From Cryobacterium glaciale (GTDB lineage: Bacteria > Actinomycetota > Actinomycetes > Actinomycetales > Microbacteriaceae), in contig NZ_SOEY01000016.1 in NCBI RefSeq assembly GCF_004402535.1, positions 62,001 through 126,000 on the forward strand: DNA of 64,000 bases, given 5' to 3'. Each line of letters begins with the position of its first letter. The first letter of the stretch is position 1. The position numbers and the translations under genes are program-made. Positions 1 through 64,000 of this stretch are shown in pieces. The notes below the pieces were generated by a model that ran no database searches, was not told the origin of the DNA, and saw nothing but the letters and a program-made list of their open reading frames with translations.

Positions 1-1790
1 TTGGACGGCTCGAGTATCGCGGGTATGACTCCGCGGGAATCGCCGTCATCGATGAATCCGGTGTGCTCAACACGGCCAAGAAGGCCGGCAAGCTCTCGGC
101 CCTGGTCGGTGAACTGAAGGCGCACCCGATCAACGACGGTCAGACCGGTATCGGCCACACCCGCTGGGCCACCCACGGCGGACCCACCGACGGCAATGCC
201 CACCCGCACCTCGGCGACAACGACAAGCTCGCCCTCATCCACAACGGCATCATCGAGAACTTCGCCCCGCTGCGCGAGGAACTACTCAATGAGGGCTTCA
301 CCTTCACGAGCGAAACCGACACCGAGGTCGCCGCAGTACTACTCGGCCGCGAATACCAGCGCGTCGGCGACCTGGCCGAAGCGTTCCGCACCATTGTGGC
401 CCGCCTCGACGGTGCGTTCACGCTGCTCGCCGTGCACCAGGACCAGCCCGGCGTCGTCGTCGGCGCCCGCCGCAACTCCCCGCTCGTCATCGGCCTCGGC
501 GACGGTGAGAACTTTCTCGGCTCCGACGTCGCCGCATTCGTCGAGTACACCCGCCGCGCCGTCGCCATCGGCCAGGACCAGATCGTTACCATCACAGCGG
601 ATGCCGTCACGGTCACCGACTTCGACGGTCACCCCGTCGAGACCGAAGAGTTCGACATCGCCTGGGACGCCTCCGCGAGCGAAAAGGGCGGCTGGTCCAG
701 CTTCATGGCCAAGGAAGTGTCCGAGCAGCCGGATGCCGTCGCCAACACGCTGCGCGGCCGCATCACCGACGGTCAGGTGATCGTGCCGGAACTGACCGAA
801 TTCGGCGATGACGTGCTCGCGGGCATCCGTCGTATCGTCATCGTCGCCTGCGGAACCGCCGCCTATGCCGGCCAGACCGCCAAGTACGCCATCGAAAAGT
901 GGGCGCAGGTGCCGGTGGACGTCGAACTCAGCCACGAGTTCCGCTACCGTGACCCGGTGCTCAGCGACGACACCCTGGTGATCTCGATCAGCCAGTCCGG
1001 CGAGACCATGGACACGCTCATGGCCGTCAAGTACGCCATGTCGCTCGGCGCGAAGGCGATCTCCATCTGCAACACGCAGGGCGCCACCATTCCGCGCGAG
1101 AGTGACGCCGTGATCTACACGCACGCCGGCCCCGAGGTCGCCGTCGCGTCGACCAAGGCCTTCGTGGCCCAGATCACCGCGCTTTACCTCTTCGCCCTGC
1201 ACCTCGCCCGGGTGCGCGGCAGCCTCCCTGAGGCCGAGCAGGCCGCGCAGGTCGCCGAATTGCAGGCCATCCCGGAGAAGATCAGCACCGTGCTCGGCGT
1301 TGAAGACGAGGTTCGCCAGCTGGCCCGCTGGATGAGTGACACCCGCGCTGTACTGTTCCTCGGTCGCCACGTCGGCTTTCCGATCGCGCTCGAGGGTGCG
1401 CTCAAGCTCAAGGAACTTGCGTACATCCACGCCGAGGGCTTCGCTGCCGGTGAGCTCAAGCACGGCCCGATCGCGCTGATCGAGCCCGGCCAGCCGGTGT
1501 TCGTCGTCGTGCCGAGCCCGCGCGGCTCAGCCCACCTGCACCCGAAGGTCGTCTCCAACATCCAGGAGATCCGCGCCCGCGGAGCCCGCATCATCGCCAT
1601 CGCCGAGGTCGGCGACGCCGCGGTGCTGCCGTTCGCCGACACCGTCATCCACATTCCGCTCGCGGCGCCGCTGTTCGAACCGCTGCTGGCCGTGGTGCCG
1701 TTGCAGATGTTCGCCATGGAACTCGCCATCGCCAAGGGCCTCGACGTCGACCAGCCGCGCAACCTGGCGAAGTCCGTCACGGTCGAATAG
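1..1790 (+). CDS. glmS: Glutamine-fructose-6-phosphate aminotransferase, 5' truncated by window edge
   Basis: Makes glucosamine-6-phosphate from fructose-6-phosphate and glutamine, the first step toward UDP-GlcNAc for peptidoglycan. The reading frame is open from base 3, so the gene starts before the window and its first ~20 residues, including the catalytic Cys1, are not visible. Seen here: LEYRGYDSAG just inside the window, GIGHTRWATHG of the class II amidotransferase domain, two SIS sugar-isomerase domains with CGTAAYAGQ, SQSGETMDTL, STKAF and GELKHGPIAL, and the family C-terminus DQPRNLAKSVTVE. About 595 residues remain of roughly 615. A GTG at 63 is internal, not the start. acpS follows after 21 bp, probably in the same operon. 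Confidence 0.97.
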   Translation, partial: GRLEYRGYDSAGIAVIDESGVLNTAKKAGKLSALVGELKAHPINDGQTGIGHTRWATHGGPTDGNAHPHLGDNDKLALIHNGIIENFAPLREELLNEGFTFTSETDTEVAAVLLGREYQRVGDLAEAFRTIVARLDGAFTLLAVHQDQPGVVVGARRNSPLVIGLGDGENFLGSDVAAFVEYTRRAVAIGQDQIVTITADAVTVTDFDGHPVETEEFDIAWDASASEKGGWSSFMAKEVSEQPDAVANTLRGRITDGQVIVPELTEFGDDVLAGIRRIVIVACGTAAYAGQTAKYAIEKWAQVPVDVELSHEFRYRDPVLSDDTLVISISQSGETMDTLMAVKYAMSLGAKAISICNTQGATIPRESDAVIYTHAGPEVAVASTKAFVAQITALYLFALHLARVRGSLPEAEQAAQVAELQAIPEKISTVLGVEDEVRQLARWMSDTRAVLFLGRHVGFPIALEGALKLKELAYIHAEGFAAGELKHGPIALIEPGQPVFVVVPSPRGSAHLHPKVVSNIQEIRARGARIIAIAEVGDAAVLPFADTVIHIPLAAPLFEPLLAVVPLQMFAMELAIAKGLDVDQPRNLAKSVTVE

Positions 1791-1811
1791 GAACTGTCGA
1801 GTAAGCACAGA

Positions 1812-2165
1812 ATGATCAAGGGCATCGGGGTGGACGTGGTCGACCTGGCGCGGTTCACCCGCCAGGTCGAGCGCACGCCGCGCCTCGTGCCGCGGCTGTT
1901 CGCCGAAAGTGAACGGGGACTGCCGGTGCATTCCCTGGCTGCGCGCTTTGCCGCCAAGGAAGCCCTGATCAAGGCCCTCGGCGATAGTGCGGGGGCAACC
2001 TGGCACGAGATGGAAATTGTGAACGACCCGCACGGCAACCCCGAATTCAGGCTCAGCGGGGCAGCCCTTCAGGCCGTACAGAACCGGGGCATCACCAGGG
2101 TGCACGTCACCATGACCCACGACGCCGGGGTGGCCTGCGCCTTCGTCGTCGCCGAGGGGGAGTGA
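1812..2165 (+). CDS. acpS: Holo-[acyl-carrier-protein] synthase
   Basis: Transfers 4'-phosphopantetheine from CoA to the serine of acyl carrier protein, switching on fatty-acid synthesis. The 117-aa length fits the family. Visible signatures are the N-terminal IKGIGVDVVDLARF with its metal-binding Asp, and the ARFAAKEALIKALG block with the catalytic/metal Glu. The C-terminus THDAGVACAFVVAE is also typical. It lies between glmS and alr, and its stop codon overlaps the alr start (TGATG), implying translational coupling. Start ATG at 1812 gives the conserved N-terminus at the right distance. Confidence 0.95.
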   Translation: MIKGIGVDVVDLARFTRQVERTPRLVPRLFAESERGLPVHSLAARFAAKEALIKALGDSAGATWHEMEIVNDPHGNPEFRLSGAALQAVQNRGITRVHVTMTHDAGVACAFVVAEGE

Positions 2166-3286
2166 TGACCGGTTTTCGCGAGGCCGTGATCGACCTCGCC
2201 GCGATCCGCCACAACATGGCCCACCTGCGCCGACTCGTCGGCACCCCGCACGCGATGGCGGTGGTCAAGGCGAACGCCTATGGTCACGGCGCTGTGCCGG
2301 TGGCGCGCGCCGCGCTCGCCGGCGGAGCCGACTGGCTCGGCGTCGCCGACATCGACGAGGCCCTCGCCCTGCGTGACGCCGGCATCGACGCACCCATCCT
2401 GGCCTGGCTGCACGACCCCGACGCCGATTTCAGTGCCGCCATCGACGATGACGTCACCCTCGGGCTCTCCTCGGCTCGTCAGGTGCAACAGGTAGCGGAT
2501 GCCGCGGCGGAACTCGGCCAGACGGCATCCGTTCACCTGAAACTCGAAACCGGTCTCAGCCGCAACGGCGTGCACGAAAACGACTGGGCGGAGGTCTTCG
2601 CGCTCGCGGCTGCGCTCGAACGGGTCGGTCTGCTGCGCGTCGACGGCGTCATGAGCCACCTCGCCAACGCCTCAGCCTTGGACGACCAGCAGGCGCTCGA
2701 ATGCTTCGAACGCGGAGTCGCCGCCGCGCGCAGCGCCGGCCTGACCCCCACGCTCGTGCACCTCGCGTCGTCCGCTGCGGCGCTGCGGCTGCCGGCCGCC
2801 CGCTTCACCATGGTGCGGTTCGGCATCACCATCTACGGGCTGTCGCCGTTCGATGATGCGACGAGCGCCGATCTCGGCCTGATTCCGGCCATGACCCTGC
2901 GCGGCCGAGTGGCCCTCATCCGCCGGGTGAGCGCGGGCGCCGGAGTCTCCTACGACTACCTGTGGCGGGCGCCGCACGATTCCACGCTCGTGCTCGTGCC
3001 GCTCGGCTATGCCGACGGCATTCCCCGGCAGGCCTCTGGCACGGCACTCGTGCACATTCACGATGCGAACTATCCCCTGGTCGGGCGGGTGGCGATGGAC
3101 CAGTTCGTGGTCAACCTCGGTGCCGACGGCCCCGCGGTGGCCGTCGGCGACGCGGTCGTGCTGTTCGGCGACCCGAGCACCGGAGCGCCGAGCGCCACCG
3201 ACTGGGCCGACGCCGCCGGCACGATCAACTACGAGATCGTCACCCGCATCGGGCACCGGGTGACCCGGCGACACATCAATGGTTGA
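2162..3286 (+). CDS. alr: Alanine racemase
   Basis: PLP enzyme that interconverts L- and D-alanine for peptidoglycan. It is 374 aa. The PLP lysine sits in VVKANAYGHGA (Lys36) and the second catalytic base, Tyr264, in GAGVSYDY. The N-terminal TIM barrel and C-terminal beta domain (LGYADGIPR, VGRVAMDQFVVNL) are complete. The start is either GTG 2162 or ATG 2165; both overlap the acpS stop. Its 3' end overlaps tsaE by 8 bp, so acpS-alr-tsaE reads as one operon. Confidence 0.96.
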   Translation: MMTGFREAVIDLAAIRHNMAHLRRLVGTPHAMAVVKANAYGHGAVPVARAALAGGADWLGVADIDEALALRDAGIDAPILAWLHDPDADFSAAIDDDVTLGLSSARQVQQVADAAAELGQTASVHLKLETGLSRNGVHENDWAEVFALAAALERVGLLRVDGVMSHLANASALDDQQALECFERGVAAARSAGLTPTLVHLASSAAALRLPAARFTMVRFGITIYGLSPFDDATSADLGLIPAMTLRGRVALIRRVSAGAGVSYDYLWRAPHDSTLVLVPLGYADGIPRQASGTALVHIHDANYPLVGRVAMDQFVVNLGADGPAVAVGDAVVLFGDPSTGAPSATDWADAAGTINYEIVTRIGHRVTRRHING

Positions 3287-3803
3287 GCTGCACCGCACGA
3301 TTGTCGATGCGGCGGCGATGCACCGATTCGGCGTCGACCTCGCTCGCAGCCTGCAGGCTGGTGACCTGATCGTGCTCACCGGGCCGCTCGGCGCGGGCAA
3401 GACCACCCTCACGCGCGGCCTCGGCGAGGGCCTCGAGGTGCGCGGCGCCGTCACCAGTCCCACCTTCGTGCTCGCGCGCACCCACCCGAGCCTCGTCGGA
3501 GGCCCGCCCTTCGTGCACGTCGACGCCTACCGTCTGGGCAGCGCCATGGAGCTCGACGACCTCGACATCGATTTCGCCCGTTCCATCGTCGTGGTGGAGT
3601 GGGGCCGCGGCCTGCTCGACGGCATCACCGAGTCCTGGCTCGACATCGAGATCGAGCGCCCGAAGGGCCGGTCGCCGGCAACCGGCGAAACGGATGCCGC
3701 GGCATCCGTTATCGACCTGGATCACGATCTCGACGAACCCCGTACCCTCATCCTCACCGGGCACGGCAGGCGCTGGACCCGCCTGGCGGACTCGCTGCCG
3801 TGA
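3279..3803 (+). CDS. tsaE: tRNA t6A biosynthesis ATPase TsaE
   Basis: ATPase subunit of the complex that makes N6-threonylcarbamoyladenosine at position 37 of ANN-decoding tRNAs. The 174-aa protein has Walker A GPLGAGKTT (residues 35-43), the family blocks SPTFVLAR and HVDAYRL, and VVEWGRG. Its partners tsaB and tsaD normally follow closely in this group of organisms but here start 8.1 kb downstream. Residues 131-150 are encoded by a stretch holding a 22-bp perfect palindrome of the CGGATGC word (3689-3710), in a family-variable insert near the C-terminus. Confidence 0.95.
   Translation: MVELHRTIVDAAAMHRFGVDLARSLQAGDLIVLTGPLGAGKTTLTRGLGEGLEVRGAVTSPTFVLARTHPSLVGGPPFVHVDAYRLGSAMELDDLDIDFARSIVVVEWGRGLLDGITESWLDIEIERPKGRSPATGETDAAASVIDLDHDLDEPRTLILTGHGRRWTRLADSLP
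3689..3710. repeat. 22-bp perfect palindrome of the CGGATGC word inside tsaE
   Basis: Two head-to-head copies of AACGGATGCCG form a perfect inverted repeat with no spacer. In frame it reads as Thr/Ala-Asp-Ala-Ala-Ala-Ser-Val, using GAT, GCA and GTT, codons otherwise disfavoured in this high-GC sequence. It is the densest example of a word repeated throughout the window. Confidence 0.8.
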
Positions 3804-4585
3804 CCTTGAGCCGTGGCGCCCACTATTGGATCACCCTCGCTCTGATCGGGCTGGTTGGCGGGTTACTTTCAGGCGCCTTCGGAGTGGGCGGGGGCATCAT
3901 CATGGTTCCACTTCTTATCGGACTGGCGCGCATGGACGAGCGGAGCGCTGCCTCGACCTCCTTGGTAGCCATCATCCCCGCGTCGAGCGTGGGAGTAGTC
4001 ACCTACCTGATTCAAGGGCACGTCGATCTGGTTGCCGGGGCGATCATTGCTGGCGGTGCTGTGGTCGGTGCCGTGATTGGCAGCCGGCTACTGCACCGCA
4101 TTCCACTTACCTGGTTACGCTGGATGTTCATCGCTCTAATCTTGATCGTTGCTGCCCGGTTGCTTCTCGTCCCGCCGATCCGCGGCTCGGACCTGGAACT
4201 CACCTGGTACGTCGCCATCGGCTATGTCGCTCTGGGCTTGGTTATGGGAATCGCATCAGGATTGTTCGGTATCGGCGGCGGCGTGATTGCGGTGCCGGCG
4301 CTCATTGCTGTCTTCGGGGTGAGTGACCTGATCGCGAAGGGTACTTCACTCCTCGTGGTGATTCCCACCGGAATCGTCGGTACCGTGGCGCACCTGCGGC
4401 GGGGGCTGGTGGACGTGCGCGCCGGCCTGGTGGTGGGCGTGGCAGCCACTGCGGCGTCGGCGCCGGGCGTGGCGCTCGCGCTCGCCATTCCGCCGCAACT
4501 TTCCGGCGTTCTGTTCGCGGTCTTGCTTCTGCTAGCCGCAATGCAGCTGATCATTAAGGCTATCCGCGGGCGGCCGCGTCAGTGA
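3800..4585 (+). CDS. TSUP (TauE/SafE) family membrane exporter, copy 1
   Basis: A 261-aa integral membrane protein of the sulfite exporter TauE/SafE family, which moves small organic or sulfur-containing anions. The two half-repeats each begin with the family glycine motif: GAFGVGGGIIMVP near the N-terminus and GLFGIGGGVIAVP in the middle, among about eight hydrophobic segments. I chose GTG 3800, which overlaps the tsaE stop; a longer frame upstream of it is only the tsaE antisense-free shadow. Codon use differs from the neighbours, with TTA leucine codons (for example in GGGTTACTTTCA) and more A/T third positions, suggesting acquisition. It converges on the GntR gene. Substrate unknown; a link to the adjacent carboxylate locus is possible but unproven. 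Confidence 0.88.
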   Translation: MTLSRGAHYWITLALIGLVGGLLSGAFGVGGGIIMVPLLIGLARMDERSAASTSLVAIIPASSVGVVTYLIQGHVDLVAGAIIAGGAVVGAVIGSRLLHRIPLTWLRWMFIALILIVAARLLLVPPIRGSDLELTWYVAIGYVALGLVMGIASGLFGIGGGVIAVPALIAVFGVSDLIAKGTSLLVVIPTGIVGTVAHLRRGLVDVRAGLVVGVAATAASAPGVALALAIPPQLSGVLFAVLLLLAAMQLIIKAIRGRPRQ

Positions 4586-4622
4586 TCGAGTCATCACGAT
4601 GGAGAGGGCTGCCCGTTCTCCC

Positions 4623-5324
4623 TTACTTGAGCAGGGCTACGTCGGAGACGAGCTCGATGTGCGAGAGCATCGCCGCGGTCGCCGCTGTGGCGTCCTGCGC
4701 CCGGATAGCCGCGGTGATGGTGCGGTGTGAGGCGAGGGACTGCTCGGGCCGTCCCGGCTGGGCGAGTGACTCGAGCCGCGTTTCGAGGATCATCTCGGCG
4801 ATGAATGCCATCAGCTGGGCGAGCACGGGAGAGTGAGCAGCCGCCGTGACGGCTTGGTGGAAGAGCTCGTCGCCGTGCGCCCCGCGGTCACCGACGGCGA
4901 TTTCCTCTGCCATCGCCCGGAGTGCATCCTCGATCGCGAGCAGGTCGGCATCCGTTCGGCGTTCCGCGGCGAGCTCGGCGAGTTTCACCTCGAGGGTGGT
5001 GCGGGCTTCCACGATCTCGGGGAGCCGGTTGCGATGTTCCCGGAGCCCACTGATCACCGCTGCGATGCTCGGCCGGTAGATGAGAACGGCGCCGGTGCCG
5101 TGCTGAACGTCGATGACACCGAGCACTTCGAGGGCCACAAGGGCCTGGGCGAGGGTGGCGCGGGAGACACCGAGCCGTTCCGCGAGCTCGCGTTCGGCGG
5201 GTAACAGGTCGCCGGGGCCGAGGTGGGCGGACTCGATGTAGGCGAGAAGCTGGGCCACGAGCTGTTCGTACAGGCGCGGTTTCGTGACGCGCATGAGCGG
5301 CTGGGGTATTGCGTCCCTCGTCAT
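4623..5324 (-). CDS. GntR-family regulator, FadR/FCD subfamily
   Basis: 233-aa DNA-binding regulator. Residues about 12-80 form the GntR winged helix (LPAERELAERLGVSRATLAQ, then GVIDVQHGTG). Residues about 95-230 are an FCD ligand domain with the usual metal-binding histidines (ELFHQAV, LASHRTI, MLSHIEL), which in this subfamily often senses a small carboxylate. It is divergent from the MatC-like carrier with 123 bp between the starts, the standard arrangement for a local repressor of a transport/catabolic operon. Ribosome site GGGAGG precedes the ATG. Likely ligand: the substrate, or a CoA derivative, of the downstream genes (inference). Confidence 0.93.
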   Translation of the reverse strand: MTRDAIPQPLMRVTKPRLYEQLVAQLLAYIESAHLGPGDLLPAERELAERLGVSRATLAQALVALEVLGVIDVQHGTGAVLIYRPSIAAVISGLREHRNRLPEIVEARTTLEVKLAELAAERRTDADLLAIEDALRAMAEEIAVGDRGAHGDELFHQAVTAAAHSPVLAQLMAFIAEMILETRLESLAQPGRPEQSLASHRTITAAIRAQDATAATAAMLSHIELVSDVALLK

Positions 5325-5366
5325 GTCTGCCTCCCTAAGATCCGTCTTCCCAACTTTACACGGCTC

Positions 5367-5404
5367 TTGACAAAGTCACCTACTGTCTAGGAGGCTAGTC
5401 CAGT
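5367..5404 (+). promoter_or_regulatory. Candidate GntR operator / carrier-operon promoter region
   Basis: The divergent intergenic region holds TTGACA at 5367-5372, but I see no convincing -10 at normal spacing. At 5382-5404 there is an imperfect inverted repeat, ACTGTCTAG-GAGG-CTAGTCCAGT, a plausible site for the adjacent FCD regulator. A strong ribosome site (GGAGG, 5436-5440) precedes the carrier ATG. The operator call is inference from symmetry and position only. Confidence 0.4.
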
Positions 5405-5447
5405 GAGCCAATAGCCCACTTTCATCTGAATCTATGGAGGAACAACG

Positions 5448-6815
5448 ATGTCCGCTCCCGTTATCTCAATCATCATCCTGGCGGTGATGTTTCTGATCGC
5501 CACGCTTTTGCCCGTCAACATGGGTGCGCTGGCCTTCGTGGGTGCCTTTCTTCTCGGTGCTGTCTTCCTCGGCATGGAGACCACCGATATTCTCGCCAAC
5601 TTCCCGGGCGGGCTGTTCCTCACGCTCGTCGGCGTTACGTACCTGTTCGCGATTGCGCAGGGCAACGGCACGATCGACCTGCTGGTGCGCGGTGCAGTGC
5701 GGCTCGTCGGCGGTCGCGTGGCCCTCATCCCCTGGGTGATGTTCGTGATCACCGCCGTGATCACGGCGGTCGGTGCGCTGTCCCCGGCCGCGGTGGCCAT
5801 CGTGGCGCCGATCGCGCTCGGCTTTGCCCGCAAGTACAAGATCAGCCCGCTGCTGATGGGCATGATGGTGATCCACGGCGCGCAGGGCGGCGGATTCTCG
5901 CCGATCGCCGTCTACGGCGTGATCGTGAACAGCCTCATCTCGACCACCGGGCTCGACGCGAGCCCGACAGCGGTGTTTCTGTCGAGCCTCATCTTCAACT
6001 TTCTGATCGCCGTCGTGCTGTTCATTGTGCTCGGTGGCCGAAACCTGATGTCGAGCCGGGTCGGACATTTCGTGGAGCAAGCCGCCGAAGCGCGCATGGC
6101 CGTGAGTGTCGGTGCGCGCGCCGGCGGTGATGTGGCGTTCAAGGGCTTCGGCTCCGGCATCTACGGCCCCCGCGACCCCGCGGGCGACGGAGTGCAGGCC
6201 ACGGCCACCCGCGGAGAGCGCATCCCGCAGCTTGTGACGGTGGCCGGCCTCATCGCTCTCGCCGTGATCGCGCTCGGTTTCAAGGTTGACGTGGGCTTCG
6301 TTGCCATCACCATCGCCGTCATCCTCGCCCTCGTCTCGCCCGCGGCCCAGAAGGGCGCGGTCAACAAGATCAGCTGGTCGACCGTGCTGCTCATCTGCGG
6401 CATGCTCACCTTCGTCGGTGTTCTCGAAGAGGTCGGCACCATCGAATACGTATCGGAAGCGGTGGCCAACCTCGGCATGCCCCTGCTTGCCGCACTCTTG
6501 ATCTGCTACATCGGTGCCGTCGTCTCGGCCTTCGCCTCATCAACGGCCATTCTGGCCGCGCTGATTCCGCTCGCCGTGCCGTTCCTCGCGACCGGGGAGA
6601 TCAGCGCTATCGGCGTGATCTGCGCGCTCGCCGTCGCGTCGACCATCGTGGACGTGTCGCCGTTCTCGACCAATGGCGCGCTCGTGCTCGCCAACGCCCC
6701 CGACGACGTGGACAAGGACCGCTTCTACAAGCAGATCCTCGCCTACAGCGGAATCGTCGTCGTGGCCGGGCCGGCCATCGCCTGGGCGGTGCTCGTGCTG
6801 CCCGGGTGGCTGTAA
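5448..6815 (+). CDS. MatC-like dicarboxylate carrier (SLC13/ArsB-type fold)
   Basis: 455-aa multi-spanning carrier whose first ~145 residues match the MatC N-terminal region (malonate/dicarboxylate carrier family): an opening hydrophobic pair, then NFPGGLFLTLVGVTYLFAIA and a GALSPAAVAIVAPIALGFA block. The C-terminal half has the paired segments of this superfamily, including ASTIVDVSPFSTNGALVLANAP. It is followed after 39 bp by a CoA-transferase and then a carboxyltransferase, so it most likely imports the acid those enzymes consume. The exact substrate (malonate, methylmalonate, other dicarboxylate) cannot be read from sequence. Confidence 0.88.
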   Translation: MSAPVISIIILAVMFLIATLLPVNMGALAFVGAFLLGAVFLGMETTDILANFPGGLFLTLVGVTYLFAIAQGNGTIDLLVRGAVRLVGGRVALIPWVMFVITAVITAVGALSPAAVAIVAPIALGFARKYKISPLLMGMMVIHGAQGGGFSPIAVYGVIVNSLISTTGLDASPTAVFLSSLIFNFLIAVVLFIVLGGRNLMSSRVGHFVEQAAEARMAVSVGARAGGDVAFKGFGSGIYGPRDPAGDGVQATATRGERIPQLVTVAGLIALAVIALGFKVDVGFVAITIAVILALVSPAAQKGAVNKISWSTVLLICGMLTFVGVLEEVGTIEYVSEAVANLGMPLLAALLICYIGAVVSAFASSTAILAALIPLAVPFLATGEISAIGVICALAVASTIVDVSPFSTNGALVLANAPDDVDKDRFYKQILAYSGIVVVAGPAIAWAVLVLPGWL

Positions 6816-6854
6816 CCCGTCACCGACCCCACGCACCTCGAGAAAGGACCGATC

Positions 6855-8081
6855 ATGAGTACCGAAACCGACACCCGTTCTGAAACCGACCGGCAGGGTC
6901 CCCTCGCGGGCTACCTCGTTGTGGACCTCAGCCGCGCGCTTGCCGGTCCGCACGCGAGCATGATGCTCGCCGACCTTGGCGCACGCGTGATCAAGGTGGA
7001 GAATCCAGGTACGGGAGACGATACCCGCGGCTGGGGCCCGCCCTTTGTGGGCCCCGCGAACGATCCGCAATCCACGTACTTTCTCTCGTGCAACCGCAAT
7101 AAAGAATCCATCGCCCTCGATCTGAAGAGTGACGACGGTCGGGAGGTGCTCGGCGAGCTGCTGCTGCGCGCGGACGTTGTGGTGGAGAATTTTCGTCCAG
7201 GGGTGCTCGACCGGCTCGGATTCTCTCCCGAGGCGATGCACGCTCTCAACCCGGCGCTGGTGATTCTCTCGATCACCGGTTTCGGCCACGACGGCCCGGA
7301 ATCCAGTAGAAGCGGCTACGACCAGATTCTGCAGGGCGAGGCCGGCCTGATGTCCCTCACCGGCTCCGCCCCCGACGACCCGCAGCGTGTGGGCGTGCCG
7401 ATCGCCGATCTGCTCTCGGGCATGTATGGCGCGTTCGGACTGCTCGCCGCGCTGCTTCAACGCGAGCGCACCGGTCAGGGACAGATTGTTCGCACCTCGC
7501 TGCTCGCCGCACTGGTGGGAGTGCATGCCTTCCAGGGCACCCGCGCCACGGTGGCCGGCGAGGTGCCGGAGGCCCAGGGCAACCACCATCCGTCGATCGC
7601 TCCCTACGGGCTCTTTCCCTGCCGCGGCGGCAGCGTGCAGATCAGCATCGGCAGTGAGAAACTCTGGGCCACCTTCGCAGCCGAGTTCGGCCTCGATGCT
7701 GCGCAATCCGAGTGGGCCACCAACGCGCACCGCGTGCGCAATCGGGAGGGCCTCAAGGCTGCCATAGCGGATGCCTTCGCCGACTTCGATGCCGTGACCC
7801 TGCTGAAGAAACTGACCGATGCCGGTATCCCGGCCGGCAAGGTGCGTTCCCTGGATGAGGTCTATCAATGGGATCAGGTGCTGTCGCAGGGGCTGCTGAT
7901 CGACGTTGAACATGAGGTGCTCGGCCGGATCAGCCTCCCCGGGCCGCCGCTTCGGTTCTTCGGACCCGCCGATACGGTCGAGACAACGATCACGATGCAC
8001 TCCGCTCCGCCCGTGCTCGATCAGCACGGGACCGACATTCGCACCTGGCTCAACCGCTCACTGGAAGGTATCTCACTGTGA
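6855..8081 (+). CDS. Class III (CaiB/BaiF, formyl-CoA transferase family) CoA-transferase
   Basis: 408-aa enzyme that moves CoA between carboxylic acids. Family signatures in order: VVDLSRALAGPHASMMLADLGARVIKVE at the N-terminus, NRNKESIALDLKSDDGR, VVENFRPGVLDRLGF, ITGFGHDGP, and GVPIADLLSGMYG, whose Asp corresponds to the catalytic aspartate that forms the aspartyl-CoA anhydride. Ribosome site GAAAGGA precedes the ATG. Its stop overlaps the carboxyltransferase GTG (GTGA), so the two are translationally coupled. Role here: probably activates the imported dicarboxylate to its CoA ester (inference from context). Confidence 0.92.
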   Translation: MSTETDTRSETDRQGPLAGYLVVDLSRALAGPHASMMLADLGARVIKVENPGTGDDTRGWGPPFVGPANDPQSTYFLSCNRNKESIALDLKSDDGREVLGELLLRADVVVENFRPGVLDRLGFSPEAMHALNPALVILSITGFGHDGPESSRSGYDQILQGEAGLMSLTGSAPDDPQRVGVPIADLLSGMYGAFGLLAALLQRERTGQGQIVRTSLLAALVGVHAFQGTRATVAGEVPEAQGNHHPSIAPYGLFPCRGGSVQISIGSEKLWATFAAEFGLDAAQSEWATNAHRVRNREGLKAAIADAFADFDAVTLLKKLTDAGIPAGKVRSLDEVYQWDQVLSQGLLIDVEHEVLGRISLPGPPLRFFGPADTVETTITMHSAPPVLDQHGTDIRTWLNRSLEGISL

Positions 8082-9589
8082 TTTCTCAATCCGCGCTCGC
8101 AACTCGCCACCTGAATGCCACGGAGCTCATCGACGTGGTGCTCGATAACGGCTCCTTCACGAGCTGGGATCAGCCCGTGGTCGACCCCGCCCCGAACGAG
8201 GTGTACCGGGCCGACCTCGTGAGGGCCCGAGCGAAGAGCGGCACCGACGAGTCGGTGCTCACCGGAGAGGGGCTGATCCGCGGCCGCCGGGTGGCGATTG
8301 TGGTGAGCGAGTTCGCATTTCTCGCCGGATCGATCGGGCTTTCTGCTGCCGACCGAATTGTGGACGCGATCGAACGGGCCACACGCGAAGGGTTGCCGGT
8401 CTTGGCCGGACCGGCATCCGGCGGTACCCGCATGCAGGAGGGAACGTTGGCTTTCTTGTCGATGGTGAAGATCACCGCGGCCGTGCGCGCGCACCGCGAG
8501 GCGGGGCATCCGTATCTTGTGTACCTGAGGCACCCCACCACGGGCGGGGTGATGGCCTCCTGGGGCTCGCTCGGGCACGTGACCGTGGCCGAGCCGGGCG
8601 CGCTGCTCGGGTTTCTCGGCCCTCGGGTCTATGAGGCGCTGTATGGCAAGAAATTTCCGGAAAACGTGCAGGTCTCCGAAAACCTATTCAACCAAGGGCT
8701 GATCGACGCCGTTGTGCCGCCGGAGCAGCTGCCGGAGATCGTGCACCGCGCCCTCACAATTCTCACCGACCGGGCCTCCACGCCGGTGGCGGAACCGGAG
8801 ACCCTGAACGTGCGGCCGGCAGCGAGCGGCGCTTGGGCATCCATTTTAATTTCGCGCAACCCGCGGCGACCAGACCTGCGCCAGCTGCTCGCCTACGGCG
8901 CGCACGACGTGCTGCCGTTGAACGGCACGGGCGAGGGTGAGAAGGACCCGGGGCTCATGCTCGCCATGGCACGGTTCGGGCAGCAGAGCTGCATCGTGCT
9001 CGGGCACATCCGGCCGCGGCCTTCGCAAGACACCAAGATGGGCCCCGGATCGCTGCGGGAGGCCCGTCGCGGCATGCGCCTTGCGGAAGAACTCGGGCTT
9101 CCGCTGCTCACCGTGATCGACATCGCCGGGGCCGCGCTGTCGAAGGAGGCCGAGGAGGGCGGCATGGCCGGGGAAATCGCCCGCTCTTTGCACGAGCTGA
9201 TCGGCCTGCGGTCGGCAACCGTGTCCGTGCTGCTCGGACAGGGTGCTGGCGGCGGGGCGCTCGCGCTGCTGCCCGCCGACCGTACGATCGCCGCCCAGCA
9301 CTCCTGGCTGTCGCCGCTTCCTCCCGAAGGGGCAAGTGCCATCGTGCACCACAACACCGAGTTCGCACCGGCCATGTCGGAGGCTCAGGGCGTGAACGTG
9401 GCCTCGCTGTACGCGAATCGGATCGTCGACCACATCGTGGACGAGCGCCCCGACGCCGCCGACGAGGGACGGGCGTTCTGCCAGCGCTTGGCGTCGGCCA
9501 TCGAATACGAGCTGTCCGCGCTCTCCACGGTGCCCGTTGACGAGCTACTTCCGCGCCGCTTGGCCCGCTACCACTCCCTCGGTCGCTGA
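8078..9589 (+). CDS. Fused beta/alpha carboxyltransferase (AccD-AccA type)
   Basis: 503-aa protein with two crotonase-fold carboxyltransferase halves. The N-terminal half (about 15-235) has the beta-type oxyanion motifs ASGGTRMQEG and PTTGGVMASWGSLG. The C-terminal half (about 255-495) has the alpha-type GQGAGGGALALLPADR and PPEGASAIV. The zinc-finger cysteines of classical AccD are absent. No biotin carboxylase or biotin carrier is nearby, so any biotin partner must be encoded elsewhere. Coupled to a CoA-transferase and a MatC-like carrier, it may run in the decarboxylating direction on malonyl-CoA or a related thioester, as the carboxyltransferase of biotin-dependent malonate decarboxylase does. 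An ordinary acyl-CoA carboxylase subunit remains possible. Confidence 0.85.
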   Translation: MISQSALATRHLNATELIDVVLDNGSFTSWDQPVVDPAPNEVYRADLVRARAKSGTDESVLTGEGLIRGRRVAIVVSEFAFLAGSIGLSAADRIVDAIERATREGLPVLAGPASGGTRMQEGTLAFLSMVKITAAVRAHREAGHPYLVYLRHPTTGGVMASWGSLGHVTVAEPGALLGFLGPRVYEALYGKKFPENVQVSENLFNQGLIDAVVPPEQLPEIVHRALTILTDRASTPVAEPETLNVRPAASGAWASILISRNPRRPDLRQLLAYGAHDVLPLNGTGEGEKDPGLMLAMARFGQQSCIVLGHIRPRPSQDTKMGPGSLREARRGMRLAEELGLPLLTVIDIAGAALSKEAEEGGMAGEIARSLHELIGLRSATVSVLLGQGAGGGALALLPADRTIAAQHSWLSPLPPEGASAIVHHNTEFAPAMSEAQGVNVASLYANRIVDHIVDERPDAADEGRAFCQRLASAIEYELSALSTVPVDELLPRRLARYHSLGR

Positions 9590-9597
9590 CCCCTCGT

Positions 9598-9654
9598 CAT
9601 TTCGGTGTGGCGCATGGTGTCGGTTCCGCAACGTTCGGCGATTACCCCGCGGTC
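9598..9654 (-). pseudogene. tsaB fragment, inverted and decayed
   Basis: On the minus strand this encodes DRGVIAERCGTDTMRHTE, matching residues 19-36 of the intact TsaB encoded at 11924 (ARGVIAERGEADTMRHAE). It is joined directly to the TSUP fragment at 9655, with no counterpart of the ~286 bp that separate the two matched pieces in the intact locus. It has no start and cannot be functional. Confidence 0.85.
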
Positions 9655-9981
9655 CAGGTTTGCCATGCCGGCCAGAACGTTTTTGGCCCCGTTGGCTCGG
9701 TGCATGTCGGTGGACCAGAGTATGCCCAGCAGCGCAAGCAGTACCACGCCCTGAGCGGCGCCGAAGTATCCCCAGTAGACCCCGGTACCGAGAATGCCGA
9801 GCACGAGACCGAACGTGATCGGCCGGGTATCGGCGGCGGCGTGGTCGGGTGCCTTGCGGCGAACGTAGCGCGCCACGCGAGGCTGGACTGCCGAGAGCAG
9901 CGCGGCCAGCAACAGTAAAAACGGCACGATCGCGAAAAAGGCTTCTTCGAGCAAAATGAGCAGCATCAAACCGCCGACCAC
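9655..9981 (-). pseudogene. TSUP exporter internal fragment, inverted copy of the gene at 11110
   Basis: These 327 bp on the minus strand encode 109 residues that align without gaps to residues 86-194 of the TSUP protein at 11110, with 10 differences by my reading. The copy lacks the N-terminal 85 and C-terminal 61 residues and carries disruptive changes such as Pro to Leu in LPEEAF and Gly to Trp in VYGGYF. It and the tsaB fragment form one inverted, internally deleted copy of the 11365-12031 region. This explains the otherwise gene-free stretch 9590-9995. Confidence 0.9.
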
Positions 9982-9995
9982 ACCGCTGGGCCGAA

Positions 9996-10024
9996 TTCTT
10001 GTCAAGGCTTGCCTAGGCGATAAT
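9996..10024 (+). promoter_or_regulatory. Sigma-70-type promoter of the MDR oxidoreductase
   Basis: TTCTTG at 9996-10001, a 17-nt spacer and GATAAT at 10019-10024 give a good housekeeping promoter about 64 nt before the ATG of the next gene. The ribosome site GAAAGGAAA lies just upstream of that ATG. Confidence 0.55.
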
Positions 10025-10087
10025 CAAACGAAACGAGCGGGGCCCTCAGACTCCCCGATCTGTTGGCCACGAAAGGAAAATCCACTG

Positions 10088-11083
10088 ATGCAAGCAATCC
10101 TGATCGAGCAGGGCAGTGCCGGAACACAACTGATTCTGGGCGAACAGGCCGTCCCGGTACCGGGCCCGACCCAAGTGCGCATTGCCGTGCACGCGGCATC
10201 CGTCAATCGTGCCGACCTGGCCCAACGCTTCGGTACCCATGAACCGCTTGTGCCGGGAAGTGCTCCGCCCGTTGTCGGGCTGGATGCCGCGGGAGATGTG
10301 ATCGAGGTGGGCTCGGAAGTTACCGATCTTCAGGTCGGCGATCGCGTCATGACCATCGTTGGCGGGGGACTCAGCGAGCACATCGTCGTCGATGCCGGCC
10401 TGCCGATTCCGATTCCCGACGGGTGGAGTTACGCCGAGGGGGCCGCGGCGGTTCTTGGCCTCCTGACCGAGCACAACGCGCTCCGCACCCACGGTCGGTT
10501 GCAGCCCGGTGAGACCGTGCTGGTTCACTCCGCAGCGTCCTCGGTCGGCCTGCAGTGTGTTCAGCTCGCGAAATACCTCGGCGCCGGGCTCGTGATCGGT
10601 ACGACCCGTTCGGAGAGCATGACCCCGCTGATCCGTTCGGTCGGTGCCGACCAGGTGATCGTGGTCGGCGATGACGGCTTCGCCAACCAGGTGCTGGCGT
10701 TGACCGATGGACACGGAGCCGACGTCATTGTCGACCACGTCGGCGGACCCTACCTGGCCGACAATATCCGCTCGGCCGCTATCGCCGGCCGCATCATCGG
10801 GGTCGGACGACTCGGCGGCGGTGAGGGCAGTCTTGATCTGGAAATGCTCGCCTACAAGCGACTCGCCCTGTACGGAGTCACCTTTCGCACTCGTTCCACC
10901 CCGGACAAAATCGAGCTTGTCGCCGCACTGCGTGCCGACGTCGACCTTGACTCGCCGGTTCTTCGACCGCTCATCGACCGAATCATGCCGTGGACCGAAG
11001 CTGAGGCGGCCCAGGCACTGATGAGCACCAATTCCTCCCGCGGCAAGATTGTGCTCGCCGTCGGCGACGCGGCTCCCGAGTGA
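10088..11083 (+). CDS. Zinc-independent MDR oxidoreductase, quinone-oxidoreductase type
   Basis: 331-aa medium-chain dehydrogenase/reductase that should reduce a quinone or enone with NAD(P)H. The N-terminal GroES-like domain has NRADLAQRFG and GLDAAGDVIEVGSEV. The cofactor-binding fold begins with VLVHSAASSVGLQCVQLAKYLGA, and IVDHVGG follows. The structural-zinc cysteine cluster of alcohol dehydrogenases is absent. I chose ATG 10088 because GAAAGGAAA precedes it and the conserved fold starts there; a longer frame from 9956 runs through promoter and pseudogene sequence. It is flanked by the inverted TSUP/tsaB repeat arms. Physiological substrate unknown. Confidence 0.88.
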   Translation: MQAILIEQGSAGTQLILGEQAVPVPGPTQVRIAVHAASVNRADLAQRFGTHEPLVPGSAPPVVGLDAAGDVIEVGSEVTDLQVGDRVMTIVGGGLSEHIVVDAGLPIPIPDGWSYAEGAAAVLGLLTEHNALRTHGRLQPGETVLVHSAASSVGLQCVQLAKYLGAGLVIGTTRSESMTPLIRSVGADQVIVVGDDGFANQVLALTDGHGADVIVDHVGGPYLADNIRSAAIAGRIIGVGRLGGGEGSLDLEMLAYKRLALYGVTFRTRSTPDKIELVAALRADVDLDSPVLRPLIDRIMPWTEAEAAQALMSTNSSRGKIVLAVGDAAPE

Positions 11084-11109
11084 ATTCGAACACTGGAAAC
11101 TCTCACTAA

Positions 11110-11877
11110 ATGACTCTCCTTGAAGGCGCGATCATCCTGGTCGCCGGTATTGCCGCTGGCATCATCAATGTGGTCGCCGGCGCTGGAACCCTGATCACCT
11201 TTCCCACCCTGCTCGCACTCGGCATCCCACCGATTACCGCGAACGTGTCCAACACCGTTGGTCTGGTTCCCGGGTCGGTTGCCGGTGCTTACGGGTACCG
11301 CCGGGAACTCACGTCACAGTGGCGGCCGGTGGCCTGGATGGCCGTGTTCTCGGCCGTGGGAGGTGTGATCGGGGGGCTGCTGCTGCTGATTCTGCCCGAG
11401 GAAGCCTTCTCGGCGATCGTTCCGTTCCTGCTGCTGCTGGCGGCGCTGCTCTCCGCGATCCAGCCTCGTGTGGCCCGTTACGTGCGACGCAAGGCCCCGG
11501 AAGGTACCGGCGCCGATACTCGCCCAATCACCTTCGGCCTGGTACTCGGCATTCTAGGCACGGGGGTCTACGGGGGATACTTCGGTGCAGCGCAGGGTGT
11601 GGTGCTGCTGGCGCTGCTGGGCATTCTGTGGTCCACCGACATGCACCGGGCCAACGGTGCCAAGAACGTGCTGGCCGGCATGGCCAACCTCGTCTCCGCG
11701 ATTATTTTCATCTCCAGCGGCACCGTGGACTGGGTGATCGCCCTGTTGATCGGCGTGGGGTCCGCATTCGGTGGCTGGCTCGGTGCCCGCATCGGTCGGC
11801 GGCTGTCGGCTCCGGTGTTGCGCGCGATCCTCGTGATCGTTGCCCTGACCGCGGCCGTCGTGCTGTTTCTGACGTGA
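11110..11877 (+). CDS. TSUP (TauE/SafE) family membrane exporter, copy 2
   Basis: 255-aa, roughly eight-segment membrane protein. The family half-repeat motifs are visible as GIINVVAGAGTLITFPTLL near the N-terminus and GVYGGYFGAAQGVVLLALLG after the midpoint. It is more distant from the exporter at 3800 than from the inverted fragment at 9655-9981, which is a partial copy of this gene. It follows the MDR gene by 26 bp and precedes tsaB by 46 bp. Substrate unknown; family members export sulfite, sulfoacetate or similar anions. Confidence 0.9.
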   Translation: MTLLEGAIILVAGIAAGIINVVAGAGTLITFPTLLALGIPPITANVSNTVGLVPGSVAGAYGYRRELTSQWRPVAWMAVFSAVGGVIGGLLLLILPEEAFSAIVPFLLLLAALLSAIQPRVARYVRRKAPEGTGADTRPITFGLVLGILGTGVYGGYFGAAQGVVLLALLGILWSTDMHRANGAKNVLAGMANLVSAIIFISSGTVDWVIALLIGVGSAFGGWLGARIGRRLSAPVLRAILVIVALTAAVVLFLT

Positions 11878-12031
11878 AGCCAGCCGCGCGAAGCGGTGGC
11901 CCCATCAAAGCTAGGCTGAATGGGTGCTACTTGCCATCGACACTTCCGCCGGCACCAGCGTCGCCGTCGTCGACCTTGCCCGCGGGGTCATCGCCGAACG
12001 CGGCGAAGCCGACACGATGCGCCACGCCGAG
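11365..12031 (+). repeat. Intact arm of inverted TSUP/tsaB repeat
   Basis: 11365-11691 and 11978-12031 are the intact counterparts of the minus-strand fragments at 9655-9981 and 9601-9654. The two arms face each other across the MDR gene. The left arm lacks 286 bp corresponding to the end of the TSUP gene and the start of tsaB. Confidence 0.88.
11912..11917 (+). promoter_or_regulatory. -10 element for leaderless tsaB transcript
   Basis: TAGGCT is followed by 6 nt and then the GTG start of tsaB, with no Shine-Dalgarno sequence. This is the actinobacterial leaderless arrangement and gives tsaB its own promoter downstream of the inserted block. Confidence 0.65.
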
Positions 12032-12559
12032 ATCGTCGGGCCGTTTATTCTGCAATGCCTACAGGAAGCGGATATCGCCCCCGCTGACCTCTCCGGCGTC
12101 GTCGGCGGTATGGGGCCAGGCCCGTTCACCGGCCTGCGCGTCGGCATCGCCTCGGCCCGCGTCTTCGCCCTCGGCGCCGGCACACCACTCGTACCGGTGA
12201 TCAGCCACGACGCCATCGCCTACGGCCACTATCGCCGCGGCCACACGGGCCCGCTCGTCGTCGTCACCGACGCCCGTCGCCGGGAAATCTATTGGAGTGC
12301 TTACAGTGAAGCGGATGCCGCCGGCCTGCCCGCGCGCGTCGGCCCGCCCGGCCTGGCCAAACCGGCCGAACTCGACGATGCGACCTGGCTGCACGCGCGC
12401 TGGCCTCGACTCGACGCTGCCACGGTGTCGGCCGGCGAACTCGGCATGGTCGCCGAGCTGACCCACGCCCACCAGCGCCCGTTCGCCGCCAATGAACCGC
12501 TCTATCTGCGCTCGCCCGACGTCACACTGTCGAATGGGCCCAAGCGGGTCAGCCGATGA
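11924..12559 (+). CDS. tsaB: tRNA t6A biosynthesis protein TsaB
   Basis: Scaffold partner of TsaD and TsaE in t6A synthesis, an ASKHA-fold protein without its own active site. The 211-aa sequence starts MLLAIDTSAGTSVAVV and contains GMGPGPFTGLRVGIASARVFALG, the TsaB hallmark. Start GTG 11924 puts the conserved LAIDTS at the extreme N-terminus. The stop overlaps rimI (ATGA). tsaB-rimI-tsaD form a tight operon. Its separation from tsaE by about 8 kb is unusual for the group. Confidence 0.95.
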   Translation: MLLAIDTSAGTSVAVVDLARGVIAERGEADTMRHAEIVGPFILQCLQEADIAPADLSGVVGGMGPGPFTGLRVGIASARVFALGAGTPLVPVISHDAIAYGHYRRGHTGPLVVVTDARRREIYWSAYSEADAAGLPARVGPPGLAKPAELDDATWLHARWPRLDAATVSAGELGMVAELTHAHQRPFAANEPLYLRSPDVTLSNGPKRVSR

Positions 12560-13053
12560 CCTGGCAGCTGCGCCGCGCGCACGAAGCTGACCTGGCGGCC
12601 ATCATGCTCCTGGAAACCAGCATCTTCGAGAACGACGCCTGGTCGGCGCCGATGATGCTGCGCGACCTCGGCGACCCGGCCTGCTACTACCTCGTGGCGT
12701 TTCCGCCCGACGATCCGAGCAGAATCGTGGCCTACGCGGGGCTGCTGGCCCCGCGGGGAGCCACCGAGGGCGACATCCAGACCATCGCCGTCGCTGAATC
12801 GGCGCGCGGCCACGGGCTCGGTCGCACCGTCATGCAGGCGCTCATCAGCGAGGCGCGCAAACGTGGTGCCCGGCTGGTCTTCCTCGAGGTGCGGGCCGAT
12901 AACCCGGGCGCCCAGCGCCTGTACGAACGACTTGGGTTCATCGAAGTGGGGGTGCGCCGTGGCTATTACCAGCCCGACAACGTCGATGCCCTCGTCATGC
13001 GCCTGAATATTCCCGAATTGGAATCTATGCTCGTGACCGTGGAGACCCCGTGA
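12556..13053 (+). CDS. rimI: Ribosomal protein S18-alanine N-acetyltransferase
   Basis: GNAT acetyltransferase of 165 aa placed between tsaB and tsaD, the usual rimI position. Acetyl-CoA motif A is [20 protein letters not shown], and the C-terminal block [18 protein letters not shown] with downstream DALVM is characteristic of RimI. It overlaps tsaB by 4 bp upstream and tsaD by 4 bp downstream, so the three are translationally coupled. In actinobacteria the true target may be broader than S18. Confidence 0.93.
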
Positions 13054-14165
13054 CGACCCTGAATCGCACCGATCCGCTCGTGCTCGGCATCGAGACCTCC
13101 TGCGACGAGACCGGCATCGGCATCGTGCGCGGTACAGCGCTGCTCTCCAACACCATCGCCAGCTCGATGGACGAGCACGCCCGCTACGGCGGCGTCGTGC
13201 CCGAGATCGCGGCTCGGGCGCACCTCGACGAGCTCGTGCCGGCCATCCATGCGGCCGTCGCCGAGGCCGGCATCCGCTTACAGGATCTCGATGCCATCGC
13301 CGTCACCTGCGGGCCTGGGCTCTCCGGCGCCCTCATGGTCGGGGTCGGCGCAGCGAAAGCGCTCGCCGTCGCGCTCGACAAGCCGATCTACGCGGTCAAC
13401 CATTTGGTCGGCCACGTCGGCGCCGACCTGCTGCACAGCAATACCGACACCAGCAATACCGACACCAAACCGCTGGAATATCCGACCATCGCCCTGCTCG
13501 TCTCCGGCGGCCACACCTCGCTGCTGCTGGTGCGCGACCTGGTCAGTGACGTGGAACTGCTCGGTGAGACCATCGACGACGCCGCCGGCGAGGCCTTCGA
13601 CAAGGTCGCCCGCCTGCTGTCACTGCCGTATCCCGGCGGGCCGCAGATCGACCGGGTCGCGGCCTCCGGCAACCCGAAGGCCATCCGCTTCCCGCGCGGC
13701 CTCAGCCAACCCAAGGATATGGCCGCGCACCGCTATGACTTCTCCTTCTCGGGACTAAAAACCTCCGTCGCCCGTTTCGTCGAACAACGCCAGGATTCGG
13801 GCGAACCCGTGCCGATCAGCGATGTCGCGGCCAGTTTTCGGGAGGCGGTCGTCGACATCCTGCTGACCAAGGCCCTCGCCGCGTGCGCCGACTACAACGT
13901 GCCGCGCCTCCTGCTCGGTGGCGGTGTCATCGCCAATGCCCGGCTGCGTCAGGTCGCCACCGAGAGAACGGATGCCGCCGGCGTGGTTCTGCGCATCCCA
14001 CCGCTCTCCCTGTGCACCGACAACGGCGCCATGATCGCCGCCCTCGGCGCACAGCTGATCATGGCCGGGCACGAGGCGTCGACGCTCGAATTCGGCGCCG
14101 ATTCCACCCTGCCGGTCGGCCAGATCCAGGTCTCTGGCCTGGCCCAGTCGCTCGGCGGGCCGTAA
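13050..14165 (+). CDS. tsaD: tRNA t6A transferase TsaD
   Basis: Catalytic subunit that transfers threonylcarbamoyl to A37 of tRNA. It is 371 aa, with [12 protein letters not shown] at the N-terminus, metal-binding [11 protein letters not shown] (HxxxH), [24 protein letters not shown], and the metal/adenylate block [15 protein letters not shown] short duplicated insert, [10 protein letters not shown] (15-bp tandem repeat at 13437-13466), sits just after the first metal motif and lengthens a surface loop relative to typical members. It is the last gene of tsaB-rimI-tsaD. Confidence 0.96.
13437..13466 (+). repeat. 15-bp perfect tandem duplication in tsaD
   Basis: AGCAATACCGACACC occurs twice in tandem, encoding SNTDT twice. 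It is in frame, so the gene stays open. Confidence 0.9.
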
Positions 14166-14218
14166 CACGATAATCTGGCCGAGCGACCACCGAACTTTCC
14201 GCCTGAAGGAGACCGCAG

Positions 14219-14683
14219 ATGTCTGATCCCACCCAGCCCCCCGTCGACCCGACGAGAAACGACCCGACGAGAAGCGACCCCACGGGTTCGATGCCTGCCG
14301 GCTCAAGCGTACCGCCCGCGTACGAATCTCCCGCAGCCCCGGTCTACCCGAGCTACCCGGCACCGGGCACCCCGGCAGCGCCCGCCTATGGCCAGCCGCC
14401 CGCGTACGGCCAGAACCCGTACGGGCAGCAGAACCCGCAGGACAAGTACAACGTTCTGGCGATCATCTCGCTCGTGAGTGCATTCTTCGTCTCGCTGGTG
14501 GCAGTCATCACCGGGCACATGGCGATGAGTCAGATCAAGAAGACCGGTGAAAAGGGCTACGGCCTGGCCCTGTGGGGTTTGATCCTGGGCTACCTGGGCA
14601 TCGTCACCGGGATCATCTTCGCGTTCATCTTCATCGCGATCCTGGTCAGTGGGGCTGCCACCACCAGCACCTTCAACTCCTAG
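14219..14683 (+). CDS. DUF4190-type membrane protein with proline-rich N-terminus
   Basis: 154 aa. Residues 1-75 are a Pro/Ala/Tyr-rich, repetitive cytoplasmic tail (repeats of DPTR and AYGQ/PYGQ). Residues 78-150 are two hydrophobic helices around the conserved HMAMSQIKKTGEKGYGLALWGLILGYL block of DUF4190. Ribosome site GAAGGAGA precedes the ATG. Function unknown; similar actinobacterial proteins are thought to sit at the cytoplasmic membrane. The next gene is a second, diverged protein of the same plan. Confidence 0.8.
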   Translation: MSDPTQPPVDPTRNDPTRSDPTGSMPAGSSVPPAYESPAAPVYPSYPAPGTPAAPAYGQPPAYGQNPYGQQNPQDKYNVLAIISLVSAFFVSLVAVITGHMAMSQIKKTGEKGYGLALWGLILGYLGIVTGIIFAFIFIAILVSGAATTSTFNS

Positions 14684-14758
14684 CCAGCACCCGATCCATC
14701 CCGGTCAGACTTCGACCGGTCGGCCTGAGCGACTGCGGCTTCAGGCCAGAGGACAGCC

Positions 14759-15163
14759 ATGAGCACACCCCACCAGCACGACGACGCCTCGGCGCAGCTG
14801 GGTTACACGCGCGCCCCGGCGCCGCCCGGCAGCCAGCTGGACTGGGCGTCGACGGTCACCGCTCCCACCGAGTTCGTGCCGTACTCCTACCCCGAGGCGG
14901 AGGTGGCGCGCATCACCAGCCGCCGCCGCCGCCTCGCGGTCGCATCGCTGATCTGTGGCCTGGCCGGGCTCGCCCTCGGCGTCATCGGTGTGTTCGGGTT
15001 GCCGATCGCCCTCATCGCGGTCGCCCTCGCGCTGATCGCGCGCAGCACGGAGAACCGAGCGCGCGCGCTCTGGTCGAGCGGACTCGTGAGCGGACTCGTC
15101 GGGGTTCTGCTCGCGGCCGGCTGGGTCGTGTACATCAGCCAGATCGTGTTGCCGTTGCTCTAG
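14759..15163 (+). CDS. Small DUF4190-like membrane protein
   Basis: 134 aa with a ~60-residue polar N-terminus, a basic SRRRRLAVASL stretch, then two hydrophobic segments (GLAGLALGVIGVFGLPIALI and SGLVGVLLAAGWVVYISQIV) joined by ARSTENRARALWSSG. The layout mirrors the preceding DUF4190 protein although the sequence is diverged. No enzymatic motif. It ends 8 bp from the stop of the convergent methyltransferase gene. Confidence 0.7.
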   Translation: MSTPHQHDDASAQLGYTRAPAPPGSQLDWASTVTAPTEFVPYSYPEAEVARITSRRRRLAVASLICGLAGLALGVIGVFGLPIALIAVALALIARSTENRARALWSSGLVSGLVGVLLAAGWVVYISQIVLPLL

Positions 15164-15171
15164 CCGTTCAG

Positions 15172-16377
15172 CTAGCGCACGCGTTCCACGAGAAGAGCCA
15201 CCCGATGCCCGGCCACGCGCGTCAGAATCAGGGTCGCCGATTCCGGCCCCTTGAGCTTCAGTCGGGTGCGCAGCGTCGCCGGGTCCACGTCGACGCCGCG
15301 CTTCTTGATCTCGAGCGTTCCGATCCGACGCTCGAGCAGGGCCATCCGCAGCTTCTTCTCATCGAAGGGCAGCGTCTCGAGCACCCGGAACGCGCTCGCG
15401 AACGGCGTCGCGGTGAGCGTGTCGTTGGTGAGGTAAGCGATGCCCTCGCTCAGCATTCGGGCATCCAGTGAGCGGGCCAGATCGCCGATCAGGCGGGCCC
15501 GAATGACCGCGCCGTCGGGTTCGTACACGTAGCTGCCGAGTTCGCCCACCGCGGCGTCGTCGCTGTCGGCCGCAGCGGTCAGTTCCTGCACGCTTCCCGT
15601 CGTCAGGAGCAGTGCCGACCGACGGATGCCCGGGCGCGCGAGTGCGCCGAACCACAGTCCCATCTCCACGAGCTGGCCGTCCACCGAGACCCACTGGGCC
15701 TCGGCATCGACCGGGATCTGGTCGCGATCGTGACCGGGCCCGAGCTTCATGCCGAGCGGCAGCCGGGTTGCGAGGAGATAGGCGAAGTCCAGCGAGGGAG
15801 AGTAATCCTCGGAGCGCGTCAGCCGGGTCGTGTTGCTGTGGCCGCTTGTGCGACGAGCCGGGTCGAGCCAGACCGCATCGAAACCAGCCAGATCCACGGT
15901 CTCCGCATCGGCCTGCAGCGCCGATGCGTTGGGGAACGGCGCGAGGTTGAAACTCGCCACGGTCGCCGTGACCTCGTCGGCGTCGACGGCGACGACCGGC
16001 AGATCCATCGCGGCGAGGGCCATCGCGTCGCCGCCGATGCCGCAACCGAGGTCGGCGACCCGCGGCGCTCGATCGAGGGCGGCACCGAGACCGGCGAACC
16101 GGCCGGCGTGCAGTGCGGCGACCCGCAACCGGGTCGCCTGCTCCAGGCCGGCCTCGGTGAACAGCATCCGCTTGGCGAATTCACCGAACTTGGCCGAGGC
16201 CTTCGCCCGCAGCCGGGACTGGCTGAGCACCGCCGACACGAGCTCAGGCGCGTGCCCCGCCTTGCGCAGGTCGCTCACGAGCTTCAGCACGTCGCCGTTG
16301 GTGTCGTAGGGCGGCAGGGAGTCCAGCAGTCGCAAACTCGCGGGGGACAGCAGCTCAACGAGTTCGGTTCGATCCAT
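15172..16377 (-). CDS. Class I SAM methyltransferase with THUMP-like C-terminal domain
   Basis: 401 aa. SAM-binding motif I is [15 protein letters not shown] (residues about 106-120), followed by VVAVDADE (motif II) and VWLDPARR (173-177 region), an aspartate-proline motif of RNA/DNA or small-molecule methyltransferases. The C-terminal ~100 residues resemble the THUMP-like domain fused to this family in actinobacteria, including [22 protein letters not shown]. That suggests an RNA substrate, which is unproven. The transcript looks leaderless and the gene is divergent from groES. Confidence 0.85.
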
Positions 16378-16383
16378 GCTGCA

Positions 16384-16389
16384 ACGCTA
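16384..16389 (-). promoter_or_regulatory. -10 element for leaderless methyltransferase transcript
   Basis: On the minus strand TAGCGT lies 6 nt before the ATG at 16377, with no ribosome-binding site between them. Confidence 0.55.
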
Positions 16390-16405
16390 CCAAAATGACC
16401 CCCAT

Positions 16406-16432
16406 CTGGCACTCACGTTGCGTGAGTGCCAG
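16406..16432 (+). promoter_or_regulatory. CIRCE operator 1 (HrcA site)
   Basis: CTGGCACTC, nine bases, GAGTGCCAG: a perfect 9-9-9 inverted repeat matching the CIRCE element bound by the heat-shock repressor HrcA. It overlaps the TTGCGT -35 hexamer (16418-16423) of the groES promoter. Confidence 0.9.
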
Positions 16433-16446
16433 AAGCCCCCTAAACT
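16418..16446 (+). promoter_or_regulatory. groES promoter
   Basis: TTGCGT at 16418-16423, a 17-nt spacer and TAAACT at 16441-16446. The -35 lies inside CIRCE 1, and the predicted start lies just before or inside CIRCE 2, so HrcA would block initiation. Confidence 0.7.
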
Positions 16447-16450
16447 TCAC

Positions 16451-16477
16451 TTGGCACTCTCGCTGTGAGTCTGCTAA
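16451..16477 (+). promoter_or_regulatory. CIRCE operator 2 (imperfect)
   Basis: TTGGCACTC followed by a shorter spacer and GAGTCTGCTAA. The left half-site is perfect and the right half is disrupted. It sits immediately after the -10 element, a common place for a second CIRCE copy. Confidence 0.65.
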
Positions 16478-16502
16478 CCCAAGTCTTAGAAAGAGGTCAA
16501 CC

Positions 16503-16799
16503 GTGTCGGTCTCCATCAAGCCGCTCGAGGATCGCATCGTCATCAAGCAGGTCGATGCCGAGCAGACCACCGCATCAGGTCTGGTCATTCCTGACACCGC
16601 GAAGGAAAAGCCCCAGGAGGGCGAAGTTGTTGCAGTCGGCCCCGGCCGCATTGACGACAACGGCAACCGCATTCCCCTCGACATCGCCGTCGGCGACAAA
16701 GTCATCTACTCCAAGTACGGCGGAACCGAGGTCAAGTTCGGTGGCGATGACCTTCTGGTTCTCTCCGCTCGCGACGTGCTCGCCGTGGTCGTACGCTAA
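16503..16799 (+). CDS. groES: Co-chaperonin GroES
   Basis: 98-aa co-chaperonin that caps the GroEL ring. Typical features are [19 protein letters not shown] at the N-terminus, the mobile-loop region [18 protein letters not shown], and [25 protein letters not shown] at the C-terminus. The GTG start at 16503 is preceded by AGAAAGAGG. It is controlled by two CIRCE elements and ends at a strong terminator, so it is a single-gene transcript; no groEL follows, and the chaperonin partner must be elsewhere on the chromosome. Confidence 0.97.
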
Positions 16800-16830
16800 G
16801 TAGGTTCTTCACTACCTAGTCTCTAGACTG

Positions 16831-16866
16831 AAACTCCCGGATGGCCTCGCCATTCGGGAGTTTTTG
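16831..16866 (+). terminator. Intrinsic terminator of groES
   Basis: ACTCCCG, GATGGC, a CTC loop, GCCATT and CGGGAGT form a near-perfect stem that runs into TTTTTG. Confidence 0.9.
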
Positions 16867-16899
16867 TTTGCCCATTTCGTGTCGCGCAGGAGATAACCC

Positions 16900-17844
16900 A
16901 TGACGGATGCCGCCGCACCAGCCCAGACGGCGGCTCGCTCCACCCACCGCACCGGCCTCGGATTCGGCGGTCTCGCTTACGCCCTCTGGGGAATGCTGCC
17001 ACTCTATTTTCTGCTGCTCGCACCCTCCGGCGCCTTTGAAATCGTGGCCTGGCGGGTGCTCTTCTCGCTCGTCTTCTGTGCCCTGATCATCACGCTCACG
17101 CGCACCTGGACCGTGCTCGGGCGGGCCTTCCGTCAGCCACGCCTGGTCTGGACCATGGGACTCGCCGGGGCATTCATCTTCGTCAACTGGCAGACCTATG
17201 TGATCGCCGCGACCACCGGGCACGTCGTCGAAGCGGCCCTCGGCTACTTCATCAACCCGATCGTCACCGTGCTGCTGGGCGTTTTCGTGCTGCGCGAACA
17301 CCTGCGCCGCCTGCAATGGGTGGCCATCGGAATCAGTTTTCTCGCGGTGGTCGTACTCGCGGTCGGCTACGGCACACTGCCGTGGATCTCGCTGGTTCTT
17401 GCGTTCTCCTTCGGGTTCTACGGTTTGATCAAAAAGCGTGTCGGTCCGAACGTCGACGCCGTGACCGGCCTCACCCTCGAAACGGCCTGGCTCGCCCCGG
17501 TGGCCGTCGTGCAGCTACTGGTGGTCGCGAGTGTGTCCGGCCTCACCTTCGGTACGGTCTCGGGCTGGCACACCATGGGCCTGCTCGCTGCCGGCGTCAT
17601 CACCGCGGTTCCCCTGCTGTTGTTCGCCGCGGCCGCGCGTCGGCTGCCGCTGACGGTGCTCGGGCTCATTCAGTTCGTCGCGCCCGTTATCCAGTTTCTC
17701 GTCGGCGTGTTCGTCCTGAACGAAGCGATGCCGCTCGAACGTTGGATCGGCTTCGGCCTGGTCTGGGTGGCCCTGATCATTTTGACGGTCGACATGATCG
17801 CCTCCGGCCGGCCCTCGCGCCGCAGCGCCATCGAACCGGCCTGA
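16900..17844 (+). CDS. rarD: EamA-family transporter RarD
   Basis: 314-aa drug/metabolite superfamily permease with two EamA domains and about ten hydrophobic helices. The RarD subfamily shows in GLAYALWGMLPLYFLLL, EIVAWRVLFSLVFC and NWQTYVIAATTGHVVEAALGYFINP. RarD proteins were named for chloramphenicol sensitivity, but the physiological substrate is unsettled. It stands alone between the groES terminator and a lipoprotein gene. Confidence 0.9.
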   Translation: MTDAAAPAQTAARSTHRTGLGFGGLAYALWGMLPLYFLLLAPSGAFEIVAWRVLFSLVFCALIITLTRTWTVLGRAFRQPRLVWTMGLAGAFIFVNWQTYVIAATTGHVVEAALGYFINPIVTVLLGVFVLREHLRRLQWVAIGISFLAVVVLAVGYGTLPWISLVLAFSFGFYGLIKKRVGPNVDAVTGLTLETAWLAPVAVVQLLVVASVSGLTFGTVSGWHTMGLLAAGVITAVPLLLFAAAARRLPLTVLGLIQFVAPVIQFLVGVFVLNEAMPLERWIGFGLVWVALIILTVDMIASGRPSRRSAIEPA

Positions 17845-17888
17845 GCTTCGCTACCCTGAAACCAATAGCCCCGCACCAAAGGATCCAG

Positions 17889-18596
17889 ATGCCCCGTCGC
17901 CCGCTCATCGTCGCTGTACTTCTTGGTGCCCTCACCCTCACCGGCTGCTCGAGCACACCGGCCCCCTCACCGAGTCCCACCCCGACGACGGTCCCGACGG
18001 CAGCACCCTCCGGAGACGGAACGCTGATCATCGGCACCCTGTTTCCGATGACCGGTGACACCGCCGCGAGCGGCGCCGCCCAGGTGGCCGGCACCGAACT
18101 GGCCGTGCGTGACATCCTCGCCGAGCAGACCACGCCGACCCAGCCCGTGCAGCTCATCCACCGCAACTCGGCCGGCGACCTCGCCGCCGCCTACGCCGAC
18201 CTGGTGGCGCGCGGCGTCGACCTGGTGCTCTGGGACGCAACGACGGCATTACCAGCGGATGCTGACAGCTCCGTCGGCAGCGCCATCATGGTGGCCCTCG
18301 GCGACTTCGCCAACGGCGGCACACCGCTCGCCGCTGACGAGGTATTCACCATTCGGCTGAAGACCGCCGACCCCGGCCTGGCCGGCACCGACGGCGGCGC
18401 GGAAGCCTACGACGGGGTGATCACAGCAGCCCTGGCCGCCGTCATCACCGGCGACGACGGCGGCGCATCGCTCGCAGCGGGCTGGCCGCAGGTGATTTCC
18501 GGAAGCGCGGTGTGCGTCTCCTGGGGAGAGTGTGTGTTCGCGCTGACTGCAAAGCAGGGCATTGATTATCAGGGGATCACCGGCGTCCGTTCGTAA
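17889..18596 (+). CDS. Half-size LivK-like solute-binding lipoprotein
   Basis: 235 aa, against about 430 for the neighbouring LivK. It has a lipoprotein signal peptide with lipobox LTGC (Cys about 21), a Pro/Thr/Ser linker, then LIIGTLFPMTGDTAASGAAQ, which matches the opening of LivK (LKIGTILPQSGGLAFLGPPE). After ~100 residues the sequence skips to a LivK-like C-terminal part: EAYDGVITAALAAVI corresponds to LivK ESYDAVILIALAAYA, and GIDYQGITG to QVDYDGFSG. The second lobe is mostly missing. Two cysteines in AVCVSWGEC could pair. A ribosome site (AAAGGA) and an open frame argue against a dead relic, but transport function is doubtful. Confidence 0.75.
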   Translation: MPRRPLIVAVLLGALTLTGCSSTPAPSPSPTPTTVPTAAPSGDGTLIIGTLFPMTGDTAASGAAQVAGTELAVRDILAEQTTPTQPVQLIHRNSAGDLAAAYADLVARGVDLVLWDATTALPADADSSVGSAIMVALGDFANGGTPLAADEVFTIRLKTADPGLAGTDGGAEAYDGVITAALAAVITGDDGGASLAAGWPQVISGSAVCVSWGECVFALTAKQGIDYQGITGVRS

Positions 18597-18723
18597 CGAT
18601 TTGGTCGCTTTACACGGTTGTAACACGCACAGGTAGGTTTCGGAGCTCCTGATTGCCTACTCTGACACCACGGCAGTCAATCGGCTGACCAGACTTACCT
18701 CTCTTTAACTATCAAGGAGCAAC

Positions 18724-20025
18724 ATGAGCGTATTCGCGAAGGCCTCGGCCTCCCGCTCAGTTCGTACCCTCGTTACCGGTATCGCACTGGTCGGAGTGAG
18801 CGCACTCGTGCTCACCGGCTGCAGCAACGGCGCCGCCACGACGCCCAGCGACTCGGCAGCCCCCTCAGCGGATGCCGCAGACTTCCAGACGGTCGAGGCC
18901 GGTGATCGCGACCTGTCCCTGAAGATCGGCACCATCCTCCCGCAGAGTGGTGGACTGGCGTTCCTCGGCCCGCCCGAAGAAGCTGGCGTTCAGCTCGCGG
19001 TCAACGACATCAACGCGGCCGGCCTCGGCATCAACGTTGAAGCCATCTTCCGCGACTCGGGCGACACCACGACCGACACCGCCACCGTTTCCGTGACCGA
19101 CCTCCTGTCGCAGGACGTTTCGGCCATCATCGGTGCGGCGTCCTCGGGTGTCTCCAAGACCGTGATCGACCAGATAACCGGCGCCGGCGTTGTACAGTTC
19201 TCCCCGGCCAACACCTCGGACGCCTTCACGACCTATGACGACAACGGCCTGTACTGGCGTACGGCTCCGTCCGACGTTCTGCAGGGCGAAGTGCTCGGCA
19301 CCCAGATCGCTGACGACGGCAACGCCACCCTCGGCCTGATCGTGCTGAACGATGCCTACGGAACCGGCTTGGCCAAGTACACCAGCGATGCCTTCGAGGC
19401 TGCTGGCGGCGAAGTCGTTGCGACCTCGCTGTTCAACGAGGGCGATTCCAACTTCGCCTCGCAGATCGCCGAAGTCACCGCGGCAGCTCCCGACGCGATC
19501 GCGCTCGTCACGTTCGACCAGGCCAAGGTCATCACTCCGGCCCTCGTTGGTTCCGGTTTCCCCGGCGACAAGCTGTACTTCGTCGACGGTAACGTCGCCG
19601 ACTACAGTGCCGACTTCGCGGCCGGCCTCATCGAGGGCTCCAAGGGCACCCTGCCCGGCCTCGACACCGCCACTCTCGGTGACTTCACCACCCGCCTCCT
19701 CGAGGTCGACCCGACGCTGACCGACTACAGCTATGCTGCCGAGTCGTACGACGCCGTGATCCTGATCGCCCTGGCTGCCTACGCCGCCAACGACACTTCA
19801 GGAGAATCGATCGCGAGCTACCTCCGTCAGGTCTCTGGCGGAAGTGGAGAAGGCGCCACGGTCACCGACTTCGCTGAGGCCGCTGCAGCGTTGAAGGCTG
19901 GCGACCAGGTGGACTACGACGGCTTCTCCGGTCCGATCACGTTCGACGAGAACGGCGACCCCACCGAAGCAACCATCGGCGTCTACGAGTTCGGTGCGGA
20001 CAACAAGTACACCCGCATCAACTAG
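18724..20025 (+). CDS. livK: Branched-chain amino acid ABC transporter, substrate-binding lipoprotein
   Basis: 433-aa periplasmic-binding-fold protein anchored by lipidation at the LTGC lipobox (Cys about 37). The mature part starts LSLKIGTILPQSGGLAFLGPPEEAGVQLAVNDIN and contains AIIGAASSGVSKTVID and VQFSPANTSDAF, the Leu/Ile/Val-binding (Peripla_BP_6) signatures. The ATG has a clear AAGGAG site. It faces the convergent livHMGF operon across a terminator, and presumably serves it, although the substrate range (branched-chain amino acids, amides or other) cannot be fixed from sequence. Confidence 0.92.
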   Translation: MSVFAKASASRSVRTLVTGIALVGVSALVLTGCSNGAATTPSDSAAPSADAADFQTVEAGDRDLSLKIGTILPQSGGLAFLGPPEEAGVQLAVNDINAAGLGINVEAIFRDSGDTTTDTATVSVTDLLSQDVSAIIGAASSGVSKTVIDQITGAGVVQFSPANTSDAFTTYDDNGLYWRTAPSDVLQGEVLGTQIADDGNATLGLIVLNDAYGTGLAKYTSDAFEAAGGEVVATSLFNEGDSNFASQIAEVTAAAPDAIALVTFDQAKVITPALVGSGFPGDKLYFVDGNVADYSADFAAGLIEGSKGTLPGLDTATLGDFTTRLLEVDPTLTDYSYAAESYDAVILIALAAYAANDTSGESIASYLRQVSGGSGEGATVTDFAEAAAALKAGDQVDYDGFSGPITFDENGDPTEATIGVYEFGADNKYTRIN

Positions 20026-20048
20026 CTTCACCGCTTTACTGAGTTGAA

Positions 20049-20076
20049 GGGCCCCGGCGTCGGCCGGGGCCCTTTT
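20049..20076 (+). terminator. Intrinsic terminator of livK
   Basis: GGGCCCCGG and CCGGGGCCC separated by a short loop, followed by TTTT. Confidence 0.9.
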
Positions 20077-20090
20077 GCGCGCCCGCATCG

Positions 20091-20215
20091 GGTCTCGAGA
20101 CGCGGGCGAAAGGCGTGCCCGTTCCTCGACCAGCGGATGACGACCATCTCGCTGGTCGAGACTTCACCCATCTCGCTGGTCGAGGAGCGAGCTTTGCGAG
20201 CGTCTCGAGACCTCG
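20091..20215. repeat. Inverted pair of intergenic REP-like elements
   Basis: Copy A (20091-20135, plus) runs from GGTCTCGAGACG to CCTCGACCAGCGG. Copy B (20171-20215) is its diverged reverse complement, from CTCGCTGGTCGAGG to CGTCTCGAGACC. A spare TCTCGCTGGTCGAG lies between them at 20148-20161. Elements of this type are, to my knowledge, scattered in intergenic DNA of Microbacteriaceae. With the flanking hairpins they account for the 301-bp gap between livK and livF; I see no gene in it. Confidence 0.75.
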
Positions 20216-20268
20216 TGAGCCGATCTCGCAACGCGAGCTGCGGACATCCGCTCGCCGCCACACACAGA

Positions 20269-20298
20269 AGCGGCGTCCGAGAGAGTCTCGGACGCCGC
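20269..20298 (-). terminator. Hairpin at the 3' end of the livHMGF operon
   Basis: GGCGTCCGAGA, a 3-nt loop and TCTCGGACGCC form a perfect 11-bp stem 29 bp after the livF stop. There is no clear U-tract on the minus strand, so it may act as a stabilising or factor-assisted terminator. Confidence 0.55.
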
Positions 20299-20326
20299 CA
20301 CGGGCTGGCACGGGTGATTTCGGTTG

Positions 20327-21094
20327 CTAATCCTGCCCGAGAGTGCCGAGGTAGAGGCCGATCACCTTCGGGTCGTTCAAAAGCTCACGTCCGGTGCCGG
20401 TGTAGGCGTCGCGGCCCTGGTCGAGCACATAGCCGCGGTCGCAGATCTGCAGGCAGCGACGGGCATTCTGCTCGACCATGATCGTGGTCACGCCAGCCTT
20501 GTTGATCTCCTTCACCCTCAGAAAGGCTTCGTCCTGGCGCACGGGGGAGAGGCCGGCGCTCGGCTCGTCGAGCAGCAGCACGTGCGGGCCCATCATGAGC
20601 GCACGGCTCATGGCGACCATCTGGCGTTCGCCGCCGGAGAGCGACCCAGCGCGCTGCGACATCCGCTTGCTCAGCTCGGGGAAAATCTCCGTGACGAACT
20701 CGAGCCTCTCGACGAGTCCCTTGGGTTTCTGGAAGATGCCCATCTCGAGGTTTTCCCGAATGGTCAGGGTGGGAAACACGTTGTTGTTCTGCGGAACGAA
20801 GCCCACCCCCTGCGCGACCAGCTTGTTGGCCTTGAGGTTGGTGATGTTCTTGCCGCGCAGCAGGATCTCACCGTCGCGCACCTTCACCTGGCCGAAGATT
20901 GACTTGAGCAGCGTCGACTTGCCGGCGCCGTTCGGGCCGATGATGCCGATCAGCTCGCCGGCGTAGGCGGTCAGCGAGCAGGAGTTGAGAATGTTCACGC
21001 CGGTGACGTAGCCGGCCGTCACGTTCTTGACCTCGACCACCGCTTCCCGGGTCTCGGCCGGAGCCGGCGCGGTCATGGGATTAGCGTTCGTCAT
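20327..21094 (-). CDS. livF: Branched-chain amino acid ABC transporter ATPase LivF
   Basis: 255-aa ATP-binding subunit. Walker A GPNGAGKST, signature LSGGERQMVAMSRAL and Walker B VLLLDEPSAGLSP are intact, and the Q-loop region FVPQNNNVFPTLTIREN is typical of LivF. It is the last gene of a minus-strand operon livH-livM-livG-livF and overlaps livG by 14 bp. Works on the cytoplasmic face with LivG to power uptake. Confidence 0.95.
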   Translation of the reverse strand: MTNANPMTAPAPAETREAVVEVKNVTAGYVTGVNILNSCSLTAYAGELIGIIGPNGAGKSTLLKSIFGQVKVRDGEILLRGKNITNLKANKLVAQGVGFVPQNNNVFPTLTIRENLEMGIFQKPKGLVERLEFVTEIFPELSKRMSQRAGSLSGGERQMVAMSRALMMGPHVLLLDEPSAGLSPVRQDEAFLRVKEINKAGVTTIMVEQNARRCLQICDRGYVLDQGRDAYTGTGRELLNDPKVIGLYLGTLGQD

Positions 21095-22040
21095 CGAGCA
21101 ACTCCTTCATGGCGGAAACGTGCTCAACCTCGGCGTCGGGGTCTTCGCCGATGTCCTCGTCGTGGTGCTGCCCCAGGTAGGCGTCGATCACGGCCGGATT
21201 TTTCATGACCTCGTGCGGGTCGCCCTCGGCAACCACCTTGCCCTCGGCCATCACGATCACCCAGTCCGCGATGTGGCGCACCATGTGCATGTCGTGTTCC
21301 ACGAACAAAACGGTCATGCCCTGCGACTTGAGGTTGAGAATGTGGTCGAGCAGCGACTGCGTGAGCGCCGGGTTGACGCCGGCCATCGGTTCGTCGAGCA
21401 TCACCAGAGTCGGGTCGCTCATGAGCGCCCGCGCCATTTCGAGCAGCTTGCGCTGCCCGCCGGAGAGGCTCGCGGCGTAGTCGTCTTTCTTGGTGTCGAG
21501 TTTGAACCGGGTGAGCAGGTCGATCGCCTTGGCCCGGTTTTCCTCCTCCTGGTTGCGCCAGAGGAACGGCATCAGCGCGCGGAACATATTCTCGCCGGTC
21601 TGACCCTTCGCGCCGAGCAGCATGTTGTCCATCACGGTGAGCAGCCCCAAGGCCTTGGTCAGCTGGAACGTGCGAATCTGCCCCATCCGGGCCACGCGGT
21701 ACGCGGGAACACCGGCGAGTGGACGGCCGTCAAAGGTCCATTTGCCGTCGTCGGGCTTGTCGAAACCGGTCAGCAGGTTGAACAGGGTCGTCTTGCCGGC
21801 CCCGTTCGGGCCGATCAGCGCCGTGATCGCGCCGCGCGGAACCTCGACGTGGGCGACATCGACCGCGGTGAGGCCGCCGAATGTGCGTCGCACATTGTCG
21901 ACGACCAGAATCGGGTCGACCTTCGCGCAGCCCGGTTCGGCCTCACCGATGTGCAGGCCCGTCGTTTTGATCGGCTTCTTGGTGGGAACGGGCGGCTCGA
22001 GCGGAGCCGCAGAATCGAGAGGAACAGCGTTAGCGGACAA
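21081..22040 (-). CDS. livG: Branched-chain amino acid ABC transporter ATPase LivG
   Basis: 319 aa. Walker A GPNGAGKTT, signature LSGGQRKLLEMARAL and Walker B LVMLDEPMAGVNP are present, and the C-terminal KVVAEGDPHEVMKNPAVIDAYLG block is the LivG/BCA_ABC_TP tail. It is longer than the usual ~255 aa because of a ~45-residue polar N-terminal extension and an acidic C-terminal tail (HHDEDIGEDPDAEVEHV). It overlaps livM by 11 bp and livF by 14 bp. Confidence 0.95.
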   Translation of the reverse strand: MSANAVPLDSAAPLEPPVPTKKPIKTTGLHIGEAEPGCAKVDPILVVDNVRRTFGGLTAVDVAHVEVPRGAITALIGPNGAGKTTLFNLLTGFDKPDDGKWTFDGRPLAGVPAYRVARMGQIRTFQLTKALGLLTVMDNMLLGAKGQTGENMFRALMPFLWRNQEEENRAKAIDLLTRFKLDTKKDDYAASLSGGQRKLLEMARALMSDPTLVMLDEPMAGVNPALTQSLLDHILNLKSQGMTVLFVEHDMHMVRHIADWVIVMAEGKVVAEGDPHEVMKNPAVIDAYLGQHHDEDIGEDPDAEVEHVSAMKELLDDER

Positions 22041-23010
22041 AAGCCAACTCCTTTTTATTGCCGAAGATGCCTTGCGGTCTGAAGATGACGATCAGCATGA
22101 TCGCCACCCCCACGAGGATGAAGCGCAGCTGGCCGCCCTGGATCGCCGTCATGAACGGCAGCCAGCCGGCCTCCACGGCACGGGCGATGAAGCCGGAGAA
22201 GAACGACAGCAGCACCCAGAAGATCATCGAACCGATGATCGGGCCGAGAACCGTCGCTGCCCCGCCGAGCAGCAGAATGGCGTAGATGAAGAAGGTCAGC
22301 GTTGTCTGGTAGTTCGACGGCACGACCGCTCGCGGCAGGGCGAAGATCATGCCGGCAATGGTGCCGAGCACGCCACCGAAGATGAGCGACTGCATTTTGT
22401 AGGCGTAGACGTTCTTGCCGAGCGCGCGCACGGCGTCTTCGTCTTCGCGGATGCCCTTGATGACGCGGCCCCAGGGGCTGCGCATGACCTGCCAGACCAG
22501 CAGGGCCGCGAGAATCACGACAGACCAGGCCACGATGCGCAGCCACGTGTCGTAGGCGTTGTTCGTGAACGGGCCGAAGCCGTAGGTGCCGTCCGCGAGC
22601 GGGTTGAGCGCCGCGAATTCATTCTTATAACCGCTCAGGCCGTTGGCCGAACCGGTGACCGCGGCGAAGCTGTTCGTCGTGAACAACAGCCGCACGATCT
22701 CGGCGGCGGCGATCGTGACGATCGCGAGGTAGTCAGCGCGCAGTCGCAGCGTGGGAATACCCAAAATTAAGGCGAAAACAACGGATGCCCCCACGCCGAC
22801 CAGAAAGGCGCCCCAGACGGGAAACCCGAAGGTCAGAATTGAGATGGCGTAGCCGTAGGCTCCGAGAGCCATGAACCCGGCCTGACCGAAGTTGAGCAGG
22901 CCGGTGTAACCGAAGTGCACGGCCAGCCCGAGGGCGGCCAGTGCGTAGGCGGCCGTGGTCGGGCTGATCAACTCGACGGCGGCATTGTTGAAGATTGCTC
23001 CCCAGTCCAT
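22030..23010 (-). CDS. livM: Branched-chain amino acid ABC transporter permease LivM
   Basis: 326-aa integral membrane permease. Family signatures include YALAALGLAVHFGYTGLLNFGQAGFMALGAYG near the N-terminus and the cytoplasmic coupling segment RSPWGRVIKGIREDEDAVRALGKNVY that contacts the ATPases. About eight to ten hydrophobic helices. Eight bp separate it from livH, and it overlaps livG. Confidence 0.94.
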   Translation of the reverse strand: MDWGAIFNNAAVELISPTTAAYALAALGLAVHFGYTGLLNFGQAGFMALGAYGYAISILTFGFPVWGAFLVGVGASVVFALILGIPTLRLRADYLAIVTIAAAEIVRLLFTTNSFAAVTGSANGLSGYKNEFAALNPLADGTYGFGPFTNNAYDTWLRIVAWSVVILAALLVWQVMRSPWGRVIKGIREDEDAVRALGKNVYAYKMQSLIFGGVLGTIAGMIFALPRAVVPSNYQTTLTFFIYAILLLGGAATVLGPIIGSMIFWVLLSFFSGFIARAVEAGWLPFMTAIQGGQLRFILVGVAIMLIVIFRPQGIFGNKKELAFVR

Positions 23011-23018
23011 GTGAACCC

Positions 23019-24323
23019 CTAACCAATTCTTTCTTTGCGACCCAGAATGCCCTGCGGTCGAAACAGCAGCACGAGGATCAAGATCACGAGGGCGCCGACG
23101 ATCTTCATGTCGGACGGAAGCCAGAGCGTTGACAGCTCAACGAAGAGCCCGACGATGAGAGAGCCGACGAGAGCGCCGAAGGCAGTGCCGAGACCGCCGA
23201 GGGTCACGGCGGCGAAGACGAGCAGCAACATCTGAAAGCCCATGTCCCAGCTGACACCCGGGCGGAAGTAGGCCCAGAGTACGCCGCTGAGTCCGGCCAG
23301 GGCCGCACCGACCACCCAGACGATGCGAATGACGTTATCGACGTCGATACCGCTCGCTGAGGCCAGGCTGGGATTGTCGGACACGGCGCGGGTTGCCTTG
23401 CCGATGCGGGTGCGCAGCAGAAAGTAGGCCACGGCGAGCAACACCACGATGCTGATGCCCATGCTCGCGAGGTCGATCGGGGAGAGCGAGATCGGGCCGA
23501 ACTTGAGATCAGCCATGCCGGCACCCGGAAGCTGGCTCGTGCTGCCGCCGAAGAAGTACTGGTACAGATAGCGCAGGGCGAGCGACAGGCCGATGCTCAC
23601 GATCATGAGGGGGATCACCGCCACGCCCTTGCGGCGCAGGGGTTTCCAGAGCACCGCATCGAGGCTGTACCCGAGCGCGCCGCTGAGCGCGATGGCGATC
23701 AGGATGGCGAGCCAGATCGGCAGTCCCAGGTTGACCGAGAACACCAGCGTCATCAATGCACCGAAAGTGATCAGCTCGGCATGGGCGAAGTTGCTCAGCC
23801 CGGTCGTGCCGAAGATCAGCGACACGCCGATCGCCGCGAGGGCGAGCAACAGGCCGAAGTTCAAACCGTTGAAGAATCGATTCACGAACTGGTCGAAGAA
23901 GCCCACCGTGTCGCGGGTGCCTTCACCGAGGAAGAAGTTCACCGAACGACGGTCGGTCAGTCCGAATTCGGTTTTAATGACGTTATCGCCCTCGGTGACG
24001 ACGACGCCCTCGGGCAGGGTGTCTTCGTCGAGGGTGACCTCGTAGGTGCCCTTCTCGGGTACTCCGATGGCCCAACGGCCCTCGGCATCCGTCACGGTGT
24101 CGGCTTCGTAGCCGTTGCCGTTCACGGCGATCGCGACGTCGGCGAGGGCCTCGCTGTCGAACTGCACGTTGCCGGAGATCGTGAAATCGAACTCGGTACC
24201 GACCTCATCGGCGTGCGCACTGCTCACCGAAAAGGTGGCCATGGTGAGGGCTGCGAGAAGCGTCACGAACAGGATGGCCAGCATCCTGGGTAAGTTTCTC
24301 TGAGCCGTAAGAGTGGACTTCAC
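23019..24323 (-). CDS. livH: LivH permease fused to an exported beta-sandwich domain
   Basis: 434 aa, about 140 more than ordinary LivH. Residues 1-38 are a signal peptide (cleavage likely after SSAHA). Residues about 45-105 look like a carboxypeptidase-regulatory/Ig-type beta-sandwich (TISGNVQFDSEALADVAIAV, VTDAEGRWAIGVPEKGTYEV). From about 145 the normal LivH permease begins (FFNGLNFGLLLALAAIGVSLIFGTTGLSNFAHAEL), with the coupling motif TRAVSDNPSLASASGIDVD. The extra domain would lie outside the membrane, where it could dock a binding protein or the envelope. First gene of livHMGF. Confidence 0.9.
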   Translation of the reverse strand: MKSTLTAQRNLPRMLAILFVTLLAALTMATFSVSSAHADEVGTEFDFTISGNVQFDSEALADVAIAVNGNGYEADTVTDAEGRWAIGVPEKGTYEVTLDEDTLPEGVVVTEGDNVIKTEFGLTDRRSVNFFLGEGTRDTVGFFDQFVNRFFNGLNFGLLLALAAIGVSLIFGTTGLSNFAHAELITFGALMTLVFSVNLGLPIWLAILIAIALSGALGYSLDAVLWKPLRRKGVAVIPLMIVSIGLSLALRYLYQYFFGGSTSQLPGAGMADLKFGPISLSPIDLASMGISIVVLLAVAYFLLRTRIGKATRAVSDNPSLASASGIDVDNVIRIVWVVGAALAGLSGVLWAYFRPGVSWDMGFQMLLLVFAAVTLGGLGTAFGALVGSLIVGLFVELSTLWLPSDMKIVGALVILILVLLFRPQGILGRKERIG

Positions 24324-26083
<1,760 letters not shown>

Positions 26084-26094
26084 CTGAATCCAGC

Positions 26095-26126
26095 AGGGAC
26101 CGCCGGCGATCATGCTGGCGGTCCCT
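26095..26126. terminator. Hairpin between convergent guaB and peptidase gene
   Basis: AGGGACCGCC and GGCGGTCCCT form a perfect 10-bp stem with a 12-nt loop. There is no U-tract on either strand. Its position between two convergent stops suggests a bidirectional terminator. Confidence 0.6.
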
Positions 26127-26132
26127 CAGCCG

Positions 26133-28037
26133 TTAAGGAACGGTGACCGTGGCACTCACTGTCGAGGTGTTCCCGCCGTAGTCGATCACGCCCAGCTCGA
26201 TGTAGAGCTCCGTTCCCGGGGCGAGGCGCACGAAATCGTATTGCAGGTACGGCAGGTCGGCGTAGAGACCGTAGTCGCTCGTGGCCAGCCATTCTTCGGC
26301 ACCGTCTGCGAGCACGTTGAGCACTTCGGGAACGATGATGCCGGCCGGGTCCGCGGTGAGTTCGCCATAGGTGCCGAGGTCGGCGTTGAAGGCGTAGTAG
26401 GTCTCGGTGAGTACGTCCTGCGTCTCGGCATCGGTCGTGATGGTGAGCAGCACGTCCTGGTAGGTCTCGCCGTCGACGTCGTCGGGCGCGTAGTACGCCA
26501 TGGGAACACTGATCGTCGTCACCCCGGCCCCTTCGTCGGTATCGAGCTGCAGGTACGCGGTCACGGTGTCTTCATCGTCGCTGATCGTCATGGTGGTCAG
26601 GTCGAAGTAGCCCTCGGCGAGGCCGGTTCCGTCGGTGGAGAAGGTGGCTTCCTCCTGCCCCAGGAAGGTGATCGAGCCATCCGCTTCAACCAAGCCATAG
26701 CGGATGCTTGCTTCCGCTAAATTCTCGGCGGAGGCGAACGGTGCCGAGATGTACAGTCCGTCGTCGGCGAAGGAGACCTCGCCCTCGGCGGCGGTGAACC
26801 GGGCCTGGTCGGTGGCGGGGATGCCGGCGCCGGCGCCGTAATAGGAGGAGAGGAAATCGCTCCAGCCCCCGGTGGGGTCGAGGCTCAGATAGTCCGCCGA
26901 GAAATACTCCTCCTGCGGCGGAAAGTAGATCGACAGCCCGGTGGCGCCGAGGGTCGACAGGCCGTCGACCTTGTCGAGCACGGCGTCGTTGATGGACCGC
27001 ACGAGGTCGTCGGCGGCATCGGAGACGTCGAGGGCCTCGACACCGATTTCGCCGGCCAGGATACCGAGGTCGGTCATGTGGGTGTCTTCGAACGGGTCGG
27101 GGCTGCGCCCGAATCCGAGCGTTCCGGCCAGACTCACGCCGACCACCGGTGCCACGGCGGCTCCGCGGTCGATCAGGGCGCCGCTGAACGTCGCGAGGGC
27201 GTCGTCGACGGCGGGCATCCGGGCCAGATCCACGAGGGAGAGCGTGATCTCCGATTCGTTGCCCTCGTCGGTGGCCTGCGCGGCGAAGCCAGCCAGCAGT
27301 GCGCTGCCGAGCGTCGCACCGTTCACGGGGTTACTCGCGGTATCGAGCGCGGTGTAGTCCCAGCCGTGGCCGGGTTCGAGCTCCTGCGAGGCGAGCAGCA
27401 GGTCGGCGCGCGGGGCGAGGGTGCTCGCCACCTCGTAGGTGGCCATGAGGCAGGCGTCGAACCCGAGCAGGTCGAGTTTGTCAACGCCGGCCACATCGAG
27501 GCCGGAGGCCAGGGCCGTGTCGATTTCAGCGAGGCTGAGCGAGTCGTAATCGCTCGACTCGTCGCCGCCGACACCGGGCCAGGAGGCGCCGTGATCGGAG
27601 ATGATCAGGGCGTAGTTGTCGGCGGGGTACTCCTCGATGCCGCGGGTGATGAAATCGGCCAGCACGGCGGGATCACCGGTGTTCACGTCGCCGAGATCCT
27701 CCAGCTCGGTGGCGGACCCCTCGTTGATCTCGAGGAGCTTTCCGCCCGCCCAGTCATCGAGCCCCAGAACGGGGTCGGAACTGTAGTCCGCGGCCCGGTC
27801 GACGAGGGCGACGATGCTCAGGTTCTCGCTCGAACCGACCTGGCCCATCTCGTCGACGTCGACCATCATGTACGGTTCCAGGTCGGTGTCGGCGATCGAG
27901 TAGGTGAGCACAGTCCAGCTGCCGGCGCCTGCGGAAGAGGCGTCGGCATCCGCTTCGAAACTGCACGCGCTCGCGCCGAGCAGAATCATGCCGAGCATGA
28001 CTGCGGCGAGTAGCGGGCGAGCGCGGCGTTCCATCAC
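26133..28037 (-). CDS. Clostripain-family (C11) cysteine peptidase lipoprotein
   Basis: 634 aa. The N-terminus is a lipoprotein signal with lipobox GASAC (Cys25). The C11 peptidase core spans about 40-400: WTVLTYSIADTDLEPYM, the catalytic His149 in LIISDHGASW, and Cys196 in LLGFDACLMATYEVA. Residues about 410-634 look like an extracellular beta-rich region. These enzymes cleave after basic residues and sit on the outer face of the membrane; the target here is unknown. The start is GTG 28037 or ATG 28034, overlapping the stop of a membrane-protein gene, so the two should be translated together. Confidence 0.88.
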   Translation of the reverse strand: MMERRARPLLAAVMLGMILLGASACSFEADADASSAGAGSWTVLTYSIADTDLEPYMMVDVDEMGQVGSSENLSIVALVDRAADYSSDPVLGLDDWAGGKLLEINEGSATELEDLGDVNTGDPAVLADFITRGIEEYPADNYALIISDHGASWPGVGGDESSDYDSLSLAEIDTALASGLDVAGVDKLDLLGFDACLMATYEVASTLAPRADLLLASQELEPGHGWDYTALDTASNPVNGATLGSALLAGFAAQATDEGNESEITLSLVDLARMPAVDDALATFSGALIDRGAAVAPVVGVSLAGTLGFGRSPDPFEDTHMTDLGILAGEIGVEALDVSDAADDLVRSINDAVLDKVDGLSTLGATGLSIYFPPQEEYFSADYLSLDPTGGWSDFLSSYYGAGAGIPATDQARFTAAEGEVSFADDGLYISAPFASAENLAEASIRYGLVEADGSITFLGQEEATFSTDGTGLAEGYFDLTTMTISDDEDTVTAYLQLDTDEGAGVTTISVPMAYYAPDDVDGETYQDVLLTITTDAETQDVLTETYYAFNADLGTYGELTADPAGIIVPEVLNVLADGAEEWLATSDYGLYADLPYLQYDFVRLAPGTELYIELGVIDYGGNTSTVSATVTVP

Positions 28038-28726
28038 AGCCCGACGAAGGGAATGCCGGCGGTCAGCGCGCCGGCGACGAGGAAGATGGCCATTCCGGTA
28101 CCCATGAGCACGAGCTGCACCCGGGCCAGGCGCACCACGGCCGCAACACCAAGGAGGAACAGGGAGATGGCCATGAGCACGGTGTTGAGGGTGAGACGGT
28201 CGCTGAGGCTGTTGAACGTGTCACCCTCGGCGATCATGGCTTCGGCCTCGGCCTTCGTGTCGGACCAGCCGGAGAACAGAAAGTCCTGATAGTCCTCATT
28301 GTCCTGCGGGTTGTGATAAAACTCGGCGTCGGACACGTCCTCGGCCTCACCCCAGGCGATGGCGGCACCGAACTCCTCCGAGACGGACATGAAGGTGAGT
28401 TCGTCGATCTTGTCGCTCGCATCGAGGGCCAGGGTCTCGTTGGCACTGTTGGTCTCGATGGCCAGTTCACTCAGCCGGTTCAACACCTGGGTGTCCTGGA
28501 TGAACTGCTGGTTGCCCTCGAGGTAGAGCGACTCCGCTTCCGTGGAGAGGTTGGAACCCTTCGTGTAGTTGCCGGCCATCTGGCTGTCGTAGAGGGCGGC
28601 CTGAAAGGATGCGTACGCGGTCACGATCGAGACCAGACCGAGCAGCACCGCGATCACGAGCTCGAGGTTGCTGAACATGAGATTGAGCCGCGGTTTCTTT
28701 GCGCTGGCGACAGTATTTTCAGACAT
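28034..28726 (-). CDS. Three-helix membrane protein, partner of the C11 peptidase
   Basis: 230 aa from ATG 28726, chosen because GGGGGA precedes it and the preceding in-frame residues are not protein-like. One helix near residues 20-42 (LELVIAVLLGLVSIVTAYASFQAALYD) is followed by an acidic ~120-residue soluble region (outside if the N-terminus is cytoplasmic), then two helices near the C-terminus. It is similar in plan to uncharacterised actinobacterial/proteobacterial proteins of the DUF4337 kind, a weak comparison. It is upstream of and coupled to the peptidase, suggesting a substrate, scaffold or inhibitor role (inference). Confidence 0.7.
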   Translation of the reverse strand: MSENTVASAKKPRLNLMFSNLELVIAVLLGLVSIVTAYASFQAALYDSQMAGNYTKGSNLSTEAESLYLEGNQQFIQDTQVLNRLSELAIETNSANETLALDASDKIDELTFMSVSEEFGAAIAWGEAEDVSDAEFYHNPQDNEDYQDFLFSGWSDTKAEAEAMIAEGDTFNSLSDRLTLNTVLMAISLFLLGVAAVVRLARVQLVLMGTGMAIFLVAGALTAGIPFVGL

Positions 28727-28931
28727 GGAGTTCCCCCGGTTGCCGTGTAGATGCATTCGGAGCTTAGGGGCCAGGACCGCAGCGCGGCGCAAACGTCGAT
28801 CACCCAGTTCTGGGGGAAAAACAGTCCAGCGGAATGCGGTATCCGTGCGCGTAAAACTGCGGCAGTCCATCGGGTGCGCACCCGGCAATTCACCGACTGA
28901 AATTGGCCACCAGCCAGCCCTTTCGTGCGGT

Positions 28932-28937
28932 TACACT
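28932..28937 (+). promoter_or_regulatory. -10 element upstream of small membrane protein
   Basis: TACACT within GGTTACACTTCGGG, about 58 nt before the ATG at 28996. It lies in the 269-bp divergent gap between the peptidase-partner gene and the small membrane protein gene. Confidence 0.4.
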
Positions 28938-28995
28938 TCGGGCGGGGTGAACCGCGTTGGGGGCGCCCATCAAACCCGCTACCAAGGAGCATCAC

Positions 28996-29328
28996 ATGAC
29001 CGAAACCATCTCGTCACCCGAACTGGGTACCTCGCCGATCGGTGAAAACCCCGGCAAGAAGCTCGGCCTGATCGGCCTCATCCTTGCCTTTCCGTTCAAC
29101 GTGATCGGCCTCATCGTCAGCATCGTCGCGCTGCGCAAATCAAAAAAGGCCGGCTTCAAGAACTTGGCAGCGGTCTGGGGCATCATCGTCGGCGCCCTCG
29201 GCACCGTCACCCTCGCGATCATCATCATCGTCTCTGTCGGCGCTATCGCCACGACCGCAGCGTTCTGCGCCGAAAACGGTGCCGGCGTCTTCGAAAACAA
29301 CGGCATCACCATCACCTGCGGCGAGTAG
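28996..29328 (+). CDS. Small DUF4190-like membrane protein
   Basis: 110 aa, two hydrophobic helices (KLGLIGLILAFPFNVIGLIV and WGIIVGALGTVTLAIIIIVS) around a basic turn ALRKSKKAGFKN, then a short outside tail with two cysteines (AFCAENG and ITCGE) that could form a disulfide. The same two-helix plan occurs in the proteins at 14219 and 14759. The ATG at 28996 is preceded by AAGGAG. Function unknown. Confidence 0.75.
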   Translation: MTETISSPELGTSPIGENPGKKLGLIGLILAFPFNVIGLIVSIVALRKSKKAGFKNLAAVWGIIVGALGTVTLAIIIIVSVGAIATTAAFCAENGAGVFENNGITITCGE

Positions 29329-29343
29329 TTCGCCGTCGGTGCC

Positions 29344-29398
29344 GTCGCATCCGCTGGCGCTGACCTGTCCCAGTGCAGCGCAGCCAAGCGGATGCGAC
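29344..29398. repeat. Inverted repeat built from the CGGATGC word
   Basis: GTCGCATCCGCTGG (29344-29357) faces CCAAGCGGATGCGAC (29384-29398), complementary except for one bulged base, 16 bp after the stop of the small membrane protein. It could serve as a transcription terminator or be a repeat element. Confidence 0.65.
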
Positions 29399-29428
29399 GC
29401 CCGCGCCAGCCCCGTCGGTGGCTCCGAC

Positions 29429-29434
29429 TAAACT
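29429..29434 (+). promoter_or_regulatory. -10 element for leaderless guaB3 transcript
   Basis: TAAACT lies 6 nt before the ATG at 29441, with no ribosome-binding site. Confidence 0.65.
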
Positions 29435-29440
29435 GAAGCC

Positions 29441-30559
29441 ATGGAAATCGAGATCGGCCGTTCCAAGCGCGCTCGCCGCGTATACGCTTTCGACGACATC
29501 GCGGTGGTGCCGAGTCGGCGCACCCGCGACCCGGAGGACGTGTCGGTCGGCTGGACCATCGATGCGTACCAGTTCGCCATTCCGGTGCTCGCCGCGCCGA
29601 TGGACTCCGTCGTCTCGCCCACCACGGCCATCATGATGGGCCAGCTGGGTGGCGTCGGTGTGCTCGACCTCGAAGGCCTGTGGACCCGGCACGAGAACCC
29701 GGAGCCGCTGCTCGCCGAAATTCGCAGCCTGCCCGCCGATAAGGCGACCGCGCGCATGCAGGAGATGTACTCCGCTCCGATCCAGCCTGCGCTCGTCACC
29801 GCCCGCCTCGCCGAGATTCGCGCGGGCGGCGTCACCGTGGCCGGTGCCCTCTCACCCCAGCGCACCCAGGAACTCTACGAGACCGTCGTTGCTGCCGGCG
29901 TCGACCTGTTCGTCATTCGCGGCACGACCGTGTCGGCCGAGCACGTGTCGCAGAACCAGGAACCGCTCAACCTCAAGAAGTTCATCTACGAACTCGACGT
30001 CCCCGTCATCGTGGGCGGCGCCGCCACCTACACCGCAGCCCTGCACCTCATGCGTACCGGCGCCGCCGGCGTTCTGGTCGGTTTCGGCGGAGGAGCCGCG
30101 TCGACCACCCGGGCGACCCTCGGCATCCACGCCCCGATGGCCACCGCCGTAGCGGATGTCGCCGGCGCGCGCCGCGACTATATGGACGAATCCGGCGGCC
30201 GTTACGTGCACGTCATCGCTGACGGCGGCCTCGGCACCTCTGGGGACATCGTCAAGGCCGTCGCCTGCGGCGCCGACGCCGTCATGCTCGGTACCGCCCT
30301 GGCCCGGGCGACGGATGCCCCCGGCGGCGGATTCCACTGGGGCGCCGAGGCTCACCACCCGCAGTTGCCCCGCGGCAAGCGGGTTGAGGTCGGTACCGTG
30401 GCCCCGCTCGAGGAGATTCTCTACGGCCCGGCACCGGTCGCCGACGGCACCGCCAACCTCATCGGCGCGCTGCGTCGGTCGATGGCAACCACCGGTTACT
30501 CCGATCTCAAAGAATTTCAGCGGGTCGAAGTGGTTGTCGCGCCGTACCGAGTGAACTAG
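29441..30559 (+). CDS. guaB3: GuaB3-family IMP dehydrogenase-related protein
   Basis: 372-aa IMPDH/GMPR-fold barrel without CBS domains: MEIEIGRSKRARRVYAFDDI at the N-terminus, SAPIQPALVTARLAEIR and RGTTVSAEHVS in the middle. Where IMPDH has the catalytic Cys loop GSICTTR this protein has GAASTTR, putting Ser221 in place of the nucleophilic cysteine. GuaB3 proteins are universal in actinobacteria; a cyanobacterial one has been reported as a GMP reductase, and the actinobacterial role is unsettled. It starts leaderless and precedes glpD, with guaA further on, an order I recall as usual for the group. Confidence 0.92.
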   Translation: MEIEIGRSKRARRVYAFDDIAVVPSRRTRDPEDVSVGWTIDAYQFAIPVLAAPMDSVVSPTTAIMMGQLGGVGVLDLEGLWTRHENPEPLLAEIRSLPADKATARMQEMYSAPIQPALVTARLAEIRAGGVTVAGALSPQRTQELYETVVAAGVDLFVIRGTTVSAEHVSQNQEPLNLKKFIYELDVPVIVGGAATYTAALHLMRTGAAGVLVGFGGGAASTTRATLGIHAPMATAVADVAGARRDYMDESGGRYVHVIADGGLGTSGDIVKAVACGADAVMLGTALARATDAPGGGFHWGAEAHHPQLPRGKRVEVGTVAPLEEILYGPAPVADGTANLIGALRRSMATTGYSDLKEFQRVEVVVAPYRVN

Positions 30560-30617
30560 CGTCGTTGGTAGAAAGTTCGTCAACTCACCTTCACACTGAG
30601 TCTGAACAGGAGCAGCA

Positions 30618-32348
30618 ATGGCCTCCCACAATTCGGTCACCCGGTCCACAAAATTGGGGCCTGAGGAGCGGGTCGCCGCTCTCGCCAAGCTCAAAGAGAA
30701 AGAGCTCGACATCCTCGTCGTCGGCGGCGGCATCGTCGGCGCCGGGGCAGCCCTCGATGCCGTCACCCGAGGTCTGAGCGTCGGAATCCTCGAGGCGCGG
30801 GACTGGGCGTCTGGCACGTCCAGCCGGTCGTCCAAGCTCGTGCACGGCGGCATCCGCTATCTGGAGCAGCTCGACTTTCGCCTCGTGCGTGAGGCGCTCA
30901 CCGAGCGGGGGCTGCTGCTGCAGCGCATCGCGCCGCACCTGGTGAAGCCGGTGCGGTTTCTATACCCGCTCAAGAAACGGTTCATCGAACGGTTCTACAT
31001 CGGTACCGGCATGCTGCTCTACGACATCTTCTCCTACACCGGTGGCCGCCCGCCCGGCGTGCCGCACCACCGCCACCTATCCAGAGCTCAGGTACAGAAG
31101 CTCATTCCGAGCCTCGCCAACAACGCACTGGTCGGCGGCATCACCTACTACGACGCCCAGGTTGACGACGCCCGCTATGTGTCGTCACTCGTGCGCACGG
31201 CCTCGTTCTATGGGGCTCACGCTGCCAGCCGGGTGCGGGTCGAGGGCTTCATCAAGGTGGGGGAGCGCGTCGTCGGCGTGCGGGCCCACGACCTGCAGAC
31301 CGATGAACGCTTCGACGTGCGGGCCAAGCAGGTCGTGAACGCGACCGGTGTCTGGACCGACGACACCCAACGCATGGTCGGCGAACGTGGCACCTTCAAG
31401 GTGCGCGCGTCGAAGGGCGTGCACCTCGTGGTGCCGCGCGACCGGTTTCAGAGCGCCATGGGGCTGCTGCTGCGCACCGAGAAGAGCGTTCTGTTCGTGA
31501 TTCCCTGGGGACGGCACTGGCTCATCGGCACGACCGACACCGACTGGCACCTGGACAAGGCGCACCCGGCCGCGACAGCGGCCGACATCGACTACATCCT
31601 CGAACACATCAACTCTGTGCTGAGCGTGCCGCTTACCCGCGAAGATGTCGAGGGGGTCTATGCCGGGCTGCGTCCGCTGCTGGCCGGCGAGAGCGACCAA
31701 ACCTCCAAGCTGTCCCGCGAACACCTCGTCGGACACTCGGTGCCCGGCCTCGTCGTGATCGCCGGCGGCAAGTGGACCACCTACCGCATCATGGCCAAAG
31801 ACGCAGTGGATGCCGCGGCATCGGCCCTCGACGGCCGCATTCCGGCGTCGACGACCCAGAACATCCCCCTGCTGGGCGCTGAGGGATATCAGGCCGCGTG
31901 GAACAAGCGCGGCAAGATCGCGCGGGCCTTCGGGCTGCACACCGTGCGGGTGGAACACCTGCTCAACCGCTACGGCACCCTCACCGACGAACTGCTCGAC
32001 CTCATTCGCGACAACCCGGCACTCGCCGAACCGTTGCCCGGAGCCGACGACTACATCGGTGCGGAGGTGGTCTACGCGGCCTCGCACGAGGGCGCGCTGC
32101 ACCTGGAAGACGTGCTCGCCCGCCGCACCCGTATCTCGATCGAAGCCTGGGACCGCGGGGTATCGGCCGCCCCGGTCGCCGCAGCGCTCATGGCCGGTGT
32201 GCTTGGCTGGGACCAGGAGCGCATCGACCGCGAGGTCGGCTTCTACCTCACCCGGGTCGCCGCCGAACGGGCGTCGCAGGAGGAGCCCGACGACGAATCC
32301 GCCGACCGGGTGCGACTCGAGGCCCCCGACATCATGGTCACCAACTAG
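30618..32348 (+). CDS. glpD: Glycerol-3-phosphate dehydrogenase
   Basis: 576-aa flavoprotein that oxidises sn-glycerol-3-phosphate to dihydroxyacetone phosphate and feeds electrons to the quinone pool at the membrane. The FAD dinucleotide fold VVGGGIVGAGAALDAV is near residue 33. SSRSSKLVHGGIRYLEQ and the C-terminal DAO_C domain complete the signature. Ribosome site CAGGAGC lies before the ATG. 49 bp after its stop begins the first copy of the 58-nt stem-loop. Confidence 0.96.
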   Translation: MASHNSVTRSTKLGPEERVAALAKLKEKELDILVVGGGIVGAGAALDAVTRGLSVGILEARDWASGTSSRSSKLVHGGIRYLEQLDFRLVREALTERGLLLQRIAPHLVKPVRFLYPLKKRFIERFYIGTGMLLYDIFSYTGGRPPGVPHHRHLSRAQVQKLIPSLANNALVGGITYYDAQVDDARYVSSLVRTASFYGAHAASRVRVEGFIKVGERVVGVRAHDLQTDERFDVRAKQVVNATGVWTDDTQRMVGERGTFKVRASKGVHLVVPRDRFQSAMGLLLRTEKSVLFVIPWGRHWLIGTTDTDWHLDKAHPAATAADIDYILEHINSVLSVPLTREDVEGVYAGLRPLLAGESDQTSKLSREHLVGHSVPGLVVIAGGKWTTYRIMAKDAVDAAASALDGRIPASTTQNIPLLGAEGYQAAWNKRGKIARAFGLHTVRVEHLLNRYGTLTDELLDLIRDNPALAEPLPGADDYIGAEVVYAASHEGALHLEDVLARRTRISIEAWDRGVSAAPVAAALMAGVLGWDQERIDREVGFYLTRVAAERASQEEPDDESADRVRLEAPDIMVTN

Positions 32349-32397
32349 AGCCCGCGCCGGCGGCCAGGGGTGGTGAGCTGCCGCCCCCGTCATGACC

Positions 32398-32455
32398 GCG
32401 CCCGGTTTGGGTGCGCGCTACGGTAATCGGCGTAGCGCCTACCGAAATGGGGCGC
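32398..32455 (+). repeat. 58-nt stem-loop element, copy 1
   Basis: Two 25-nt arms around the loop GTAATCGG. The inner 8 bp GCGCTACG/CGTAGCGC are perfect; across the whole arm 20 Watson-Crick and 2 G-U pairs of 25 positions form. With 7 more matching bases upstream it is part of a 65-bp direct repeat (32391-32455) with 33608-33672, one mismatch. It flanks the AbiEi-like gene on its 3' side. Confidence 0.9.
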
Positions 32456-32554
32456 ACTCACGGTGTGGTTCCGTTTTCGGCGCTGCCGGCATCCGCTGGG
32501 CAGGCGCCGCATTGGGCGCAGGTGCGCTTGCACCGCTAGGCAGCGCGGTCGCAA

Positions 32555-33532
32555 CTATCGCGCGCCGCGGGGGATTCCGTGGCTGCGCAGGAACTCGCCG
32601 AAGACGGACAGGTCGCGGGCGATCTTCCAATCCCACCGCGCAAATGTCGGTCCGAGCGCCCGCACGCGGTCCTCGCGGTCCTTCTCCGCCATCACGACCT
32701 GTGCCGTTGTGAGGCCGCGCGTGTACTCCTCCTTGACGTACTTGCCGAGGCCGTCGAACTCTCCGACCTTGCTGATCGAGCGCCAGAAGAAGTCGACGAA
32801 GGCGATGAAGCCTGCGGCGTCGTCGAAACGCACCTGTAATTCTGGAGCCTCGAATCCGAGCAGATCGATGTTGGCTCGGCTGACCGATTCGCCGCCCGAG
32901 CCTGATTGCGTAGACGCGAACTGGACCACTCGGAGCGCTGTCGCCCGTCCCTTCACCCGCGCCGGACCGGCGAGGGCCTCGAGCGACCGATCCAGGTCCT
33001 CGCGAGTCGCCAAGCTGACGCCCCGCCGGGGAATATGGATGGCACGATCCATCATCGCGACGGCATCTGCAAACGGCAGAACGCGGGCCATTTCGACCGC
33101 GGTGTCAGCGACCGTTGTCACCCGAAGCCCGTCGCGTTCGACGACCCGTGGCGGCGGTCCCGCAGTGTGCCGAACGACCCCGTGTCGCGAACGGCCGCCG
33201 GATGCCTCGGGGACGGTGATGTGGACATCCGTCGGCCAGGCCGCGGGTCGCGGCAACCCCCAGATCGCCGCCGCGGAATGGTGCGAGAACACCGGCGCTT
33301 CAGGACTGATCGCGGCGTAGGCGCGAATGCGACACAGATAGCGAGCGTTCGGGCTGAGCGTCGACCACACACTGGTGCCCACATAGACCCCGTAACGGAT
33401 GCGCACCAACTGGCCCCGCGAGAATTCACGGCGCAATTCCTGATCGAGGCCGACCGCCGCCGCGTCGCAGCGCAACACCAGGCCATCTGCTCGCGTTATG
33501 GCCATGAGGGGATCCACGGATGCGACTGTCAT
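32555..33532 (-). CDS. AbiEi-type HTH protein with PD-(D/E)XK-like C-terminal motifs
   Basis: 325 aa from ATG 33532; an upstream ATG at 33610 adds residues that do not look conserved, and ATG 33505 is also possible. Residues about 28-55 (VGLDQELRREFSRGQLVRIRYGVYV) match the AbiEi antitoxin N-terminal winged-helix domain. The C-terminal third has GGESVSR (Glu215), FVDFFW (Asp247) and GEFDGLGKY (Glu258, Asp260, Lys264), a spacing compatible with a PD-(D/E)XK nuclease core. No AbiEii nucleotidyltransferase is adjacent, so it is not a standard TA pair. The gene is bracketed by 65-bp direct repeats, inserted between glpD and the antiporter genes. Confidence 0.75.
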   Translation of the reverse strand: MTVASVDPLMAITRADGLVLRCDAAAVGLDQELRREFSRGQLVRIRYGVYVGTSVWSTLSPNARYLCRIRAYAAISPEAPVFSHHSAAAIWGLPRPAAWPTDVHITVPEASGGRSRHGVVRHTAGPPPRVVERDGLRVTTVADTAVEMARVLPFADAVAMMDRAIHIPRRGVSLATREDLDRSLEALAGPARVKGRATALRVVQFASTQSGSGGESVSRANIDLLGFEAPELQVRFDDAAGFIAFVDFFWRSISKVGEFDGLGKYVKEEYTRGLTTAQVVMAEKDREDRVRALGPTFARWDWKIARDLSVFGEFLRSHGIPRGAR

Positions 33533-33614
33533 GACGGGAGAGTGGCACATGAGGTGTCTGGTTCGACTGCTCTGGCACAATCTGTGCATAACTCGGTGGC
33601 CGATCGGCATGAGC

Positions 33615-33672
33615 GCGCCCGGTTTGGGTGCGCGCTACGGTAATCGGCGTAGCGCCTACCGAAATGGGGCGC
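33615..33672 (+). repeat. 58-nt stem-loop element, copy 2
   Basis: Identical to copy 1 over the 58 nt, in the same orientation, 1217 bp downstream. It lies just upstream of the AbiEi-like gene. GGGCATCCGCTGGGC follows directly; a similar string follows copy 1 at a distance. Confidence 0.9.
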
Positions 33673-33713
33673 GGGCATCCGCTGGGCGCGGCGGTAAAAA
33701 CGGCTCCGATAGA

Positions 33714-33719
33714 ATAGGG
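33714..33719 (+). promoter_or_regulatory. Candidate -10 of the khtTU operon
   Basis: A TAGAAT hexamer in CCGATAGAATAGGGG, about 30 nt before the ATG at 33745, which has an AGGAG ribosome site. Hexamer position may be off by one or two bases. Confidence 0.45.
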
Positions 33720-33744
33720 GGACTGCCCCTAAACCTCAGGAGTC

Positions 33745-34278
33745 ATGACAATGGTTGATGTTCGGCGGGTCAAACTTCCCGGCGTGGGTGTGCTGCACAC
33801 CTTCATCACGGATGACGGCGGCAAGGTCGGCGTCATCGCCCACCGATCCGGCCACAGCGACCTCATCACCTTCGCCGACGACGAGGGCGGCCCCGACGCG
33901 AGCAAAGTCTCGCTCCGGCTCAACGAAGACGAGGCGCACACCCTCGCCGAACTGCTCGGCGGCACCCAGATCACCGAGTCGCTCAGCGCCCTCGACCAGA
34001 TTCCCGGCCTCAGCATCGACTGGTTCACAGTGGACTATGAAGACCACATCGCCGGGCAGGCGCTCGGCAACCCCGCCGACCGCGGCATCGCCGGACTCAC
34101 CGTCGTCGCCGTGGTGCGCGGCGAATCCGCCAACCCGGCCCCCGCCGCCGACTTCAAGGTCTTCCCCGGTGACACCCTCGTCGTCGCCGGCTCGCCCGAA
34201 AAGGTCGTCAAGGCCTTCGCCTTCTTCCGCACCGGTGAAGTGAAGGCGAAGACCGTCGACGCTCCACCCGGGGGCTAA
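33745..34278 (+). CDS. khtT: K+/H+ antiporter regulatory subunit (KhtT/CpeA type)
   Basis: 177-aa cytoplasmic protein. The N-terminal ~70 residues resemble the KhtT N-domain (RVKLPGVGVLHTFITDDGGKVGVIAHRSG). Residues about 95-165 are a TrkA-C (RCK_C) domain ending FKVFPGDTLVVAGSPEKVVKAF. In Bacillus KhtTU and Streptomyces CpeBA, this domain binds cyclic di-AMP and controls the partner antiporter. The gene immediately downstream (3 bp gap) is that antiporter. Confidence 0.85.
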   Translation: MTMVDVRRVKLPGVGVLHTFITDDGGKVGVIAHRSGHSDLITFADDEGGPDASKVSLRLNEDEAHTLAELLGGTQITESLSALDQIPGLSIDWFTVDYEDHIAGQALGNPADRGIAGLTVVAVVRGESANPAPAADFKVFPGDTLVVAGSPEKVVKAFAFFRTGEVKAKTVDAPPGG

Positions 34279-34281
34279 GCG

Positions 34282-35757
34282 GTGCACCTGGGCGAAGACC
34301 TCCTCGTTCTTGGCATCCTGCTCGTCGTCGCCTACGTTCTCGGCCGCCTGGGCAAGCTGATCGGGCTCCCCACCATCCCGATCTACATGATCGTGGGCGT
34401 TCTCGCGAGCCCCAACACCGACTTCTTCCCCCTCGACTTTCAATCCGCCGACATCGAGCTCATCGCCGTGTTCGGCTTGATTCTGCTGCTGTTCAGCCTC
34501 GGCCTCGAGTTCGACCAGGAAGAATTCTTCGGCAACGCCAAGACCCTGATCATCTCCGGCGGATCCTGGATTCTCATCAACATGGGTGCCGGCTTCATCT
34601 TTGGCCTGCTCGTAGGTTGGGGCCCGCGCGAAGCCCTCGTCATCGCCGGCATGACCGGAACGTCGTCGAGCGCGATCATCACCAAGCTGCTCATCGAACT
34701 GCGCCGCCTCGCCAACAAAGAGACCCCGATGATCCTGGGCGTGACCGTGGTAGGCGACATTTTCATCGCGATCTACCTCTCGATCGTCTCTGTCGTACTC
34801 AGTGGCGAAACCGAGATCTGGCCCATCGTGCTGCAGCTGTCCATCGCGTTCCTGTTTCTCGTGGCAATGTTCTCCATCGCTCGCTGGGGCGGGCGGGTGG
34901 TGTCGCGACTGATGCGCACCAAAGACGACGAACTGTTCACCATCCTGTTCTTCGGCCTCGTGGTGCTGTTCGCCGGCATCGGCGAGATCATCGGGGTCAC
35001 CGATGCGATCGGAGCCTTCCTGATCGGCGTCGTCCTCGGCGCGAGCAGCTATCGCGCCAAGATCGAACGCGTCGCCGTGCCCCTGCGGGATATCTTTGCG
35101 GCATTCTTTTTTCTCAATTTCGGTCTCGCCCTCGACGTAGCCCAGTTCGGCTCGGTGATCGGCGTGGTGCTCATCGCCATCGTGATGACCTTTGTGCTCA
35201 GCCTGCTGTCGGGCGCCCTGCTGGCCTGGCTGCATAAGATGGGGCCGCGCGAGGCGCTCAACACCGCCGCGATCTTCGTCAACCGCGGCGAGTTCACGCT
35301 GATTCTGGCGACCCTGTCGGTGTCGGCCGGGCTTGACCCAAGGCTGCAGCCGTTCGCGGGCCTCTACGTTCTCGTCATGGCCATCCTCGGCCCGCTGTTC
35401 GCTTCGAATTCCGAGAAGATCGGGTCGGCTCTGAGGCGCCGCGTGCCGGCATCCGCTGCCACCCGTGCGCCGCGCAATCCGATGCTCGACGAGGAGATCG
35501 CACTCGTCGAGGCGGCGACGGCTGCCCAGGCCGCCGATGCCGACGAGTCCCACCGGGCTGCCAGACGCGACTCGGCCAATTCCCACCCGGCGCCCGATAC
35601 GGTGGAACGACAGAAACACTCGCATTCGGCCAATTCCGGGCTGGATTCGATGGCTGATTTCGCTCTCGGTCAGCATTCCCCAGAACCCGACGATGACGAC
35701 GCCGACACACCGGCACGCAAACCCGGGCGAGACACTCACACAGGTGACTATTCGTGA
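34282..35757 (+). CDS. khtU: CPA2 K+/H+ antiporter (KhtU/CpeB type)
   Basis: 491 aa. The first ~385 residues are a CPA2 Na/K:H exchanger domain with about twelve helices: GRLGKLIGLPTIPIYMIVGVLASP, LLFSLGLEFDQEEFF, TGTSSSAIITKLL and GDIFIAIYL. The last ~100 residues are a polar, histidine-rich, acidic tail (SHRAARRDSANSHPAP, EPDDDDADTP) with no known fold, which is longer than in Bacillus KhtU. Starts at GTG 34282 directly after khtT. Likely exports K+ under control of KhtT and c-di-AMP (inference from family). Confidence 0.9.
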   Translation: MHLGEDLLVLGILLVVAYVLGRLGKLIGLPTIPIYMIVGVLASPNTDFFPLDFQSADIELIAVFGLILLLFSLGLEFDQEEFFGNAKTLIISGGSWILINMGAGFIFGLLVGWGPREALVIAGMTGTSSSAIITKLLIELRRLANKETPMILGVTVVGDIFIAIYLSIVSVVLSGETEIWPIVLQLSIAFLFLVAMFSIARWGGRVVSRLMRTKDDELFTILFFGLVVLFAGIGEIIGVTDAIGAFLIGVVLGASSYRAKIERVAVPLRDIFAAFFFLNFGLALDVAQFGSVIGVVLIAIVMTFVLSLLSGALLAWLHKMGPREALNTAAIFVNRGEFTLILATLSVSAGLDPRLQPFAGLYVLVMAILGPLFASNSEKIGSALRRRVPASAATRAPRNPMLDEEIALVEAATAAQAADADESHRAARRDSANSHPAPDTVERQKHSHSANSGLDSMADFALGQHSPEPDDDDADTPARKPGRDTHTGDYS

Positions 35758-36527
35758 TCAGAATGATGGTGCGCCCCCGCTGGGTGGCCGCACTGCTGCT
35801 TGCCCTCGGCGTCGCCGCAGCTTTCGCCCTGCTTGGGCAGTGGCAGCTGGACCGCGCCATCGAGTCCGGCGTGGTCGTGGAGCGCACCACCGAGCAGGCG
35901 CAGCCGCTCGCCGAGGTGGCGCAGCCCGACGGCGGAGTGACGCAGATCGCGACCGGCCAGATGGTCACCGCCGAGGGCACCTGGGTGGCCGGAGACGAGA
36001 CGCTCATCACGACGCGCATCAATGGCGGAGTCGAGGGATTCTGGGTCGTCAGCCATTTTCAAACGGATGCCTCCAGCATCGCGGTCGCGCGCGGGTGGGC
36101 TCCCGATAAATCCGCAGCCGAGGCCGCCATCGCCACGCTCCGGACCGAACCGGACAATTCCCCGGTTACCCTGACCGGACGCTTTCTCACCGGCGAGGCC
36201 CCGGAGCTGCCCGACCCGGACGGTGACTCGATGGAGCTGACCAAGGTCGCGCCATCCGCTCTCATTAATCTGTGGGCCGATTTCACCGACGAATCGGTCT
36301 ATTCCGCATACATCGTCGACGCGGCGGCCCCGGCCGGCCTCGACGTGATCGATTCCCCGGTGCCCGAAGTCGACCAGTCGCTGAACTGGCTGAACATCTT
36401 TTACGCGATCGAGTGGGTCGTCTTCGCCGGGTTCGCCGTGTTCCTCTGGTACCGCCTGGTGCGCGACGCCCTCGAACGCGAGCAGGAAGACGCCGAGGCA
36501 GCGGAAGCTGTCGGTGCGCACACGTAG
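35754..36527 (+). CDS. SURF1-family cytochrome oxidase assembly protein
   Basis: 257 aa with a membrane helix near residues 10-30 (RWVAALLLALGVAAAFALLGQWQLDRA), an external domain with FWVVSHFQ, VARGWAP and LTGRFLTGEAPELP, and a second helix near 225-250 preceded by QSLNWLNIFYAIEWVVFAGF, the SURF1 architecture. SURF1 helps insert heme a into cytochrome c oxidase. Its GTG overlaps the antiporter stop by 4 bp. Confidence 0.9.
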   Translation: MIRMMVRPRWVAALLLALGVAAAFALLGQWQLDRAIESGVVVERTTEQAQPLAEVAQPDGGVTQIATGQMVTAEGTWVAGDETLITTRINGGVEGFWVVSHFQTDASSIAVARGWAPDKSAAEAAIATLRTEPDNSPVTLTGRFLTGEAPELPDPDGDSMELTKVAPSALINLWADFTDESVYSAYIVDAAAPAGLDVIDSPVPEVDQSLNWLNIFYAIEWVVFAGFAVFLWYRLVRDALEREQEDAEAAEAVGAHT

Positions 36528-36530
36528 AAT
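36525..36530 (+). promoter_or_regulatory. -10 element for leaderless DUF3817 transcript
   Basis: TAGAAT ends 7 nt before ATG 36538 and there is no ribosome site. The TAG is also the SURF1 stop codon. Confidence 0.65.
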
Positions 36531-36537
36531 TAGCCAC

Positions 36538-36987
36538 ATGCCTCGCCAACCCAAGCTCGCCGATCTGCCCAGAATTCCCGGTGCGCTCCGGCTGTACCAG
36601 ATATCGTCGACCATCACCGGTGTCTTCCTGTTGCTGCTCTGCATCGAAATGGTCATCAAGTACGGCTTCGGCCACGAGATCGAACTCGGCGGCGCTCAGG
36701 GGTTCCTCGCGCTCGTTCCGACCGACACTGTCGCGGCCGTCAATCTGAGCACCGGCATCTTGATCGCGCACGGCTGGTTCTACGTGCTGTACCTGTTCGC
36801 CGACTTCCGCCTGTGGAGCCTCATGCGCTGGCCGTTCTGGCGCTTCGTGCTCATCGCCCTCGGCGGCGTCGTTCCCACCCTGTCGTTCATCGTCGAAGTT
36901 CCCGTCGCCCGCACGGTGAAGCGCTTCCTCGCCGAGAACGCCGAAGAAACCGCGGCAGTTGCCGAGAAGGCCCAGGCCCCAGCATGA
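36538..36987 (+). CDS. DUF3817 membrane protein
   Basis: 149 aa with three to four helices: [23 protein letters not shown], a central conserved [28 protein letters not shown], and [14 protein letters not shown], a DUF3817 pattern often found beside guaA in actinobacteria. The C-terminal ~25 residues are polar. Function unknown. Start ATG 36538 fits the leaderless promoter; the stop overlaps guaA (ATGA), so it is coupled to GMP synthase. Confidence 0.88.
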
Positions 36988-38615
36988 GCATGACCACCCC
37001 CACAGCGGATGCCGCCCTCGCCGATTCGGGCCCCATTGCAGATTCGGGACTGGATCGCCCCGTTCTCGTGGTCGACTTCGGTGCGCAGTACGCGCAGCTG
37101 ATTGCCCGGCGTGTGCGCGAAGCATCCGTTTATTCCGAGATCGTGCCGCACACGATCACCGCCGCCGAGGTGCTCGCCAAGAACCCGAGGGGAATCGTAC
37201 TCAGCGGTGGCCCGTCGAGCGTCTACGCCGAGGGCGCACCCGCCTTCGACGCGGCCATCTTCGAGCTCGGCGTGCCCGTGCTTGGTATTTGCTACGGCTT
37301 CCAGGTGATGGCGACCGCCCTCGGCGGCACGGTCGCCCACACTGGCGCCCGCGAATACGGCTCGACCCCGGTCATCGTGAGCAATGGCGACAACGTATTG
37401 CTGGCGAACCAGCCCGACAGCCAGACGGTCTGGATGAGCCACGGCGACTCGGTCGCCACGGCCCCCGCCGGCTTCACCGTGCTCGCCTCCTCGGTCTCGA
37501 CCCCGGTCGCCGCGTTCGCCAATGACGAGAAGCGGCTCTACGGCGTGCAGTGGCACCCCGAAGTCAAGCACTCCGAGAACGGCCAGCACGTGCTCGAGAA
37601 CTTTCTGCACCGCGCCGCCGGCATCGCTGCCGACTGGAACAGCGGCAACGTTATCGCCGAGCAGGTCGCGAAGATTCGCGCCCAGGTTGGCGCCGGCAAG
37701 GTCATCTGCGGCCTCTCCGGCGGAGTCGATTCCGCCGTCGCCGCGGCCCTCGTACACAAGGCCATCGGTGACCAGCTGGTCTGCGTCTTCGTCGACCACG
37801 GCCTTCTGCGCGAAGACGAACGTCGTCAGGTCGAAGAGGACTACGTCAAGGCCACCGGCATCCGTCTGGTCACCGTCGACGTGCGCGAGCAGTTCCTCGT
37901 GGCGCTCGAGGGTGTGAGCGACCCGGAGACCAAGCGCAAGATCATCGGCCGCGAGTTCATTCGCACCTTCGAGCAGGCCCAGGCCGAACTGATCGACGAG
38001 GCCAAGGAAATCGACGGCGACCCGATCCGCTTCCTCGTGCAGGGCACGCTCTACCCTGACGTGGTCGAGTCCGGCGGCGGCAGCGGCACCGCGAACATCA
38101 AGAGCCACCACAACGTGGGCGGCCTGCCCGACGACCTCAAGTTCGAACTGGTCGAACCGCTGCGCACCCTGTTCAAAGACGAGGTGCGCGCGATCGGCGC
38201 CGAGCTCGGACTGCCAGCCGAAATCGTGCAGCGCCAGCCTTTTCCCGGCCCCGGCCTCGGCATTCGCATCGTCGGCTCGATCACCCAGGAACGTCTCGAC
38301 CTGCTGCGCCAAGCGGATGCGATCGTGCGCTTCGAGCTGACCGCCGCCGGCCTCGACCGCGAAATCTGGCAGTGCCCGGTCGTGCTGCTGGCCGATGTGC
38401 GCTCGGTCGGCGTGCAGGGCGACGGCCGCACGTACGGACACCCGATCGTGCTGCGCCCGGTGTCGTCGGAAGATGCCATGACCGCCGACTGGACCCGCCT
38501 GCCCTACGACCTGCTCGCCAAGATCTCCAACCGCATCACCAACGAGGTCGACGGGGTGAATCGCGTGGTGCTCGACGTCACGTCGAAGCCGCCGGGAACC
38601 ATCGAGTGGGAGTGA
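36984..38615 (+). CDS. guaA: GMP synthase (glutamine-hydrolysing)
   Basis: Converts XMP, ATP and glutamine to GMP. 543 aa: class I amidotransferase with [18 protein letters not shown], catalytic Cys103 in LGICYGFQ and [10 protein letters not shown]-loop ATP pyrophosphatase [15 protein letters not shown]; and the GMPS C-terminal dimerisation domain ending [15 protein letters not shown] chose ATG 36984 because it overlaps the DUF3817 stop and leaves a short N-terminal extension before the conserved core. Terminator follows. Confidence 0.97.
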
Positions 38616-38632
38616 TCCCGGGCTAGTTCGAC

Positions 38633-38661
38633 GGGTCGGCTCGTTAGAGCCGGCCCTTTTT
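38633..38661 (+). terminator. Intrinsic terminator of guaA
   Basis: GGGTCGGCTC, GTTA loop, GAGCCGGCCC (one G-U), then TTTTTG. Confidence 0.88.
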
Positions 38662-38718
38662 GTGTGCCGGGTCGGGGCATCCGCTCGTGGCCGCGCCCTG
38701 TGCTGCCCGGCGATAGCC

Positions 38719-38776
38719 GCGCCCCGGATCGGCAGCCGCTACGGTAATCGGCGTAGCGGCCACCCGTTTCAGGCGC
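38719..38776 (+). repeat. 58-nt stem-loop element, copy 3 (diverged)
   Basis: Same 25-8-25 geometry and identical loop GTAATCGG. The inner stem is CCGCTACG/CGTAGCGG: its outermost pair is swapped from G-C to C-G relative to copies 1 and 2, a compensatory change. About 17 Watson-Crick and 3 G-U pairs remain of 25. It lies between guaA and a small membrane gene. Confidence 0.8.
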
Positions 38777-38793
38777 GCCCATGCGAATGCGCC

Positions 38794-38799
38794 TAGTAT
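38794..38799 (+). promoter_or_regulatory. -10 element for leaderless membrane-protein transcript
   Basis: TAGTAT ends 7 nt before ATG 38807, with no ribosome site. Confidence 0.6.
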
Positions 38800-38806
38800 C
38801 GGCGGC

Positions 38807-39229
38807 ATGACACGGTCGACTGCCTCCCCCATCGCCCGATACTCGTCCGGGGTCGGGGCCGTTCTCCTGGCCGGACTGGCCTGGTTCCAGTTGGCGCTCG
38901 CCCTCGGCGCTCCCTGGGGCCGGGCTGCCTATGGCGGGGTGATCGAGCACCCGACTGGGCGGATGCGGGGGAGCAGCGCCGTCGCATCCGTTGTGTGGGC
39001 GATTGTGGCACTCGTGGTGTTGCGTCGGGGCGGCCACGCGGTGCCGCAGGTGGTTCCGGGGCGGGCTGTTCCGGTGGTCATGTGGGTCGCAATCGGGCTG
39101 CTGGCCGTGGGCGTGGTGCTGAATACCCTCACGCCGAGCAAGCGCGAGCGCATCATTTGGGCGCCCGCGTCGCTGGTTATGCTCGTCGCCACGATGGCCA
39201 CCGAGCTGGCCGCGCGCACACACCGCTAG
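38807..39229 (+). CDS. Four-helix membrane protein of unknown function
   Basis: 140 aa with four hydrophobic stretches: SGVGAVLLAGLAWFQLALAL, AVASVVWAIVALVVL, VVMWVAIGLLAVGVVLNTL and PASLVMLVATMATELA. A conserved-looking TPSKRERIIWAP loop lies between helices 3 and 4. I do not recognise a family; small actinobacterial membrane proteins of this sort are common. The leaderless promoter and good codon use support it as a real gene. Confidence 0.7.
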   Translation: MTRSTASPIARYSSGVGAVLLAGLAWFQLALALGAPWGRAAYGGVIEHPTGRMRGSSAVASVVWAIVALVVLRRGGHAVPQVVPGRAVPVVMWVAIGLLAVGVVLNTLTPSKRERIIWAPASLVMLVATMATELAARTHR

Positions 39230-39248
39230 GCGAGCCGCACCCGCTCGA

Positions 39249-39377
39249 TTACGCTGCGAACGGGAGGAACGCGTTCACGCCCAGAAAGGCCATGACCCCG
39301 AAGGCAACGGCCCAGGCGATTCTGCGAGCGGATGTCCCTACCCTTCTGCAGGCCGCGCGGCGACCCGGCGAGCACTA
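39249..39377 (-). pseudogene. Possible C-terminal remnant of a small membrane protein
   Basis: The minus strand is open for about 42 codons and ends in RRIAWAVAFGVMAFLGVNAFLPFAA then a stop, which looks like a genuine transmembrane helix. No usable start lies upstream (only an ATG 14 codons from the end), and a stop bounds it on the other side. It sits between the membrane gene and the broken marR gene. Could be chance. Confidence 0.3.
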
Positions 39378-39379
39378 GG

Positions 39380-39780
39380 TCAAGGCCGACGGCGCGCGAT
39401 CCGCGGCAGCGGCGTCGCGGCCGCGACGCTGATCCGCTGCAGCAGCCCGATGAGAAGCGACTGCTCCTGGGCGGTGAGGACCTCGGTGATGGCCCGTTCG
39501 GTCTCCACGTGCGGAACCAGGGCGGTCTCGATGAGCCGCTTGCCAGCATCCGTCAGGGCAACGATAGTGCCCCGGCCGTCGTCTGGATTGGACTCGCGGT
39601 TCACGAGCCCCTGCGATTGCAGCTTGTTCAGCCGTTGTGCCACGGCACTCGTCGAGATCATGGCGTCCCGGGCCAGTGCCGCCGGGGTGATGCGATAGGG
39701 CGGCCCGCTTCGCAGCAGAGTGGCAAGCACGTCAAAAGCGGATGCGTCCAGCCCGTACCGCGCGAAAGTGGCGGCCGGGC
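39380..39780 (-). pseudogene. MarR-family regulator, 5' end deleted
   Basis: From about FARYGLDASAFDVLATLLRSG onward this is a normal MarR winged-helix protein (TPAALARDAMISTSAVAQRLNKL, GLVNRESNPDDGRGTIVALT, TDAGKRLIE). The N-terminal ~35-40 residues and start are gone: upstream the frame continues antisense through the eamA fragment for another ~160 codons without family resemblance. The break falls between about 39779 and 39795, where the opposing eamA gene also begins abruptly. Confidence 0.82.
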
Positions 39781-39789
39781 GGGCGTCCA

Positions 39790-40529
39790 CGGCCAGGGAC
39801 GTGCGGCTGCTCGGCGTGCTCAATATCGGGGCGTTCTTCGCCCTGCTTTTCATTGCGGCGTATCGCCTTCCCGGTGGCGTGGCGGCCATCGTGGGCGGCC
39901 TGCAACCCCTCATTGTCGCGCTCCTCGCGAGCCGGGTGCTCCACGAAAAACTGACCGCGCGCGTGCTGGCCAGCGGCGCTGCCGGCGCAATCGGAGTCAG
40001 CCTGATCGTGCTGCAGTCCCAAGCGCGGCTCGATGTGATTGGTGCGCTGGCCGCTGCAGCCGGGACCGTCTGCATGGCATCGGGGATCGTGCTCTCGAAA
40101 AAATGGGGGCAGCCGGCGCTGCTGCTCGCGACGTCGGCGTGGCAGCTCATCGCGGGCGGGATCACCCTGCTGCCCGTGCTGCCCGTGCTGCCCGTGCTGC
40201 CCGTGCTGCTCATGGTCGAGGGGATCCCCGCGGAATCACTGACCGAGACCAACATCATGGGCTACGCCTATCTCTCCGTGGTTGGAACCGCATTCGCGTA
40301 CGTCGTGTGGTTTCACGGGATCGGTCGTCTGCCAGCGAGTACGATCGCCTTCCTCGGCCTGCTCAGCCCGGTAGTGGCCATCCTGCTCGGGTGGACGATC
40401 GCCGGCGAGCGGCTCACCGAGATGCAGGTCGCGGGGGTCGTGATCGTGCTGGGCTCGGTCGCCGTCGTCGTCTCCGCTACGGTCCGAAGTGGGCGCGTGG
40501 GGTTGCCGTATGGACCAGGACTGGATTGA
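39790..40529 (+). pseudogene. EamA-family transporter, 5' end deleted
   Basis: Recognisable from VRLLGVLNIGAFFALLFIAA and YRLPGGVAAIVGGLQPLIVALL, i.e. from the third or so helix of a 10-helix drug/metabolite exporter. The first ~65-70 residues are missing, replaced by sequence antisense to the marR fragment. A 9-bp repeat (40170-40205) expands a helix into LPVLPVLPVLPVL. An ATG at 39720 opens the frame but encodes non-homologous residues, so the product would lack two helices. Normally a divergent marR regulates such a transporter; one deletion appears to have removed both 5' ends. Confidence 0.8.
40170..40205 (+). repeat. 9-bp tandem repeat (CTGCCCGTG x4)
   Basis: Four perfect copies in frame within the eamA fragment, encoding Leu-Pro-Val units, followed by a partial fifth. 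Proline at this regularity is odd for a helix, and slippage fits a gene no longer under constraint. Confidence 0.92.
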
Positions 40530-40857
40530 ACACCGACGGGGCTCGGACGGTGAGCTGCTCGGCTGGCTGCGAGCTTCCGGCGACGGCTTTCTCGTGATCG
40601 ATCTGCTCGGTCGCGCTCGCACCGATGCTTTGGACGGGTTGACCGCGGAAGAGGCACTGGATGCGCTGGGAATCGGCTATCTGGCCGACCCCTTTGAGCT
40701 GCGGCTCGATACAGGCGAGTGGTTGCGGGTGCGCATCACCGAGGTCTCCACGGAGAGAATCCTCGTCAAGAAAGACGACTGGGGCGCGATCGATATTCCC
40801 CAGCTGACCTTCACCCTGACCTTTCCGGCCTCGGACGAGTTGCGCGCGATCGCTTAG
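40510..40857 (+). CDS. Conserved-looking small protein of unknown function
   Basis: 115 aa, acidic and soluble, no signal peptide or membrane segment. It alternates predicted strands and loops: WIEHRRGSDGELLGWLRAS, FLVIDLLGRARTDALDGLTAEEALDALGIGYLAD, then ELRLDTGEWLRVRITEVSTERILVKKDDWG. I do not recognise a domain. The 3' end of the eamA fragment overlaps its start by 20 bp. Codon use is like core genes, and an aminoglycoside-phosphotransferase-like gene follows. Confidence 0.65.
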   Translation: MDQDWIEHRRGSDGELLGWLRASGDGFLVIDLLGRARTDALDGLTAEEALDALGIGYLADPFELRLDTGEWLRVRITEVSTERILVKKDDWGAIDIPQLTFTLTFPASDELRAIA

Positions 40858-40889
40858 TTGCGCACCGACCGTCTAGGTCGACCACCGGC

Positions 40890-40895
40890 TAGGCT
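40890..40895 (+). promoter_or_regulatory. -10 element for leaderless phosphotransferase transcript
   Basis: TAGGCT, 6 nt, then ATG 40902, with no ribosome site. Confidence 0.7.
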
Positions 40896-40901
40896 CGCCA
40901 G

Positions 40902-41864
40902 ATGACGGACCACGACCAGCTCAGACTGACCTGGCCGGAGTTACCCGCCTCGATTCCTGCGACCGTCGAGAACATTCTGGGCGGAGCCGTAGTCGAAGCA
41001 CATAGCCAGGCGAACGGATTCTCGCCGGGAAGCGCCGACCGGGTGCACGCGGCCAATGGCCGCGGAGCCTTCGTGAAAGCCGTGAGTCGCGAACGAAACT
41101 CCGATACCCTCGACCTCCACCGGCGCGAGCTGGCGGTGCTGCGAATGCTACCCGCTTCTCTGGCGGTGCCCCGGCTTCTGGGGTTCTACGACGACGGCGA
41201 GTGGGTGGCGCTGGTCATCGAGAGCATCGCCGGCGTGCACCCGAGAGAGATTCCGACGCTCTCTGAGATCCTCGCCGTTCTGTCGGCGCTCGAGTCGCTG
41301 CCGAAGGTTCGCGGCGGCGCCGGGTGGGCCGGTGTACCGGATGCGGTGGCGGAGTTGGTTTCTGCGTTCGCTGGTTGGCGCAGCATCCGCTCTGCGGGGC
41401 GTGCAGAAGCGCTGCCGGCCTGCGCCTACGAGCACCTCGACGAACTCGAGCAACTGGCCGCGGGTGCGGTGCAGGTCGTCGACGGAGACTATCTTCTGCA
41501 TCTCGACCTGCGGAGTGACAATATCCTCTTCGATGACACCGGCCGGGCCTGGCTGGTGGACTGGCCGTGGGCCGGGGTCGGCGTGCGGTGGCTCGACGCC
41601 CTCACGTTTCTGCTCGACGCGCGCCTGCGCGGAAGTGACGCCGACGTTGATGAGATCATTGCGACTCATCCGCTCTTCGCCGACGCGGATGACCACGCCA
41701 TCAACGCCGTACTGTCCGGTTTGACGGCATACTTTTTGGACGCGGCTCAGAAACCCGCTCCGGAGAATACGCCGACGTTGCGCGCTTTTCAGCGTGCTGA
41801 AGGCGTGGCCGGCCTGGTCTGGCTGGGAGAACGGCTCGGCTGGAAGGCGCGAGAGAGGCCGTGA
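40902..41864 (+). CDS. Aminoglycoside phosphotransferase (APH)-family protein
   Basis: 320-aa kinase-like fold. The catalytic loop is LLHLDLRSDNILFDD (HxDLxxxN), followed by the metal-binding WLVDWPWAGVG in place of the usual D-F-G. The N-terminal lobe has GRGAFVKAVSR, with the ATP lysine in FVKAV. Such proteins phosphorylate small hydroxylated compounds; drug resistance cannot be assumed. The stop overlaps the start of the frameshifted GNAT gene. Confidence 0.85.
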   Translation: MTDHDQLRLTWPELPASIPATVENILGGAVVEAHSQANGFSPGSADRVHAANGRGAFVKAVSRERNSDTLDLHRRELAVLRMLPASLAVPRLLGFYDDGEWVALVIESIAGVHPREIPTLSEILAVLSALESLPKVRGGAGWAGVPDAVAELVSAFAGWRSIRSAGRAEALPACAYEHLDELEQLAAGAVQVVDGDYLLHLDLRSDNILFDDTGRAWLVDWPWAGVGVRWLDALTFLLDARLRGSDADVDEIIATHPLFADADDHAINAVLSGLTAYFLDAAQKPAPENTPTLRAFQRAEGVAGLVWLGERLGWKARERP

Positions 41865-42471
41865 GGGAGCTTCAACCTTTCCCGCAGCACCTGGAAACCT
41901 CGCGGCTGCGGTGCGGCCGTGGCGTCTCTCCGACGCCAGCGCCGTGCGTGAATTGTGGGCTGAGCGGGACCCTCGGTTCCGGCGGGTGATCGATGCGGCG
42001 GGCCGACCCACGGTCGACGAGATGCGCGGGCGTATCCAGGACCAGCTCGACGAATCAAGCCGTACCAAACTGTCGCTGTTGGCGATCGAACGCCGAGTCG
42101 AGGGCGATTTCATCGGTTATTGCGGCCTGATCGTGGGGGAGGGAACGCTGGCCGAGTCCGAGATCGCCTTCAAGCTGTGCCGGGCCGCCCACGAGTACGG
42201 TTGCGCCACCGAAGCGGCTCAGGCCGTGCTCGACGCGGGCTGGGCTACGGGGCGAACTCGATTCTGGGCCACGGTTCGATCGTGGAACATCCCGTCATTT
42301 CGGGTGCTCGAGAAGATCGGCTTCTCCGCGGACGGCAGGATCGACGCTGATGCTGTTCGTGGGGACAGCGTGTGGATGGCGGGGGATGACGAGGGCGGCC
42401 AGTACCGCGCAGCACACGAACACAGCACCGCCGACGACGATCGACAGCGGCAGGCTCGTGACAGCCAATAG
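41861..42471 (+). pseudogene. GNAT acetyltransferase with N-terminal frameshift
   Basis: From GTG 41861 the frame reads MRELQPFPQHLETSRLR, the usual RimJ-type GNAT opening. It then loses register: the continuation RPWRLSDASAVRELWAERDP is in the frame one base over. One missing base at about 41912 (before TGCGGCCGTGG) explains this. The rest of the GNAT fold is intact (FIGYCGLIVGEG, EIAFKLCRAAHEYGCATEAAQAVLD, RVLEKIGF). A GTG at 41911 is in the downstream frame and could rescue most of the protein. The 3' end runs 177 bp into the convergent MFS gene. Confidence 0.75.
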
Positions 42472-43563
42472 GCCGCCGAGTGCTGAACCGATTGCCAGCC
42501 CGAGCAGGCTGAGCACGCGTGAGGCCGCGTTCACCCGGCCCCGAAGGGTGTCGGGCACGAGTCGCTGCCGCAGCGACGTGGCGCAGATTCCCCACACGAC
42601 GGCATGCAGAATGTAGACCGCGAGCAGCACCGCGGCAACCACGCCGTTTGTCGTGGCGCTCAGTGCGAAGAGCGCGACCGCGCCGGTGAGCAGGCTCACA
42701 ACGATCGTCCATCGGTAGCCGAACAGCCCGGTCACCCGCGCCGTGGCAAACGATCCGACCAGCCCGCCGAGCGCCGAAACAGCAAGGATCACACCGTAAC
42801 CGAAAGCATCGAGAGCGAGGTTTTGCTCAGCGAAAAGCACGAGAATCGAGAATGGAAGCATATAACCCACGCTCGCGAGGGCTCCGATGAGCGCGAGCCC
42901 GCCGACGGTCCGATTGCCGGCGAGCCAGCGGATGCCCTGCATTGCCTCTCGCAAAGCCGGTTGGCGCGGCCCGAGCCCTATGCCGGTCGATGCACCCAGC
43001 CGCCGGATGGGCAGGGCGAGGGCCAGCAATCCGGCCGCGGCCCAGAGTCCGCCCATGAAATACAGGGGAGTGGCGGCCGCGACGGCGAACAGCAGCCCAC
43101 CCAGCGGTGGCCCGGCGAACTCGTCGGCAATCAGCTGCGCGGCAGAGATGCGGCCGTTGGCCCGGTCGAGATGCTGGTCCGGCACGACCCCGGGCAGCAA
43201 AGAAACGGATGCGTTGTCCGCCGCACTTTCCAGCGTTCCGACCATGGCAAACGCCGCGCAGAGCAGCGGCAGTGACCCGACGTCGAGCTGCACGGAGACT
43301 GCCAGGGCGATCACCGCGAGCCCGCGGATGAGGTTGGCAACGATGAGCATCGTGCGCCGATCGATCCGGTCGACCCACACGCCGATGGGCAGCGCAACCA
43401 GGAGCCGGACCAAGGCGTAGCTCGTTGCCAGCCCAGCGACGAGTCGCGGATCGTCGGTGAGGGCTGCCGCCAGAAGCGGCATCGAGATGAACGCGACCCC
43501 GTCAGCGAGATTGGAGGAGGCACTCGACGTCCACAACGCACGGAAAGGACGACCGAGCGACAT
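42295..43563 (-). CDS. MFS transporter (enterobactin exporter EntS-like)
   Basis: 422 aa, twelve-helix major facilitator. Opens MSLGRPFRALWTSSASSNLADGVAFISMPLLAAALT and has the loop 2-3 motif GVWVDRIDRRTMLI and VSLLPGVVPDQHLDRANGR, a pattern of the EntS/DHA-type MFS_3 exporters of siderophores or drugs. A leaderless promoter supports ATG 43563. The last ~35 residues (HAVPTNSISVDPAVRGEADLLEHPK) overlap the convergent GNAT frame. Substrate unknown. Confidence 0.85.
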   Translation of the reverse strand: MSLGRPFRALWTSSASSNLADGVAFISMPLLAAALTDDPRLVAGLATSYALVRLLVALPIGVWVDRIDRRTMLIVANLIRGLAVIALAVSVQLDVGSLPLLCAAFAMVGTLESAADNASVSLLPGVVPDQHLDRANGRISAAQLIADEFAGPPLGGLLFAVAAATPLYFMGGLWAAAGLLALALPIRRLGASTGIGLGPRQPALREAMQGIRWLAGNRTVGGLALIGALASVGYMLPFSILVLFAEQNLALDAFGYGVILAVSALGGLVGSFATARVTGLFGYRWTIVVSLLTGAVALFALSATTNGVVAAVLLAVYILHAVVWGICATSLRQRLVPDTLRGRVNAASRVLSLLGLAIGSALGGLLAVTSLPLSIVVGGAVFVCCAVLAALVIPRHPHAVPTNSISVDPAVRGEADLLEHPK

Positions 43564-43570
43564 GACCCCG

Positions 43571-43576
43571 AGTCTA
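43571..43576 (-). promoter_or_regulatory. -10 element for leaderless MFS transcript
   Basis: On the minus strand TAGACT, 7 nt, then ATG at 43563, with no ribosome site. Confidence 0.65.
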
Positions 43577-43648
43577 CGCAGGGATCCACGCGGTTCGCTG
43601 CGGGCGAACCCCGGACTGAAACCCTCGCCGTTGCGATTGACTGAACAG

Positions 43649-43897
43649 ATGACGCGCACCCGCATTCTTGGCGGAACGGCCTGGCTCGGTCGCGAGATCG
43701 TCCGCCAGTTGATTGCCCGAGGCGAACAGGTGACCCGCCTCGCGCGCGGCGAGGCGGGGGATTTTGCAGACGGCGTGACGAGCATCCGCTCTGATCGACG
43801 TGCACCCGGGGCGTACGACCGAGTCGCCGAAACCCGCTGGGACCGAGTCATCGAGCTGTCCTATGACGCTGAGCTCGTCGCCGGAGCGCTCGCGTAG
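43649..43897 (+). pseudogene. NAD-dependent epimerase/reductase, truncated after 82 residues
   Basis: Starts as a normal short-chain epimerase: TRILGGTAWLGREIVRQLIARG (GxxGxxG dinucleotide fold), then VTRLARGEAG, APGAYDRVAETRWDRVIELSYDAELVAGAL. Intact relatives continue for about 230 more residues; here a TAG follows at 43895. That stop lies inside the right arm of a 58-nt stem-loop element, so the gene was cut where the element begins. Confidence 0.82.
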
Positions 43898-43917
43898 CGG
43901 CTGCCGAAATGGGGCGC
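43893..43917 (+). repeat. 58-nt stem-loop element, right half only
   Basis: CGTAGCGG followed by CTGCCGAAATGGGGCGC matches the 25-nt right arm of the element (copies 1 and 2 have CTACCGAAATGGGGCGC). The left arm and loop are absent; the truncated epimerase occupies that side. Confidence 0.75.
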
Positions 43918-43931
43918 GGCCATCCGTTCGG

Positions 43932-44084
43932 TCAGTCTTTCGGCGCCCGAAGGTAGCGGCGAATGGCGAGCACGACCACCCAGGCGAGGCCGAGCAGCAC
44001 GATGGCGCTGCCGATGTAGCCGAACGTGGCGTTCAGGCCGTTCGTTTCGAGGGGGAGCAGCGCGTGCAGGTCGGTAAAGCTCAT
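43932..44084 (-). CDS. 50-aa single-span membrane protein
   Basis: Reads MSFTDLHALLPLETNGLN, then a helix GYIGSAIVLLGLAWVVVLAI, then RRYLRAPKD: an outside-in small membrane protein with a basic cytoplasmic end. Codon use is like real genes. There is no clear ribosome site before ATG 44084. Function unknown. It is followed on the left by the half stem-loop element. Confidence 0.6.
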   Translation of the reverse strand: MSFTDLHALLPLETNGLNATFGYIGSAIVLLGLAWVVVLAIRRYLRAPKD

Positions 44085-44129
44085 TGCTTAAGCCAACCAC
44101 AGTGTGCCGGGTAAGCGCGCCACAACTTT

Positions 44130-45992
44130 CTAGCGGATGCTGCTGCTCCCGTCGCTGACCGGCGCGACCTGTGGGGTGTCGAGATCCCAGGCCCGCAGGC
44201 GCCGAAGCAGGCTGCGCTTCTTGTCGGTGTGGCCCTGCATACGCCCTAAAATGCCGGCGAGCATGGCGATGGCTTCGGCGATGAACGGGCCCTTGTTGAG
44301 CATGACGCACTCGGCGCGTTCGGCCATGGCGGCATCCGTCACCTCGGCGCGCGACGGCACGCCGGTACGGGCGAGGGTGTCGAGCACCTGGGTCGCCCAG
44401 ATCACCGGCACGTGGGCCGCTTCGCACAGCCACAGGATCTCTTCCTGCACCTCGGCGAGCCGCTCGAAACCGGCTTCCACCGCCAGGTCGCCGCGAGCGA
44501 TCATCACTCCGACGCCCTGCCACCTCATGGCTTCGAGCAGAATCTGCGGTAGCGCTTCGAACGCAGCGACGGTTTCAATTTTCAGCACGACGCCGAGTTC
44601 CGGGTTGCCCTCGAGGTGCGCAAGCAGGTCCCGCACGTCGGCTGCACTGCGCACAAAGGATATGTTCACGATATCGGCGTGGGTGCGTACAAAAGTGAGG
44701 TCCGCCACGTCGTCGTCGGTGAGTGCCGAGATCGCGAGCTGAGTGTCGGGCAGGTTGATGCCCTTCTCCGCTTTCAGTCTTGTTCCGCTCACGCCGGCAC
44801 GGTTCACCTCAACAGTGATCTCTGTGGGCGCCACGGCCCTGATGACTCCGGCGATCTTGCCGTCGTCGAGCAGCACGCGCTCGCCGGGGTGCGCCGATCG
44901 AAAGGCTTCGGGCAGAGTGCAGCCGATGCGGTGGGTGCCGTCGGTCGAGACCGCTGCGGGGCTGAGGTCCGCGGTGAGAATGAGGGTGTCACCCCGGTGC
45001 ACGAGCAGGGATTGTTCGGTCGGATGCAGTTCGTCCACGACCCCGACCACGCCGGGCTCATCGCGGTCGGCCGCCAGAGCGAGCCCGGGAACGAAGTAGG
45101 CGGTCTGGGTGAGTGACACCAGGCATCCGTCGGGGTAACTCTGCTCGACGGTGAGCGTGCGGTGCGAAGCGCGCGCGTCGACGAAGTCAATCGTGTCGCC
45201 GACGTGGCGCAGGGCGACCCAACTCGGGTCGGTGACCGGCACAACGGATGCCCCCGGCGCGACCGCGTTGTCGGGTCGCGTTCCGAGCCAGGCCAGCCCG
45301 CGACGAAGAACGGCACCCGTCGCCGATCGCACCGGCTTAATTTTGATCACCTCGGGGCCGGGCTCGATGGGTCCGGTACGCAGTTTCGGGCCGCCGAGAT
45401 CCATGGCCACGAGGCAACGCTGGCCAGTCGACGCCTCGGCCGAGCGGATATTGGCGATCATCGCGCTCCACCCGCTCGCCCCGTCGTGGGCGCAGTTGAC
45501 GCGGGCGATGTCCATTCCGCTCTCGAGCATGGACTGCACCAGCTCGCCGTCGGTGGCCGCCTCGCTCGGCAGGGTCACCATGATGCGCGTGGAACGATGC
45601 TCCGGCTGCCTGCCGAGCAGGAGGGCCGTGTTGCGGGTGAGGATGGCGGCGCCGTCAGGCAGTTGCGGGGGCACCGCAACGGGAACGAAGCGATCGTCGG
45701 GAGTGATCAGCAGGGACAGCGTGCGGAGCAGCCCATCGATGCTCGCCAAAACGTGCGATTCGGTGCGCCCGAGCGAGGTCAGACCGTGGCGGGCGAGGCG
45801 AGTCTGCAGATCGCGCACATCGTGGGCTCGCAGCTCGGCGTAGTGCACCAGGTTTGTCGCACTGAACTCATGGTGTGGCGCAACGGCGGCGATCTCTTCG
45901 GCCTGTCGGGCTTCGGCCAGCAGCAGATCGGCCCGCAACGCCACGATCTCGGAGTGCAGGGAGATCAAGTCGGACAACTCGAGCGATGTCAT
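44130..45992 (-). CDS. pyk: Atypical pyruvate-kinase-like protein
   Basis: 620 aa from ATG 45992 (site GAAAGGGA). Residues 1-135 are a helical N-terminal region not found in normal pyruvate kinase. The catalytic barrel follows: IMVTLPSEAATDGELV, GMDIARVNCAHDG, MDLGGPKLRTG, EKGINLPD, VVLKIETVAAFEALPQI, VMIARGDLAVEAG, and VIWATQVLDTLARTGVPSRAEVTDAAMAE. The usual MLSGETA is MLNKGPF, and the regulatory C-terminal domain is absent. K+-site Ser and Thr are replaced, and the GPEIR Glu is Lys (GPKLR), the pattern of K+-independent enzymes. Phosphoryl transfer from PEP is likely but unproven. Confidence 0.8.
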   Translation of the reverse strand: MTSLELSDLISLHSEIVALRADLLLAEARQAEEIAAVAPHHEFSATNLVHYAELRAHDVRDLQTRLARHGLTSLGRTESHVLASIDGLLRTLSLLITPDDRFVPVAVPPQLPDGAAILTRNTALLLGRQPEHRSTRIMVTLPSEAATDGELVQSMLESGMDIARVNCAHDGASGWSAMIANIRSAEASTGQRCLVAMDLGGPKLRTGPIEPGPEVIKIKPVRSATGAVLRRGLAWLGTRPDNAVAPGASVVPVTDPSWVALRHVGDTIDFVDARASHRTLTVEQSYPDGCLVSLTQTAYFVPGLALAADRDEPGVVGVVDELHPTEQSLLVHRGDTLILTADLSPAAVSTDGTHRIGCTLPEAFRSAHPGERVLLDDGKIAGVIRAVAPTEITVEVNRAGVSGTRLKAEKGINLPDTQLAISALTDDDVADLTFVRTHADIVNISFVRSAADVRDLLAHLEGNPELGVVLKIETVAAFEALPQILLEAMRWQGVGVMIARGDLAVEAGFERLAEVQEEILWLCEAAHVPVIWATQVLDTLARTGVPSRAEVTDAAMAERAECVMLNKGPFIAEAIAMLAGILGRMQGHTDKKRSLLRRLRAWDLDTPQVAPVSDGSSSIR

Positions 45993-46056
45993 AGCGTCCC
46001 TTTCGTGGCGGGCCCGCCCAGTATGGCGGGTGCCGGTGAACGGCCGGGGTGCAAAC

Positions 46057-46092
46057 ACAAAAAAGTGGGCCGATCCGCGAGGATCGGCCCAC
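46057..46092 (-). terminator. Intrinsic terminator of the Bax inhibitor-1 family gene
   Basis: GTGGGCCGATCC and GGATCGGCCCAC form a 12-bp perfect stem with a 4-nt loop, followed on the minus strand by TTTTTTGTG. Confidence 0.92.
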
Positions 46093-46109
46093 TGACAGGG
46101 TTCGAGCTG

Positions 46110-46928
46110 CTACTCGCGGGTGAGCACGAAAATGCGCAGCATTTCGACGTAGAGCCAGACGACGGTCATGATGATGCCGAACGCGCCGGTCCAACCGTAC
46201 TTGCGCGGCAGGCGGTTGTTGACGCCCTTCTGGATGAAGTCGAAGTCGAGCACCAGCGAGTACGCGGCCAGGAGCACCGCGAGGAGGCCGATGAGGATGC
46301 CGAGCTTGATGTCGAAGCCGAGAATGCTGATGCTCGCACTGCGCATGCCGAAGGCCTGGTCGGTGCCGCCGAAGATCATCATTCCCACGTTGATGAGCGA
46401 GAAAGCGGCGTAGCCGATCATGGCGATCAGAAAGATCTTGGTGGCTTTCTTCGAGGCGCGGATCTTGCCGCTCTTGAACAGGGCCAGGGTGACGGCGACC
46501 ACGACGAGGGTGGCGAGAACCGCCTGCACCACGACGCCCGGGTAGATGTCGTCGAAGACGCGGGAGATGCCGCCGACGAACAGGCCCTGGGCCCCGGCGA
46601 AGGCGAGGATCAGCGGGGCCGACGGCTCCTTCTTGAAGGTGTTGACCAGACCGAGCACGAAACCGACGATGGCGCCGAGGATGAACAGGAACGGCAGCAC
46701 CGGGGTGGCGACCCAGGAGATCATTGCCGCGACGACCAGCAGCGCGAAGCCGAGGCCGGTCTTGGTGATGGTGTCTTCGTAGGTCATGCGTTCGGTGTCC
46801 TGCGCACCGGCGGATGGCCGGTTGTACATCGACTGCAGATCGTTGTCAGAGAGGGCCTGCGACGACGCCACTGCGCCACGAGCGCCGAACGCTTCGTTGC
46901 GGGAGAAAGCGGGGTTGGAGGATGCCAT
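46110..46928 (-). CDS. Bax inhibitor-1/YccA-family membrane protein
   Basis: 272 aa. A ~55-residue polar N-terminus with NPAFSRNEAFGARG and MTYEDTITKTGLGF is typical of the actinobacterial YccA branch. Seven hydrophobic helices follow, including GAIVGFVLGLVNTFKKEPSAPLILAFAGAQGLFVGG and DFDFIQKGVNNRLPRKYGWTGAFG, with the conserved aspartates of the proposed Ca2+/H+ channel pore. Single-gene unit with its own terminator. Confidence 0.92.
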   Translation of the reverse strand: MASSNPAFSRNEAFGARGAVASSQALSDNDLQSMYNRPSAGAQDTERMTYEDTITKTGLGFALLVVAAMISWVATPVLPFLFILGAIVGFVLGLVNTFKKEPSAPLILAFAGAQGLFVGGISRVFDDIYPGVVVQAVLATLVVVAVTLALFKSGKIRASKKATKIFLIAMIGYAAFSLINVGMMIFGGTDQAFGMRSASISILGFDIKLGILIGLLAVLLAAYSLVLDFDFIQKGVNNRLPRKYGWTGAFGIIMTVVWLYVEMLRIFVLTRE

Positions 46929-47149
46929 GGGGTGCTGTACTCACAATCAGCTGGTGGGTAATTCGGTGCATGCGGGCAAACCGGCACGCAGCGCCTGGTG
47001 CGGCGCTCCCTCCACGGTACCCGAGAGTGACTGCGAATGCACCGGGGAATGCGCGGCGATCAGCGGATTTGCAGCATTATCGACTGTGTTCTGAGCCCCG
47101 TTGTGCTGCGAGCGTGGCTGGCCCCCAGCATCCGTTCTGTCGGCGCCGA

Positions 47150-47155
47150 TAGCCT
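47150..47155 (+). promoter_or_regulatory. -10 element for leaderless GDPD transcript
   Basis: TAGCCT, 6 nt, then ATG 47162, with no ribosome site. It sits at the end of the 233-bp gap after the Bax inhibitor gene, in which I see nothing else. Confidence 0.65.
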
Positions 47156-47161
47156 GAAACC

Positions 47162-48172
47162 ATGCGACCCATCGTCATCGGCCACCGCGGGGCGAGCGGC
47201 CACCGGCCAGAGCACACGCGCTCCGCTTTCAACCTTGCCTTCGCGCTCGGCGCCGACGCCGTCGAACCAGACCTGGTGGCCACCCGCGACGGTGTGCTCG
47301 TGATCCGCCACGAAAACGAGATCTCCGGCACCACGGATGTCGCCACTCGCGCCGAATTCGCCGCTCGCCGCACCGAGAAGTACATCGACGGCAACCCGGT
47401 CACCGGCTGGTTCACCGAGGACTTCACCTGGGCCGAACTACGCACCCTGCGCGCCCGGGAACGGCTGCCCACCCTGCGCCAGGGCAATACGACCTTCAAC
47501 GACCAGCAGCCGATTCTGCGCCTGCGCGACCTGTTCGACATTGTCGACGCCGCGGCCGAGCAGGCCGACCGGGTGCTCGGCATCATCGCCGAGATCAAGC
47601 ACGCCAACTATTTCGCCGCACTCGACCTGCCGCTGGCCGAACTGTTCGCCGCTGAGATCTCCGCTGCGGGCTGGAACACCGACCGGCTCACCGTGGAGAG
47701 CTTCGAACCGAGCGTGCTCGCCCGCGTTCGAGCCCAGGGTGTGCGCGGCAAACGCATCTTTCTGCTGGAAGACCAGGGACGTCCGGCCGACCAGGTGGCG
47801 GAGTTCGGTGCCGGCGCCGCACCTTACGCTGATCACCTCACGGCCGCCGGTCTCGCGCAGCTGGCCGCTGGTTCTGACGCGATCGACGGCATCAGCGTTC
47901 CCAAATCGCTCATTCTCGAAACGGATATCGCGGGCGAAACGATCGGGGCATCCGCCCTGGTCGACGACGCCCACGCCGTCGGGCTGGAGATCTACTGCTG
48001 GACTCTGCGCCCGGAAAACAAATTCCTGGCGAAATCCTTTCGCAACGGTGCCCGCAAGGCGGACTTCGGCCACTGGCAGTCGGAGTTTCGGGTCATTCTC
48101 GACTCGGGAGTCAACGGGGTGTTCGCCGACCACCCCGATCTGGCCGTGCACGTGCGCGACGCGCTGCGCTGA
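47162..48172 (+). CDS. Glycerophosphodiester phosphodiesterase
   Basis: 336-aa TIM-barrel enzyme that hydrolyses glycerophosphodiesters to glycerol-3-phosphate and an alcohol. GDPD motifs are VIGHRGASGHRPEHTRSAF (catalytic His and Arg), DAVEPDLVATRDGVLVIRHENEI (Glu, Asp and the second catalytic His), and IIAEIKH (metal Glu). No signal peptide, so it appears cytoplasmic. Its product could feed GlpD encoded at 30618. Confidence 0.93.
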   Translation: MRPIVIGHRGASGHRPEHTRSAFNLAFALGADAVEPDLVATRDGVLVIRHENEISGTTDVATRAEFAARRTEKYIDGNPVTGWFTEDFTWAELRTLRARERLPTLRQGNTTFNDQQPILRLRDLFDIVDAAAEQADRVLGIIAEIKHANYFAALDLPLAELFAAEISAAGWNTDRLTVESFEPSVLARVRAQGVRGKRIFLLEDQGRPADQVAEFGAGAAPYADHLTAAGLAQLAAGSDAIDGISVPKSLILETDIAGETIGASALVDDAHAVGLEIYCWTLRPENKFLAKSFRNGARKADFGHWQSEFRVILDSGVNGVFADHPDLAVHVRDALR

Positions 48173-48226
48173 CCAGTTCGTGCTGATCAGATCGTGCTGA
48201 CCAGTTCTGCTGTCAGGGGCCTCGCC

Positions 48227-48232
48227 TACACT
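48227..48232 (+). promoter_or_regulatory. -10 element of pcrA
   Basis: TACACT, 10 nt, then ATG 48243: a near-leaderless transcript with at most a few untranslated bases and no ribosome site. Confidence 0.55.
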
Positions 48233-48242
48233 GGAAACCGAC

Positions 48243-50822
48243 ATGACCACACCTCTTAACGCGGAATCCGCGCCCGCCACCGCCCGTCGTTCGGCCACGC
48301 CGATCATCCTCGATGCGTCCGACAGAGCAGCCAACGGCTATGCGGCGCAGGGACATGCGGGCACGGGCGGCGCCCGGCAGAGCCCGCTGCTCGACGGGCT
48401 CAACCCGCAGCAGAAAGAGGCCGTTGAATACCGCGGGCAGGCGCTGCTCATCATCGCGGGCGCCGGCTCGGGCAAGACCAGCGTGCTCACCCGGCGGGTC
48501 GCGAGCCTGCTCGAAACCCGCGACGCCTGGCCGAGCCAGATTCTCGCGATCACCTTCACGAACAAGGCTGCTGCTGAGATGCGCGAGCGGGTGCACGCCA
48601 TTCTCGGCCAGGGGTCCGACGGTATGTGGATCAGCACCTTCCACTCTTCCTGCGTGCGCATTCTGCGCCGCGAAGCCGAGAAGATCGGCCTGTCGAGCAC
48701 GTTCAGCATCTACGACTCGGCCGACACCAAGGTCACCCTCAAGCGCATCATCAAGGGGCTCGACGCCGACACCTACGGGTTCACGCCCGGCTCGGCCGGC
48801 GCCAAGATCTCCAAGCTCAAGAATGAGCTCGCCGACGCGGACTCCTACGCGCGCAACGCGAACATGAGCGACCCCCAGGAGGTCATGTTCGTCGAGATTT
48901 TTCGGCAGTACTCCGCTCGGCTGCGCGCCGCGAGCGCGCTCGACTTCGACGACCTCATCGGCGAGACCGTCTACCTGTTTCGCGCGTTCCCCAAGGTCGC
49001 CGCGCTCTACCGGCGGCGGTTTCGGCACCTGCTGGTCGACGAATACCAGGACACCAACCACGCCCAGTACGCCCTCGTGCACGAGCTCACCCGTCCGGTC
49101 ACCGCCGAGCTCGCCCAGGAGATGGAAGATGACGGCGTGCACGTGCGCAACCTGCGGGACATGACCGGCGCCATCCCGGGAGCGTCACTCACCGTGGTCG
49201 GCGACTCCGATCAGTCGATCTATGCCTTCCGCGGGGCCGACACCCGCAATATCAGCGGGTTCGAGCGGGACTATCCGGGCGCGAAGGTGATCCTGCTCGA
49301 GCAGAATTACCGGTCGACCCAGAACATCCTCTCGGCGGCGAACGCCGTGATCGGCCACAACTTCGACCGCACCGACAAGAAACTCTGGAGTGCGGGCGGC
49401 GACGGCGAGAAAATCGTCGGCTTCACCGCCTACTCCGGGCACGACGAAGCCCAATTCGTCTCCGACGAGATCCAGGTGCTGCACGCCGCCGGCATGGCCT
49501 ACCGCGACATGGCCGTGTTCTACCGCACCAACGCGCAGACCCGAGCGCTTGAAGAGATCCTCGTGCGTTCGGCCACACCGTACCGGGTGGTCGGTGGCAC
49601 CAAGTTCTACGAGCGGGCCGAGATCAAGGATGCCCTGGCCTACCTCATCGCCGTTGCCAACCCGGTCGACGAACTCGCCCTGCGCCGCATTCTGAACACC
49701 CCCAAGCGCGGCATCGGTCCGGCCACCGAGACCGGGCTGTCGAGCTTCGCCGACGACAACGAGCTCACCTTTCGGCAGGCCATGCGCAATTCCGCCTCGC
49801 TCGGTCTCGGCCCGAAGGTGACCGGCGCCATCCTCAAGCTCGCTGAGCTGCTCGATGCCGCCGCGCTCATGCTCGTGCCCACCTCGGTCACCGATGACGG
49901 TGTGCCGGTCGGCGCCGCAAACGACGGTGCCGCTAACGTCAGCGAAGTATTGGAGTTTCTTTTGAACGGCAGCGGACTGCTCGCCGTGCTGCGCAGCAGC
50001 CGCGACCCGCAAGACGAGGTGCGCGCCGAGAACATCGAGGAGCTCGTCGCCCAGACCAAGGACTTCAATAAGGAGAACCCCGACGGCGGCCTGGTCGACT
50101 TTCTCACCCAGGTGTCGCTCGTGGCCGCGGCCGACGACCTCGACGATGCCTCGGGCACGGTCTCGCTGATGACCCTGCACACCGCGAAGGGCCTCGAATA
50201 TGAGGCCGTGTTCCTGACCGGTGTCGAGGAAGGGCTGTTGCCGCACCAGATGTCAGCGAATGAGCCCGGCGGACCGGCCGAAGAACGCCGCCTGTTCTAC
50301 GTGGGTATCACCCGCGCGCGCAAACGGCTCTACCTCTCGCTCGCCATGACCAGGGCCCAGTTCGGCGACATCAACGTGGCCATGCCGAGCCGGTACCTGC
50401 AGGAGATTCCGGCCGAGCTGATCGACTGGAAGCAGTCGCCGGGCATGGCGAACTCCCGCGGCGGCACTCAGCCGCGCGCCCTGAACGCGCGCCGCGATGG
50501 CGGGTTCGGTGGCTTCGGTAACTCCCTCAATTCCTTGAGTGATGGCTTCGGCGGCCGCAGCCGTGGCAGCAACAGCGCGAAAGAGGCCGGACTGCCGCCG
50601 GGCAAGCCGAAGACCGAGTGGGCCAACAAGATCACCGGAACGGTGCGCGACAACGGCAGCCTCGAACTCGCGGCGGGCGACCGCATCCGCCACCACGACT
50701 TTGGCGAGGGCCGGGTCAATCAGGTCACCGGTGAGGGCACCAAACGCATCGCCCACGTGCAGTTCGACAGCATGGGTGCCAAGAAACTGCTGATCAAGAT
50801 CGCTCCGATCGAAAAGATCTAG
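48243..50822 (+). CDS. pcrA: ATP-dependent DNA helicase PcrA/UvrD
   Basis: 859-aa SF1A 3'-5' helicase for repair and for clearing proteins from DNA. Motifs in order: Q-motif LLDGLNPQQKEAV, Walker A AGAGSGKTS, ITFTNKAAAEMRER, DEYQDTN, VGDSDQSIYAFRGA, EQNYRST, VVGGTKFYERAEIKD, LHTAKGLEYEAVFLTGVEEGLLP and RRLFYVGITRARKRL. The C-terminus AGDRIRHHDFGEGRV is the PcrA Tudor-like RNA-polymerase-contact region. A ~40-residue polar N-terminal extension is actinobacterial. Confidence 0.97.
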   Translation: MTTPLNAESAPATARRSATPIILDASDRAANGYAAQGHAGTGGARQSPLLDGLNPQQKEAVEYRGQALLIIAGAGSGKTSVLTRRVASLLETRDAWPSQILAITFTNKAAAEMRERVHAILGQGSDGMWISTFHSSCVRILRREAEKIGLSSTFSIYDSADTKVTLKRIIKGLDADTYGFTPGSAGAKISKLKNELADADSYARNANMSDPQEVMFVEIFRQYSARLRAASALDFDDLIGETVYLFRAFPKVAALYRRRFRHLLVDEYQDTNHAQYALVHELTRPVTAELAQEMEDDGVHVRNLRDMTGAIPGASLTVVGDSDQSIYAFRGADTRNISGFERDYPGAKVILLEQNYRSTQNILSAANAVIGHNFDRTDKKLWSAGGDGEKIVGFTAYSGHDEAQFVSDEIQVLHAAGMAYRDMAVFYRTNAQTRALEEILVRSATPYRVVGGTKFYERAEIKDALAYLIAVANPVDELALRRILNTPKRGIGPATETGLSSFADDNELTFRQAMRNSASLGLGPKVTGAILKLAELLDAAALMLVPTSVTDDGVPVGAANDGAANVSEVLEFLLNGSGLLAVLRSSRDPQDEVRAENIEELVAQTKDFNKENPDGGLVDFLTQVSLVAAADDLDDASGTVSLMTLHTAKGLEYEAVFLTGVEEGLLPHQMSANEPGGPAEERRLFYVGITRARKRLYLSLAMTRAQFGDINVAMPSRYLQEIPAELIDWKQSPGMANSRGGTQPRALNARRDGGFGGFGNSLNSLSDGFGGRSRGSNSAKEAGLPPGKPKTEWANKITGTVRDNGSLELAAGDRIRHHDFGEGRVNQVTGEGTKRIAHVQFDSMGAKKLLIKIAPIEKI

Positions 50823-50823
50823 G

Positions 50824-51921
50824 GTGCACCCCGTTGGTCCCAAACCGGACTCGGAGCCGGGCAAGCCCGAAACCCTGAAGCAGCGGGTGCTCTCCCTGCG
50901 TGCCTTCCAGTTCGAGGTCGCCAGCCGGGCCGCAGTCGCCGCCGCAGTGCCGCTCACCCTGCTTGTGCCCCTGGGCCAGCTCGACTGGGCCGCCTACGCG
51001 GCCTTCGGCGCGATGACCGCGCTGTTCGGCCGCAATGAGCCCTATCGGGTGCGGCTGCGCACGGTGACAGTAGCCGGGGCACTCATGCTCGCGATCATCA
51101 CCCTCGCCCTGGTGCTGGCCCTGGTCGAGGCGCCGCTGATCGTGCTGACCGCCGGGCTGGTCCTGGTGATCGTGGCCGGAATTCTCGTGGCGAACACGGC
51201 CGGGCTGTTTCCGGCCACACCCATTTTTTTCGTCTTCGGCTACGCCGTGATCGCGCAGCTGCCCACCCCGGGCGACGAATTCTGGCTCCGGCTGCTCGTG
51301 GCCGTCGCCGCCGCTGTGTTCGCGTGGCTGCTCACCATGTCGGGCTGGCTGTTGCGGCGGGTGGCCGGGCGACGTGAACCCGAGCTGTACAAGAATCTGT
51401 TGCGCGGCGCCCTGGTGCGACCCGACGCGATCCGTGACCGTCAGGTCTGGATTTCCATCGCCCAAAACGTGGTCGGTGCGCTCGCCGCCGGGTCCCTCGC
51501 CCTCGCTCTGGGGATCGGGCATCCGTATTGGGCGGTGGTCAGCGTCGTGGCGGTGCTCCCGCCACCCGGCGCGAAGCACTCCGTGTCGCGCGCCTTCCAC
51601 CGCATGATCGGCACGACACTCGGCGTGGGTCTGACGGCGCTCGTGCTGCTGTCCGGCCCGCCGGTTGCGGTGCTCATCCTGGTCATCGCGCTGTGTCAAT
51701 TCGGCGCCGAAATTCTGATCGGTCGCCACTACGGGGCCGCTCTGCTGTTCGTGACCCCACTGGCCCTCACCGTGGTGCACCTCACGAGTCCGGTGCCGGT
51801 GCCGGACCTGCTGGTCGATCGCGTCCTCGAGACGGTGCTCGGCAGTGTCGTCGCCCTGGTGATCGTGCTGCTCGTACAGGCGAGGGCACGGCGGAGAGTA
51901 CTGCCGAAGATGAGGCATTGA
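50824..51921 (+). CDS. FUSC-family membrane protein
   Basis: 365 aa with two blocks of hydrophobic helices flanking a cytoplasmic segment (GRREPELYKNLLRGALVRPDAIRDRQVW). The second block begins GHPYWAVVSVVAVLPPPGAKHSVSRAFHRMIGTTLGV, the FUSC/aromatic-acid-exporter signature. Members are proposed exporters of aromatic acids or related compounds. GTG 50824 follows the pcrA stop by 1 bp. The residues before the first helix are short and basic. Confidence 0.85.
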   Translation: MHPVGPKPDSEPGKPETLKQRVLSLRAFQFEVASRAAVAAAVPLTLLVPLGQLDWAAYAAFGAMTALFGRNEPYRVRLRTVTVAGALMLAIITLALVLALVEAPLIVLTAGLVLVIVAGILVANTAGLFPATPIFFVFGYAVIAQLPTPGDEFWLRLLVAVAAAVFAWLLTMSGWLLRRVAGRREPELYKNLLRGALVRPDAIRDRQVWISIAQNVVGALAAGSLALALGIGHPYWAVVSVVAVLPPPGAKHSVSRAFHRMIGTTLGVGLTALVLLSGPPVAVLILVIALCQFGAEILIGRHYGAALLFVTPLALTVVHLTSPVPVPDLLVDRVLETVLGSVVALVIVLLVQARARRRVLPKMRH

Positions 51922-51986
51922 CGACACACAGACCGTTCACAGGCTATCGATAGCTCTTCGATGGGCATGCGCCCGATGCTCTACTC

Positions 51987-53411
51987 ATGAGCCTCGACAC
52001 GCGCACCACCCGAATCGGCCCGGCGCCGACGCACCGCACTCGCGCCGCGTTGCCCCACCCGGCCTACGGCAAGCGGATGCGCCTCGCCGACAGCCTGCAG
52101 ATTCTCTGCGTCGCGTCGGTCGCCATCGTGATCGCCATCTTTCTCGCCGACGGGGGAGCCGCCCGCTTCGGCACCCCGGCCGACGCCTTCACCTCGCTCG
52201 GAATCGTCGCGGGCCTGGTCGGAACCGACCTGCTGCTCGTGATGCTCGTGCTGGCCGCTCGGCTGCCCCCGATCGACCACGCCTTCGGGCACGACCAGGC
52301 CATGGCCGTGCACCAGTCGCTCGGCAAACCGGCGCTGTACCTTATCCTCGGCCACGCGGTGCTGTTGATCACCGGCTACGCACTCGCCGAAAACGTCAAC
52401 GTCTTCGTCGAGGTCTGGAACATGTTCACGTCCCTGCCCGACCTACCGCTGGCCTTTCTCGGCCTCGCGCTCATGATCGGAGTCGTCGTGACGTCGCTCG
52501 TCGTGGTGCGTCGCAAGTTTCGCTACGAGGCCTGGCACGCGGTGCACCTGCTCGCCTACCTCTCCGTGCTCGTCGCCATTCCTCACCAATTGAGCGTGGG
52601 CGGCCTGCTTAGTGAGGGCGCCATCGCCCGCTACTATTGGCTCGGCCTGTATGCGGCCGTCGCCGCGGCGATCATCGTGTTCCGGTTCGTACTTCCGGTC
52701 GTGCGGTCCCTGCGGCACCAACTTCGAGTGGACAGCATCGAGCAGGTGGCGCCCGGCGTCGTGTCGATCAGCCTTGTGGGGCGTCGGCTCGACCTGCTGG
52801 GGGCGACGAGCGGCCAATTCTTCATCTGGCGGTTTTGGTCTGCCGGACTGTGGTGGCAGGCGCATCCGTTCTCGCTGTCCGCAGCCCCGAACGGACGCTC
52901 GCTGCGCATCACGGTACGCGGCCTCGGTGACGCCTCCGCCGAACTGCCCCGGGTACCGCGCGGCACCCGGGTGAGCTTCGAAGGCCCTTACGGACTCTTC
53001 ACCGAAAGTGCCCGTACCGCGCCCCGCGTCGTACTGATCGCCGCTGGCATCGGCGTCGCCCCCATTCGCTCACTGCTCGAAACGGTATCGTTCGCGCCGG
53101 GCAACGCCACCGTGCTGCTCCGCTCACACTCCCTCGGCGATACCTACCTGGTCGACGAACTCACCGACCTCTGCCGGGTGCGCGGCGCCGAGCTGCGCAT
53201 CATCGCCGGCCAACGCCCCACGGGCGTGAGCACCTGGCTGCCAGCGGATGCCGCCCGGGCCGGCATCACCCTGCGCACGATCGTGCCCGAACTTGACCAA
53301 TCCGATATCTACATCTGCGGCCCCCGGCCGTGGACCGACGCCGTCGTGCGCGATGCCCGCGCTGGCGGAGTTCCCAAGAAGCAGATCCACTACGAAAGGT
53401 TCGACTGGTGA
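51987..53411 (+). CDS. Ferric-reductase-type transmembrane flavoprotein (ferredoxin reductase family)
   Basis: 474 aa. Residues about 30-230 are a six-helix ferric-reductase domain with paired histidines for heme (DHAFGHDQAMAVHQSLG, LILGHAV, AWHAVHLLAYL, AIPHQL). Residues 240-474 are a cytoplasmic FAD/NAD(P)H module: WWQAHPFSLSAAPN (FAD), RVSFEGPYGLFT, VVLIAAGIGVAPIRSLLE (NAD ribose) and YICGPRPWTDAV. It can pass electrons from NAD(P)H across the membrane. It overlaps the FMN-binding gene by 4 bp, which makes that protein its likely acceptor. Confidence 0.9.
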   Translation: MSLDTRTTRIGPAPTHRTRAALPHPAYGKRMRLADSLQILCVASVAIVIAIFLADGGAARFGTPADAFTSLGIVAGLVGTDLLLVMLVLAARLPPIDHAFGHDQAMAVHQSLGKPALYLILGHAVLLITGYALAENVNVFVEVWNMFTSLPDLPLAFLGLALMIGVVVTSLVVVRRKFRYEAWHAVHLLAYLSVLVAIPHQLSVGGLLSEGAIARYYWLGLYAAVAAAIIVFRFVLPVVRSLRHQLRVDSIEQVAPGVVSISLVGRRLDLLGATSGQFFIWRFWSAGLWWQAHPFSLSAAPNGRSLRITVRGLGDASAELPRVPRGTRVSFEGPYGLFTESARTAPRVVLIAAGIGVAPIRSLLETVSFAPGNATVLLRSHSLGDTYLVDELTDLCRVRGAELRIIAGQRPTGVSTWLPADAARAGITLRTIVPELDQSDIYICGPRPWTDAVVRDARAGGVPKKQIHYERFDW

Positions 53412-53896
53412 GAGCACGCGCAGTAGCACTGGCCGCGCTGGCCTCCGTCTCGATTGTCGGCATCGGCTGGCAGCTCGGCTCGCCGGCGATTGACGCCTCA
53501 CAGAGCCGGGCTTTCAGCACTTCCGGAACCGACGCAGCCACGGCTGCAACCGATGCCGCAGCACAGGCGGCAGCGACCGCGAACGCTGCCGCGGCTGCCA
53601 CCACAGCACCGGTGGGGCAATCGGGCACCTTCACCGGCTCGGTCGTGGCCACCCGGTTCGGTAATATTCAAGTCTCCGTCACGATCGACGCCGGCACCAT
53701 CACCGACGTCACCGCCCTGCAGCTCACCGACCACGATGGCAGGTCCGTGCAGATCAGCAACCGGGCGGCGCCGATTCTGCGCTCCGAGGTGCTCGCTGCC
53801 CAGTCCGCCAGCGTGCAAAACGTCAGTGGCGCCACGTACACGACCGACGGATATCTGCAGTCGCTGCAGTCGGCCCTCGATGCGGCCGGATTCTAG
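53408..53896 (+). CDS. Exported FMN-binding domain protein (flavinylation substrate)
   Basis: 162 aa. An N-terminal hydrophobic signal/anchor (VALAALASVSIVGIGWQLGS) is followed by a ~50-residue Ala/Thr-rich linker and an FMN_bind domain from about 72. The site of covalent FMN attachment is VSGATYTTDGY (the Ser/Thr-Gly-Ala-x-Thr motif, Thr being the acceptor) near residue 143. It sits between the transmembrane reductase and ApbE, which should attach its FMN. Together they form an extracytoplasmic one-flavin electron carrier system; the terminal acceptor is not identified. Confidence 0.9.
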   Translation: MRARAVALAALASVSIVGIGWQLGSPAIDASQSRAFSTSGTDAATAATDAAAQAAATANAAAAATTAPVGQSGTFTGSVVATRFGNIQVSVTIDAGTITDVTALQLTDHDGRSVQISNRAAPILRSEVLAAQSASVQNVSGATYTTDGYLQSLQSALDAAGF

Positions 53897-53897
53897 G

Positions 53898-54749
53898 GTG
53901 TCGATCGTGCACCGTGACTTCGAGCGGATGTCCTCCCTCACCTTTGCAACGATGGGTACGGTCGTCAGCCTGCGACTCGCCTATTCCGCTGCCGCTGCCG
54001 AGATTGGTGAACTGGTCGAGACGGTATTTCGGCGGTGGGATGAGCAGTTCAGCCTGTATCAGGATGACTCGGAGCTGTCTCGGGTCGCGCGCGGCGACAT
54101 CCGTTTGACCGACGCGAGTCAAGGCCTGCGCAACTGTTACGCCCTAGCGCTGGACTGGCGGGATCGCACCCACGGCGTGTTCACGCCGCATCGTGCGGAT
54201 GGGGTGATCGACCTTTCCGGGGTGGTCAAGGCGCTCGCCATCGCCGAAGCCGGGGCGGCCCTGAGCACGAGCGGCCTCGCCAACTGGTCGATCAACGCGG
54301 GCGGTGACGTGTTGGTCAGCGGCCAGCCGGACGATCGATTTGAGGCCTGGGAATCCGCCGCCGGCGCGATGCCGACCGGACATCGGGTGGCTGCTCCATC
54401 CGCAGTATCCGAGAACCCCGAATGGGTCGTGGCGATCGTCGATCCGGCTGATCGGGGTGAGGTGATTGCGAGCGTGCCGCTGCGGCAGCCGCTTCGGGCA
54501 GTGGCCACCTCGGGCAGCGCGGAACGCGGCGAACACATCTGGACGGCGTCGAACGGCGAGCCATCGCCGTTTCGTCAGGTGAGCGTGTTCGCCGCCGACA
54601 TCGTCACGGCCGACGTGCTCGCGACGGCGATCGTGGCGGGCGGTGAGACGACGCTAAACGAGCTGACCGAGCGCTTCGCAATTGATGTGCTCGCGGTGCT
54701 CCGTGACGGCCAGTTGCTCGCGACTCCGGGGCTGCGCCGAGCAGAGTAA
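53898..54749 (+). CDS. apbE: FAD:protein FMN transferase
   Basis: 283 aa. Cleaves FAD and attaches FMN to a Thr of target proteins. Conserved blocks: FATMGTVVSLRL, RWDEQFSLYQDDSELSRV, DLSGVVKALAI (normally DLGGIAKG), SINAGGDVLVSG, VATSGSAERGEHIW and VFAADIVTADVLATAIVAGG (metal site). It has no signal peptide or lipobox, so it seems cytoplasmic, although the FMN-binding partner looks exported. GTG 53898 starts 1 bp after the FMN-binding stop; ATG 53928 is an alternative. Confidence 0.9.
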   Translation: MSIVHRDFERMSSLTFATMGTVVSLRLAYSAAAAEIGELVETVFRRWDEQFSLYQDDSELSRVARGDIRLTDASQGLRNCYALALDWRDRTHGVFTPHRADGVIDLSGVVKALAIAEAGAALSTSGLANWSINAGGDVLVSGQPDDRFEAWESAAGAMPTGHRVAAPSAVSENPEWVVAIVDPADRGEVIASVPLRQPLRAVATSGSAERGEHIWTASNGEPSPFRQVSVFAADIVTADVLATAIVAGGETTLNELTERFAIDVLAVLRDGQLLATPGLRRAE

Positions 54750-54960
54750 GCCGGTGCGGCCTGCCCGGACAGTTGGCACGTGGCGCTTGATCGTCGCGTG
54801 ACGCGGGGGTGCTGTGGCCCCGAATCAATCGCGCTCGCGACGACCTAGGCGCAGGTCGGGCTGGGCGCAAGATTGCTCGGTCGGCGCATGATCAAACGTG
54901 CGCCCGGCCACCGAACCCGCGCTCGGGCACCGCCTGCCCGCTCAGGCGACTCGGACCGCC

Positions 54961-54966
54961 TAGGCT
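54961..54966 (+). promoter_or_regulatory. -10 element for leaderless membrane-protein transcript
   Basis: TAGGCT, 6 nt, then ATG 54973. The 223-bp gap after apbE contains nothing else I recognise. Confidence 0.7.
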
Positions 54967-54972
54967 CGCAGC

Positions 54973-55584
54973 ATGACCCTGAGCGATGAGCGGATGCGAC
55001 GGCCAGCGACGCTCTCCCGCCGTCTGCTCGTGGCGCTCGGCGCCGGGATTGCGACCGGGCTGCTGGCCAGAGCGCTCTACGCAGTGCTGCCGGAACCGTG
55101 GACCACCCTCGCCAATACCAGTGCGCTGTGGGGCCTGCTTTCGTTCACTGTTGTCGCTCTGACCCGAGCTCGCGGTTCACGCGCGATTCTGTTCGGCGCG
55201 ACCACGCTGGTGGCGATGGTTGCGACCTGGACCGTGCTCGACCCGGAGCCGCAGTCACCCCGCGTGCTCGCGCTGTGGGCTATCGTCGCCATCGGCGCCG
55301 GAGCGCTATGTGGGCTGGCGGGTGACCTGGCTGGCCGCCGGCATCCGCTCTGGCACCGCTTGGGTTTGGCCGTGATGAGCGGGCTCATCCTCGGTGAGGC
55401 GTTCTACGGCGCGCTGCTGATCGGCGGCCCGCAATGGCGGGGCGAGGGTGCCGTCGGCGTGCTGCTGGCGCTCGGCGGCGGGCGACGCTGGCCCGACCAG
55501 ATGCTCGCGCTCGGGCTGGCCGCGCTGATGGCGGCTGCCCTGTTCGGCGCGTACCTGCTCTTTGACGCGATCGCCGTGGGCTGA
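54973..55584 (+). CDS. Six-helix membrane protein of unknown function (DUF6518-like)
   Basis: 203 aa with about six hydrophobic stretches, e.g. RRLLVALGAGIATGLLARALYAVL, TSALWGLLSFTVVALT, VLALWAIVAIGAGALCGLAGDLAG and GLAVMSGLILGEAFYGALLIGG. I place it tentatively with DUF6518-type actinobacterial membrane proteins. Leaderless start. It converges on the DUF3054 gene, 19 bp away. Confidence 0.7.
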   Translation: MTLSDERMRRPATLSRRLLVALGAGIATGLLARALYAVLPEPWTTLANTSALWGLLSFTVVALTRARGSRAILFGATTLVAMVATWTVLDPEPQSPRVLALWAIVAIGAGALCGLAGDLAGRRHPLWHRLGLAVMSGLILGEAFYGALLIGGPQWRGEGAVGVLLALGGGRRWPDQMLALGLAALMAAALFGAYLLFDAIAVG

Positions 55585-55603
55585 GCCGGCTGGAACCCAC
55601 AGA

Positions 55604-56014
55604 CTAGGCCGGGGAGGGCATCCGCTGGGGCGGGCGGCGGCGTGCGAGCGCGGCGATGGCGCGCCAGCCGAGCAAGAACAGGCCGAGCACGATGGTCGTG
55701 ACGATCGCGAAGCTGAGCTGAACGCCCTGGCCGCTGGCCAGACGCAGCAGGAGCCCGCCGGCCACGGTCGCGAGCCAGATGCCGAGACCGGTCCAGACGA
55801 TGTCGCGTGGGTGACGCCAGGCGCGCAGCAGCAGCCAGCCGATGATCAACCCGCCGAGGAACGGCCACAACGTGACGCCGAGGCCGGCGAGGCTTTCGCC
55901 GTGGCTCAAGCGACCGATGATCGCGAAGGAGAGCACGAGAACCGCGTCGAGCACGCCCGCCACGATGATTGATGATCGAGGAATGGGGCCGGCCCCGATG
56001 TGCAGTGATGCCAT
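55604..56014 (-). CDS. DUF3054 membrane protein
   Basis: 136 aa, four helices. Contains the DUF3054 pattern AGVLDAVLVLSFAIIGRLSHGESLAGLGVTLWPFLGGLIIGWLL and WRHPRDIVWTGLGIWLATVAGGLLLR. Function unknown; common in actinobacteria. Leaderless promoter supports ATG 56014. Confidence 0.85.
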   Translation of the reverse strand: MASLHIGAGPIPRSSIIVAGVLDAVLVLSFAIIGRLSHGESLAGLGVTLWPFLGGLIIGWLLLRAWRHPRDIVWTGLGIWLATVAGGLLLRLASGQGVQLSFAIVTTIVLGLFLLGWRAIAALARRRPPQRMPSPA

Positions 56015-56020
56015 CTTTTC

Positions 56021-56026
56021 AGCCTA
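56021..56026 (-). promoter_or_regulatory. -10 element for leaderless DUF3054 transcript
   Basis: On the minus strand TAGGCT, 6 nt, then ATG 56014. Confidence 0.7.
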
Positions 56027-56074
56027 GCCACGCAGCCCCGGCGTAACCCGGTTTTGGCTGTGAGCCCAACTCGA

Positions 56075-56785
56075 TCAGACGCTGCCGCCGATGAGGGCGC
56101 CGATCACATAGGTCACGGCGAGGGCGAGGATGCCGCCGATGACGATGCGGGCGATGGCCCGCAGCTTGGGGCTGCTGCCGAGGTGGGCGCTGAGCCAGCC
56201 GGTGACGACGAGTGCGATGAGTACCGCGACGAACGTGGCGCCGATGCGGTACTCAGCCGGCGGCAGCAGTACGGCGAGCAGGGGGAGCGCGGCACCGACG
56301 GTGAAGGCGATAGCGGATGCGTAGGCCGCGTGCCACGGGTTCGACACGTCCTGCTCGGTGATGTGCAGCTCAACCTCGAGGTGGGCGGCGAGGGCGTCAT
56401 GCTGGGTGAGCTCGATCGCCACCTGCTGGGCGGTCTGGCTGGAGAGACCCTTGGCTTCGTAGAATCCGGCCAGTTCGGCGAGTTCCTCGTCTGGTTCGTT
56501 CTCGAGTTCCCAGGTTTCCTTGGCGATCAGGGCCCGTTCGGAGTCGCGCTGGCTGCTCACCGACACGTACTCGCCGAGGGCCATTGAGATCGCGCCGGCG
56601 AGCAGGCTTGCGACACCGGCGATGAGAATGACGTGGGAGTCCGTCGTGGCGGCGGCGACACCCACGACGAGGGCGGCGACGGAGACGATTCCGTCGTTCG
56701 CGCCCAGAACACCGGCGCGCAGCCAGTTCAGCCGGGAGGCGAGGCCGGCGGCGTGCGGTTCCACCGCTTGGGCGAGATCAGTCAT
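56075..56785 (-). CDS. VIT1/CCC1-family Fe2+/Mn2+ transporter
   Basis: 236 aa from ATG 56785. VIT1/CCC1 signatures: NWLRAGVLGANDGIVSVAALVVGVAAA at the first helix, LAGAISMALGEYVSVSSQRDSERA at helix 2 and the start of the metal-binding loop, then an acidic cytoplasmic region with ELAGFYEAKGLS and LTQHDALAAHLEVELHI. Three more helices follow. Likely exports Fe2+ or Mn2+ from the cytoplasm. The frame extends upstream to 56824 but the leaderless promoter fixes the start. Confidence 0.92.
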   Translation of the reverse strand: MTDLAQAVEPHAAGLASRLNWLRAGVLGANDGIVSVAALVVGVAAATTDSHVILIAGVASLLAGAISMALGEYVSVSSQRDSERALIAKETWELENEPDEELAELAGFYEAKGLSSQTAQQVAIELTQHDALAAHLEVELHITEQDVSNPWHAAYASAIAFTVGAALPLLAVLLPPAEYRIGATFVAVLIALVVTGWLSAHLGSSPKLRAIARIVIGGILALAVTYVIGALIGGSV

Positions 56786-56791
56786 GGTCCC

Positions 56792-56797
56792 AGATAA
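56792..56797 (-). promoter_or_regulatory. -10 element for leaderless VIT transporter transcript
   Basis: On the minus strand TTATCT, 6 nt, then ATG 56785, with no ribosome site. Confidence 0.55.
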
Positions 56798-56830
56798 GCA
56801 CTCGGCGCAGCAATCGTCCAGCAAGGTGTG

Positions 56831-56852
56831 GCTAGCCTTCGGCTAGCCTTCG
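56831..56852 (+). repeat. 11-bp tandem repeat in the sucC upstream region
   Basis: GCTAGCCTTCG twice in tandem, with a partial third copy. The 250-bp gap 56786-57035 must also hold the sucCD promoter; the A/T-richer stretch near 56940-57000 is the likely place, but I cannot pick a unique -10. Confidence 0.8.
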
Positions 56853-57035
56853 GCTGCTCTGGCATCCGGTCGGCGCGGTTGCAGAGTGCGCCTTGACGTT
56901 CGATTCACGCGATAGAGTTTCCACGGGCCGGTATGTCTTGATGTCGAGCTAATTTACGGCTGGACTGCTGTTACCAACAACCTCATATATCTTCACCGGC
57001 GGTGTGATCGCCAAGACGCGGATTGGAAGAGCAGC

Positions 57036-58205
57036 GTGGATCTTTACGAATACCAAGCGAGAGACCTCTTTGAGGAATATGGTGTGCCGGTTCTGCCGGG
57101 CATCATCGCGGACACCCCCGCCGAAGTACGTGCAGCGGCCGAGAAGCTCGGCGGCGTTGTCGTCGTCAAGGCGCAGGTCAAGGTCGGCGGCCGCGGCAAG
57201 GCCGGCGGCGTCAAGGTAGCCAAGACCCCGGACGACGCCGAGGCCGCAGGCCAGGGCATCCTGGGCCTGGACATCAAGGGTCACACCGTTCACCGCGTCA
57301 TGGTGGCCGGCGGAGCCCGCATCAAGCAGGAGTTCTACTTCTCCGTGCTGCTGGACCGGTCCAACCGGTCCTACCTGTCGCTCGCCAGCTATGAGGGTGG
57401 CGTGGAAATCGAAGTTCTCGCTGTGGAGAAGCCCGAAGCGCTCGCCTACACGGCCGTTGACCCGACGGTCGGCATCGACCTCGACGTGGCGAAGCAGATT
57501 GCCATTGACGCCAAGTTCCCGGCCGAGCTCGTCGACAAGGTCGCCCCGGTCTTCGTCAAGCTGTACAACGTATTCAAGGGTGAAGACGCGACCCTGGTCG
57601 AGGTCAACCCGCTCGTACTCACTGAAGAGGGCGACATCATCGCCCTCGACGGCAAGGTCACGATCGACGAGAACGCCGACTTCCGTCACCCCAAGCACGC
57701 CCTCCTCGAGGACGCCGCCGCGGCTGACCCGCTCGAAGCCAAGGCCAAGGCTGCCGGCCTCAACTACGTCAAGCTCGACGGTGAAGTCGGCATCATCGGC
57801 AACGGCGCGGGGCTCGTCATGAGCACCCTCGACGTCGTCGCCTACGCCGGCGAGAACTTCGGCAGCGTCAAGCCGGCCAACTTCCTCGACATCGGGGGCG
57901 GAGCATCCGCTGAGGTCATGGCCGCCGGCCTCGACGTCATCCTCGGTGACCCGCAGGTCAAGAGCGTGTTCGTCAACGTCTTCGGTGGCATCACCGCGTG
58001 TGATGCCGTCGCCAAGGGCATCGTCGGCGCACTCGCCGAGCTCGGCGCTGCCGCCAACAAGCCGCTCGTGGTGCGCCTCGACGGTAACAACGTCGAGGAG
58101 GGTCGTCGCATCCTCGCTGAGGCGAACCACCCGCTCGTAACACTGGCCGCCACCATGGACGAGGGCGCCGCCAAGGCCGCCGAGCTCGCCCACGCAGCGA
58201 AGTAA
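57036..58205 (+). CDS. sucC: Succinyl-CoA synthetase, beta subunit
   Basis: 389 aa; with SucD makes succinate and ATP/GTP from succinyl-CoA in the TCA cycle. N-terminal ATP-grasp domain: [63 protein letters not shown]. The C-terminal CoA-ligase domain has [18 protein letters not shown] and the IFGGITACD equivalent [19 protein letters not shown] start after GGAAGAGC. sucD follows after 13 bp. Confidence 0.97.
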
Positions 58206-58218
58206 GGGACAACCAAGC

Positions 58219-59106
58219 ATGTCAATCTTCCTCAACAAAGACTCCAAGGTCATCGTTCAGGGCATCACCGGAGGTGAGGGCACCAAGCACACCGCTCTCA
58301 TGCTCAAGGCCGGTACCCAGGTCGTCGGTGGCGTGAACGCCCGCAAGGCCGGCACCACCGTCGTGCACGGCAGCGTTGAGTTGCCCGTGTTCGGCACGGT
58401 CGCCGAGGCCGTCGAGAAGACCGGCGCCGACGTGTCGATCATCTTCGTACCGCCGGTGTTCACCAAGGACGCCGTCATCGAAGCGATCGACGCCGAGATT
58501 CCGCTGCTCGTCATCATCACCGAGGGTGTCCCGGTGCAGGACTCGGCCGAGTTCTGGGCCTACGCCATCAAAAAGGGCAACAAGACGCGCATCATCGGCC
58601 CGAACTGCCCCGGCATCATCACGCCCGGTGAGGCACTCGTCGGCATCACGCCCGCGAACATCACCGTCAAGGGCCCGGTCGGACTCGTCTCCAAGTCGGG
58701 CACCCTGACCTACCAGATGATGTACGAACTGCGGGACCTCGGCTTCTCCACCGCGATCGGAATCGGTGGCGACCCCATCATCGGCACCACGCACATCGAT
58801 GCGCTCGAAGCCTTCGAGAACGACCCGGAGACGCTCGCCATCGTCATGATCGGCGAGATCGGCGGCGACGCTGAAGAGAAGGCCGCCGAGTACATCAAGG
58901 CACACGTCACGAAGCCGGTCATCGGCTACGTCGCCGGTTTCACCGCCCCAGAGGGCAAGACCATGGGCCACGCCGGCGCCATCGTCTCCGACGGAGCCGG
59001 AACCGCCCAGGGCAAGAAGGAGGCCCTCGAGGCCGCCGGAGTCAAGGTCGGTAAGACGCCGAGCGAGGCTGCGACCCTGCTGCGCGAGGCACTCGCCGCA
59101 CTGTAA
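58219..59106 (+). CDS. sucD: Succinyl-CoA synthetase, alpha subunit
   Basis: 295 aa. CoA-binding Rossmann start: [29 protein letters not shown]. The phosphorylated histidine is in the conserved [14 protein letters not shown] block, and [20 protein letters not shown] is typical. Forms the heterotetramer with SucC. A strong terminator ends the operon. Confidence 0.97.
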
Positions 59107-59119
59107 TTCGCTCACCCGA

Positions 59120-59151
59120 GGGGCTCGCCGGATTGTCGGCGGGCCCCTTTT
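59120..59151 (+). terminator. Intrinsic terminator of sucCD
   Basis: GGGGCTCGCCG and CGGCGGGCCCC (one T-G pair) with a 6-nt loop, then TTTT. Confidence 0.9.
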
Positions 59152-59195
59152 GCGTGCGTGGGCGCGGGCTGGCGGGCAATGTCGGCCCGGCGATA

Positions 59196-59201
59196 TAGGC
59201 T
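59196..59201 (+). promoter_or_regulatory. -10 element of perM
   Basis: TAGGCT within GATATAGGCT, 8 nt before ATG 59210: leaderless or with one or two untranslated bases. Confidence 0.6.
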
Positions 59202-59209
59202 CGCAACGG

Positions 59210-60457
59210 ATGAACCGCATAACGACCGCCCTGCTCGCCGCTCTCGAGGCATTACTTGTCGTCGCCATCGGCATCGGTATCGCCATGGTGCCGCTCACCG
59301 TACTCTGGGCCGCCCACTTCGGACTCTCGGTGGAATGGTTCGTCTTCTGGCGTGCTGCCGCGGATATCTGGCTGCTCGGCAACGGCGTCGACCTCACGGT
59401 GCAACTCGGCCCCGACGTGGCCGCGGCGCTCGGCCTGGCCGGCGCAGACACCCCGTTTCTGATCTCGGTGGTACCGCTCGGGTTTGCGATGCTCTCGGTG
59501 CTCATGGGCGTGCACACCGGTCGTCGCGCCGCAGAAACCCCGCACCGCTGGACCGGCGTCGCCGTCGCCGTGGGCACCTATGCGCTTCTGGCCACGCTCG
59601 TGACCCTGTCCGCCGTGTCGGCAACCGTCACGCCCAACCAGCTGCAGGGGCTCGTGCTGCCGACGCTCATCTATGCCGTCGGAGTACTGGCGGGGGCTGA
59701 ACTGGGGCGGCGCAAGACCGTGGGGGTTGTGGAGGGTCTGGATCGGGTGAGCCGAGGCATCCGCTCGTGGTACCAGCGGATGCCGCAGACCGCCCGCACC
59801 GTCATCGAGGGCGCCCTGCGTGGTGGAACGGCGGCGGCCGCCGGGGTGCTGATCGTGTCGGCCGTGGCCGTGGCCGTGCTCATCGCGGTCAACTACGCGA
59901 CCATCATCGGGCTGTACGAGGCGGTGCAGGCCGGCGTTTTCGGCGGCGCCACCATCACCCTCGCCCAGCTCGCCCTCATTCCCAACCTCGTCATCTGGGC
60001 CGCCGCGTGGTTCGTCGGGCCGGGCATCGCACTCGGTGTGGGAACCACCGTCTCGCCGATCGGTACCGTCGTGGGAACCCTGCCCGGCCTGCCCCTGTTC
60101 GGCGCGCTGCCACAGGGCACCCCCAGCTACGGGTTTGTCGGCCTGCTCGTGCCCGTGCTCACGGGCTTCGCCTTCGCGGTCGTGACCCGGCAATTTCTGG
60201 ACCGTTCGGGTGTGCCCGAACGCACGACGCTCGAACACGTGCTCACCGGTCTCGGCATGGGCGTCGTCGGCGGCGCCCTGCTCGGCTTGCTCGCCTGGTG
60301 GTCGGCCGGAGCGATGGGCCCCGGCCGTCTCGTGGAGGTCGGGCCGAATCCGCTGCTGGTCGGTGCGTTGGCCGCCGCCGAGATCGGGGTCGCGGCTGCC
60401 CTCGGCATGCTGGGCGGCCGGGTGCGACTCCCGTCAGTGCGCCGCGTCAAACGGTAA
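59210..60457 (+). CDS. perM: DUF6350 / PerM-type cell-division membrane protein
   Basis: 415 aa with about nine hydrophobic helices. It lies between sucD and purN, the position of perM in mycobacteria (Rv0955), where PerM stabilises the divisome protein FtsB during chronic infection. Segments include ALEALLVVAIGIGIAMVPLTVLW, FLISVVPLGFAMLSVLMGV and LALIPNLVIWAAAWFVGPGIALGVGT, a DUF6350 pattern. An inverted pair of CGGATGC words (59756-59784) lies in its coding sequence. The assignment rests on family pattern and gene order. Confidence 0.82.
   Translation: MNRITTALLAALEALLVVAIGIGIAMVPLTVLWAAHFGLSVEWFVFWRAAADIWLLGNGVDLTVQLGPDVAAALGLAGADTPFLISVVPLGFAMLSVLMGVHTGRRAAETPHRWTGVAVAVGTYALLATLVTLSAVSATVTPNQLQGLVLPTLIYAVGVLAGAELGRRKTVGVVEGLDRVSRGIRSWYQRMPQTARTVIEGALRGGTAAAAGVLIVSAVAVAVLIAVNYATIIGLYEAVQAGVFGGATITLAQLALIPNLVIWAAAWFVGPGIALGVGTTVSPIGTVVGTLPGLPLFGALPQGTPSYGFVGLLVPVLTGFAFAVVTRQFLDRSGVPERTTLEHVLTGLGMGVVGGALLGLLAWWSAGAMGPGRLVEVGPNPLLVGALAAAEIGVAAALGMLGGRVRLPSVRRVKR
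59756..59784. repeat. Inverted repeat of the CGGATGC word inside perM
   Basis: GGCATCCGCT, nine bases, AGCGGATGCC: perfect 10-bp arms within the coding sequence. Confidence 0.85.
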
Positions 60458-60460
60458 GCT
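60455..60460 (+). promoter_or_regulatory. -10 element for leaderless purN transcript
   Basis: TAAGCT, 6 nt, then GTG 60467. The TAA is at the same time the perM stop codon. Confidence 0.6.
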
Positions 60461-60466
60461 CAAACC

Positions 60467-61060
60467 GTGCTGTCTATTGTCGTGTTGATCTCCGGCGGAG
60501 GATCCAATCTGCGAGCCCTGCTGGAGGCGTCAGAAGACGCCGAGTTTCCGGCCCGAATAGTCGCGATCGGCGCCGACCGCGACGCCGACGGGCTCGGGCT
60601 GGGGGTCGAATTCGGCATCCCCGCATTCTCCGTTCCCTTTTCCTCGTTCGCCGACCGCGCCGCCTGGGGCGACGAACTGCTCGCACAGATTCAGCAGTGG
60701 CAGCCCGACCTGGTCGTGCTCAGCGGCATGATGCGCCTGCTACCGCCACGCGTGGTCGCTGCCCTGTCGCCGAACCTGATCAACACGCACCCGGCCTACC
60801 TGCCCGAGTTTCCCGGGGCGCACGCCGTGCGCGACGCCCTCGCCGCCGGGGCCGTGCAGACCGGCGCCAGCATCATCGTGGTCGACAACGGTGTCGACGA
60901 AGGCCCCATCCTGGTGCAGGAACGCGTCGCCGTTCTGCCCGGTGACACCGAAACTTCCCTGCAGAATCGCATCAAGATCGTCGAGCGGCGCCTGCTGATC
61001 CAGGCCGTGCTCGACATCGCCAACGGACACATGAACCTCAAGGAGAACTCCAACGCATGA
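60467..61060 (+). CDS. purN: Phosphoribosylglycinamide formyltransferase (GAR transformylase)
   Basis: 197 aa; third step of de novo purine synthesis, using 10-formyl-tetrahydrofolate. [17 protein letters not shown] binds the phosphate, and [25 protein letters not shown] holds the catalytic Asn-His pair (usually N-x-H-P-S-L-L-P; here the Ser-Leu-Leu is Ala-Tyr-Leu), with the third catalytic residue in [11 protein letters not shown] (Asp). GTG start, leaderless promoter; overlaps purH by 4 bp. Confidence 0.95.
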
Positions 61061-62724
61061 GTGGACACACCAACGCGCCCAGCTCGTACCGTAACCTGGA
61101 CCAGATCCGCATCGAGCGCGCACTCATCTCCGTGAGCGACAAGACCGGCCTGCTCGAGCTGGCCGCAGCATTGACAGCGGATGGCGTCGAAATCGTCTCC
61201 ACCGGATCCACGGCGACCACCATTCGCGCCGCCGGCTACGACGTGACCGACGTCGCGGCTGTCACCGGCTTTCCGGAATCGCTCGACGGCCGCGTCAAAA
61301 CCCTGCACCCCGGCGTGCACGCCGGAATCCTCGCCGACCTGCGCCTCGAAACCCACGAAGCGCAGCTGGACGAGCTTGGCATCAAGGCGTTCCAGCTCGT
61401 CGTCGTCAACCTGTACCCCTTCGTGGAGACCGTTGAGAGCGGCGCCGAGCCGGCCGACGTGATCGAGCAGATCGACATCGGCGGACCGGCGCTCGTGCGG
61501 GCATCCGCTAAGAACCACGCCAACGTGGCCATCGTCGTCGACCCGGCCAACTACGGCGAGATCATCGAGGCCGTCACCGCTGGCGGTTCGACCCTCAAGC
61601 TGCGCCAGAAGCTCGCCTCGCTCGCGTTCGAGCACACCGCCGACTACGACCTGAGTGTGTCAGCCTGGTTCACCGAGAACGTCTACGACCAGTGGCAGGA
61701 CGACACCGAGGCCCTCGACGAGGACGTCACGTTCGAGGTAGCCGAGGAGGAAGACGACGACGAGTCGCCGTTCCCCGAGGGACTCGGCATCGAGGTCACC
61801 CGCGAGGCGATTCTGCGCTACGGCGAGAACTCGCACCAGGCCGCCGCGCTCTACGTGGGCGAAGGCGGCCGCGGCATCGCCCAGGCCCGGCAGCTGCACG
61901 GCAAGGACATGTCGTACAACAACTACGTCGACGCGGATGCCGCGGTACGCGCCGCTTTCGACTTCAGTGAACCGGCCGTCGCCATCGTCAAGCACGCCAA
62001 CCCCTGCGGCATCGCTATCGCCAAGCCGAACGCACCGGATGCCATCGCGTCCGCGCACCTGCGCGCCCACGCTTGCGACCCGATCTCCGCGTTCGGCGGC
62101 GTGATCGCCGCGAACCGCGTCGTCACGCTCGGCATGGCCGAAACCATCAGTGAGATCTTCACCGAGGTGCTCGTGGCCCCCGGTTTCGAGCCGGCCGCGG
62201 TGGAACTGCTCACCAAGAAGAAGAACATCCGCCTGCTCGAACTGCCCGCCGACTACGAGCGTTCCTCGCTCGAACTGCACCAGATCTCGGGCGGCCTGCT
62301 CGTGCAGGAGACCGACAGCTTCGAAGACTTCAGCTCGGCCGGCTGGACGCTCGTGGCCGGCCCCGAAGTGGATGCCGTCATGCGCGCCGACCTCGAATTC
62401 GCGTGGAAGTCGTGCCGTTCCGTGAAGTCGAACGCCATTCTGCTCGCGCACGCCGGGGCATCCGTTGGTGTGGGCATGGGCCAGGTCAACCGGGTCGACT
62501 CCTGCCACCTCGCCGTGAGCCGCGCCGGAGAACGGGCCGAGGGTTCGGTCGCCGCGTCGGACGCGTTCTTCCCCTTCGCTGACGGACTCGAGGTGCTGCT
62601 CGAAGCCGGAATCGCGGCTGTCGTGCAGCCCGGCGGATCGGTACGCGACCCCGAGGTCATCGCCGCAGCGGCTGCAGCCGGTGTCTCGATGTACTTCACG
62701 GGAGAGCGCCACTTCTTCCACTAG
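61057..62724 (+). CDS. purH: Bifunctional AICAR transformylase / IMP cyclohydrolase
   Basis: 555 aa, final two steps to IMP. N-terminal cyclohydrolase (MGS-like) domain: [60 protein letters not shown]-terminal transformylase: [39 protein letters not shown], and the tail [14 protein letters not shown] ~35-residue acidic insert ([22 protein letters not shown]) separates the domains. Terminator follows. Confidence 0.97.
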
Positions 62725-62737
62725 CCCAAGCGCCGGA

Positions 62738-62770
62738 AGCACCCTCGATAGTGAATCGGGGGTGCTTTTT
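62738..62770 (+). terminator. Intrinsic terminator of purNH
   Basis: AGCACCCTCGAT, AGTGA loop, ATCGGGGGTGCT (one T-G), then TTTTTG. Confidence 0.92.
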
Positions 62771-62860
62771 GCGTACCCACTCCGGATATCCTATTCGTGG
62801 CGGTTCCACACACCGGCGCCGCCGCATCCGGCCCACAAGGCCCGAAACAACGGAGTTTCC

Positions 62861-63940
62861 ATGACCCTCACGCACCCCGCCGCCGCCCTCGATTCTCTCG
62901 CACAGACGACGCTGTCCCATGAGAAAGTACTGATCACGACCGGGGAACGCTCCGGACTGATGATCACGGTGGCCGTCCACTCCACCCGCCTCGGCCAGGC
63001 CCTCGGCGGCGCCCGCCTCTGGCAATACGCGACCTGGACCGACGCGGTCGCCGACGCCCTGCGCCTCTCCGCCGCCATGACCCTCAAGAACGCGGCTGCC
63101 GGCCTGAACCGCGGCGGCGGCAAATCGGTGATCTACCTGCCGCTCAGCACGGTGCTGACGGATGCGCAGAAGCGGCTGGCGATGCTCGACCTCGGTGACG
63201 CCATCGAAAGCCTGAACGGCGCCTACATGACCGCCGAAGACGTCGGCACGAGTGCCGAACTCATGGCCATCGTCGCCGAACGCACGAGTCATGTCTGCGG
63301 CCTGCCCGCTGCGACCGGCGGCGTCGGCGAACCAGCGGATGCCACAGCCGCCGGCGTGTACGCGAGCATCGAAGCCACCCTGGAGGCCCTGTTCGGCAGC
63401 CGCGAGGTACGCGGCCGCCACCTGGTGATCTCGGGCCTCGGCCAGGTCGGCGGTCGCCTCGCCACGGCCTTGGCGACCGCTGGCGCCACCCTCACCGTTA
63501 CCGACATCAACCCGGAGAAGCGTGCGCTCGCCACCGAGCTCGGCGCGAGCTGGGTGTCGGTCGCCGACGCGCACCGGGTGCACGCCGACCTGTTCGTGCC
63601 GTGCGGCCTCGGCGGGGTGCTGACCTCAGCCGTGATCGCGGAGCTCAACGTGCTCGGCGTCTGCGGCGCCGCCAACAATCAGCTCGCGGGCCCGGCCGGG
63701 GCGGCCCAGCTGGATGCGAGGGGCATCCTCTGGGCACCGGATTTCGTCGTCAACGCCGGCGGTGTCGTCTACCTCGACCTGGCGAGCGAACCGAACGCCG
63801 ACCTCGGCCAGATCTCGGCGCGCGTCGCTGCGATCGGTTCGGTGCTCACTCAGATTTTCACGGATGCCCGCGCTAGCGAGATCACGACGCTCGCAGCCGC
63901 CGAGCTACTCGCCGCGACCCGCCTGGATGCCACCCGGTAG
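62861..63940 (+). CDS. Glu/Leu/Phe/Val dehydrogenase (leucine dehydrogenase type)
   Basis: 359 aa; NAD+-dependent oxidative deamination of a hydrophobic amino acid. Substrate/catalytic region: LKNAAAGLNRGGGKSVIYLP (two conserved lysines) and AYMTAEDVGTSAELM (Asp). The Rossmann domain starts GRHLVISGLGQVGGRLATALATAGATLTVTD, and CGAANNQLAG is the usual NAD-site block. ATG 62861 is preceded by GGAG. It may link branched-chain amino-acid catabolism to the Liv uptake system (inference). The 60 bp left after its stop hold nothing I can call. Confidence 0.93.
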   Translation: MTLTHPAAALDSLAQTTLSHEKVLITTGERSGLMITVAVHSTRLGQALGGARLWQYATWTDAVADALRLSAAMTLKNAAAGLNRGGGKSVIYLPLSTVLTDAQKRLAMLDLGDAIESLNGAYMTAEDVGTSAELMAIVAERTSHVCGLPAATGGVGEPADATAAGVYASIEATLEALFGSREVRGRHLVISGLGQVGGRLATALATAGATLTVTDINPEKRALATELGASWVSVADAHRVHADLFVPCGLGGVLTSAVIAELNVLGVCGAANNQLAGPAGAAQLDARGILWAPDFVVNAGGVVYLDLASEPNADLGQISARVAAIGSVLTQIFTDARASEITTLAAAELLAATRLDATR

Positions 63941-64000
63941 CGCGTGCCCGTGCTGCTCGCGCGTGCAAAAGCTGCTCGCGCGCCCGGCAGGCCACCCGCG

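Follow-up and report, generated by a model that had tools for sequence, protein, structure and literature searches.

The 58-nt stem-loops of Cryobacterium glaciale are probably short DNA palindromes of the REP or palindromic-unit type, which apparently occur in this genus without a RAYT and have an IS1397-like partner in related species. The evidence comes from the copies in the window (the whole 64,000-nt stretch analyzed), from their counterparts in 57 Cryobacterium genomes, and from a clade of insertion sequences (ISs) that uses such palindromes as targets. Genomes and loci are designated below by G and L numbers, respectively.

Copies in the window

The initial annotation described three full copies, at 32398-32455, 33615-33672, and 38719-38776, and a half copy near 43893-43917, and all of these are present. 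The 25-8-25 geometry proposed for them is found as a core in the three full copies, but the element itself is longer. Since the pairing of the arms extends to about 30 bp on each side of the 8-nt centre, we describe it as a near-palindrome of about 68 bp. The features are the following:

32393..32460, + strand: copy 1, 30-8-30, 79.0 bits; its 25-8-25 core is 32398-32455
33610..33677, + strand: copy 2, 88.0 bits; in the divergent gap upstream of the TrkA_C gene
38714..38781, + strand: copy 3, 70.7 bits; downstream of the guaA stop
43892..43924, + strand: half element, right arm with the left partner missing; lone arm 20.3 bits; repeat families D12 and I3
38687..38699, + strand: upstream of copy 3; GTGGCCGCGCCCT, a possible remnant of an earlier left outer arm

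With up to three mismatches allowed, the core CTACGGTAATCGGCGTAG occurs three times in the window; 100 shuffles contain it 0.00 times on average. Copies 1 and 2 show no differences across 58 nt, and copies 1 and 3 share 69% identity across 68 nt. In copy 1, inspection by eye agrees with the earlier count of 22 paired positions out of 25 in the arms, two of them being G-U, and the mismatches are G-G, G-G, and C-C. The RNA folding z values are -4.7, -5.7, and -2.3 for copies 1, 2, and 3, respectively, and +1.6 for the half copy. Scored for palindromic symmetry alone, copies 1 and 2 (20/26 and 21/26) lie above nearly all Markov controls; copy 3 taken alone (18/26) does not, such palindromes being found 4-8 times per shuffled window.

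Copy 1 is located in a convergent gap, between the stop of a glycerol-3-phosphate dehydrogenase-like gene at 32348 and a minus-strand gene that ends at 32555. Upstream of copy 3, the guaA gene is identified by NF000848 (773 bits), and a terminator-like hairpin followed by a T-run can be seen by eye between its stop and the copy. In the comparison of the regions downstream of guaA, also made by eye, some other species have the left arm of their own element at the position of the possible relic (38687..38699). The window additionally contains an inverted repeat of 344 nt (9641-9984 / 11362-11705), whose arms are 81% complementary and 1377 nt apart.

Distribution in the genome, the genus, and the family

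The own genome of the window comprises 35 contigs and 3.7 Mb, and just the three window sites in it have the core in exact form. With two to three mismatches the core is found at three more places, and the reversed control likewise gives 3. The covariance-model search suggested in the initial annotation did yield further copies, namely 12 distinct elements in the own genome (22 both-strand matches of model R2 at E <= 0.05) and matches of model R1 at E <= 0.01 in 31 of the 57 Cryobacterium genomes, with a maximum of 74 both-strand matches per genome. The pairing is kept in these copies across the two subfamilies described below. Model R1 was built from 12 sequences, L010 being excluded because of an insertion, and L009 and the second match of L012 being taken as chance. 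Model R2 was built from 35 copies of both subfamilies; these were hand-picked and ungapped, and its pair counts therefore lean to complete elements.

Tandem pairs, 94-155 bp apart, are found in G407 and G412. Composite units, in which a full palindrome is followed by an extra half arm, are repeated nearby in G437 (positions 3000-3900 of L075 and 4180-4520 of L070), the two units of L070 having a spacing of 248 bp.

An exact scan with a degenerate core over one genome per species (84,980 species) returned 57 stretches, all of them from Cryobacterium; the A-type core was found in this genus only. Model R2, applied at E <= 0.001 to 160 evenly drawn genomes of the family, gave matches in 13, three being Cryobacterium and ten belonging to nine other genera. 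The sequences fetched outside Cryobacterium (L252-L266; G108, G140, G152, and G089, from three of the nine genera) are palindromes of similar length that have a sequence of their own and GCGC modules, G152 having three long ones inside about 0.4 kb. They may or may not be homologous to the Cryobacterium element, since a strong hairpin of any kind scores well with a palindromic model.

Anatomy, subfamilies, and symmetry

Read outward, both arms follow a near-identical consensus, GTAGCGSCYACCCRTWTCGGGCGCGSTCA, as derived from 64 elements after removal of the four that lack the exact core. The foot of the element is mostly TGACCGCGCCC, and GTAG is found next to the loop. The 8-nt loop, initially considered constant, is so in the three copies of the window, but it is mostly GTAAYSGS in the genus, and the loops of the own genome vary. 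Among 89 unique elements, the loop with its closing bases takes the forms GGTAACCGGC (21 elements), GGTAACGGCC (15), GGTAATCGGC (9), CGTAACGGCC (8), and GGTAACGGGC (8). In subfamily B, the inner stem and the loop change together, to GCGCCAGTAATAGTTGGAGC and similar sequences, and these elements occupy the same orthologous places. The own genome carries both subfamily types.

The R1 set, which represents one subfamily with 12 sequences, shows covariation no higher than that of shuffled columns. When 35 sequences of both subfamilies are considered, two-sided pair changes amount to 98 cells vs 48.3 +/- 4.7 in the shuffles (0/500 reach this number), and the pairs with a two-sided change are weakly raised (17 vs 14.8, reached by 37/500), the shuffles being of a kind that does not keep relatedness. 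The excess of two-sided cells indicates that the symmetry outlasts changes in the sequence. Three processes would each give this result, namely selection for a hairpin, a site for a dimeric protein, and mutational quasipalindrome correction. The symmetry could also arise via template switching instead of selection.

A third palindrome family, family C, has the form GGACAATTGCGCCCGG-4 nt-CCGGGCGCAATTGTCC and is unrelated in sequence. Its 4-nt loops are mostly alternating, such as TACG, TGCG, and TGTG. It is present in 13 of the 57 genomes (including G409, G433, and G435), at 1-65 places per genome, and each of these 13 has at most two R1 matches, family C and the family of the window being nearly exclusive of one another.

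Genomic context

The element is intergenic, resides chiefly at gene 3′ ends, and is found in excess between convergent genes. Of the 89 unique elements in the fetched loci, 1 overlaps a called gene, while 37 lie in convergent, 31 in codirectional, and 7 in divergent gaps, and 13 at locus edges; genes were called with a home-made codon-usage caller, and loci were fetched for part of the model matches. Among gaps of 90-600 nt, the convergent, codirectional, and divergent ones number 30, 24, and 5 with an element and 15, 84, and 49 without (Fisher p about 1e-9), the background consisting of gaps from the same neighbourhoods because the loci were fetched for holding elements.

Both the excess in convergent gaps and the strong folding (z to -5.7) would suit a hairpin selected at the RNA level, that is, either the structured RNA that the initial annotation had also suggested or a 3′-end processing or termination hairpin. 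We consider this unlikely. Rfam gives 0 matches above the gathering score in the window, and on the loop-oriented strand G-U pairs do not outnumber A-C mismatches (112 vs 115 in 84 of the 89 elements, the other five having a different core length and being left out). Equal numbers of G-U and A-C speak against selection on one RNA strand. Moreover, none of the three window copies has a T-run after its hairpin, the copy at guaA is downstream of the separate terminator-like hairpin mentioned above, and 5 of the 59 element-bearing gaps are divergent.

Insertion of an IS3-family clade at the dyads

A search with a lone arm revealed in G437 two half elements that enclose a 1538-bp IS, whose ORFB belongs to the IS3-family transposases (NF033516, 178 bits with a cut-off of 160; Pfam rve). 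A search for the clade in the 57 genomes gave 27 IS matches in 10 genomes. No IS of the clade was found in the own genome at E <= 1e-60; the link to the IS is therefore seen in the relatives only, and the interpretation of the half copy in the window as an IS remnant was rejected on this ground.

In the relatives, the IS3-family clade inserts exactly at the dyads of palindromes. Of the 27 matches, 19 are insertions with both ends resolved (seven in G437, one in G193, four in G423, six in G432, and one in G409). In every one of these, the 4-bp target site has its midpoint on the best dyad that the site shows once emptied of the IS, the offset being 0.0. The 4-bp duplication is exact in 15 of them, and the flanking tetramers differ in four. 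The pairing of the dyad is better than in all 200 same-site shuffles for 12 of the emptied sites and not above the best of the 200 for seven (L155, L159, L162, L165, L169, L150, and L170), so that individual dyads vary in strength, while the position does not.

Four types of target palindrome are used, namely A (G437 and G193), C (G423 and five insertions in G432), GCGCCGCTTCGCGGGTGGC (G409), and GGCTGGATGCGCCCC (L160 in G432). Over 1558 bp, the IS at L160 does not differ from the copies at L157 and L168, both of them inserted in type C. The seven IS copies of G437 are identical among themselves, as are the four of G423. The resolved set does not comprise L148 and L156, which are at contig ends, nor L163, L151, L152, L153, L154, and L171. 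Judged by eye, the flanks of L148, L156, and L163 are of family C, and those of L152 have a symmetry that is off the predicted centre; L153 has no evident palindrome. A distant relative of the IS, found in G427 (40% identical), has no obvious palindrome at its ends.

It is possible, although we put the idea forward only tentatively, that the transposase of the clade reads the dyad structure of a palindrome rather than its sequence, perhaps as an extruded cruciform or hairpin, and makes cuts staggered by 4 bp around its exact centre. The unrelated palindromes that replace each other at the same sites would in that case be structure-coded safe harbours, kept and multiplied without a RAYT.

Fixed sites and mobility

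Several copies occupy the identical place in different species, as judged by eye. The sites downstream of guaA and of copies 1 and 2 were compared in 30 of the 57 genomes. Downstream of guaA, the palindrome is by eye of subfamily A in G000, G426, and G427 and of subfamily B in G193, G402, G412, G344, and G420; it is shortened in G406 and G411, and none is seen in, e.g., G418, G078, G425, and G428. Upstream of the TrkA_C gene, a significant palindrome is present in 14 of the 28 testable genomes (two of the 30 regions were too short), with several unrelated sequences. At this place, an inverted repeat with a CCAATTCGACGGAGAT-like arm is visible by eye in L194 (G403), L190 (G419), and L199 (G421).

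At the sites of copies 1 and 2, all nine genomes that hold elements at both carry one subfamily per genome. The likeness of the two copies within a genome is 0.832, vs 0.701 for permuted pairs (0/5000 permutations, nine genomes), and the mean likeness of orthologous copies is 0.675 and 0.690. This comparison uses 25 hand-picked elements out of 34 distinct ones (67 both-strand matches), with one of the two tandem site-1 copies taken for G412 and G407, and with L188, L210, L192, L198, L201, L228, and L183:152 omitted. Local recombination suffices to account for the concordance, because the two sites are just ~1.2 kb apart. Genome-wide concerted evolution was rejected, as the concordance is limited to this pair and the own genome has both types. 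In G412, subfamily B is found at the guaA site and A at copies 1 and 2; given such discordance outside the pair, only a local homogenisation is claimed.

Copies 1 and 2 flank a gene of 351 aa (32555-33610, - strand) that has no match in Pfam or NCBIfam. The gene and both flanking copies are absent in G418, and in G420 the gene is absent and one degenerate palindrome-like sequence is left, which is not significant in the palindrome test (both observations by eye). A cassette-like gene of unknown family in this arrangement brings to mind site-specific recombination at an attC-like or lox-like site whose central spacer is asymmetric. The conserved asymmetric centre and the half copies, which break at or near it, would be in line with such a role. 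However, homologous recombination between direct repeats explains the loss of the gene equally well, the IS insertion accounts for two of the half copies in G437, and most copies are not seen to flank an insert. A recombination site is, in our judgment, very improbable.

With respect to transposition, the non-autonomous mobile repeat (REP/MITE-like) of the initial annotation is borne out in its REP-like part, the element being palindromic, intergenic, repeated, single or in tandem, and an IS target in relatives, but not as to its mobility. No clean empty site was found for the palindrome. Direct repeats of at least four bases flank 22 of the 89 elements, compared to a mean of 19.5 in shuffled pairings, a count so near the shuffled one that a target duplication is not evident; a MITE with target duplication is disfavoured on this basis. 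More generally, the inverted-repeat architecture, the dispersed copies, and the tandem pairs of G407 and G412 could be taken to represent a MITE, i.e., nearly abutting 30-bp terminal inverted repeats moved in trans by a transposase. Apart from the flanking repeats, the sharing of sites between species speaks against this, as does the sole linked IS: its ends are different, and the palindrome is its target of insertion and not its frame. We regard a MITE as quite unlikely. The check for a linked RAYT that had been recommended was negative: at the sensitivity of Pfam, the Y1 transposase domain (PF01797 Y1_Tnp, E <= 0.001) is found in 0 of the 57 genus genomes, the positive control being detected in 5 of 14 known genomes. 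Mobilisation by a RAYT was accordingly rejected.

Comparison with known systems

REP elements and RAYT transposases are known mainly from Gammaproteobacteria, and REPs prefer the 3′ ends of genes. Like the REP, PU, and BIME sequences of Enterobacteria and Pseudomonas, as described in the available parts of PMC1525189 and PMC2817692, the present elements are short extragenic palindromes that occur singly and in tandem and serve as IS targets. The available part of PMC2817692 lists REPs with a GTAG or GTGG start and RAYT partners, usually at >100 copies per genome. The Cryobacterium element differs from these in being a single hairpin of ~68 bp, in its low copy number (12 in the own genome and at most 74 both-strand matches elsewhere), in the absence of a GTAG/GTGG foot at the 5′ end, in that the Y1 transposase was not found in the 57 genomes of the genus, and in that different Cryobacterium clades carry unrelated palindrome families. 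It works like a palindromic unit, but since three REP features failed (the copy number, the 5′ tetranucleotide, and the RAYT), we do not class it with the REPs of the RAYT type. With MITEs, it shares being a small non-coding inverted repeat in several copies, but flanking duplications are not in excess, and no autonomous partner is known for it.

As regards the IS, the available part of PMC1525189 reports that IS1397 targets the REPs of E. coli and ISKpn1 those of Klebsiella, that targeting of REPs is known in five IS families, IS3 included, and that the transposases of IS1397 and ISKpn1 appear to be responsible for the target specificity. The Cryobacterium clade resembles these two in having an IS3-family transposase and in inserting specifically into intergenic palindromes (compare the same part of PMC1525189). 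Unlike them, it inserts into palindromes of at least four unrelated types, with the dyad as the exact midpoint of the 4-bp site, and ISs identical over 1558 bp have used two types in one genome. Our literature search found no palindromic repeat of this kind described for Cryobacterium; in the part of PMC7381226 available to it, the term "palindromic" concerns CRISPR alone.

Implications

The palindromes may persist because symmetric hairpins at transcription-unit ends are tolerated or mildly useful. IS elements would have evolved to exploit them as places where insertion does no harm, in the way that IS1397 exploits the palindromic units of E. coli, and the copies would be homogenised by local recombination together with quasipalindrome correction or template switching, rather than by a dedicated transposase. 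Whether the IS chooses its target by sequence or by symmetry is directly testable, because an IS identical over 1558 bp has used two unrelated palindromes.

Cryobacterium thus probably represents an actinobacterial genus with a REP-type repeat, in which the Y1 transposase was not found and the sequence families of the repeat are clade-specific and nearly exclusive of one another, while one IS clade, common to the palindrome families, lands exactly on their centres.
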